Part shown: piece by piece, positions 1 through 34,879 of the stretch | Layout of the letters: each line of letters begins with the position of its first letter | Numbering within the stretch: position 1 is the stretch's first letter | Source of the DNA: Candidatus Woesebacteria bacterium | GTDB lineage: Bacteria; Patescibacteriota; Microgenomatia; UBA1400; UBA1396 | Reading direction: 5' to 3' | NCBI GenBank assembly: GCA_021208605.1 | Contig: JAJOJK010000011.1 | Location: 1-34,879, forward strand | DNA: 34,879 bases | The notes under the pieces: model-generated | Seen by the model: the letters and a program-made list of their open reading frames with translations, nothing else | The model's database searches: none | What the model was told of the DNA's origin: nothing | Program-made: the position numbers and the translations under genes

Positions 1-1280
1 GCTAGCTGGATCCCTAAACTGAAAGACCTTGGTGTTCAAAATGCCTAACTTCCCATTATTCAATTCCCATGAGCTTGATTGAGCGCGAAGCGGATCACGT
101 GGAAGGGTTTGCGCCAGAGTTGGCGATAGTGACCCACGGTGGCGGCAAGAAACTGGAAGAGCCATTAGTGGTGCGGCCAACCTCCGAAACCATCATGTAT
201 GAAATGTACAGCAAGTGGATTCAGTCGTACCGCGATTTGCCGATGTGTATGAACCAGTGGAATAACGTGGTTCGTTGGGAGAAGCGAACGTACTTCTTCT
301 TGCGTTCCATGGAGTTTTTGTGGCAAGAAGCGCACACCGCTCACGCCACGCATGAAGAAGCGCAAAAAATGGTGCTCGACGGTCTGAACGCGTATGCCGA
401 AGTCTCAGAAAACATTTTGGCGGTACCGGTGATCAAAGGCGTAAAGAGCGACTCTGAGCGGTTTGCCGGCGCTTTCCAAACCACAACAATCGAGTCAATG
501 ATGCCAGATGGAAAAGCCCTCCAGAGTGGTACGAGCCATGATTTGGGTCAAAACTTCTCGAAGCCGTTTAACATTAGTTTCCAAGACGAGCAGGGTGACA
601 ACCAGTTTGTGTGGCAGACCAGTTTTGGTTTTTCCACACGCGTGATTGGTTCGCTCATCATGACGCATGGCGATGACCAAGGTTTAGTGTTTCCGCCGAA
701 AATTGCGCCAGTTCAGGTGGCTATTTTGCCGGTTCGTTCGGATGACTACCGGGTAGTTGAGTTTTGCCAGTCTTTGGCTGCCCGGATGCGAAATCAAGGG
801 ATTCGGGTTGAGGTTGATGCTCGTGAGCGTTTGTCACTGGGATATCGCATCAACGATGCCGAAATGCGCGGTATTCCGCTACGGATCGAGATTGGTCCGC
901 GTGAGATGGCCGCGGCAGAATTGCAGCTGGCGGTGCGTCACCTGCAAGAGAAGCGCAAGCTTTCTTTGGATCATATCGAAGAAGGCGTGCAGAAATTGCT
1001 CGACTGGATTCAGGACGATATGTTTGCCCGCGCCAAAAAGCGTATGGAGAAGAACATTCATGATGTGGCCACGTTTGAGGAGTTCAAAGAAGCTATGGAG
1101 ACCAAAAAAGGCTTTATTCGCGCCTACTGGGACGAAGATCCAGAAACAGAAGCCACAGTCAAAGAACTCACCAAGGCCACGACACGTTGTGTGCCTTTGG
1201 ACGAACCAGAGTCAGAAGGCGTGGACTTCTTCACCGGTCGGCCGGCGAAGCGACGCTGGTTGTGGGCGCAGTCGTACTAA
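1..1280 (+). CDS. proS: Proline--tRNA ligase, type 3 (5' partial, two apparent frameshifts)
   Basis: Class II aminoacyl-tRNA synthetase that charges tRNA-Pro with proline in the cytoplasm. The long open frame from 69 carries the archaeal/eukaryote-like ProS core: HVEGFAPE, VTHGGGKKLEEPLVVRPTSE (motif 2 region), WQEAHTAHATHEEA, LQSGTSHDLGQNF, then motif 3 near GSLIMTHGDDQGL, an anticodon-binding domain and a C-terminal domain ending in WAQSY. Family members begin roughly 70 or more residues earlier. Those residues can be read here in other frames: ASWIPKLKDLGVQNA from base 1, then YFPLF and IPMSLIE, if one A is removed from the AA at 47-48 and one from the AA at 62-63. So ATG 69 is an internal Met and the gene enters from upstream of the window. 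The two insertions look like sequence errors. No clear terminator follows. Confidence 0.93.
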
Positions 1281-1401
1281 GAGATATGGCAAGCGAGCCA
1301 AGAATTTAGTCCTATAAGAAAATATTCTCTAGCCTGGTGGCGAGTTATTTGCCTATTCAGAGGCTCATTCATCAGCTGTACGAAACCCGAAACTTTGCTA
1401 T

Positions 1402-1473
1402 GATAAAAGCAATCCGATGAGGGATCACCCAAGTGTCACCGGCTCTAACGAGGCGGTGGTACTTGCTTTTATC
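1402..1473. other. Long structured element with a nested hairpin between convergent genes
   Basis: An 11-bp perfect outer stem (1402-1412 with 1463-1473, GATAAAAGCAA / TTGCTTTTATC) encloses a second long hairpin: 1433-1445 with 1450-1462, 13 positions with one G-G mismatch and two G-U type pairs, TAAC loop. On the 5' side a 20-nt segment (1413-1432) can form a small GGG-ATCA-CCC hairpin, giving a three-way junction. It lies about 120 nt after proS and overlaps the TAA stop of the opposite-strand gene. It could be a bidirectional terminator or the 3' end of both mRNAs. Its size and nested structure are more than a simple terminator needs, so a structured RNA is possible. The AGCCTGGTG repeat at 1331-1339 lies just upstream. 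Confidence 0.55.
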
Positions 1474-1963
1474 GGGTGTCCTGATGACCAATGCCTTCGT
1501 TTTGATAGGCTTCTGTAATAAATTTCAAAATACTTGAAAAGCTCCACGTTTCCGTAGAAATTTTTCCGTTTTCTTGCCGTGTTTGGAAGATAACATTCCA
1601 GTTTTGTTGGGTGACGCTAGAGTAAGCAAAAATTGCATGGAGTATTTGTGCTTTTTCCAGTTGCGATACTGGTGCTCGGAGAGAACAAACGTAGGCGCGT
1701 GAAGCTTCATAGTCTTCGCCATCATCAGTAATCCGAGATGGGTAGAACTCGATGGAGATGCCGGTCACGGAGTGAAAGTTTTCTGGAATGTCTTTTAGAT
1801 TTCCAATCGCCATCGCATGGAGATCTTCACCTGTTCGTTCGGTATAAGCATGTATTTCTCGATAAAAATCTTCCTGTATTTGGCCGGCCGGTAATCGTAT
1901 GGACCCGTCTTTTTGAATATACTCATAAATATTAAATTCATTTCTCTCGGCTAGGTGTGCCAT
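1469..1963 (-). CDS. Hypothetical protein, 164 aa
   Basis: I do not recognise this protein. It is soluble, with no signal peptide or membrane segment and mixed alpha/beta composition. The start ATG at 1963 is preceded by an AGAAGGA ribosome-binding site about 6 nt upstream, which supports the start. It is divergent from rpsU, with a shared 89-nt intergenic region, and convergent with proS; its TAA stop lies inside the outer stem of the 1402-1473 structure. Visible features are an acidic middle (ITDDGEDYEASRAYVC) and a C-terminal half with a Trp- and Phe-containing amphipathic pattern. Confidence 0.6.
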   Translation of the reverse strand: MAHLAERNEFNIYEYIQKDGSIRLPAGQIQEDFYREIHAYTERTGEDLHAMAIGNLKDIPENFHSVTGISIEFYPSRITDDGEDYEASRAYVCSLRAPVSQLEKAQILHAIFAYSSVTQQNWNVIFQTRQENGKISTETWSFSSILKFITEAYQNEGIGHQDTR

Positions 1964-1993
1964 CCAAATCCTTCTTTTTCTCTACAGATATGA

Positions 1994-1999
1994 TACAAT
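1994..1999 (+). promoter_or_regulatory. -10 hexamer TACAAT for rpsU
   Basis: TACAAT lies in the context TATGATACAAT and would start an mRNA with a leader of roughly 45 nt. That leader holds an AAGGGA ribosome-binding site just before the rpsU ATG. No good -35 is seen. Inferred from sequence only. Confidence 0.45.
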
Positions 2000-2052
2000 A
2001 CCTTTCTCTACGAAGAAAGAAACCCATACCTCAAGTATAAAAGGGAAAAACT

Positions 2053-2268
2053 ATGCCAATTATCGTAAAAGCCAGCAAAGGTGACGACAACCACGGTTTA
2101 ATCAAGAAGTTCAAAAAAGCTTCTCAATCTCATGATGACGTGGTAACGCAAGTTCGTGACCGCCGCTACCACAAGCCACCGGCTTTACTTCGCAAAGAAG
2201 CGAAGAAAGAGCTGGAGCGCAAGCTCAAGGCTGAGCGTCGTATTCAACGCCGTCGCCAACAAGGCTAA
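2053..2268 (+). CDS. rpsU: Small ribosomal subunit protein bS21
   Basis: Component of the 30S subunit near the platform and the anti-Shine-Dalgarno end of 16S rRNA; in well-studied bacteria it aids mRNA binding at initiation. The 71-residue product is of normal family length. It shows the bS21 pattern: a short beta-like N-terminus (PIIVKA), a middle resembling the family's R-x-R-R/K-Y/F-x-K-P segment (RDRRYHKPPALLRKE), and a very basic C-terminal helix (ERKLKAERRIQRRRQQ). The ATG is preceded by AAGGGA. ybeY follows 62 nt downstream with its own promoter. Confidence 0.93.
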   Translation: MPIIVKASKGDDNHGLIKKFKKASQSHDDVVTQVRDRRYHKPPALLRKEAKKELERKLKAERRIQRRRQQG

Positions 2269-2318
2269 ATTTCATCTATTTCACTGGAACGTTTTCTGTG
2301 CAGACAAGAGTTCTGTGG

Positions 2319-2324
2319 CATAAT
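2319..2324 (+). promoter_or_regulatory. -10 hexamer CATAAT placing the ybeY start at the 5' end of its mRNA
   Basis: CATAAT ends 6 nt before ATG 2331, so transcription would begin at about the A of the start codon. No Shine-Dalgarno is present. This argues for start 2331 rather than the in-frame codon at 2298. Confidence 0.5.
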
Positions 2325-2330
2325 GCTGCT

Positions 2331-2723
2331 ATGATCGAAGTATTGATTGAGAATGAGCACAATTTTCCGCTGAACGAAAAGCAGTTGGAAAATACCGTCG
2401 CCAAAACTTTTTTAATTCATGATGTCACCATTGCGCAAGTTGGTGTCCATGTAGTCGACGAAGCTCGTATGACTGAGCTGAACGAAAATTACAAGCACCA
2501 CCAGGGTGCGACCGACGTCCTCACCTTTGTGTTGCGTGATCCGGAACAGCCCACTCCCAGTTTTCTCGAAACCGTCCAGACCGAACAAGAATTTGGCGAT
2601 GTTTTTTTGTGCTATCCCGTGATTGCTTCGGAAGCAGAAGAGCAGGGCGTTTCTGTGGATGAGCAGTTGGCTTTTTTGACTGAACACGGATGTTTGCACT
2701 TGCTGGGCATCCACCACGACTAG
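2331..2723 (+). CDS. ybeY: Endoribonuclease / rRNA maturation factor YbeY
   Basis: Zn-dependent single-strand endoribonuclease involved in 16S rRNA 3'-end maturation and ribosome quality control. The diagnostic H-x3-H-x5-H metal motif is intact near the C-terminus (EHGCLHLLGIHHD), and the upstream NENYKHHQGATDVLTFV matches the family's LN-x-x-(Y/F)-R-x-x-D-x-x-TDVLSF segment. The product, about 130 aa, stops two residues after the third metal histidine, so it lacks the short tail most members have. Start 2331 (MIEVLIENEHNF) is chosen because a CATAAT -10 ends 6 nt upstream. Proximity to rpsU fits a ribosome-assembly neighbourhood. Confidence 0.92.
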   Translation: MIEVLIENEHNFPLNEKQLENTVAKTFLIHDVTIAQVGVHVVDEARMTELNENYKHHQGATDVLTFVLRDPEQPTPSFLETVQTEQEFGDVFLCYPVIASEAEEQGVSVDEQLAFLTEHGCLHLLGIHHD

Positions 2724-2775
2724 TCATCTTTTTTAGAATTTTGCGTGATATACTCCAAAAAAAGGAGATGTAAAG

Positions 2776-3054
2776 ATGTTAATTTCTGATATGGAACCCC
2801 AGGATCGTCGTATTGTAATCTCTGAGCATACAAGTGGCATACAGAAATCGATTGTACTTGCATTAAGGGAACTTTCAAATGTCTCTCAAGAAAGCATCTT
2901 AGCAGCGGCCCGAGACGTATATCCTTCGCTTCCTGTCGAGTATAGTCAACCAGATCCTTCAGAAATACGAGCGATACTGAATTGGGAGACTATCTTTGCT
3001 GCGATTACTGTCGAGCCGTTAAAACTGTGGATTTGGAGCAATACGCACCGTTAA
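2776..3054 (+). CDS. Hypothetical protein, 92 aa
   Basis: Not recognised. A TATACT -10 and a strong AGGAG ribosome-binding site (within AAAGGAGATGTAAAG) precede the ATG, which makes this a credible gene despite its size. It is soluble, with a central helix-rich segment (SIVLALRELSNVSQESILAAARDVY) and a Trp-containing end (LKLWIWSNTHR). The stop codon overlaps the stop of the convergent prfA by a few bases. Confidence 0.55.
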   Translation: MLISDMEPQDRRIVISEHTSGIQKSIVLALRELSNVSQESILAAARDVYPSLPVEYSQPDPSEIRAILNWETIFAAITVEPLKLWIWSNTHR

Positions 3055-3956
3055 GCGGCCGCTTCTTCCTTTTCCCACACCTTCAAGGCCTCAATAACAT
3101 CGTCTAAATCGCCAACGAGGCGCTTGTCGAGGTCGTGCCATGATTGCGGGATGCGGTGATCGGTTAAGCGGTTTTGGGGGAAGTTGTAGGTGCGAATTTT
3201 TTCAGCGCGGGCGGCGGAACCAATTGCGGAGCGAGCATTTCCAATTTCTTTGAGGCGTTTCTCTTCTTCCAACTCCCAGAGTCGTCCGCGAAGAAGGGTA
3301 AGCGCTACCTGGCGGTTTTGTTCTTGACTTCGCTCTTGCCGAGCGTGCACCATGATACCAGAAGGTTGGTGTGTTAAGTACACCGCGGTATTCACTTTGT
3401 TCACATTTTGGCCGCCAGCGCCGCCTGCCCGGGCAAATTGCCAGGAGAGGTCTTCTTCACGAATCTCGATGTCAGTAGCGGGAATTTCTGGGATAACGGC
3501 CACACTAGCGGTGCTGGTGTGGATGCGGCCGGAACTTTCTGTTTCGGGCACGCGTTGGACACGGTGCACGCCAGATTCAAATCGGAACGTAGCCCAAGCT
3601 TTTTTTCCAATGATTTTGAGAACAGCCGTATCGAGCGGTTCAACTTTGAATTTTTTGAGCTGGGCATAGCGAGTGTACATGCCCATCATTTCTTCCATCC
3701 AGAGTTTCGCTTCGTCGCCACCGGCGCCTGGTCGGAATTCCAGAATACAGTTTTCGTGGACGATTTCTTTGACTTCGCTTTCGATAGAGTCAATCGTGTT
3801 TTTCAGTTCGGAGATTTGCTTTTGAATCGTATTCGATTCTTCCTCGACGAGGGGCTGCATGTCGGGGTCAGACTCGACAATCGAGTGTAACTCCGCTAGT
3901 TTTGTTTCCAGCTGGGAAATGTAGTCATGGAGATGTTGCGTTGAGTCGTATGACAT
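3051..3956 (-). CDS. prfA: Peptide chain release factor 1
   Basis: Reads UAA and UAG in the ribosomal A site and triggers peptidyl-tRNA hydrolysis. The GGQ catalytic loop is present (RAGGAGGQNVNKVNTAV). The codon-recognition loop reads RVPETESSGRIHTS, which is the PxT type of RF1 and not the SPF type of RF2. The C-terminal part (RTYNFPQNRLTDHR) is canonical. At 301 aa it is about 60 residues shorter than E. coli RF1, mainly in the N-terminal helical domain 1, which keeps only a coiled-coil-like segment before LEFRPGAGGDEA. A TACACT hexamer ends 6 nt before the ATG, supporting this start and separate expression from rpmE. The rpmE-prfA order is common in bacteria. Confidence 0.95.
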   Translation of the reverse strand: MSYDSTQHLHDYISQLETKLAELHSIVESDPDMQPLVEEESNTIQKQISELKNTIDSIESEVKEIVHENCILEFRPGAGGDEAKLWMEEMMGMYTRYAQLKKFKVEPLDTAVLKIIGKKAWATFRFESGVHRVQRVPETESSGRIHTSTASVAVIPEIPATDIEIREEDLSWQFARAGGAGGQNVNKVNTAVYLTHQPSGIMVHARQERSQEQNRQVALTLLRGRLWELEEEKRLKEIGNARSAIGSAARAEKIRTYNFPQNRLTDHRIPQSWHDLDKRLVGDLDDVIEALKVWEKEEAAA

Positions 3957-3962
3957 AGTCGT

Positions 3963-3968
3963 AGTGTA
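3963..3968 (-). promoter_or_regulatory. -10 hexamer TACACT of prfA
   Basis: On the - strand TACACT ends 6 nt before the prfA ATG at 3956. There is no Shine-Dalgarno, so a leaderless prfA transcript is inferred. Confidence 0.45.
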
Positions 3969-4024
3969 GCAGAGAAACCGCCCCTGGTCTGGCCAGAGGA
4001 GAGCACGTCAGGAAACAAGAAACG

Positions 4025-4336
4025 TTATAAAGCCTGTTTTTGCTCTTCGAGCACGTCTTTGTAGCTCTTAGGATCATTGCCGGCAGCAGCGGAGGAGTCA
4101 TCAGACTTCTTGGCAGGTTTTTTACCAGCCAATTTCTGAGCACGTTCCATCTGCTTGCGGAAGCGATCCACACGACCTTCACGGTCAACAAAGCGCATAT
4201 CACCGGTAAAGAATGGGTGACAGGCGGCACAGATATCAACTTGGATGCTGTCCTGAGTTGAGATGGTCTGGAAAGTATTGCCGCACACACATTGGGCGGT
4301 GATGGTATGAGTGGTTGGGTGTATATTTGCCTTCAT
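4025..4336 (-). CDS. rpmE: Large ribosomal subunit protein bL31, Zn-binding type, with C-terminal extension
   Basis: Protein of the 50S central protuberance that bridges to the 30S head. The N-terminus (MKANIHPTTH) and the family motif HPFFTGDMRFVDREGRVDRFRK are clear. The cysteines CVC near residue 17 and CAAC near residue 36 fit the zinc-binding (C+) type. About 30 residues of a Lys/Ser/Ala/Asp-rich tail follow the usual end, making 103 aa against roughly 70 in model bacteria. It lies 68 nt upstream of prfA on the same strand, and TACAAT at 4347-4352 is a likely -10. Confidence 0.94.
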   Translation of the reverse strand: MKANIHPTTHTITAQCVCGNTFQTISTQDSIQVDICAACHPFFTGDMRFVDREGRVDRFRKQMERAQKLAGKKPAKKSDDSSAAAGNDPKSYKDVLEEQKQAL

Positions 4337-4346
4337 AAGAGTCGTG

Positions 4347-4352
4347 ATTGTA
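4347..4352 (-). promoter_or_regulatory. -10 hexamer TACAAT of rpmE
   Basis: TACAAT on the - strand ends 10 nt before the rpmE ATG, predicting a leader of only a few nucleotides. It lies just beyond the stop of the upstream envelope-protein gene. Confidence 0.4.
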
Positions 4353-4360
4353 GCATATTT

Positions 4361-5059
4361 CTATTCGTCTGTCTTGACTGATTCGACTGGCACGAGCAAA
4401 CGGATGTGCGTGGCAATGCGGTCGTCATCGTCGGTGTCTGTGACAATTAATACCGACTGTTCTTCCTCGATGTCGGAGAGAGCTATACTCGTGCCAACGC
4501 TGTCTTCGTATTCGGTTTGGCGATTGGTATCGATAACGAGTTCCTCGTTTGTTCCTCGAGTAGAAATGGTGACGGCGTTGGTGCCTTTTTCGGTCAGCGT
4601 TCCCAAGAAAACTTCACGGGTTTCGGTGAAATCGTCTTCTTGGATGAGGATGCGTTTGGCTTCAATGATGACTTCATCGAGTGGAGAACCCATAACCACG
4701 GCTCCCGAGCCAATGCTGATGTCAGAGAGTTCTGTCGGATCGCCATCGAGCAGTAGGACGCTGTCAGAAGTGGGTTGGATAGTGCGTTCTAAGCCCATGG
4801 AATCAGTAATCGTAAACGTATTGGTACTGACTTTGGAAACGGTGCCGAGCGTACCAATGTATTCTGGACCGTTGGATTCTTTTTCTTGAATGGTTTCTTC
4901 GATGCGTTGGCGAATGATTTCGCGCAATTCAGCCGAGGGAGAGGTGGTTTCGTCGGTGGTTTGGGCCAGAGCAGACCAAGGCAGAACAGCGCTCATCAAG
5001 CTCACTACGCCGAGAGCGATACCGCTAGAGAGAATGAGACGAACTCGAGTCTGGTGCAT
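4361..5059 (-). CDS. Secreted protein, DUF5666-like
   Basis: A 232-aa protein with a classical signal peptide: basic start MHQTRVR, hydrophobic core LILSSGIALGVVSLMSAVLPW, and a likely cleavage site after SALA. The mature part has an acidic helical segment (ELREIIRQRIEETIQEKE) and then at least two beta-rich repeats of the type EYIGTLGTVSKVSTNTFTI and VFLGTLTEKGTNAVTI. That pattern resembles the DUF5666 / OB-like domains common in CPR bacteria. No lipobox Cys is seen. The gene starts 2 nt after the stop of the membrane-anchored protein upstream, so the two probably form one transcription unit and act together outside the membrane. Function unknown. Confidence 0.65.
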   Translation of the reverse strand: MHQTRVRLILSSGIALGVVSLMSAVLPWSALAQTTDETTSPSAELREIIRQRIEETIQEKESNGPEYIGTLGTVSKVSTNTFTITDSMGLERTIQPTSDSVLLLDGDPTELSDISIGSGAVVMGSPLDEVIIEAKRILIQEDDFTETREVFLGTLTEKGTNAVTISTRGTNEELVIDTNRQTEYEDSVGTSIALSDIEEEQSVLIVTDTDDDDRIATHIRLLVPVESVKTDE

Positions 5060-5061
5060 GA

Positions 5062-5553
5062 TTATTCCTCAGTATCTTCTGTTGTTTCCGGAGTGGCACT
5101 TGGAGAAGCGTTTTGGTTGTCGAGATCGACAGTAGAGTAGACGACGTTGCGAACAATGATCTCTTTCTCACCAGAAGACGTAATAGCGTGGATGGTAAGT
5201 TTATTTCCCCCGAGGGCTAACGAGACTTCTTGCGAGAAATCGCCATCTTGGTCGGCAGTGGTGATATATTCTTCATCACTGGCCAGAATAACGATGTAGC
5301 TATTGGGCAGGGCGCGGCCAACGACTTGGACCGTGTCTTCACTCGTCAAAAAGTCTTGTTCTGGCTGTTGAATGCTCAGGGTGGTTGTGGGTGTAGGAGT
5401 AGGCGCCACATTGTCTTCGTTGAGCCGACTTTCTTGAATGGTCTCTGGAGTCTGGTTGCGGAAAATCTGCTGTCGCACAGTGTAAATGCCAAAAGTAATG
5501 GCCAGTCCTACAATAACTCCGACGATTATGGCGAGAATAATTTCTTTACGCAT
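5062..5553 (-). CDS. Membrane-anchored extracellular protein with Ig-like domain
   Basis: One N-terminal membrane segment (EIILAIIVGVIVGLAITFGIY), a Pro/Thr linker (APTPTPTTT), then an Ig-like beta-sandwich: VQVVGRALPNSYIVI, ADQDGDFSQEVSLALGGNKLTIHA. The last part resembles the glucodextranase-type or cadherin-like N-terminal folds used in cell-surface proteins. A Ser/Thr/Glu-rich tail ends it. An in-frame ATG lies at 5580, but a TACAAT hexamer overlaps it, so transcription would start downstream of it; the ATG at 5553 (MRKEII) is preferred. It is co-transcribed with the secreted protein at 4361-5059. Function unknown. Confidence 0.6.
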   Translation of the reverse strand: MRKEIILAIIVGVIVGLAITFGIYTVRQQIFRNQTPETIQESRLNEDNVAPTPTPTTTLSIQQPEQDFLTSEDTVQVVGRALPNSYIVILASDEEYITTADQDGDFSQEVSLALGGNKLTIHAITSSGEKEIIVRNVVYSTVDLDNQNASPSATPETTEDTEE

Positions 5554-5661
5554 AGCTTTCAGCGGTGACTGAGTTTGCATTGTAGCACGTATTGCGGTGA
5601 TTGATGACTTGGGTCAGGCAGGCAAACTTGGCATTCCTTTTTCGAGACGGCAACGATACGC

Positions 5662-5667
5662 TATACT
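5662..5667 (+). promoter_or_regulatory. -10 hexamer TATACT before the MBL-fold gene
   Basis: TATACT 62 nt upstream of ATG 5729 would give a leader of about 55 nt that contains the strong AGAGGAGG ribosome-binding site. Confidence 0.4.
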
Positions 5668-5728
5668 AACCACAGAGGGCAGTCTCAACGCCTTCCATCG
5701 ACACGAATTTTTGAACAGAGGAGGAACT

Positions 5729-6403
5729 ATGGATATTCAGTATGTTGGTCACTCGTGCTTTCGTTTGCGCGGCAAAGAAGGAATTGTGATTACGGATCCT
5801 TTTCAAAGCTCGGTTGGATTCTCCATGCCAGCGTTGCGAGCCGATGTCGTAACTCTTTCACATGATCACGGCGATCACAATCACGCCGACGGTGTCAAAG
5901 CCACGGCGAGTCGCGAAAACCCTTTTGTTATCCGCGAAGCTGGCGAGTATGAAGTGGGCGGTATTACGGTGTTCGGCTATCCCAGTTGGCACGATGACCA
6001 AAAGGGAGAAGAGCGCGGCCGCAACATTATGTACTCAATTTTCTTAGATGATGTTCATGTGCTGCACTTGGGTGACCTTGGTCACAAACTTGATCAAAAA
6101 ACCATTGAAGCTATTCCGGCTGTGGATGTGTTGTTGTGTCCGGTTGGTGGCATATATACCATCAATGCCAAAGTAGCCTCCGAGGTGATCAGCTCACTAG
6201 AACCAGCTACCGTGATTCCAATGCACTATCGCACCGATCAGCACGACACCGAGACCTTTGGTGAGTTGGCCACAGTCGAAGATTTCATGAAAGAATACGG
6301 CAAAACCGCACAGCCACAAGACAAACTTCGTTTAACTGGTGGGAAAGCGGCAGAAGAAACCGAGACCGAACTGGTGGTGCTCGACGCCAAAGTCACCGAC
6401 TAA
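5729..6403 (+). CDS. Metallo-beta-lactamase-fold metal-dependent hydrolase (UlaG/UPF0173-like)
   Basis: Cytoplasmic MBL-fold protein with the metal-binding HxHxDH motif in LSHDHGDHNHAD. Other family elements are the N-terminal YVGHSCFRL strand, DPF at the first turn, HLGDLGH, and IPMHYRTD near the C-terminus. It is most like UlaG/UPF0173-type hydrolases; the substrate cannot be told. ATG 5729 is taken because it has an excellent AGAGGAGG 6 nt upstream and because the family starts at (M)xIxYxGHS; the open frame back to 5597 has no support. A standalone gene between the divergent envelope pair and dnaB. Confidence 0.85.
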   Translation: MDIQYVGHSCFRLRGKEGIVITDPFQSSVGFSMPALRADVVTLSHDHGDHNHADGVKATASRENPFVIREAGEYEVGGITVFGYPSWHDDQKGEERGRNIMYSIFLDDVHVLHLGDLGHKLDQKTIEAIPAVDVLLCPVGGIYTINAKVASEVISSLEPATVIPMHYRTDQHDTETFGELATVEDFMKEYGKTAQPQDKLRLTGGKAAEETETELVVLDAKVTD

Positions 6404-6465
6404 AGAAGATAATCACTTATGAAAAAATTTTTTTGGAACTGCCCACCAAACCTGGGAAGCTGTGG

Positions 6466-6471
6466 TAGGCT
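6466..6471 (+). promoter_or_regulatory. Possible -10 hexamer TAGGCT of dnaB
   Basis: TAGGCT ends 8 nt before the dnaB ATG; no Shine-Dalgarno is present. A weak match, listed because the spacing repeats that of other genes here. Confidence 0.3.
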
Positions 6472-6479
6472 AGCAGTAT

Positions 6480-7802
6480 ATGGCAACAGGCGGAAACAGA
6501 ATTCCACCACAGAATATTGAGGCCGAGGAAAGCGTTCTCGGTGCGGTCTTGTTGGACAAAGACGCCATTATTCAGGTGGCCGATGTCTTGAAACCAGAAT
6601 ATTTTTACGTTGAAGCCAACCGACACGTCTACGATGCTATGTTCCAACTCTACGAAAAGCGGGAACCAATTGACGTTATTACGCTGACCAATCAGCTCAA
6701 GGCGCAAAAGAAGCTCAAAAATGTGGGCGGTAGCGCTTATTTAGCTAAGCTTGCTAACTCGGTGCCAACAGCCGCGCACGCCAAGCACTATGCCACCATT
6801 GTCAAAAACATGTACACCAAGCGGGAAATTATCCGCATGTCGGGTGAGTTGACCGAAAAAGCCTTTGACGACGCCGAAAAAGCCTCGACTCTCTTGGACG
6901 CCGCGGAGCAGCGCGTTTTTTCTTTGTCGCGGAGCCACGTGGCGGCGCAATTTATTAGCATGAAAGACGTATTGGTGGAGAGCTTTGATCGTCTGGAAGA
7001 GCTCAATAAAAACCAATCTGGTTTGCGCGGTATTCCGACCGGTTTTGCCGATCTTGATAACTTGTTGAGTGGGTTTAACGACTCAAACTTAATTATTTTG
7101 GCCGCGCGTCCGGGTACTGGTAAAACCGCTTTGTCCCTGAATATCGCCCAAAATGCCTCGGTGATGTATAAGAAAAAGGTTGGTTTCTTTTCTCTCGAAA
7201 TGAGTAAAGAAGAACTGGTTGATCGTCTTTTGGTCGGGCAGGCCGATATCGATGCCTGGCGCTTGAAAACCGGTCGGTTAACCGAAGACGATTTCGCCAA
7301 AATTTCACACGCCATGGGAATTTTAGCCGAAGCGCAAATATTTATTGATGACACTCCAGGTTTATCTATTAACGAAATCCGTACCAAAGCGCGGCGTTTG
7401 AGCATGGAGCATGGCGTAGACATGTTTGTGGTCGACTATTTGCAGTTAGCACACGGTTACACCAAAGATAATCGTGTACAGGAAGTGGGTGAAATCTCGC
7501 AAGGTTTGAAGAACTTGGCACGTGAGCTGAAAGTGCCGGTTTTGTCTCTGGCGCAGCTTTCGCGTGCGGTAGAGTCGCGTGGCGACAAAGAGCCGCAACT
7601 TTCTGATCTGCGTGAATCTGGTTCCATTGAGCAGGATGCCGACGTAGTGATGTTCTTATACCGCCAAGACGATGATATTCGTGAGCAGATTAAGCTCAAA
7701 ATCGCCAAACACCGTGGCGGAAGCGTCGGCACGGTTGATCTCTACTTCCGTGGAGACCGCATTAAGTTTTACGGCATGGAAAGTTCTGTGCCTGGCGCGT
7801 AG
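6480..7802 (+). CDS. dnaB: Replicative DNA helicase DnaB
   Basis: Hexameric 5'-3' helicase of the replication fork. The N-terminal domain starts PPQNIEAEESVLGAVLLDKDAI, the typical primase-interaction collar. The RecA-like motor holds Walker A ARPGTGKTALSLNIA at about residue 210, the VGFFSLEMSKEEL segment, Walker B MFVVDYLQLAHG, the arginine-rich SQGLKNLARELKVPV, and the end motif LSDLRESGSIEQDADVVMFLYR. At 440 aa it is of normal length and no intein is present. The ATG lacks a Shine-Dalgarno, and a weak TAGGCT lies 8 nt upstream. It is a single gene on the same strand as its neighbours. Confidence 0.97.
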   Translation: MATGGNRIPPQNIEAEESVLGAVLLDKDAIIQVADVLKPEYFYVEANRHVYDAMFQLYEKREPIDVITLTNQLKAQKKLKNVGGSAYLAKLANSVPTAAHAKHYATIVKNMYTKREIIRMSGELTEKAFDDAEKASTLLDAAEQRVFSLSRSHVAAQFISMKDVLVESFDRLEELNKNQSGLRGIPTGFADLDNLLSGFNDSNLIILAARPGTGKTALSLNIAQNASVMYKKKVGFFSLEMSKEELVDRLLVGQADIDAWRLKTGRLTEDDFAKISHAMGILAEAQIFIDDTPGLSINEIRTKARRLSMEHGVDMFVVDYLQLAHGYTKDNRVQEVGEISQGLKNLARELKVPVLSLAQLSRAVESRGDKEPQLSDLRESGSIEQDADVVMFLYRQDDDIREQIKLKIAKHRGGSVGTVDLYFRGDRIKFYGMESSVPGA

Positions 7803-7846
7803 GTGCTGTTCGAGTTTCGTTTTATTGTGTACACTGTTTGCTTCCT

Positions 7847-7902
7847 CAACACTCTAGCGCGGAGTGAGGTGAGGATTGTATCCAGTTCGTGAAAGAGTGT
7901 TG
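7847..7902 (+). other. 9-bp inverted repeat in the leader of the following small gene
   Basis: CAACACTCT (7847-7855) and AGAGTGTTG (7894-7902) are perfect complements with a 38-nt loop, which can itself form a short CACTC / GAGTG hairpin. It sits between dnaB and the small gene at 7921. It could be a leader structure or part of the dnaB 3' end. No T-run follows. Confidence 0.35.
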
Positions 7903-7920
7903 TAAGTGGAAATTTTTTGG

Positions 7921-8160
7921 ATGCGTAAAGGAAAGGTCTATACCTATGATCCTTTGCGTGGTGTGCAGCGCCTAGAAGGATTGCCGCCACCTGAAGATGT
8001 CGATTTTGAAATTTCGACAAACGGTAATGAATGGTTGGTGTTTGATCGTAAAACCTCTGTGAGAACGAGCTTTTCTCGGCGTGGGTTTACCTTTGAATCG
8101 CAAGTTCGCTCGCTGGCTTTACTGCTTCCGAAAAAGGAGTACATAGCACTCATAACGTAG
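7921..8160 (+). CDS. Hypothetical protein, 79 aa
   Basis: Not recognised. MRKGKVYTYDPLRGVQRLEGLPPPEDVDFEIS... is a basic, soluble small protein. Start 7921 is uncertain: GTG 7906 in the same frame is possible and no clear ribosome-binding site is seen. A perfect 8-bp hairpin follows the stop by 16 nt, as expected for a transcribed unit. Support is moderate because an opposite-strand frame overlaps its 5' part. Confidence 0.4.
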   Translation: MRKGKVYTYDPLRGVQRLEGLPPPEDVDFEISTNGNEWLVFDRKTSVRTSFSRRGFTFESQVRSLALLLPKKEYIALIT

Positions 8161-8176
8161 AGTCACGAACGTATTC

Positions 8177-8201
8177 GCCCTGCGGCTTTTGGTCGCAGGG
8201 C
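8177..8201. terminator. Hairpin between convergent genes
   Basis: GCCCTGCG (8177-8184) pairs perfectly with CGCAGGGC (8194-8201) around a 9-nt loop. It lies between the stop of the + gene at 8160 and the stop of the - gene at 8222, so it could end transcripts from either side. No strong T-run follows in either direction. Confidence 0.6.
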
Positions 8202-8221
8202 AACCAACTCGTTATTTGAAA

Positions 8222-8464
8222 TTAAATAGTCGGCACGAAGCCGAACATCAAGTAAATCAACCCACCACAGAGGATTAAAAAGAGGAAGAGGGCCCCAAGG
8301 CCAGACTTGAGATTGGCGGACTGTTTGTGGTAGTCCGTGGTGTCGGTGGAGGCAATAATGACGATGGCAATCAAAAACCAGATACCAGCGCGCAGGAAAA
8401 TCGAGCCGACGCTATCGAACTTGAAGAGCCACTGAATGGCGTTGGAGATGGTTTCGCTGTTCAT
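8222..8464 (-). CDS. Small membrane protein, 80 aa, two TM segments
   Basis: Two hydrophobic helices (IFLRAGIWFLIAIVIIAS and LGALFLFLILCGGLIYLMFG) are joined by a short polar loop (TDTTDYHKQSANLKS). I recognise no family. A TATACT hexamer ends 7 nt before the ATG at 8464, supporting the start as the first codon of a leaderless mRNA. It is divergent from the tRNA-Leu gene. Confidence 0.6.
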   Translation of the reverse strand: MNSETISNAIQWLFKFDSVGSIFLRAGIWFLIAIVIIASTDTTDYHKQSANLKSGLGALFLFLILCGGLIYLMFGFVPTI

Positions 8465-8471
8465 TTCGTCC

Positions 8472-8477
8472 AGTATA
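8472..8477 (-). promoter_or_regulatory. -10 hexamer TATACT of the small membrane protein
   Basis: TATACT on the - strand with 7 nt to the ATG; no Shine-Dalgarno lies between. Confidence 0.45.
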
Positions 8478-8493
8478 ACAGTTTAGAGAGTGG

Positions 8494-8499
8494 TAGAAT
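8494..8499 (+). promoter_or_regulatory. -10 hexamer TAGAAT upstream of tRNA-Leu
   Basis: TAGAAT lies 25 nt before the mature 5' end of the tRNA, leaving a short 5' leader for RNase P removal. No convincing -35 is seen. Confidence 0.4.
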
Positions 8500-8524
8500 A
8501 CTCCCTACTGTTCCAAAACAGCAC

Positions 8525-8609
8525 GCCACGGTGGCGGAACTGGCAGACGCGCGGGACTCAAAATCCCGTTCCCCATAAAGGAGTGTGGGTTCGATTCCCA
8601 CCCGTGGCA
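8525..8609 (+). tRNA. tRNA-Leu, anticodon CAA
   Basis: The acceptor stem GCCACGG (8525-8531) pairs with CCGTGGC (8602-8608), with discriminator A. The D-arm is of the GGCGGAACTGGCAGAC type, the anticodon stem CGGGA / TCCCG holds the loop CTCAAAA (anticodon CAA, reading UUG), a long class II variable arm follows, and the T-arm is GTGGG-TTCGATT-CCCAC. The long variable arm and discriminator A fit leucine. CCA is not encoded. A T-run hairpin terminator follows 11 nt later. Confidence 0.96.
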
Positions 8610-8619
8610 CAGAAAAATG

Positions 8620-8644
8620 CAGGCACGAGAGTGTCTGTTTTTTT
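8620..8644 (+). terminator. Rho-independent terminator of tRNA-Leu
   Basis: CAGGCAC (8620-8626), loop GAGA, and GTGTCTG (8631-8637) form a 7-bp stem with one G-U pair, followed by seven T. The next 160 nt to 8806 hold nothing I can support. Confidence 0.8.
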
Positions 8645-8806
8645 AGGGGTTACGGTTTGGGAGCGAATCTGGCGAACAGAGTCGTGATTCTCATCTACAT
8701 CTATCTCAATCGAGAAGAGTACACCTGTAAATGCTGCGTTTCTTCGCCATACAGGGAAACAGGCAAGTGGAATTGGTAGTAAAAGAGTTCTTGAGCCGAG
8801 TTGCCT

Positions 8807-9340
8807 TTAAACTAGGGTATCTGGCTGAACAAGCGTCAGCGGGACATGATCGAGCTTATGATTTCTCAACACAGCCATGAGTGCTAACTTGTTTTGCGGT
8901 CTCTCCACTGTAGGAAGAAAAAGATAGTGAGAGGCTAATATCCCCTGGCGAGCAGTTTTTTGTGTTCCAGAAAACAGTATGGGAAGAAGAGTCTCTGGAT
9001 GCACGGTTAAGATACTGGAATACGGAAACAGGTGGCCTCTGGAAGGATTCCAGCGGTATTCATGAGCGAACTGTTTTTTCATGATTTCTGGATAGTTATT
9101 TTTCCCTTGCAATAAATTCATTTGTTGAGAAAGAATTGGATCACGACGTTCATTCTTAGCAAGAAACCTTCGTGTGCCTTCAATTGCAAACATCGCATAA
9201 GCCCGAACCAGCACGTCTTCTGGCAAATCGTCTGTTCTTCGCTCGGTATGTGTTGTTTGAGAGTCTGGAAATCTTTCCTGCGAGTTTGCACGCGCAACAA
9301 TATCAGAAAAGTTGATTATTTTTTCATTTTCACTACTCAT
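8807..9340 (-). CDS. Hypothetical protein, 177 aa
   Basis: Not recognised. MSSENEKIINFSDIVARAN opens a soluble, charged protein with a helical middle (VLVRAYAMFAIEGTRRFLAKNERRDP) and a C-terminal half of mixed character. The ATG at 9340 is chosen over the in-frame codon at 9361 because TATAAT (9350-9355 on the complement) lies 9 nt upstream of it, and the longer form would begin upstream of the predicted mRNA start. Confidence 0.55.
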   Translation of the reverse strand: MSSENEKIINFSDIVARANSQERFPDSQTTHTERRTDDLPEDVLVRAYAMFAIEGTRRFLAKNERRDPILSQQMNLLQGKNNYPEIMKKQFAHEYRWNPSRGHLFPYSSILTVHPETLLPILFSGTQKTARQGILASHYLFLPTVERPQNKLALMAVLRNHKLDHVPLTLVQPDTLV

Positions 9341-9349
9341 TGGTGACGT

Positions 9350-9355
9350 ATTATA
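9350..9355 (-). promoter_or_regulatory. -10 hexamer TATAAT of the 177-aa gene
   Basis: A perfect TATAAT on the - strand with 9 nt to the ATG at 9340 and no Shine-Dalgarno between. Confidence 0.5.
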
Positions 9356-9367
9356 TCGCAAAAAACG

Positions 9368-9814
9368 CTAAGATAGCCACCAAATCACCACCCACAAAAT
9401 AACTTGCGGAGTTAACCCAACCAAGATTTTGGGTGTTGAGTGGTGAAAGTACCCATGAAACTCATTAATTGGCTTGAGGAAGGCCGGTTCCCATTTTAAG
9501 AAATTACGCGGAGCTTCCAAAAAATCAGGTACTAATCCCAAGAACGCACCGATCCAGGCTGCCCAGTGAATACCAGGATAACCCAGTTGGAAAATGAAGA
9601 GGAGCAGTACAAAACTGATTCCCAACTCCACGAACTCCATAATGATGGCGTGGTGGCGTTTTCGTTTGCCGGAACTCAGACCAGTACCGACATCCCAGTG
9701 CGGGAACCAGTCCTGAAAGTAGTGCGAGGCAAAGACCGCTGGTACGTAGAGAACCGGATGTTGCAGCGTGGTGGCGAGAAAGGCGCCCGTAAGTGTATGC
9801 GATATTGATAACAT
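9368..9814 (-). CDS. Membrane-bound metal-dependent hydrolase-like protein (YdjM/DUF457-like)
   Basis: A 148-aa membrane protein rich in His and Asp at membrane edges: ISHTLTGAF at the N-terminus, FASHYFQDWFPHWD, KRKRHHAII, LVPDFLEAP and FHGYFHHSTP. Hydrophobic helices lie at about residues 15-30, 62-78, 83-97 and 130-147. The spacing of SH, DxxPH and HH motifs resembles the YdjM/DUF457 family of inner-membrane putative metal-dependent hydrolases. The substrate is unknown. Its ATG is 19 nt from the lgt ATG in divergent orientation, and both share one -10 region. Confidence 0.6.
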   Translation of the reverse strand: MLSISHTLTGAFLATTLQHPVLYVPAVFASHYFQDWFPHWDVGTGLSSGKRKRHHAIIMEFVELGISFVLLLFIFQLGYPGIHWAAWIGAFLGLVPDFLEAPRNFLKWEPAFLKPINEFHGYFHHSTPKILVGLTPQVILWVVIWWLS

Positions 9815-9819
9815 GCTCC

Positions 9820-9827
9820 GTTATACT
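9820..9827. promoter_or_regulatory. Overlapping divergent -10 elements of lgt and the DUF457-like gene
   Basis: The eight bases GTTATACT give TATACT on the + strand (9822-9827, 6 nt before the lgt ATG at 9834) and TATAAC on the - strand (9820-9825, 5 nt before the ATG at 9814). One symmetric -10 could drive both genes as leaderless mRNAs. Confidence 0.5.
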
Positions 9828-9833
9828 ATCACT

Positions 9834-10667
9834 ATGTTCGGTATTTCGGCCAGCTTAGCGCAAGCACTTGGATGGGGGCGAGTTCTCCTTGGATGGAGTG
9901 CTGTGCTTATCGCTATCATCGGTGGACTCTATTTTTTCTGGCGCAAGGCGAGAGAAGAGCACTTTGAGCTGATGGAAGCTTTCGATGGCATTGTGTGGTC
10001 GGCGATACTTGGAATTTTCAGCGCCCGGATCGGATATATTGTTTTGCATTTTGATCAGTTTGGCTGGCGAGTATTGCGCTGGATGGCGCTGGATGGCTAT
10101 CCAGGTTTGTGGGGTATTTTGGGTTTAGCGGTAGCTTTTGGGGTGCTGTATCGTTGGGCGAAGCAACAGAAACAAGATCTCTGGGAAGTATGGGATTTTT
10201 ACAGTATTTTGCTCGCCTGGTACATGGGTTGGTATTGGTTGTCTCGCTTCTTTTTTGGTGCTGCCGCTGGGAGACCAACCTCACTTCCATGGGGGATCGT
10301 GTTCCCGCAGCGGGTAGAACCGGCACACCCAGTACAAATCTATGCTGCAGTCGTCTATATAGCTTTATTTGCTTATCTCTGGTGGGTTGAGCCGAAGTAT
10401 AGGTTTTTCTTGTGGTACCGTTCCAAAAAACGCACCGCTAAAACTGGATACTTGTTTTCATTCTTTGTAATTGTGAGTGGTTTACTTGGGTTTGGATTGA
10501 GTTTTGTGCAGTATCCATTTTGGCTCGTGTGGGATGTCGATATAAACCAACTACTTAGTGTTCTTCTGTTCTTTGTAGGTGGTGTGTTACTCTATATTCG
10601 TTCCGGCCGGACATTTTTCATGACAAAATCGAAAGAACGAGGAGGACCGAATGAATCACTTAAGTGA
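9834..10667 (+). CDS. lgt: Prolipoprotein diacylglyceryl transferase
   Basis: Integral membrane enzyme that moves the diacylglyceryl group from phosphatidylglycerol to the lipobox Cys of prolipoproteins, the first step of lipoprotein maturation. About seven hydrophobic helices are visible. Conserved pieces are IFSARIGYIVLHF, DGYPGLWGILG, GRPTSLPWGI and the signature HPVQIYAAVVY (usual form HPTQLYE). ATG 9834 (MFGISASLAQALG) is chosen because TATACT ends 6 nt before it; the in-frame starts at 9813 and 9768 lie upstream of or inside the promoter. The 3' end overlaps the DksA-like gene by 17 nt, and lspA follows, so both steps of lipoprotein processing are in one operon. Confidence 0.92.
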   Translation: MFGISASLAQALGWGRVLLGWSAVLIAIIGGLYFFWRKAREEHFELMEAFDGIVWSAILGIFSARIGYIVLHFDQFGWRVLRWMALDGYPGLWGILGLAVAFGVLYRWAKQQKQDLWEVWDFYSILLAWYMGWYWLSRFFFGAAAGRPTSLPWGIVFPQRVEPAHPVQIYAAVVYIALFAYLWWVEPKYRFFLWYRSKKRTAKTGYLFSFFVIVSGLLGFGLSFVQYPFWLVWDVDINQLLSVLLFFVGGVLLYIRSGRTFFMTKSKERGGPNESLK

Positions 10668-11016
10668 TGAACAAATTGCTGAATTGCGTAAACAACTCGA
10701 ACATCGTTTGGCAAGTTTAGCTGATTATCAAATGGATATCGATGAGAGCGATCCCGCTCGTGATATGAATCGGGGAGAGTATAACGAATCTGGTGAAGAT
10801 GCAATCGAAAACTACGAAATGCTGGAGGCTGATAGTCTGTCATCCGCCGCTGGAGAAATGATTGCTGAGATCAAAGCAGCCTTGGACCGCATGGGAGAGG
10901 GCACGTATGGCCTCGACGAAGAAACCGGTGAGCCAATTCCATTTGCGCGTTTGCAGTTATTGCCAGAAGCTCGCACGAATGTCGAAAATGCCCACGACGA
11001 CGAAGACGACGAGTAG
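10651..11016 (+). CDS. DksA/TraR-like protein lacking the zinc-finger cysteines
   Basis: A 121-aa acidic protein with an N-terminal coiled-coil helix pair (LSDEQIAELRKQLEHRLASLADYQ) and ESGEDAIENYEM where DksA-type proteins carry the coiled-coil tip. A C-terminal segment (MGEGTYGLDEETGEPIPFARLQLLPEA) aligns with the C4 zinc-finger region YGxCexCGexIpxxRLxaxPxa. All four zinc-ligand Cys positions are replaced (by D, T, N and N). DksA-family proteins bind the RNA polymerase secondary channel; that role is inferred only from similarity. The start has AGGAGG 8 nt upstream, inside the 3' end of lgt. Confidence 0.75.
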   Translation: MNHLSDEQIAELRKQLEHRLASLADYQMDIDESDPARDMNRGEYNESGEDAIENYEMLEADSLSSAAGEMIAEIKAALDRMGEGTYGLDEETGEPIPFARLQLLPEARTNVENAHDDEDDE

Positions 11017-11428
11017 GACTCGCCGCCAGGTTCAGTATGTCACTTTCTTTGTTGGCGTGCTGGCTGTTGATCAACTGACAAAATTTTTTTCTCCGACGTT
11101 TGTCTTAAATACCGGAATATCCTTTGCCTTGCTGTCAGAGATCGTAGTGGGGCCAGTTTTGTTTGTATTTCTTGCGCTTGGTGCTTGGGTGAGTTGGCGC
11201 TGGTTGCGGGTGCCAGCATGGTCGCATGCGGTCTTTTGGGCAGCGGCATTTTCCAATGTGCTGGATAGATTTGTTTTTGGCGGAGTGCGAGATATCTGGA
11301 AGTTGCCTTTTGTGCCACTGCGCAATAACTTTGCCGACTGGGTAATTGCCCTCGTGGCACTCTACTGGATGTGGTATCTTTACCGTCAGGAGAACGTAGA
11401 GGAAATCGATGTTACCAAAGACGCTTGA
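10988..11428 (+). CDS. lspA: Lipoprotein signal peptidase (signal peptidase II)
   Basis: Membrane aspartic protease that cleaves diacylglycerylated prolipoproteins. Visible motifs are AVDQLTKF (TM1 end), VLNTGISFALLS (family NxGxxF), and the catalytic pair in AAFSNVLDRFVFGGVRDIW and NNFADWVIA. About 146 residues with four membrane helices is normal. ATG 10988 and ATG 10979 both overlap the end of the DksA-like gene; either puts basic residues before TM1, whereas the open frame back to 10862 is too long for the family. The stop TGA lies inside the next gene. Operon partner lgt supplies its substrate. Confidence 0.9.
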   Translation: MPTTTKTTSRTRRQVQYVTFFVGVLAVDQLTKFFSPTFVLNTGISFALLSEIVVGPVLFVFLALGAWVSWRWLRVPAWSHAVFWAAAFSNVLDRFVFGGVRDIWKLPFVPLRNNFADWVIALVALYWMWYLYRQENVEEIDVTKDA

Positions 11429-12237
11429 ACCGACCATTTTACTGGAAAACGAACACGTGCTGGTGTTGAATAAGCCGGCGGGCGTAGTCGTCAATCGGGC
11501 GAGTTCGGTGAAGGTATCCACTTTGCAGGACTGGGTTGAGGCCTATTTGCAAGCTGATCCCGTTTGGCAACGTGATCGGGCCGTGGACCAAATATTTGCT
11601 GAACGATCCGGTATGGTGCATCGCATAGACAAGGATACTAGCGGTGCCATTCTGTTTGCCAAACAGGCTGTGGCCATGCACGATCTCATGCGACAGTTTA
11701 AAGAACGCACCGTGCAGAAAACGTATGTCGCTTTAGTGCATGGACATTTGCCGACACACGAAGGTATTGTCCGAGCTCCCATCGTGCGTCATCCCAAATC
11801 GCGTGAGCGGTTTACGGTCGGAGAGGGTGGGCGACCGAGCGAGACATACTACAAAGTGAAAAAAGAGTTTTCATCCATAAATATTGAAAAACTTCTGCAA
11901 GAGAACAAAAAAAGTGAACATCCCATTCGGGCGCTCGAAAAAGAGATAAAGGTCTACGAGGGCGGTTTTACTTTGGTGGAGTTTAGCGCCCAAAACAGGA
12001 CGTACGCATCAAATTCGGGTCCATATGCAATTCTTGCACCATCCGCTGGTTGGTGATGAGCGCTACACTGGTCGTCGCCGGTCACGCTTAGATGCTTTGT
12101 GGTGTTCGCGCCAGTTTTTGCACGCGGCGTCAGTTACCTTCAGTTTGCCTGAAGAAGGTTCAGCCGAGAAGCGTGTGACCGTGGAAGCGCCGTTGGCGGG
12201 AGATCTGCAGATGAGTTTAGAGATGCTCAGTATATAA
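11409..12237 (+). CDS. RluA-family 23S rRNA pseudouridine synthase (RluD-like), one apparent frameshift
   Basis: Converts uridine to pseudouridine in structured RNA. The catalytic Asp motif is GMVHRIDKDTSGAILFAK (family HRLDxxTSG); ILLENEHVLVLNKPAGV is the usual start of the catalytic domain. No N-terminal S4 domain is present. The frame breaks at about 11989. After LVEFSA the product continues one base further on as KTGRTHQIRVHMQFLHHPLVGDERYTG, a hallmark block, and ends at 12237. Removing one C from the CCC at 11989-11991 restores a 275-aa protein of normal family layout. The start overlaps the lspA end by 20 nt (translational coupling). rluD is often next to lspA in bacteria. Confidence 0.88.
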
Positions 12238-12238
12238 T
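12233..12238 (+). promoter_or_regulatory. -10 hexamer TATAAT of the 230-aa gene
   Basis: A perfect TATAAT, sharing bases with the TAA stop of the pseudouridine synthase gene, 8 nt before ATG 12247. Confidence 0.5.
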
Positions 12239-12246
12239 GTGGCCAT

Positions 12247-12939
12247 ATGCAGCTGCAGCACATTCAAATCGCTTTATTTCCGGAACAACCTTTTGCGCCA
12301 CAGTGGACACTCCTTAATACTCAATTGAATGAACATTTCCAATTGAGTGGAAATACGCAACTGCTCAGCATTGAAAATTTACCCGCTGATTTTCCCCGTA
12401 TTACTGCTGAAAACGATGATATGGCATTTATATTCTCCGCAGAAAAACTCAGCGTGTATTGGAAAGCAAGAGAGAATACGTTGCCTGGCGGAATACTTGA
12501 GGACCTGAGGACTATTCTCGATATACTCCGTCAGCTCGCCCCAGAAGCTCGATACTGGCGGATGGGATACATTGCGGCTTTTTCGTATGCTACTCCAAAT
12601 CCGCATGAGTTTATTTTTGAACACTTTTATGGCGATACTGTGCGGGATGTCGAGGGTTTTTCGCGAGAAAGCGATATGGCGACAGTTACATTCCGTCGTT
12701 CTTACGAAGAGTTGCAGAATGTTGATATCAATACGTTTTTTAAATTTACCGCTGGAGAACGCAATGTGGCGATAGAGTTCGATATGAACACCACACCGTC
12801 AGCGAATAATCGAGAGCGCGTGACGCACTTTACCAGAAGAGAAATTCGACAGTTTTTTGAAATCGCCCAGGAAGAAATCAACAGAGAAAACTTTTCCCGT
12901 TACTTTGCAATTGATGAATTGAGCGCTGAGGGAGCATAA
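12247..12939 (+). CDS. Hypothetical protein, 230 aa
   Basis: Not recognised with confidence. MQLQHIQIALFPEQPF begins a soluble mixed alpha/beta protein, with EDLRTILDILRQLAPEARYWRMGYIAAF in the middle and a charged C-terminal helix (REIRQFFEIAQEEINRENFSRYF). The general pattern of a proteobacterial-type TIGR04255 protein came to mind, but I cannot confirm it. TATAAT 8 nt upstream fixes the start. The membrane/coiled-coil protein follows after 2 nt, so the two are expressed together and may act together. Confidence 0.55.
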   Translation: MQLQHIQIALFPEQPFAPQWTLLNTQLNEHFQLSGNTQLLSIENLPADFPRITAENDDMAFIFSAEKLSVYWKARENTLPGGILEDLRTILDILRQLAPEARYWRMGYIAAFSYATPNPHEFIFEHFYGDTVRDVEGFSRESDMATVTFRRSYEELQNVDINTFFKFTAGERNVAIEFDMNTTPSANNRERVTHFTRREIRQFFEIAQEEINRENFSRYFAIDELSAEGA

Positions 12940-12941
12940 CA

Positions 12942-13751
12942 ATGGAAGGTTCCGGGCAGGGAAGTTCATCACATTCGCACTCGCACAGGCATATACCACC
13001 TTCTATTGGTGGAGGAAGTTATTCGCATGGAAGTTCTTTTCACACCACAGTTGGGAGTAGTACTAGCTCCATGCGTTCACCTGATGGTTTTGGTGAGACG
13101 AGTATTTCTGGTGGTGTGGCTTCTTCTCAACAAATTGAACCTCGTATAGAAGAATATATTCGTGAAGTCAATGAAAAAATATGGCGTGAGACTAATGATA
13201 AACTCGACAATTTTAAGAAGAAGCAATCCACAATAGAGAAAAATATCCAGGATCTTTCTCGTCTTTCTGATGAGTACAGCGAAGCTTCTGAAAAATATAA
13301 AAAAGATTTAAAAGAGTATTCATCGGCGCGAAAAGATATTATTTCAACGCTGGGAATCTTAACAGCAGTATTTGCTTTTCTCGTAGTTGAATTTTCAATT
13401 TTTAATACTGTTGGAAATTTTGCGGCGGCACTTGGACAGAGCTTAGTTTTGCTTGGTTCTTTGTTATTGTTTGCACTCTTTCTTCGTTTACCAATGAGCA
13501 CACTGAAAATGGAAAACTGGCTCTCTTCGTTGAAGGTATATTGGCTGCCTTTAGTCCTTATTCTTGTCGGAAGTTGCATCGTCGTATTCTGGGGCCAAAG
13601 CAAACAAGAACGAGTCTGTGCTCAGGCTATTCAGTATCTGGATCCAGATCCACAGTGGCTGTGGGAAAATTGTAATGTTCGGATACGGTTGCCAAATGAA
13701 GATTTGCCCGCCAGGTCGCTGGAGAGAGTTCAGCAGAATAGTTCCCGTTAG
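12942..13751 (+). CDS. Membrane protein with Ser/His/Gly-rich N-terminus and coiled coil
   Basis: The 269-aa product has three parts. Residues 1-65 are low-complexity Ser/His/Gly (SSSHSHSHRHIPPSIGGGSYSH). Residues 66-130 form a charged coiled coil (EYIREVNEKIWRETNDKLDN, then KKQSTIEKNIQDLSRL). Residues 132-215 hold three hydrophobic helices (ISTLGILTAVFAFLVVEF, SLVLLGSLLLFALFL, WLPLVLILVGSCIVVFW). A polar tail with two Cys follows. The His-rich start could bind metal; that is a guess. The coiled-coil-plus-helices layout resembles small membrane accessory proteins without an assigned function. It starts 2 nt after the previous gene and is convergent with queA. Confidence 0.6.
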   Translation: MEGSGQGSSSHSHSHRHIPPSIGGGSYSHGSSFHTTVGSSTSSMRSPDGFGETSISGGVASSQQIEPRIEEYIREVNEKIWRETNDKLDNFKKKQSTIEKNIQDLSRLSDEYSEASEKYKKDLKEYSSARKDIISTLGILTAVFAFLVVEFSIFNTVGNFAAALGQSLVLLGSLLLFALFLRLPMSTLKMENWLSSLKVYWLPLVLILVGSCIVVFWGQSKQERVCAQAIQYLDPDPQWLWENCNVRIRLPNEDLPARSLERVQQNSSR

Positions 13752-13771
13752 CTTACAAATTAGCTTACAAA
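13748..13771. repeat. 12-bp tandem duplication across two convergent stop codons
   Basis: TTAGCTTACAAA occurs twice in direct succession (13748-13759, 13760-13771). The first copy contains the TAG stop of the + gene, the second the TAA stop (read on -) of queA. Confidence 0.8.
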
Positions 13772-14853
13772 ATAAGCATCGCATCGCCAAAGCTAAAGAA
13801 GCGATATTTTTCGGCGATTGCCGTTTGGTAGGCTTGGCCAATGAGTGAGCTCGAGAAATCAACAAACGGTTCATCGGTTTGTGGCGCACTGGCAAACGCT
13901 GAGACGAGCATTAACAAAGTGGATTCCGGCAGATGGAAATTTGTAATCATGGCGTCGCAGACCTGGAATTGGTAGGGTGGGTAGACATAGAGTTCGGTTT
14001 CTTTGGCTTCAGCGCGAACTTGGCCGACACCGTTTTCGGTGAAGGCAGCGGACTCGAGAGTTCGCATGGAGGTGGTTCCCACCGCGACCACGCGTTTGCC
14101 AGCGCTCTTGACAGCATTTATTCTTTCAGCAGCTTTTGGCGTAACTTCGTACCACTCGCTGTGCATTTTGTGCTCAGTAATGTCATCGACTTTGACGGGC
14201 AGAAATGTGCCCAAACCAACGTGCAGGGTGACCTCAACGACGTCGATCCCTTTTTCGGCGAGAGCGGCGAATACGTCCGGCGTAAAGTGGAGACCGGCCG
14301 TCGGGGCTGCTGCGGAACCCGCGTGTTTGGCAAAAATGGTTTGGTAGCGGTCTGGATCACCAACAAAGGCTTCGATGTAGGGTGGAGTCGGGATTTCACC
14401 GAGGGCGTCGAGAGCATGCAGGAGTTCAGGACCGCGCAGCGATGTTTTTACCAGGCGCGTGTATCCCTCGTCTTCCACACAGGTGAGCGTGAGTGTCTGA
14501 TCTGGTGATTTTCCTGAAGAAAAGTGGACCGTTTGACCAACTTTGAGGCCCGGTTTTGTGAGGGCTTGCCAGACTTCGTGGTCGCTTTCTAGAGATATTT
14601 GTTTGGTGAGGAGCACCTCAATTTTGCCACCAGTGTCTTTTTGGCCGTGCAATCGTACGGGAAGCACTTTGGTGTTGTTCACCACGAGTAAGTCACCAGA
14701 AGAGAGGAGAGTAGGGAGGTCATAAAAGTGTTGGTGCGAGAATTGTTTGGTCTGGCGATCAACGACCAAGAGACGGGAGTGATCGCGCGGTTCGACTGGG
14801 GTTTGCGCGATGAGTTCTGGTGGCAGGTCGTAATGAAAGTCAGAGAGTTGCAT
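13765..14853 (-). CDS. queA: S-adenosylmethionine:tRNA ribosyltransferase-isomerase
   Basis: Transfers and isomerises the ribosyl group of SAM onto 7-aminomethyl-7-deazaguanine in tRNA, giving epoxyqueuosine. Family motifs are present: MQLSDFHYDLPPELIAQTP at the start, RDHSRLLVVDR, LVVNNTKVLPVRLHG, AAPTAGLHFT, TLHVGLGTFLPV, TTSMRTLES and FQVCDAMITNFHLPESTLLMLVSAF. At 362 aa from ATG 14853 it has normal length. That start is supported by TATAAT 6 nt upstream; the in-frame Met at 14883 lies beyond the promoter. tgt is 1.2 kb away on the other strand. The stop lies in a 12-bp duplication. Confidence 0.96.
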   Translation of the reverse strand: MQLSDFHYDLPPELIAQTPVEPRDHSRLLVVDRQTKQFSHQHFYDLPTLLSSGDLLVVNNTKVLPVRLHGQKDTGGKIEVLLTKQISLESDHEVWQALTKPGLKVGQTVHFSSGKSPDQTLTLTCVEDEGYTRLVKTSLRGPELLHALDALGEIPTPPYIEAFVGDPDRYQTIFAKHAGSAAAPTAGLHFTPDVFAALAEKGIDVVEVTLHVGLGTFLPVKVDDITEHKMHSEWYEVTPKAAERINAVKSAGKRVVAVGTTSMRTLESAAFTENGVGQVRAEAKETELYVYPPYQFQVCDAMITNFHLPESTLLMLVSAFASAPQTDEPFVDFSSSLIGQAYQTAIAEKYRFFSFGDAMLIL

Positions 14854-14859
14854 GCGGAG

Positions 14860-14865
14860 ATTATA
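14860..14865 (-). promoter_or_regulatory. -10 hexamer TATAAT of queA
   Basis: A perfect TATAAT on the - strand, 6 nt before the ATG at 14853. Confidence 0.5.
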
Positions 14866-14950
14866 CCGCAGCATTCTTACCACATTCTTATATGCCTTTT
14901 GTTACCCTAGAGAAAAGGGCAGAGGAGTTTTTTGCCCGTGGAAGGAGACA

Positions 14951-15898
14951 ATGCGCCGACTCGGTACGATTTTATTAGTTATTTTTGGATTTGGAATACT
15001 CCTGTTTTTAGTTTTTTGGCAATTTAATCGATTTATGCCGGCCAACGAGACGTCACCAGAGCAAATTCCACCGCCAACGTGGTCGCCAACCGAAAACGAA
15101 AACGGCAACTCCAACGGAAGCGCAACTCCCGGGGCCGATGTGAGCAGTCCAACCAGCAGCTGGGAGACCTTTACCGACTCAGTCTATGGATATAGTACGG
15201 AGTATCCTGCAGAGTGGCGTACTCGGGTAACCACCTCATTACAAAGCGAGTCACAAATTACCAGCTACGACACCAACGAGCTCCCAAGTACCGACGGCGT
15301 GCCGCCAGAAGAACTGAAAATAGCAGTGGCGCGTTTTTATCCCAACTCGCAAATTTCGTATGTCCCGCCGACCTCGGAGGATACAGTTAGTCAGGAAAAT
15401 ATCACCGTGGCAGGAGAAAATGCCACCCGCCGACGAGTGCAGAGTGCATTTGGCGAGTCGGTCAGTGTCGAGTTTATGCACGAGGGAAGCACATTTGTGG
15501 TGACCGCTATTCCCGCCGATTCACAGTACATTGGTGTGTTTGATCACGTTCTCGAGACATTGGCTTTTGCGCCGAATGTCGGGATCGAGTCGCCTGATCC
15601 ACAAGAATCTCTTACCAGTCCTGTTCAAGTAACCGGATATGCTCCTGGAACGTGGTTCTTTGAAGGCCAGCTTTCTGTCGAGTTGCAGACAGCGCAAGGG
15701 GAGACCATCGCGCAAGCCAGTTTGGCGGCTGATGGCACTTGGATGACAGAAAATGAAGTTGATTTTTCCGGCGAGCTGACCTTCGATGACGCCGAACGGG
15801 CAGTGGAGAGCTTGAGATTGGTGCTCATGAAAGCCAATCCCTCTGGCTTGCCAGAGAATGCCCAGTCGGTTTCGATTCCGGTGCAAGTGGCGGAATAA
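14951..15898 (+). CDS. Membrane-anchored Gmad2-domain protein
   Basis: One N-terminal membrane anchor (LGTILLVIFGFGILLFLVFW), a Pro/Asn/Ser/Thr linker, and a middle domain (DSVYGYSTEYPAEWRTRV... ENATRRRVQSAFGESVSVEFM... IFDH-like VLETLAFA) of the PsbP-like kind seen in bacterial lipoproteins. The C-terminal Gmad2 Ig-like domain is recognised from SPVQVTGYAPGTWFFEGQLSV and MKANPSGLPENAQSVSIPV. Gmad2 occurs in spore-germination and cell-surface proteins. There is no lipobox Cys, so anchoring is by the helix. GGAAGGAG 5 nt upstream fixes ATG 14951 rather than the in-frame codon at 14852. Extracellular; function unknown. Confidence 0.78.
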   Translation: MRRLGTILLVIFGFGILLFLVFWQFNRFMPANETSPEQIPPPTWSPTENENGNSNGSATPGADVSSPTSSWETFTDSVYGYSTEYPAEWRTRVTTSLQSESQITSYDTNELPSTDGVPPEELKIAVARFYPNSQISYVPPTSEDTVSQENITVAGENATRRRVQSAFGESVSVEFMHEGSTFVVTAIPADSQYIGVFDHVLETLAFAPNVGIESPDPQESLTSPVQVTGYAPGTWFFEGQLSVELQTAQGETIAQASLAADGTWMTENEVDFSGELTFDDAERAVESLRLVLMKANPSGLPENAQSVSIPVQVAE

Positions 15899-15942
15899 TC
15901 AATGTATCGGGAGCCGGGCAGAGCAGGTCAGCGAAAGAGACC

Positions 15943-15957
15943 ATGTCGCACAATATA
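15943..15957 (+). other. 15-base copy of one half of the dif-like site
   Basis: The bases ATGTCGCACAATATA are identical to the complement of 21369-21383, i.e. the right arm plus four central bases of the dif-like site. The following bases do not match the other arm, so this is a half-site, in opposite orientation. It lies in the 135-nt gap between the Gmad2 gene and tgt. Confidence 0.5.
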
Positions 15958-16021
15958 TTAGTCCGCATGATTTTAGCCAGAGCTTACAGTACTTGCTCCG
16001 CCGAGTCTGCCAGGAATACGG

Positions 16022-16027
16022 TACAAT
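16022..16027 (+). promoter_or_regulatory. -10 hexamer TACAAT of tgt
   Basis: TACAAT ends 6 nt before the tgt ATG; no Shine-Dalgarno. Confidence 0.5.
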
Positions 16028-16033
16028 CGCACC

Positions 16034-17227
16034 ATGTCGTCACCATTTTCATTTGAAGTTGTAGGAGAGAAGTCCAACGCACGAGCGGGTGTTATGCACA
16101 CGCCGCACGGCACGGCACTGACGCCGATGTTCATGCCGGTGGGAACACGGGCCACCATTCGCTCCATTGACAGTGAAGACATTTCCGCCATGAACCCGCA
16201 AGTTATTCTGGCAAACACGTATCACCTGTATTTGCGCCCTGGTCATGAACACATTTCTTCGCTCGGCGGCGTCCATGAATTTATGCGCTATCCTGGACCC
16301 ATGTTGACTGATAGCGGTGGTTTTCAAGTATTTAGCTTGGGTGAACAGCTCAAACAAAAAACCGGTAATGAGAACTCGAACCTCGTTCCTTCACAGATCA
16401 GTGAAGAGGGAGTTGACTTTGTTTCCCACTTGGATGGGAGTAAGCATCATCTATCGCCAGAGTTTTCGATTGAGATTCAACAACACTTAGGCGCCGACAT
16501 CATCATGGCGTTTGACGAGTGTCTGCCCGATGACGCCGAAGAAGAGTACATGGCGAACTCCGTGGAACGAACCTTCCGGTGGGCGAAACGCTGTGTTACG
16601 CAGTGGGAAAAAGCGAATCGACTCAGTCAACAAGGCAAATACCAAGCGTTGTTTGGAATTGTTCAAGGCGGACGGTTCCGGCACCTGCGCGAACGCGCTT
16701 TAGAACAGATTGCTTCGTTGCCATTTGACGGGATTGCGCTTGGTGGGGAGACTATTGGTTACAAAATGGAGGCAACGGTAGAAGTGATGGACTGGGTGCG
16801 CGATCAGATTTCGGCTCAGTTGCCACGCTATGCCATGGGCTTAGGCCGTGATCCACAGAATATTATCGATGCCGTCCAGGCAGGTTTTGACATGTTCGAC
16901 TGCGTGGCACCCACACGCTTAGCCCGTAATGGCACACTGTATTTTGGAGGACTCAACACGGACTCGGATGAGTGGTTCTGGGATTCTCCCTATGCGAAAG
17001 GTCGTTTGCAGATTGGCAACGCGCAGTTTCGGTCGGATACAGAAGTTATTCAACCGGGGTGTGATTGTTACACCTGTCAGCACGGATATACGCGGGCGTA
17101 TTTGCATTATCTCTATCGTTCGAAGGAGTTGTCGTACTATCGACTGGCATCACTGCACAACGTGCGAGTGATGGTTCGTTTGACAGAACAGCTCCGCCAG
17201 CGCATTCTAGAAGAGACAGCGTCATAG
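16034..17227 (+). CDS. tgt: tRNA-guanine(34) transglycosylase
   Basis: Exchanges guanine 34 of GUN-anticodon tRNAs for preQ1 (bacterial type). Landmarks are HTPHGTALTPMFMPVGTRATI, NTYHLYLRPG, the substrate-binding LTDSGGFQVFSLG with the proton-acceptor Asp, IVQGG and GGETIG, the nucleophile region YAMGLGRDPQNII and FDMFDCVAPTRLARNGT, and a zinc site CDCYTCQHGYTRAYLHYLYRS (C-x-C-x2-C then His). At 397 aa it is about 20 longer than E. coli Tgt. TACAAT 6 nt before the ATG sets the start. With queA it gives the last tRNA-level steps toward queuosine; preQ1 synthesis genes are not in this window, so preQ1 may be salvaged. Confidence 0.97.
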   Translation: MSSPFSFEVVGEKSNARAGVMHTPHGTALTPMFMPVGTRATIRSIDSEDISAMNPQVILANTYHLYLRPGHEHISSLGGVHEFMRYPGPMLTDSGGFQVFSLGEQLKQKTGNENSNLVPSQISEEGVDFVSHLDGSKHHLSPEFSIEIQQHLGADIIMAFDECLPDDAEEEYMANSVERTFRWAKRCVTQWEKANRLSQQGKYQALFGIVQGGRFRHLRERALEQIASLPFDGIALGGETIGYKMEATVEVMDWVRDQISAQLPRYAMGLGRDPQNIIDAVQAGFDMFDCVAPTRLARNGTLYFGGLNTDSDEWFWDSPYAKGRLQIGNAQFRSDTEVIQPGCDCYTCQHGYTRAYLHYLYRSKELSYYRLASLHNVRVMVRLTEQLRQRILEETAS

Positions 17228-17260
17228 ACGTATGATGGTTGTCATCACCTGCTGCCCACT

Positions 17261-18259
17261 ATGACTCGATCCCGCCAGACCTCACCACGGACCCGTTCGC
17301 GAACGAAAAAGCGTCGCTCAACCGATGATGCCGAATTATCACCACAACGCATTGGTGGCGTTTTTCTTCTGGTGACAGCAATATCGTTGCTGCTCACGGT
17401 GTTTGTGTTGTTTATGCAGCGGCAGTGGAAATTACCCGGACAAAGAGCGCTATTAGTGGTGCACAATGGCGTCGATGAAGTGCGGAAACCGCTGAGTATT
17501 GTGGTCATGCGTTTTTCCGAGCAAGAGCTTTTTTTCTTACCGATTCCAGAAGAGCAATCCGTAAATGTACTCTCCAACGATATTTCGTATTCCAGTGATG
17601 CCTTGGTGGGTTATACGCAACTGGAAGAGTATCGCTGGGAATATCTTGAGTACCTGGTGAGTCTAGAGTACGGAGTGGTATTGGATGGCATTGTGTGGAC
17701 TGATTTAAGCCCAGAGGAGCTTCAGGCAAATACTTGGCATAGCGTAGCTGGACAAAGCCTGTGGCGTCGTGCTCCGACGACGTTAGCGTATTGGGATCGG
17801 GTTCGTTGGTGGCGTGGAATGTTTGGAATCCCGAGTTACCAAGTCGATCAGCTGACAGTGGGTGAGTTTTTGAGTGAAAATCGAGCCTTGGACACGACTC
17901 GCTATCAACGGCAATATTTTTCCTTACTGCAGGATCCGGCGGTGCGAAATAGTGGCTGGAGTGTGTCAATCTTGAACGGCTCAGGCATCCAGGGGTACGC
18001 GTCGCGAGTGGCTTCGGCGTTAGAGATGATGGGGTATGAGGTGCGTAGTGTAGATACAATTGAGCCAGTGGAAGAATCGGCTGTCGTGTTTGCGCCGCAG
18101 CGAAACGAGGTATTTACCGAAGAGCGGTGGGCCAAGAAACGGTTAGAAACGGTTTTTTCTGCTTTTTCCACGCGAGAAGATGAAGAAACTACTCGTCGAC
18201 GGCGGAGTTCAGCCGTTATTATTTTGGGGACAGATCAAACCAGTATTTGGCAGAAGTAA
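17261..18259 (+). CDS. Membrane protein with C-terminal LytR_C domain
   Basis: Basic cytoplasmic start (TRSRQTSPRTRSRTKKRR), one membrane helix (GGVFLLVTAISLLLTVFVLFM), an extracellular part of about 180 residues resembling a degenerate LytR-CpsA-Psr region, and a C-terminal LytR_C domain recognised from WSVSILNGSGIQGYASRVASALEMMGYEVRSVD. The catalytic Arg/Asp pattern of full LCP ligases is not visible, so ligase activity is doubtful; a cell-envelope role is likely. A TATGAT hexamer at 17231-17236 would give a leader of about 18 nt. Its stop directly abuts the stop of the convergent TPR gene. Confidence 0.72.
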   Translation: MTRSRQTSPRTRSRTKKRRSTDDAELSPQRIGGVFLLVTAISLLLTVFVLFMQRQWKLPGQRALLVVHNGVDEVRKPLSIVVMRFSEQELFFLPIPEEQSVNVLSNDISYSSDALVGYTQLEEYRWEYLEYLVSLEYGVVLDGIVWTDLSPEELQANTWHSVAGQSLWRRAPTTLAYWDRVRWWRGMFGIPSYQVDQLTVGEFLSENRALDTTRYQRQYFSLLQDPAVRNSGWSVSILNGSGIQGYASRVASALEMMGYEVRSVDTIEPVEESAVVFAPQRNEVFTEERWAKKRLETVFSAFSTREDEETTRRRRSSAVIILGTDQTSIWQK

Positions 18260-19072
18260 TTAGTCGAGTTCTTCGTCATCGTCGACTTCGATATCTTCTT
18301 CCTCGTAATCGTCCTTTTGGTTGCCCTCGAGGACTTCATCGATATCACGATTTTCGAGAGCAGTGTCGTCGTCGCCTTCACCGGTTTCAGAAACTATGAC
18401 TGGCTCTTCATCTTCGCGTGCGACTTCAGCATTATCGAGAGAGAGCGCGGCCATAGTGGATTCACTGGGGAAAGAAGCCAAGTGTTCGACGCCTTCGGCC
18501 CGAGTGAGTTCGCGAATGAATACGCGCACAGTACTGCCTTTGAGTGACTGGACCTTAACAGAGTACGTATTCCCAGCCGCGATGAGAGGCTCCAAACGGG
18601 AGTGAATATCATCTGGAAGTGTCCCAATATATATGCCATCGCATTTCACGCTAATGCGCGTCTTAGTGGCGTGTAGCGTACAATCAGCGCCCACACTGAG
18701 GTCTTCTAGGATTTCGGCATCGGCGAGTCTTACCAGAGTGACTGAGCGAGTTTTTCCTGGTTCATCAATGAAATCTGAGTGTTTTAGCGCCTTGGGCAAC
18801 TTAACAGGCTGCTTTTGTTTGGCTTTTTCAACCAGGAGAAGGTATTTTTTGGCTACAGAATTCGTGCGATCGATCTTGAGTACTTTTTCGTAGGTTTTTT
18901 TGGCGGCATCATGTTCGCCAGCCTGCATGTAGGCAAATCCCAAACGATTGAGAGCGCTGGTATTGCTGGGTTCTTGTTTAATGATTTGTTTGTTGAGTGA
19001 CTGAGCGTCGTCCCAACGTTCTTCTTGGGCGGCTTTGATGGCCCGGTTTTGGAGAATGAGCAAGCTATTCAT
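18260..19072 (-). CDS. TPR-repeat protein with very acidic C-terminus
   Basis: From ATG 19072 the product is about 270 aa. The N-terminal half has two or three tetratricopeptide repeats (LQNRAIKAAQEERWDDAQSL, SALNRLGFAYMQAGEHDAAK). A beta-rich middle follows (LVRLADAEILEDLSVGADCT... IYIGTLPDDIHSRLEPLI), and the last 60 residues are almost all Glu/Asp. TPRs bind proteins; the partner is unknown. The in-frame Met at 19237 is rejected because TACACT lies 7 nt before 19072 and the extra stretch overlaps the divergent yebC. Confidence 0.75.
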   Translation of the reverse strand: MNSLLILQNRAIKAAQEERWDDAQSLNKQIIKQEPSNTSALNRLGFAYMQAGEHDAAKKTYEKVLKIDRTNSVAKKYLLLVEKAKQKQPVKLPKALKHSDFIDEPGKTRSVTLVRLADAEILEDLSVGADCTLHATKTRISVKCDGIYIGTLPDDIHSRLEPLIAAGNTYSVKVQSLKGSTVRVFIRELTRAEGVEHLASFPSESTMAALSLDNAEVAREDEEPVIVSETGEGDDDTALENRDIDEVLEGNQKDDYEEEDIEVDDDEELD

Positions 19073-19079
19073 AGATGGT

Positions 19080-19085
19080 AGTGTA
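19080..19085 (-). promoter_or_regulatory. -10 hexamer TACACT of the TPR gene
   Basis: TACACT on the - strand, 7 nt before the ATG at 19072, with no Shine-Dalgarno. Confidence 0.45.
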
Positions 19086-19186
19086 CCCTTTATGTTTCTT
19101 CTATCGCGCAGAGAATGTACACATTCATGCGTTTGGTCACCGAATGATATCATACTCTTGGAAAGAAATGCAGGAGAGTACAACTC

Positions 19187-19747
19187 ATGGCTGGACACAA
19201 TAAATGGAGCAATATTAAAAATCGCAAAGGCGCTCAAGATAAACGCCGTTCTAAGGCCTTTTTTGAAGTCGGTAAAATGATTCGCAGTGCAGTGAAAGAC
19301 TCACAAAACGGTGATCCCGACACCAATCCAGCTTTGCGTTTGGCTGTAGATAAAGCGCGCAGCGTGAATATGCCAAAGGAAACCGTTCAGCGGGCTATCG
19401 ATCGTGCGCTTGGGAAAAGTGAAACTGGGGAATCGATTCAAGAAGTTACTTACGAAGGTTACGGCCCGCATGGTGTTGGTTTCTTGGTAATTACGGCTAC
19501 CGATAACGTGCAACGTACGGCCGGAAATATTCGTTTTGCGTTTTCTCGCAATGGTGGATCACTCGGCGGCCCGGGTTCAGTCATGTATCTTTTCAAACGA
19601 GAGGGAGCAGATTTTGTCTCCAATATGATGTTGGATCTTTCACCTGAACAAGGCAAAGAAGTTCAGGCCCTGTATGATGCCTTAGTAGAGGATGAAGATG
19701 TGGAAGAAGTCTATATGAATGCTCGTTGGGAGGGAATGGAGTCGTGA
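19187..19747 (+). CDS. yebC: YebC/PmpR family protein, compact form
   Basis: The N-terminal domain is canonical: MAGHNKWSNIKNRKGAQDKRRSKAFF, then the middle YEGYGPHGVGFLVITATDNVQRT and NGGSLGGPGSVMYLF. YebC proteins were first described as DNA-binding regulators and more recently linked to translation through ribosome stalls. The usual length is about 240-250 aa; here it is 186. By comparison with the E. coli sequence about 58 residues of domain III are absent between YLFKREG and the closing LYDALVEDEDVEEVYMN, in frame. AGGAGAG 6 nt upstream supports the ATG. The TGA stop overlaps the GTG of the membrane-protein gene (GTGA), so translation is coupled. Confidence 0.92.
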   Translation: MAGHNKWSNIKNRKGAQDKRRSKAFFEVGKMIRSAVKDSQNGDPDTNPALRLAVDKARSVNMPKETVQRAIDRALGKSETGESIQEVTYEGYGPHGVGFLVITATDNVQRTAGNIRFAFSRNGGSLGGPGSVMYLFKREGADFVSNMMLDLSPEQGKEVQALYDALVEDEDVEEVYMNARWEGMES

Positions 19748-20511
19748 AGCGACGCGAGAAGTCATTTTTAGGGGCTTTTATTCTGTCGTTGGGCTTGATG
19801 CTCATGCAGTATATTCCTCTCGAGTGGCGTCCGCTCGGTATGGTCATTTTCACGGTGGTGACGTATTTGGTAACTGCCTGGGTGCTGTTTGACAATCTAG
19901 ATGGTGTTGAGTGGATGACTATCGTGCCGATGCCGGCGTTGTACACGGCATCGATCTCATCTTTTTATTTTTTGTTGCCAGAGAGTGTCATTGCCCAAGC
20001 GATTATTGTTTCGATCTTCGGTCTGGGGATGTATGCCTTACTTTTGGCGGGAAATATTTTGACGATCGCCAAGACCCGGACAATACAACTTCTGCGGGCC
20101 GCTCAGGCAGTAATTTTCTTTTTTAGTTTGATTGCGGCTCTGTTAGCCTTTAATACGCTGTTTTCCTTAGGATGGCTGTTTATCTGGAATGCATTGATTG
20201 CCTGGGGAATTGGCATTCTTTTAAGCTTTTGTTTTTACTGGTCCATTCGACTGGGAAAGAATATTAGTCGAGAAGTGTTCGGATTAACTCTGCGCACAGG
20301 TACTTTGCTCGGTTTTCTAGCTGGGATTGTTTCGTTTTTCCCTGGTAATTTATGGCCAACCTCATTGCTTCTCATGGGCGCGATGTACACGATGCTGGGC
20401 GTCGGGCAGTCGGCGCTGGAGGAAAAACTGTTTACGAATACGGTTCGTGAGTATTTGGGCGTGTTTGTGGGTGTGGTGATTATGTTTTTTGTTTTGCTGC
20501 CTTGGAAATAG
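19744..20511 (+). CDS. Polytopic membrane protein, about 255 aa
   Basis: Seven or so hydrophobic helices cover nearly the whole length (for example FLGAFILSLGLMLMQYIPL, MVIFTVVTYLVTAWVLF, IIVSIFGLGMYALLLAG, VIFFFSLIAALLAF, YLGVFVGVVIMFFVLL). It has a basic N-terminus and no catalytic motif I recognise. It looks like the unassigned multi-pass proteins often placed after yebC in CPR genomes. GTG 19744 is chosen because it overlaps the yebC stop as GTGA and has GGAGGG upstream; TTG 19726 is the other option. The stop is followed after 2 nt by the 104-bp inverted-repeat element. Confidence 0.7.
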   Translation: MKRREKSFLGAFILSLGLMLMQYIPLEWRPLGMVIFTVVTYLVTAWVLFDNLDGVEWMTIVPMPALYTASISSFYFLLPESVIAQAIIVSIFGLGMYALLLAGNILTIAKTRTIQLLRAAQAVIFFFSLIAALLAFNTLFSLGWLFIWNALIAWGIGILLSFCFYWSIRLGKNISREVFGLTLRTGTLLGFLAGIVSFFPGNLWPTSLLLMGAMYTMLGVGQSALEEKLFTNTVREYLGVFVGVVIMFFVLLPWK

Positions 20512-20513
20512 GG

Positions 20514-20617
20514 CTCAGAAATATGTTTTCTCTGACGGTACGGCGCGGAATGCGCCTCGATGTGCGCGCGTTCGCGTAAGGAAGCACATGGCCCGCCAGA
20601 GAAAACATATTTCTGAG
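20514..20617. repeat. 104-bp element with perfect 21-bp inverted arms and two inner hairpins
   Basis: Bases 20514-20534 and 20597-20617 are perfect inverted copies of 21 bp; after one mismatch three more pairs follow (20536-20538 with 20593-20595). Inside are a GGCGC / GCGCC hairpin (20542-20556) and an ATGTGC / GCACAT hairpin (20560-20589), which holds CGCG-TT-CGCG. The interior is GC-rich and the arms AT-rich. It directly follows the stop at 20511. It could be a strong 3'-end structure, a MITE-like remnant (no target duplication seen) or a cruciform site. Confidence 0.8.
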
Positions 20618-20644
20618 TCTGAAGAGGGGGCTTTTTTATCTTTT

Positions 20645-20818
20645 AGGCGGCGTTAGGTGTACGCCTTTCTTCTTTTTATCTTTAGGCGGCGTTTGGTGAA
20701 CGCCTTTTCTTTTTTTATCTTAGGCGGCGTTTGGAGTACGCCTTTTCTTTTTTTATCTAGGCGGCGTTTGGTGTGCGCCTTTCTTTTTTTATCTGGAGGC
20801 GGTGTTTTGTGAATGCCT
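20645..20818 (+). repeat. Five tandem hairpin/T-run units, period 37-39 bp
   Basis: Copies of a 22-nt block beginning AGGCGGCG and ending CGCCT lie at 20645, 20684, 20722, 20759 and 20797. The blocks can fold as GGCGT / ACGCC-type hairpins, and each is followed by a C/T-rich run ending in TTTTTATC or similar. Each unit therefore looks like a Rho-independent terminator on the + strand. Between ATC and AGG the number of T falls stepwise: 4, 3, 2, 1, then a changed spacer. Copy 5 is the most diverged. Confidence 0.85.
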
Positions 20819-20911
20819 TTATTTTTGGTTTTTAGCCTGGTGTGGTGATGATTTTTTTTTGGTGGGTGTGAGGAGAGAAGAGGGGAAGTGCGGGGGAAGA
20901 GAGAGGAGAGA

Positions 20912-20956
20912 CCTATAATATTTTGTTAATATCCTATAATATGCGTCCTATATAAT
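20912..20956 (+). other. AT-rich segment with three CCTATA(T)AAT boxes
   Basis: CCTATAATAT at 20912-20921 and 20933-20942 (21 bp apart) and CCTATATAAT at 20947-20956. Each contains TATAAT, so these could be tandem -10 elements for a rightward non-coding transcript, or part of an AT-rich unwinding segment. A purine-rich G tract (20861-20910) lies immediately to the left. No gene follows at close range. Confidence 0.4.
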
Positions 20957-21112
20957 TTATTTTCACGTTTTGTTTTCACAAAAGCGAATGAAACATGGCG
21001 ATGCATGCATGAATGTTTGAGTTTGGCGTTTTAGCCTGGTGATGATGTTTTTGATATAGTTAGATGCGGTTTGAATAGAGTAAGCTGCTTGAATTTGCAA
21101 GAATAGAGAGAC

Positions 21113-21121
21113 TGTGGATAA
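21113..21121 (-). other. Perfect match to the DnaA-box consensus
   Basis: The - strand reads TTATCCACA, the E. coli DnaA-box consensus. A weaker relative (CCATCCACA) is at 21492-21500 on the same strand. One 9-mer in 1.2 kb can be chance. Around it, 21130-21240 can form short hairpins (ACCC-GAAAA-AGGGT and CCTCT-TGGCTG-AGAGG) without a recognised RNA family. Confidence 0.25.
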
Positions 21122-21355
21122 CTTCAAAGAGAGTCGTGGCAGAAAAAACCCGAAAAAGGGTCTGTGACCTCGAGAGACCTCTTGGCTGAGAGGGGTTTGG
21201 CAGTGGTGAGCTGAAAGCGTTATGAAAGCGATGGGAATGGTGATAAGAGAGGATATAGTGGTCATTGTGTGTAAAAATAAGCCGGTTCCACTGCTCTGAG
21301 CGGGTCGGTATTCTTTTTGTGGACTTTTGGGTGTTCGCCGAGAGATCTTGATCTA

Positions 21356-21383
21356 GAGTCGCAAAATGTATATTGTGCGACAT
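21356..21383. other. dif: dif-like Xer recombination site
   Basis: 28 bp: left arm GAGTCGCAAAA, centre TGTATA, right arm TTGTGCGACAT. The arms are imperfect inverted copies (8 of 11 matching); the inner palindrome GTCGCA...TGCGAC is exact. By direct comparison 19 of 28 positions equal E. coli dif, including the whole run AATGTATATT across the centre. The site is about 390 bp upstream of the Xer gene and inside a gene-free region. Xer recombinases bind the two 11-bp arms and cut at the edges of the 6-bp centre, so the layout fits a chromosome-dimer-resolution site. Inferred, not shown. Confidence 0.6.
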
Positions 21384-21715
21384 GGCGTGGACGCGGAGTG
21401 GGACCTGCTCTGTCGTTGCTTTGTGGCACAAATGGGCATGAAATGTTTTTCTGTTCTATTCCTCGAATAAATAAGCGCGTCCTTCTCTCTCTGTGGATGG
21501 CCGATTCTATTTTTGGAAAATTGTATAAAAACCCGAACGATTTTGGATGTTTTGTCCGTTTTGGCGTATTTGCCTGTTTTTGACCTATTTGTCCTATGAT
21601 GGATTGTCCGTCTTTTCTAAAAAAAGCCTAAAATGGGCCTCTCAGCGCGTCTTAGCCTGGTGGTGTGATATGTTTTAGCATGGAAAGATGTTTTTTGATC
21701 TATTTGACGTGTGCG

Positions 21716-21727
21716 ATGTCGCAGAAT
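21716..21727 (+). promoter_or_regulatory. Xer half-site copy upstream of the xer promoter
   Basis: ATGTCGCAGAAT matches the complement of the dif-like right arm (21372-21383) at 11 of 12 bases. It ends 25 nt before the presumed -10 (21752), so it lies next to the -35 position. It may let the recombinase regulate its own gene. Confidence 0.4.
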
Positions 21728-21751
21728 CTTTTGTTTCGTGGTGACAGATGC

Positions 21752-21757
21752 TACAGT
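21752..21757 (+). promoter_or_regulatory. -10 hexamer TACAGT of the xer gene
   Basis: TACAGT ends 11 nt before ATG 21769, giving a leader of only about 4-5 nt. No Shine-Dalgarno is present. Confidence 0.4.
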
Positions 21758-21768
21758 GAGTGCAGTCT

Positions 21769-22716
21769 ATGGCGAAATCATCGAACGTGCAGCACCTTGC
21801 ATTGCAACAACAAGTCTACGAGTACCTCGAACACATTGAAGTCGAACGGAATTTGTCGTCATTAACACTGCGCGACTATTCTTTGTACTTAGATCGTTTC
21901 GTGCAGTGGGCCAAACGCAAAGACATTAAAAACATGCAGGCGGTTGATTTGCAGACAATTAAGAAGTACCGCCTCTACCTCTCTCGGTACACGACCGAAC
22001 AAGGGGAGAGCTTGTCGGTGCGTACGCAGTCGTACTACATTATTGCGCTCCGCTCTTTTTTGAAATGGCTCATTAAGATGGATGTGAAGGTTATTCCTCC
22101 AGAAAAAATTGATTTGCCCAAAGTGGAACAGGCTGAGGTCACGTTTGTGAAGCCAGAACAAATGGAACGCCTGATGGCTCAGCCAGATATTAGTACCGAC
22201 CACGGACTACGAGATAGGGCGATTTTGGAGGTCCTCTTCTCTACTGGTTTACGTGTTTCTGAGCTGGTCTCGCTCGATCGCGAGCAAGTGGACACCCAGC
22301 GCAAAGAGTTCGGTGTACTCGGGAAAGGTCGCAAAGTTCGGGTGGTGTTTCTTTCGGACCGCGCGGCTCACTGGCTGGAGCAGTACCTGGCGTTGCGGAC
22401 GGATGATTGGTCGCCCGTTTTTATTCGCCACTCGCGCGGTATTGATGTTACCGAAGACGGCGAAAACATGCGCCTCTCTGCTCGCTCGGTGCAACGATCA
22501 GTAGAGAAGTATCGAAAAATGGCCCATATTCCAGTGAAAATTACACCGCACAGCATTCGACACTCGTTTGCTACAGATTTACTGCGCAATGGAGCTGGCC
22601 TGCGTGATGTGCAAGAAATGCTCGGACACAAGAATATTTCCACGACGCAAATTTATACGCACGTGACTCGGCCAGAATTAAAAAAGGTACACGAGAAGTT
22701 TCACAGCCAAAGTTAA
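21769..22716 (+). CDS. xerC: Tyrosine recombinase XerC/XerD-type
   Basis: Site-specific recombinase that resolves chromosome dimers at dif. The N-terminal SAM-like core-binding domain spans about residues 1-105 (LSSLTLRDYSLYLDRFVQWAK). The catalytic domain has the expected residues: Arg in TGLRVSELVSLDRE, Lys in GKGRKVRVV, HxxR in HSIRHSFATDLL, His in LGHKNISTTQIYTHV with the nucleophilic Tyr in QIYTH. At 315 aa from ATG 21769 (GTG 21760 also possible) it has Xer length without the extra domain of integron integrases. It follows a gene-free region with a dif-like palindrome, a linkage seen in single-Xer systems such as XerS and XerH. Whether a second Xer exists elsewhere is unknown. It is convergent with the next gene (6-nt gap). 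Confidence 0.93.
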   Translation: MAKSSNVQHLALQQQVYEYLEHIEVERNLSSLTLRDYSLYLDRFVQWAKRKDIKNMQAVDLQTIKKYRLYLSRYTTEQGESLSVRTQSYYIIALRSFLKWLIKMDVKVIPPEKIDLPKVEQAEVTFVKPEQMERLMAQPDISTDHGLRDRAILEVLFSTGLRVSELVSLDREQVDTQRKEFGVLGKGRKVRVVFLSDRAAHWLEQYLALRTDDWSPVFIRHSRGIDVTEDGENMRLSARSVQRSVEKYRKMAHIPVKITPHSIRHSFATDLLRNGAGLRDVQEMLGHKNISTTQIYTHVTRPELKKVHEKFHSQS

Positions 22717-22722
22717 AGAATC

Positions 22723-23514
22723 TTAGCGAGTTGTATTACCCCATCCGAGTTGAAAACCAGCAGTCTCTGGAGGAAGAGCAATTGAACGTTTCTGATCTGC
22801 TTTTGGTTTTCGGATATTAGGAATTTCTAGCTCAGATATAAGCAGGCATGCGTTTTCGAGATAATTTAGGGTGAAGTCAGTTGTGCCAAGTCGTATTTTT
22901 GCTGAGTTGAGGAGTGCTTCATACGAGGCCCCATATCGTTCACGTATTTCACTGAGTACCTGAGGAAGATGAACATGTATTTGGGGAGCAAAAAAAGGGA
23001 TATAGATGATGCTGACTCTGCGAAATGCTTTTTTTTGAAGATCATACCCTTGAAGGAATATACTCCAAGGTTCAAGAGTATCTGTTGAGAGTGATTGGAG
23101 CTCGTCAGAAGTATCTTCCATTGTGTAGATATAACTTAACGGTATGCATTCCTTGTAAACTTCAGGTTTTTCTTGGAGTGTTGCGAGTGTTTGTGGCGAA
23201 ATTATTTCCTGGCTTGAGAGAGTACTTATTCGCCGTATAGAGAAAGTTTCCCTTTTTTGTGAAGTTTGCGACCAAGAGATCTGGGGTGCAGGAAGGAAGT
23301 CGGATTCAGGTATTCCGAATTCATTTTGAGCGGCATGAAGCAATGCAGTGCTTCTTGGGATATAAAAAAGTGTATTCCAATCAATATCCGGTTGCTTTTT
23401 TCCTATCAAATCAATCGGATTGACACTTTGCAGCGTTTGTCGCTCTGCTTCGTTCAGGTTGAAAAGTTTCCAACGAGATTGCAGTTGTTCGCGAGCTTCT
23501 CTAAAAATCGCCAT
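22723..23514 (-). CDS. Hypothetical protein, 263 aa
   Basis: Not recognised. Soluble, no signal peptide. The N-terminus is helical (FREAREQLQSRWKLFNLNEAERQTL), followed by a beta-rich centre (GYDLQKKAFRRVSIIYIPFF) and a helical part (LSEIRERYGASYEALLNSAKI). It is the last gene of the - strand block, 15 nt after gyrA, so it is probably co-transcribed with it. No clear ribosome-binding site is seen. Its position between gyrA and the xer gene makes a chromosome-related role thinkable, but nothing in the sequence shows it. Confidence 0.6.
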   Translation of the reverse strand: MAIFREAREQLQSRWKLFNLNEAERQTLQSVNPIDLIGKKQPDIDWNTLFYIPRSTALLHAAQNEFGIPESDFLPAPQISWSQTSQKRETFSIRRISTLSSQEIISPQTLATLQEKPEVYKECIPLSYIYTMEDTSDELQSLSTDTLEPWSIFLQGYDLQKKAFRRVSIIYIPFFAPQIHVHLPQVLSEIRERYGASYEALLNSAKIRLGTTDFTLNYLENACLLISELEIPNIRKPKADQKRSIALPPETAGFQLGWGNTTR

Positions 23515-23529
23515 GGATTTTTTTCTACT

Positions 23530-26397
23530 CTACTCTTCTTCCTCATCCAAATCATGCTTGGTGGCCGTGGCGGTGACAATGCTGTCACTCTTTGGCATGC
23601 GCATGAGGATGACGCCTTGGGTTGGTCGCTTGAGAACCGGAATGTTCTTGAGTGGAAGTTTGATAACTTGCGCTTCATGCGTGCTCATGATGATATCTTC
23701 ATGCTCATGCGTGACAATCAATGCTGCCGCGACTTTTCCAGTTTTGCTCGAGATGGATGAGACTTTGACGCCTTGTCCACCGCGTTTTTGCACTGGGTAC
23801 TCGTCGAGTTCGGTGCGTTTGCCCATGCCGCGCTCAGTGATGACCATCAACTGGAAGAAGAAGCGGCGACGCTTGTCTTCTGGCGGGGTTGGGTTGGCTG
23901 GGAAGGCCTGGCCACCGACAACAAAGTCACTTTTCTTGAGCTTGATACCCATGACGCCTTGCGTGTCACGGGAGCTTTCCTTGACTTCGTCTTCGTGGAA
24001 GCGAATACACTTGCCTTCGTGTGTGACGAGCATGACATGGCAGTCACCGTCGGTGAAACGGGTGTACACCACTTCGTCATCGTCCTTCAATGTGATGGCA
24101 ATGATACCGGTGGAGCGAATGTTCTCATACTCACTCAGAGGGGTCTTTTTGACCTTTCCGCCACGAGTAGCGAAGAGTACGAAGCCAGTTTGGTCTTTGG
24201 CGTCTTTCGGCAGGATAAGCATGTTCTGGATGGTTTCGTCGGAGTCTAAGTTGATGACATTGACCAACGCGGTGCCCTTGGACTGGCGACTGCCTTCCGG
24301 AATGTCGAACACTCGGCTCGAGTAGACGCGACCTGTGTTGGTGAACATGAGCAGCGTGTCATGCGTACGGGCGGAAATAATTTCCTTGATGGGGTCTTCT
24401 TCCTTTGTCTTCATGCCCATGACGCCCTTGCCGCCCCGACGTTGCGTGCGGTAGGTGTCGGCGCTGAGACGCTTGATGTAGCCGCCTTCGGTGTAGACCA
24501 CGATGGTGGACTCGTCTGGGACGAGGTCTTCTTCGTTGATTTCTCCGACTTTCCCTTTCACGAGGACGGTCTTGCGATCGTCGCCATAGGTGTCGGCAAG
24601 TTCTTTGGTTTCTTGGCGAATGATATCGAGGATTTTTTGTGGGTGCATCAAAATGTCTTCAATTTCTTCGATGCGAGCCTTGATTTGGGTGTACTCATCT
24701 TGCAGTTTTTGGCGCTCGAGGGCGGCCAGTTTGCGCAGCTGCATATCGAGAATGGCCACAGCTTGGACTTCGGTGAAGCCGTACTTCTCCATCAAGCTGT
24801 TCTTGGCGGTTTCGGTGTCGGCAGACGAGCGTATGGTGGCGATGACTTCGTCGAGAATGTCGAGGGCTTTCAACAAACCTTCCAAGATTGTGGGCGCGAT
24901 CGCGCAGGCCGCGCAGTTCATACTGCAGACGGCGTACCGTCACCAATTGGCGGTGGCGAATGAACTCCATCATGACGTGTCGGATGGTCATGAGTTGCGG
25001 CGTGCCGTCGGAGTTGAGGGCCACCATGTTCATGGAGAAGTTACTTTGCAAGTCGGTGTACTTGAAGAGATTGTTCAAGACAGACTTTGGACGGGAGCCG
25101 CGTTTGAGGTCGATCGCGATGGTCAGACCTTGGCGTCGGACTCGTCACGGATATCAGAGATACCCTCGACTTTTTTGTTTTTGACGAGGTCAGCAATCTT
25201 GACGATGAGCTTGGCCTTGTTGACTTGGTATGGGATCTCGGTGATCACAATCTGGTGACCACGGCCATGCTCTACAATCTCGGCTTTGGCGCGCATGGTG
25301 ATGCGACCGCGACCGGTGGCGTAGGCGTTTTTGATGGCGTCCCAGTCGTAGATATAGCCGCCGGTTGGGAAGTCGGGACCGTTGACGTGATCAAGAATGT
25401 CTTCGAGGGTGGCTTCAGAGTCAAAGTGTCCGGACAATGTTTCGGCAGGAATGTCGGCGGCGTCCTGGCCTTCGAGAGCCTCTGCCGGGACTCGTTTGGA
25501 GTGTCCTTTGGTGATGACGGTGTCGATAGCAGCGGCGATTTCGCGCAAGTTATGCGGTGGGATTTTGGTTGCCATACCGACAGCAATACCCTCGGCACCC
25601 ATTAAGAGTAAGTTTGGCATGCGGGCTGGCATGACGACCGGTTCCTGTTGTGAACCGTCGAAGTTGTCGGCAAACTCGACCGTTTCTTTGTCGATGTCAG
25701 CCAACAGTTCTTCTGAAATTCGGGCCATTCGGGCTTCGGTATAACGCATGGCAGCTGGTGAGTCACCATCGATGGAACCAAAGTTACCCTGTCCGTCCAC
25801 GAGTGGATAGCGCATCGAAAAGTCTTGCGCTAAACGTACCAAGGCGTCATACACAGCGGAGTCACCGTGCGGGTGATACTTACCGAGCACTTCACCGACA
25901 ATACGAGCGGATTTCTTGTAGGAAGAGTTCCAGCGGATGCCCATGCCGTGCATGGCAAAGAGAATACGGCGGTGAACTGGTTTCAAACCATCACGCACGT
26001 CCGGTAAAGCACGAGAAACGATCACACTCATGGCATAGTCCAGATAGGACTTACGCATTTCGTCGACGATTGGTTTCTTGAGGATTAAACCGTAATCGGT
26101 TTTGACCGTTTCGTAGGCTTCGCCTTCTTCGTTGGTGAAGGCGTCGTCGGCGCTGTCATCTTCGTTGCGGTTGTCGTCGTCACTGTTGTCGCTGTTGTCA
26201 TTATCGCCAGAATCGTCAGAAGAATCGTCGGCGTCATAGGCTTCCATGCTGCCAGAAGTATCGACCGATTCAGAGTCGGTTTTTACTTCTTCCGCTACGT
26301 TCTGCTCTGCTCTGTCGAGCAGTTCTTCCAATTCTTCGTTCTGTTCTGAAGAGTCGGTGTTTTCGGTTGCGGGTTTGATTTTTTTGTCAAAAGCCAT
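23530..26397 (-). CDS. gyrA: DNA gyrase subunit A (two apparent frameshifts)
   Basis: Breakage-reunion subunit of gyrase. Seen in order from the N-terminus: an unusual acidic Ser/Asp/Glu/Asn extension of about 100 residues; [29 protein letters not shown]; the quinolone region [19 protein letters not shown] with Ser and Asp at the wild-type positions; the catalytic Tyr in [10 protein letters not shown]; the tower and coiled coil; the GyrA box QRRGGKG; and beta-pinwheel blades. The frame shifts twice. At 25128-25129 one C is missing (restores [17 protein letters not shown]), and at 24888-24889 one T is extra (restores [16 protein letters not shown]). Corrected length is about 955 aa. It lies downstream of gyrB in the same - strand block. 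Confidence 0.95.
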
Positions 26398-26448
26398 GTG
26401 TCTTTTCTTATTTCTTCACGATTTGCTGGTAGGCAGGAAAGTGGACGC

Positions 26449-26937
26449 TTATTCTTGGCCTTCTTCGAAAACCTTGACGGCTTCGTCGTAGCCTTGGAAT
26501 TCATTGAGCTTGACCCATTTTCCAGACTCGAGGTCCTTGTAGTGCTCGAAGAAGTGCTTCATGCGATCCAGGCGGTGCTGAGGCACGTCATCCATAGATT
26601 GCCACTTGCCGCAGATGAAGTCAACTTTCTCGACTGGAACAGCTAAGAGTTTGTGGTCGATACCTTCTTCGTCTTCCATCTCGAGCATGCCGATGAGTTT
26701 ACATTTGATGTAGGTGTTGGGCATGAGGGGCACGGAAGTGAAGACCAAAACGTCGAGGGCATCGCCGTCTTTGCCTTTGGTGTCTTCAATGAGACCGTAG
26801 TTTTCTGGGTAGCTCATCATGGTTGGCATGAGGCGGTCCACCATGATGTTGCCAGTCTCTTCATCAACTTCATACTTGATGTTGGAGCCAGCGGGAATTT
26901 CAATGTGGACGATGAATTTTTGTGGGTCGAGGGACAT
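26449..26937 (-). CDS. ppa: Inorganic pyrophosphatase, family I
   Basis: Soluble enzyme splitting pyrophosphate to phosphate, pulling biosynthetic reactions forward. The signature DGDALDVLVFT (family D-G-D-P-L-D) gives the metal-binding Asp residues. The start IEIPAGSNIKYEVDEETG, MSYPENYGLIEDT and the Lys-rich end FEHYKDLESGKWVK are typical. At 162 aa it has normal length. AGAAAGG 6 nt upstream fixes the start. It sits between gyrA and a hypothetical gene in the block, with gaps of about 50 and 11 nt. Confidence 0.96.
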   Translation of the reverse strand: MSLDPQKFIVHIEIPAGSNIKYEVDEETGNIMVDRLMPTMMSYPENYGLIEDTKGKDGDALDVLVFTSVPLMPNTYIKCKLIGMLEMEDEEGIDHKLLAVPVEKVDFICGKWQSMDDVPQHRLDRMKHFFEHYKDLESGKWVKLNEFQGYDEAVKVFEEGQE

Positions 26938-26948
26938 GTGGGCCTTTC

Positions 26949-27596
26949 TTATTCTTGAACTATCATTGATTTAAGATGTCTGAGTACTTGTCGGGCGTAA
27001 TGTTTTTCATTCTCTTCGACTAGGAGTAGAGATGATAGTGGGGTTTGAGACTTTTTACGTTGCTCCGCTTTTGCAAACTTGTTTCTTTCGTTAACTTGAA
27101 TTGTAACGAGCGAGACCAAGTTTTGTTCCAGGGCATCCCAAATAATTTGAGAATCGATCTTCTGATTCATTACTCCTGATAAGGCTTGCAGTTTAACTCT
27201 AAAAAAAGTTTGGTGCTGGTCAGCAAATTGCCTTGGAAGGAGCATATCGTTTCTGCGAACAATCAGGACAGCAAGTGTATTTGCTAGGTCAAAGAATCTT
27301 CCTGCTTGTTCGATTTGAGCGAAAACTTGATCTTGTTTTCTTTCAATTTCTAGAGTCGCAGATGCAATATTTTTTTCCACCTCATTCCAGAAAGCAGCTT
27401 TGTCAAAATGTTGACGCAAAAAGAGAAAATCCTGATGAGCGAGGACATCTGTGAGAGACTGGACCACACTGGATTCATTTTCTGGATCTGCCTCGGTAAT
27501 TGCTTCTGTAAGCTGCTTTATCAAATCCTTTGGGATTTCAATAGTGTCCTCAGCTCTATTTCTGAATTCGTCAATTCTTCTTCTTATTCCCTGCAT
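26949..27596 (-). CDS. Hypothetical protein, 215 aa, helix-rich
   Basis: Not recognised. Mostly helical and charged throughout: MQGIRRRIDEFRNRAEDTIE, LIKQLTEAITEADPENESSVVQSLTDVL, KNIASATLEIERKQDQVFAQIEQAGRFFDLANTLAVLI, and a basic end (NKFAKAEQRKKSQTP). No signal peptide. The position between gyrB (42 nt upstream) and ppa (11 nt downstream) means co-transcription is likely. No ribosome-binding site is clear. Confidence 0.6.
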   Translation of the reverse strand: MQGIRRRIDEFRNRAEDTIEIPKDLIKQLTEAITEADPENESSVVQSLTDVLAHQDFLFLRQHFDKAAFWNEVEKNIASATLEIERKQDQVFAQIEQAGRFFDLANTLAVLIVRRNDMLLPRQFADQHQTFFRVKLQALSGVMNQKIDSQIIWDALEQNLVSLVTIQVNERNKFAKAEQRKKSQTPLSSLLLVEENEKHYARQVLRHLKSMIVQE

Positions 27597-27638
27597 GCGC
27601 TTCCTTCTTGTGTAGTTATTGATACGTACTACTGTATC

Positions 27639-29630
<1,992 letters not shown>

Positions 29631-29668
29631 TTACTTTACCCTATTCCTGGGGGCGAATCAATGGGGAG

Positions 29669-30335
29669 TCAGGAGGGCGTGTTTTTTTGTTGTTGAGAAA
29701 GATTTTTTGTATACACCGAAAACAGTAATTTTTCGGCGCACAAGGCAGGTTGGACGTTATTATTGAGCGCATCCAACACTTCTAAGAGCGTTTCTTGGTA
29801 CTGTACTCCCGCTTGGCTAGGAGGGATGTGGGCAGAGAGTTCACTCTGCAAAACTGGTCGCAGCTCTTCTCTCTTGCTGGGCAGCTCTTGGCTCAGCGTG
29901 ACGACTTCTTTCCAGGAAGTGCAGTGGGAAAGTTTTTTCAAAAAGAGATGTTTCGGTATTGGTGGACTCGGTTGCTGCTTTGGCAAGGCGAACAACGCAG
30001 CGGGACTGAATCGTGGGCAAAACTTGTGTTACCGCGCTCGTCGCGAGTGTGATTTGCGTACGCGCGGGCGGTTCTTCGATGAGTTTCAACAAAGCTTGCT
30101 GGGCTTGTTGCGTGATCCGCTCCGCCGGAAAGATGGCCACGTGGCGAATGCCTTTGGTAGCAGGCGCGGTGCTGAGTTCTTGTTGCAGGCGACGGATGCT
30201 GTCGATCTTGATGGATTTCTCATCGGTGAGTGCCCAGATGGTATCTGGCGAGACTTCGAGGTGCGCGGCCAGCGCGGCCAGATCAAAGTCTGGCCGCGCA
30301 AACACCACAATTTGTGAAGTCAGTTGCGAGTTCAT
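29669..30335 (-). CDS. holB: DNA polymerase III delta-prime-like subunit, short, one apparent frameshift
   Basis: Clamp-loader subunit. The sequence keeps the late AAA+ part of delta-prime: IKIDSIRRLQQELSTAPATKGIRHVAIFPAERITQQAQQALLKLIEEPPARTQITLATS and TQVLPTIQSRC (sensor region). The Walker A and zinc-finger part present in full-length proteins is absent. The frame breaks at the run of six T (29933-29938). Removing one restores a continuous product of about 221 aa that runs from SLFEK into LSHCTSWKEVVTLSQELPSK and a helical C-terminal collar domain. It lies between pgi/pmi and gyrB with gaps of 17 and 50 nt. Start ATG 30335. Confidence 0.8.
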
Positions 30336-30352
30336 TTTCTGTGCGTACTGTC

Positions 30353-31432
30353 TTATTTTTTCAGTTGTTCTTTGAAGTAGTCGACTGTCTCGATTGGGGC
30401 TGGATCAATTTGCTCCAGCATAGCCAGGTAGAAGTTCACAAAGGCGCCAAAGGCAATCACTTCGAAGGCTTGTTCGAGACGGGTGACGCTATCGATCAGA
30501 ACGGTGGTCGTATCGATGCCGGCTTTGTCGATCACATCTTGAGTGACCTCAATGCGGCGTTGCGTGCGATCGTGGTACAGCGGCGATTGGAACAAGACAA
30601 AGTACAAGAGCTTGTCGTTTTCGGCTGGATAGCGCAGACCTTCCATCAGGTGATGGTTGAGCTCTGGCACGATGCGGTACTCGCTGTAGGTTTTGGCGTT
30701 TTCATTGAGCTGATTGTCGAAAACGTGCAGCGCACCTTCCAAGTGCTCCGCGCCGATCAAAACTGGAATGCGACCAAACATATTGAAGGCCATTTGTTTG
30801 GCGGGATTGCGATCTTGGGGGACATCGACATTGATGCCGCCACTCGTTTCTTGAATACGCTCGACGACTTTGTTGACCAATACTTCGTCTACCTTCAGCA
30901 CGCCAGCTTTGATAAACATGGCGATCGTGCCAAAGACGCTGTAGCCAATGGCCATGCGTGGCTGGTTGGACGGATTATGCTGCGGGTTGATGACGTAGAC
31001 TGGCCAGTTGTTTTCCTGGGCCATTTCCTGGAGTTTGCCCCCGGTGGTGATCACCAGGATTTGGGCGCCAGAGTTTTTTGCTTCTTCGGCGGCTGAAAGC
31101 ACTTCTTCGGTGGTGCCGGAGTAGCTGGAAAGTAAGATCAAAGAATCTTTGCCGGCGTAGGCTGGTAGGTGGTAGTCGTTGTAGATCTCCAGCGGGACTT
31201 CGAGTTCACTCTTAAAGACGCGCTTGATGACGTCTGGCCCCAGCTGAGAACCACCCATCCCGGCCACTATGATATTTTTGACTCGGTTGGTGTCGACATT
31301 CACTTCGAGTGAAGAGACCTGTTCCCAGGCGTCTTTGACTTGGTCGGCCAGCGACTGCACTGAGCCGAGAACGTTACTTTTGTCGAGTTTTTTGATTTCT
31401 TCGAGGTTGTCCAAAATGGAGGTATTGGGCAT
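30353..31432 (-). CDS. Bifunctional phosphoglucose/phosphomannose isomerase
   Basis: SIS-domain isomerase linking glucose-6-P, fructose-6-P and mannose-6-P. Visible elements are IIVAGMGGSQLGPDVIK (first SIS loop), LILLSSYSGTTEEVLSAAEEA (phosphate-binding Ser/Thr loop), VITTGGKL, NQPRMAIGYSVFG, PELNHHLMEGL (catalytic His region) and a C-terminal Lys/Glu helix. At 359 aa it matches the PGI/PMI family first known from archaea and common in CPR bacteria. AAGAAAGGA upstream is the ribosome-binding site. A perfect 13-bp hairpin lies between it and the upstream phosphomannomutase gene. Confidence 0.9.
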   Translation of the reverse strand: MPNTSILDNLEEIKKLDKSNVLGSVQSLADQVKDAWEQVSSLEVNVDTNRVKNIIVAGMGGSQLGPDVIKRVFKSELEVPLEIYNDYHLPAYAGKDSLILLSSYSGTTEEVLSAAEEAKNSGAQILVITTGGKLQEMAQENNWPVYVINPQHNPSNQPRMAIGYSVFGTIAMFIKAGVLKVDEVLVNKVVERIQETSGGINVDVPQDRNPAKQMAFNMFGRIPVLIGAEHLEGALHVFDNQLNENAKTYSEYRIVPELNHHLMEGLRYPAENDKLLYFVLFQSPLYHDRTQRRIEVTQDVIDKAGIDTTTVLIDSVTRLEQAFEVIAFGAFVNFYLAMLEQIDPAPIETVDYFKEQLKK

Positions 31433-31449
31433 GGAGTCCTTTCTTGGGG

Positions 31450-31476
31450 GGCGGCGCGAGAATTTCTCGCGCCGCC
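31450..31476. other. Perfect 13-bp GC-rich hairpin between two sugar-phosphate genes
   Basis: GGCGGCGCGAGAA (31450-31462), one T, then the exact inverse (31464-31476). On the - strand it follows the phosphomutase stop by about 21 nt and precedes the ribosome-binding site of the isomerase gene by a few bases, without a T-run. It could stop or slow transcription, protect the upstream mRNA, or cover the ribosome-binding site region. Confidence 0.75.
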
Positions 31477-31497
31477 AACATATTTCTTGTTTTCTAC

Positions 31498-32919
31498 TTA
31501 GTCCAGAGCGTGGATGTTCACGCCTTGAGACCAGTCTACTTCCTCGTGGGCTTCGAGGATTTCTCGCAGTGTGGCTTTGAGGTCATCATAATCTTCGCGA
31601 GTTTTGGCTTCAAACTTCACGGTGATGTATGGACCATTTTGAGAAGCGCGAATAATTGCCATGCGATCTTCTAAGTCCATGCGGATACCGTCGATGTCGA
31701 CGTACTGTGCGTCTGGCCAGCGCTTGCGGAACTCGGCCTGGATGGTTTCGTTCACGAATTGGAACTTGATGTCATCAGCTAAACCAAATTTGATTTCTGG
31801 GCTACTGACGTACTTGGCCAACTCGGCGACAGCTTCACTCAGTTTTTGGTCTTTGCGCTCCAGATAAGCGAGTAAGCGCAAGCTGGCGTAAGCCCCGTCA
31901 TCGTGACCATAGAAGTTATCCATAAAGAAGATGTGACCGGAAAGTTCTCCGCCAAACGGAGCGTGAATTTCTTTAATTTTGGCTTTAATAAAGGAGTGTC
32001 CGGTAGTCCACATGACTGGTTCTCCACCCGCTTCCTCAATGGCTTCTGTGACCTGGCGAGAACAGAGGGTGTTGTACACAATTGGAGCGCCAGGAATATA
32101 GTCCAGCACATCTTTAGCGAACAAGGCCACGATGGAGTCCATCCAGAGAACTTGGCCGTCTTCGTCCACGACGGCCATGCGGTCGCCATCAGTGTCGTAG
32201 GCAAAACCGAGATCGGCACCGGCTTCCTTTACTGCTTCGGCGAGGCGCTCGAGCACTTCCGTTTCGGTGGGGTCTGGGGTGCCCATGGGGAAGTTTCCAT
32301 CTGGTTCGGTGTTTTGTTCAATAACTTCGCAACCAGCGGCGCGTAGGAGTTCTGGATAAAAGACTCCAGATCCGGTGTTACAGGCGTCAACGACGATCTT
32401 CCATGGTTTCTGTAAATTGAAGTGTTTGAGGAGATCGGCTTTGTAGGCTGGGAAAACATCCTGTTTGGTGTTTTTCCCTTCTCCTTCTGAAAATTCACCT
32501 TGCTCTACCAGTTCGCGCATGTATTGAATTTCTTCAGTGACCATGGTTTCTGAGTAGCCAGTGCCGAGTTTTAGTCCGTTGTACTCTTTTGGATTATGAG
32601 AGGCGGTGACCATGGCACTGCCTTTGGTTTTCATTTCATACACTGAGAAGTACACAATCTGACTCAGGGAAAGACCGAGTTCATATGTGTCTACTCCACC
32701 GTCGTTGAGGCCTTGAATAAAGGCGGCGGTGTACTGTTCGCTGGTCAAACGGTTGTCATGACCGACGGTGGCTTCTTGAATTCGGCGCTGACTCAGGTAA
32801 GTGGCATATGCGCGACCAAGCGTGTAGTAAACGTCTTCGTTGAGGTCTTTGTCGGCGACTCCCCGAATATCGTATCCGCGGAAAATACTCGGATTGATAC
32901 TTGAAACGATCTGATACAT
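31498..32919 (-). CDS. Phosphomannomutase/phosphoglucomutase
   Basis: Alpha-D-phosphohexomutase that interconverts hexose 1- and 6-phosphates for nucleotide-sugar synthesis. Hallmarks are PSIFRGYDIRGVADKDL at the N-terminus, the active-site phosphoserine loop MVTASHNPKEYNGLK, the metal loop DTDGDRMAVVDEDG, the sugar-binding loop GGELSGH, and the phosphate-binding end region RASQNGPYITVKFEA. At 473 aa it has family length. AAGGAGA 4 nt upstream supports ATG 32919. The next gene makes mannose-6-P from fructose-6-P, so the pair gives a route to mannose-1-P. Confidence 0.95.
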   Translation of the reverse strand: MYQIVSSINPSIFRGYDIRGVADKDLNEDVYYTLGRAYATYLSQRRIQEATVGHDNRLTSEQYTAAFIQGLNDGGVDTYELGLSLSQIVYFSVYEMKTKGSAMVTASHNPKEYNGLKLGTGYSETMVTEEIQYMRELVEQGEFSEGEGKNTKQDVFPAYKADLLKHFNLQKPWKIVVDACNTGSGVFYPELLRAAGCEVIEQNTEPDGNFPMGTPDPTETEVLERLAEAVKEAGADLGFAYDTDGDRMAVVDEDGQVLWMDSIVALFAKDVLDYIPGAPIVYNTLCSRQVTEAIEEAGGEPVMWTTGHSFIKAKIKEIHAPFGGELSGHIFFMDNFYGHDDGAYASLRLLAYLERKDQKLSEAVAELAKYVSSPEIKFGLADDIKFQFVNETIQAEFRKRWPDAQYVDIDGIRMDLEDRMAIIRASQNGPYITVKFEAKTREDYDDLKATLREILEAHEEVDWSQGVNIHALD

Positions 32920-32938
32920 AGATCTCCTTTTTTCCGAT

Positions 32939-33652
32939 TTATGGTTGTTGGTACAACCGTGTTAACAGAATATCAAACTGCTGGGACCAAGACAGCGGCG
33001 TGCTGCCGCTCTTGATGGCTCGTTCAATATCATACAAAGTATGAAGGTTTTGCGTGATTTCTGCAACTGTGAACTTTTGTGCTTGAGAACGAAGCTTGTT
33101 CTGGGCAAATGGCGGGGCAGCTACTTTGGCTCCCGTTTTCGCGGCGAGGAGGAGGCGGAATTGTCGGGCCACGAGTGAATGAAGTCCCCACTCTGAACCG
33201 TCTTCTAGAGCCTGGCGATAGAGCGCAAATGTCTCATGAATGGGTTTGACTTTTATGGCTTCCAGGAAGTCGAATAAAACGGCGGGCAAGCTAAACTCGC
33301 GCACTTGCCATGGTTTGGAAAAGAGCTTCTTTTTGGCGGGAGTGAGTTTACCCTGGATGATAACGAGCACATCGTCGGCGGAGTTGAGAACTTGTTCTAG
33401 GTACACGGTCAGCGTTTTGCTGCTGCGGATTTTTTCCAGATTGTTGATGCGTAACAGACGCGCGGCTCCAAACAGGCTCGTGGTACCGAGGAGCTCGGTG
33501 AACTCACCTGCGCTAATGCTGTTGAGGTCGATGGTGACAATGTCTTTGCCCTGTTCTTGTGCTGCGGTGAGGATGGTTTGCTCGAAACGCGAGCGCTGAA
33601 GTTCGTCCTCGCCATGAAGGACCTGTCTGAGTGGAGATACGGACGCGGGCAT
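32939..33652 (-). CDS. holA: DNA polymerase III delta subunit family protein
   Basis: Clamp-loader wrench that opens the sliding clamp. The family start is SPLRQVLHGEDELQRSRFEQTIL; then SAGEFTELLGTTSLFGAARLLRINNLEK, VLVIIQGKLTPAKKKLFS, and a C-terminal collar domain (LHTLYDIERAIKSGSTPLSWSQQFDILLTRL). From ATG 33652 it is 237 aa, shorter than the usual 330-340, mainly in the middle. The in-frame Met at 33778 would overlap the divergent gene and is rejected. First gene of the - strand block; holB is third after it. Confidence 0.83.
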   Translation of the reverse strand: MPASVSPLRQVLHGEDELQRSRFEQTILTAAQEQGKDIVTIDLNSISAGEFTELLGTTSLFGAARLLRINNLEKIRSSKTLTVYLEQVLNSADDVLVIIQGKLTPAKKKLFSKPWQVREFSLPAVLFDFLEAIKVKPIHETFALYRQALEDGSEWGLHSLVARQFRLLLAAKTGAKVAAPPFAQNKLRSQAQKFTVAEITQNLHTLYDIERAIKSGSTPLSWSQQFDILLTRLYQQP

Positions 33653-33688
33653 AGTGGCATTGTAGCGCTCACAGGTTTGGTTTTCAGC

Positions 33689-33694
33689 TAGAAT
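33689..33694 (+). promoter_or_regulatory. -10 hexamer TAGAAT of the 33.7-kb gene
   Basis: TAGAAT ends 6 nt before ATG 33701; no Shine-Dalgarno. Confidence 0.45.
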
Positions 33695-33700
33695 ATATGT

Positions 33701-34400
33701 ATGCCGATTTATCGCCACGAAAAAAACGGAGCCCATATTGTTGATTCTGACAGAAAGATTCTGCGCTTCGTGAGCCAACTATTCACGACACGAATGAGCA
33801 AAATTGACTTTTTAACGTCTATTTATGAGAGTATTCCTCAAGTACAAGATGATGATATGAATACACAGGTCATACATCGCTTTTTAACGGATGTTGTCTG
33901 GAGAGTCAGTCGGGAAAATTGGGAGTACGAAAAACTCTATGATTTTCGACAGAAGTTTTTTCCGTTAGTAAAAGAATACTATCCACAAATATTTTCACAC
34001 AGAGAGTTTATGCGGGCGTTTTCGGCGTATTTGGAGGCAATGACCGAGTACCCAATAGAAGAATCTTTACGAGGAATGCGGATTCGAGAATATGTTCGTC
34101 GCCGTTCTATTCAAAAAAAAAGCCAAGAGGAATCTGCAAGTTGTACAGCAGCAAATATCGCAAATCGAATCGGCAGAAATGCTCAATAACTATGGCACCT
34201 GGTCAGCTCGAATTGTAGAGGTACTTCCAGATGAAGATGGAGCGTGGACGGGTGTTAGGTACGAAATTAATGGAAGAATGTTTTACATGGAAGCCCTTTC
34301 GAGTGAGTTACCAGATTTGCAACCGAACGAGGTTGTGTTGATTACCGTTTCAAATGTAAAAGGCCAACCTATCGTGACCGCGATCGAAAAACAAGAATGA
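33701..34400 (+). CDS. Hypothetical protein, about 232 aa after correcting one frameshift
   Basis: Not recognised. The first frame (MPIYRHEKNGAHIVDSDRK... LRGMRIREYVRRRSIQKK) is a charged, helical protein with many aromatic residues. It runs into nine A (34113-34121) and then into unlikely sequence (Ser/Cys/Ala/Asn). One base further on the frame continues as AKRNLQVVQQQISQIESAEMLNNYGTWSARIVEVLPDEDGAW, a coiled-coil-like segment and then a small beta-rich domain (VRYEINGRMFYMEALSSELP, EVVLITVSNVKGQPIVTAI). Losing one A joins them. Alternatively they are two overlapping genes, the second from ATG 34092. TAGAAT 6 nt upstream supports the first start. Confidence 0.55.
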
Positions 34401-34406
34401 TACAAT
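34401..34406 (+). promoter_or_regulatory. -10 hexamer TACAAT of the MazG-like gene
   Basis: TACAAT, directly after the TGA of the previous gene, 8 nt before ATG 34415. Confidence 0.45.
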
Positions 34407-34414
34407 ACTCCCCT

Positions 34415-34810
34415 ATGGCCGACCAGACTTCTACCGCCAAAAAACCATCCGCAATCAGTATTTCCGAGAATGTGACGCTTGAGGAATTGATCAGTGACTA
34501 CCGCGACATTCATATGATGCTGAATGCGCAGTGGCCGATCGAGTCCGACAACGAGCGCGTCTTTGCCCGCACCATGAAGCTGATGGAAGAGCTCGGTGAG
34601 TTGTCGAATGAAATTTTGTCCAAGATGGGTTTGCAGCGTCAGGCGAAAGTCGATGCGTTTGAGCAGCATCATTTGGAAGATGAATTTGCTGATGTACTTG
34701 GTTCTCTTCTCTTGCTTGGTATTGAGATGGATATTGATGTGGCGGAAGTCATGCGCCGTAAGATTGAGTTTACTTTGGAGCGGTTGCAACAGGAATTTGA
34801 ATCGCAGTGA
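34415..34810 (+). CDS. MazG-like nucleotide pyrophosphohydrolase
   Basis: All-alpha NTP pyrophosphatase of the MazG/PRA-PH class, which splits nucleoside triphosphates to monophosphate and PPi. The metal-binding motif is of the ExxE-(12-28)-ExxD kind: MKLMEELGELSNEILSKMG, then HHLEDEFADVLGSLLLLGIEMDID, with Glu/Asp in the expected helix positions. At about 131 aa it is a single-domain form. ATG 34415 is chosen because TACAAT lies 8 nt upstream; the frame's earlier codon at 34397 overlaps that promoter. The natural substrate is unknown; house-cleaning or phosphoribosyl-nucleotide roles are possible. Confidence 0.82.
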   Translation: MADQTSTAKKPSAISISENVTLEELISDYRDIHMMLNAQWPIESDNERVFARTMKLMEELGELSNEILSKMGLQRQAKVDAFEQHHLEDEFADVLGSLLLLGIEMDIDVAEVMRRKIEFTLERLQQEFESQ

Positions 34811-34824
34811 GGAGACACCCCTAG

Positions 34825-34840
34825 GCCTATAACAATAGGC
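34825..34840 (+). terminator. Hairpin after the MazG-like gene
   Basis: GCCTAT (34825-34830), loop AACA, ATAGGC (34835-34840), 14 nt after the stop; a weak T-run (TGTTTTG) follows only 10 nt later. Confidence 0.4.
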
Positions 34841-34879
34841 GCTTCAGGCGTGTTTTGACTTCATTTGTTTGAATAATCC

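Follow-up and report, generated by a model that had tools for sequence, protein, structure and literature searches.

Several dif/Xer systems have been described in bacteria and archaea. In Archaea, a single recombinase, XerA, is paired with a 28-bp dif site of two inverted arms; xer and site are linked in some lineages and apart in others, and the sites are reported to lie 122–144 degrees from oriC, not directly across from it (PMC5357621). XerA has been described as FtsK-independent. The XerCD/dif system of Escherichia coli has two competent paralogues acting at a site of 11+6+11 layout, with one XerC-specific and one XerD-specific arm. The C-terminal RQ-QQ residues of XerD are reported to contact FtsK-gamma (PMC5357621). 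XerH/difH and XerS/difSL again have a single recombinase, and the xerS gene adjoins its site, with XerS also lacking the RQ-QQ residues (PMC5357621). difSL is 31 bp long with an 11-bp centre. Integrative mobile elements exploiting Xer (IMEX) include viral genomes that carry a host-dif-like site with an altered centre or arm.

The system described here, found in 34,879 nucleotides of a Candidatus Woesebacteria genome (the window), is a phylum-wide addition to the dif/Xer kind. The open full texts searched contained no account of dif in CPR bacteria, and the remark of the sequence-only reading that we followed up, that no experimentally described site was known for such organisms, agrees with this. 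A large dif prediction survey from 2011 names other phyla, and "TM7" is absent from its text (PMC3025954). That reading had proposed a dif-like dimer-resolution candidate, which conservation supports on a wider scale, that of the phylum. The features of the window are as follows.

21356..21383, forward strand: candidate dif-like core recombination site, 11-bp arms plus 6-bp centre (conservation, simulation)
21356..21366, forward strand: left arm GAGTCGCAAAA, conserved part GTCG[CT]AAAA (conservation in relatives)
21367..21372, forward strand: central region TGTATA (centres compared across loci)
21373..21383, forward strand: right arm TTGTGCGACAT, conserved part TTGTGCGAC (conservation in relatives)
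20512..21759, no strand: intergenic region containing the site and, at 20632-20826, a 38-bp tandem repeat (ORF listing)
21760..22716, forward strand: xer, tyrosine recombinase of 318 aa with a complete R-K-H-R-H-Y active site (profile, structure and alignment comparisons)

The 28-mer GAGTCGCAAAATGTATATTGTGCGACAT, that is, GAGTCGCAAAA-TGTATA-TTGTGCGACAT, does have the inverted 11-bp arms around TGTATA that were first reported for it. The arms pair with each other at 8 of 11 positions, and the inner arms at 8 of 9. The layout is that of E. coli dif, and a direct count against that site gives 20 of 28 identical positions, including the whole centre; the resemblance noted earlier therefore stands, with its count of 19 corrected. 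In 100 first-order Markov replicates of the window, the best match to E. coli dif was 16–18 positions in 95 (usually 17–18), 19 in four, and 20 in one. Some 4.8 sites matching at 19 or more positions are expected in a 1-Mb genome, where such a resemblance would be unremarkable. Because five simulations in 100 reach 19 or 20, similarity to E. coli dif is by itself weak evidence and only suggestive. It is conservation, rather than likeness to E. coli dif, that makes the 28-mer more than chance.

The site lies 5' of xer, with 376 bp (previously put at about 390) between its end and the GTG start codon at 21760. The intergenic region is ORF-poor, holding short, unconvincing ORFs only. Between the ORF at 19726-20511 and the site are five copies of the 38-bp tandem repeat, with hairpin-like units (GGCGGCGTT...ACGCC) followed by T runs.

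Conservation of the site and its linkage to xer

The 24-bp core occurs once, not many times, in the bacterium's own 1.08-Mb genome (21 contigs). Within three mismatches, it was found in 41 of 89 genomes (its own, same-order relatives, and one same-class genome), compared with 0 of 89 for a reversed control, and among the other order relatives examined, a weight matrix places it close to xer in most. Across the class, the arms are present within two mismatches in 267 of 374 genomes, with few control matches; across the phylum (Patescibacteria/CPR), they are present within one mismatch in 152 of 380, with a near-empty control. The relatives share GTCG[CT]AAAA and TTGTGCGAC arms around a variable 6-bp centre, one per genome, and the site has the general form of two inverted arms of about 11 bp with a 6–8-bp centre, one per chromosome.

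Centres in the order mostly start with G (GTTATA, GTATTA, and GATATA, for example), and T-start centres are present in hosts of other classes. The arms differ consistently by one base (AAAA vs ACAA), and in 71 of 72 loci this asymmetry faces xer the same way; some lineages have perfectly symmetric arms, GTCGCACAA-N6-TTGTGCGAC. The window copy is atypical, having TGTATA as its centre and an arm asymmetry reversed relative to xer when compared with the 71 other loci. A flip of this copy by a virus is not needed to account for it, since three substitutions would turn the site of family f6 into the window site.

At the sensitivity used, the site was not recognisable in some xer-positive families, a point against the dif reading, and no true site was seen in those with divergent Xer (f26, f35, f39). 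Some class genomes have apparent second sites (GTCGCACAAT....GTA.TGCGAC), which were considered as possible integrated elements and set aside on account of their conserved syntenic locus. This element has a conserved 3' flank, TTTGAGGCTAAA, gave no Rfam match in three loci tested, and looks like an unrelated conserved intergenic element.

L338:9954, L341:9947, L342:9927, L345:1995, L346:9829, L347:9980: loci of the GTCGCACAAT element

In 72 loci, the site lies 221–2511 bp from the orthologous xer, always on the 5' side, and thus passes the test that it be kept upstream of xer in relatives. The distance is 6.7–11.2 kb in three genomes of one genus (G010, G036, G022). Site and xer share a contig in about 38 more genomes of the class, again with the site 5' of the gene, at 0.2–5.5 kb. 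In other classes, 62 site-bearing genomes were searched and 59 encode Xer, with orthologues of 43–53% identity whose genes are often distant from the site or placed on a different contig; the 3-kb loci holding the site there gave no match to the window Xer. Four single-contig genomes illustrate the separation, with site and xer at 342 and 180 kb (G605), 119 and 877 kb (G483), 76 and 542 kb (G436), and 225 and 54 kb (G477). No such site was found in 11 kb around xer in a Terrybacteria locus, as would be expected if site and gene are unlinked outside the class. Among the classes examined, linkage to xer is confined to this one, while the site itself is phylum-wide. Phylum-wide occurrence is stronger evidence for dif than the linkage is.

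Site and recombinase also go together in their losses, by co-absence or co-divergence. No Xer was detected at E ≤ 1e-30 in 39 of 374 class genomes. Among 20 of these listed individually, about 13 lack the site and seven have some match to its pattern; in two of these seven, the match seems due to chance or to the unrelated GTCGCACAAT motif. About six xer-negative assemblies, mostly fragmented, do hold the site, which counts against the dif reading. Roughly 72–78% of xer-positive class genomes have the site, a range that reflects the 19 of 39 xer-negative genomes not individually listed, and the association between the two gives a Fisher p of 0.0001–0.0016, uncorrected for relatedness. Three genomes that are 98–100% complete (G039, G162, G170) have neither xer nor site.

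The recombinases and their number

The window Xer comprises an N-terminal SAM-like domain and a catalytic domain. It scores 247 bits with the XerD profile and 245 bits with the XerC profile, both below cut-off, and among solved structures E. coli XerD matches it best (E 1e-39). XerA structures match at E 5e-30 and 8e-29, so the protein is closer in sequence to XerD than to XerA, and the family model XerA_Arch (NF040815) gives 213.8 bits against a cut-off of 220. The XerS model gives 129 bits against a cut-off of 267, and XerH is distant (E 8e-10), which sets the enzyme apart from both the XerS and the XerH type. The site appears to differ in sequence from XerA dif, and its 6-bp centre differs from the 11-bp centre of difSL.

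The site does have a cognate tyrosine recombinase with the full catalytic set: none of R, K, H, R, H, and Y varies among the 86 aligned Xer proteins, a catalytic make-up shared with E. coli XerCD. FtsK with a gamma domain was present in all eight genomes tested, a likeness to E. coli and a difference from XerA. However, the window Xer has KK and EK in place of RQ and QQ at XerD positions 288–289 and 292–293, and these FtsK-gamma contact positions are variable and mostly replaced across the 86 proteins, which counts against the dif/FtsK reading. The ftsK of the window genome is frame-shifted at its 3' end, and two frameshifts that compensate each other, some 200 bp apart, interrupt gyrA (window 23530-26397). 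Together they point to assembly errors of the indel kind. In another genome, four Xer-like tyrosine recombinase matches lie within about 22 kb (G680:C18:27905-49737), besides the main Xer.

The window's own genome encodes one other tyrosine recombinase (25% identical).

L108:9499-10356 (own genome, G000 C7:9499-10356): second tyrosine recombinase

This second protein, whose gene at that locus lies near lexA-like, miaA-like, and ftsH-like genes, is present in nearly all order relatives. Its wide presence, along with the consistent arm asymmetry and its fixed orientation to xer, could fit a dif at which two proteins act, the linked Xer on one arm and the divergent second recombinase on the other, as in XerCD. 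We think this unlikely, because all nine aligned sequences of the second recombinase lack both the hairpin Lys and the HxxR His, with R, R, H, and Y retained, and because the arms are nearly or fully symmetric. The two proteins also part company among genomes, with one that is 99% complete (G064) having xer and site with no match to the second recombinase, and another (G039) having the second recombinase with xer and site absent. A mechanism with a single recombinase is likely the best reading, given the symmetric arms and the one canonical Xer. By this reading, the system differs from E. coli, with its two competent paralogues and its paralogue-specific arms, as the arms here are nearly identical to each other. 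The sequence-only reading had proposed a candidate "single-Xer" system, which is likely rather than certain, the paralogue count having turned up a degenerate second tyrosine recombinase.

Viral copies, chromosomal position, and proposed function

Exact arms were also found in 81 IMG/VR contigs (L147-L227; about 74 distinct contexts), compared with 10 for reversed arms. Of the 81 viral sites, 63 lie outside ORFs, compared with 17% of random positions, and terminases, portals, and head proteins are encoded near several of them. The site is present in viral genomes with no xer detected near it, and cultured phages searched with a 30-mer gave partial low-scoring matches only. Viral centres mostly start with T, whereas those of the order's hosts mostly start with G, and the commonest viral centre is the window's own TGTATA. 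One genome (G020) has an xer-linked site with centre GATATA and a second site beside phage terminase and portal genes.

L343:12311 (G020:C20:100311): second dif-like site of this genome, centre TGTAGA

Judging from these sequences, the 81 contigs are candidate Xer-exploiting viruses of Patescibacteria. They recall the IMEX, but are mostly tailed-phage contigs with both arms intact, and integrative use is only a candidate. Many tailed patescibacterial viruses may carry the host's dif arms with another centre, so that host Xer would resolve viral multimers, or integrate the viral genome only into hosts whose centre matches, without recombining it with the host chromosome otherwise, within a phylum-wide dif code. 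We put this forward tentatively, as a possibility that falls somewhat short of probable. If true, a shared host-virus dif code could help assign viruses to uncultured hosts.

The viral copies also bear on whether the site serves in the first place for attachment of viruses or other mobile elements using Xer, with the chromosomal copy left by a past integration. The shared arms, the second site in G020, and the prevalence of the window's centre among viral sites all point that way, but a site that each chromosome has once, whose place is conserved throughout the class and which no prophage flanks, has the look of a host site, and we hold this origin to be very improbable. To our knowledge, mobile use of dif is secondary in all known cases, which also counts against it (cf. 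PMC5357621). Harder still to credit, and rejected here, is a role as operator or promoter in the control of xer: the repeat is 5' of xer in every linked locus, but at spacings from 0.2 to 11 kb, and the same arms occur without an adjacent xer in other classes and in the viral genomes, so that arms unchanged far from xer are most naturally read as those of a recombination site whose enzyme acts in trans.

In 13 closed genomes, the arcs between dnaA and the site are 60, 73, 102, 116, 128, 129, 129, 133, 134, 138, 146, 147, and 152 degrees (measured to xer, not the site, in G301 and G373). The site is thus 116–152 degrees from dnaA in 10 of the 13 and in the origin-distal half in 11 (binomial 0.011, relatedness uncorrected), a position that resembles archaeal XerA/dif rather than E. 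coli. Unlike E. coli dif, it is not reliably at the skew switch: GC skew was sampled over 34–50% of four genomes (G021, G068, G002, G005), and in this partial sampling the site was not at the cumulative maximum in G021 (73 degrees) or G068 (60 degrees). KOPS-like octamers gave no clear signal of a polarity switch at the site in two half-sampled genomes. In two single-contig genomes, G005 (L248-L267) and G002 (L288-L307), GC skew has one sign in all sampled stretches, reaching -0.49 in G002; one-sign skew is unusual for bidirectional replication. The skew and octamer results count against the dif reading.

With its single copy, phylum-wide arms, class-wide linkage to an intact Xer, accompanying FtsK-gamma, and mostly origin-distal position, the site is very probably the chromosomal dif of a CPR bacterium, where the nearby Xer most likely resolves dimers, probably with FtsK. 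Homology and genomics are the grounds for this function, and for the binding, cleavage, homomeric action, and FtsK control that it would entail. In the mechanism we infer, the Xer encoded 376 bp away would bind both nearly identical arms, forming a homotetramer on two sites, and strands would be exchanged within the 6-bp centre. Chromosome dimers arising from homologous recombination would thereby be resolved, with the FtsK translocase probably assisting at division.

Patescibacteria make up a very large, mostly uncultured share of bacterial diversity and have ultra-small cells. Natural transformation and Tn-seq are available for a genetically tractable Saccharibacterium (PMC10633639). With a site found phylum-wide, the chromosome terminus, segregation, and dimer resolution in these reduced genomes become open to direct test, and the site can be used as a marker for genome assembly and for viruses using host Xer. 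As a single-Xer mechanism is likely, the finding would extend the few known single-recombinase systems by a bacterial phylum.
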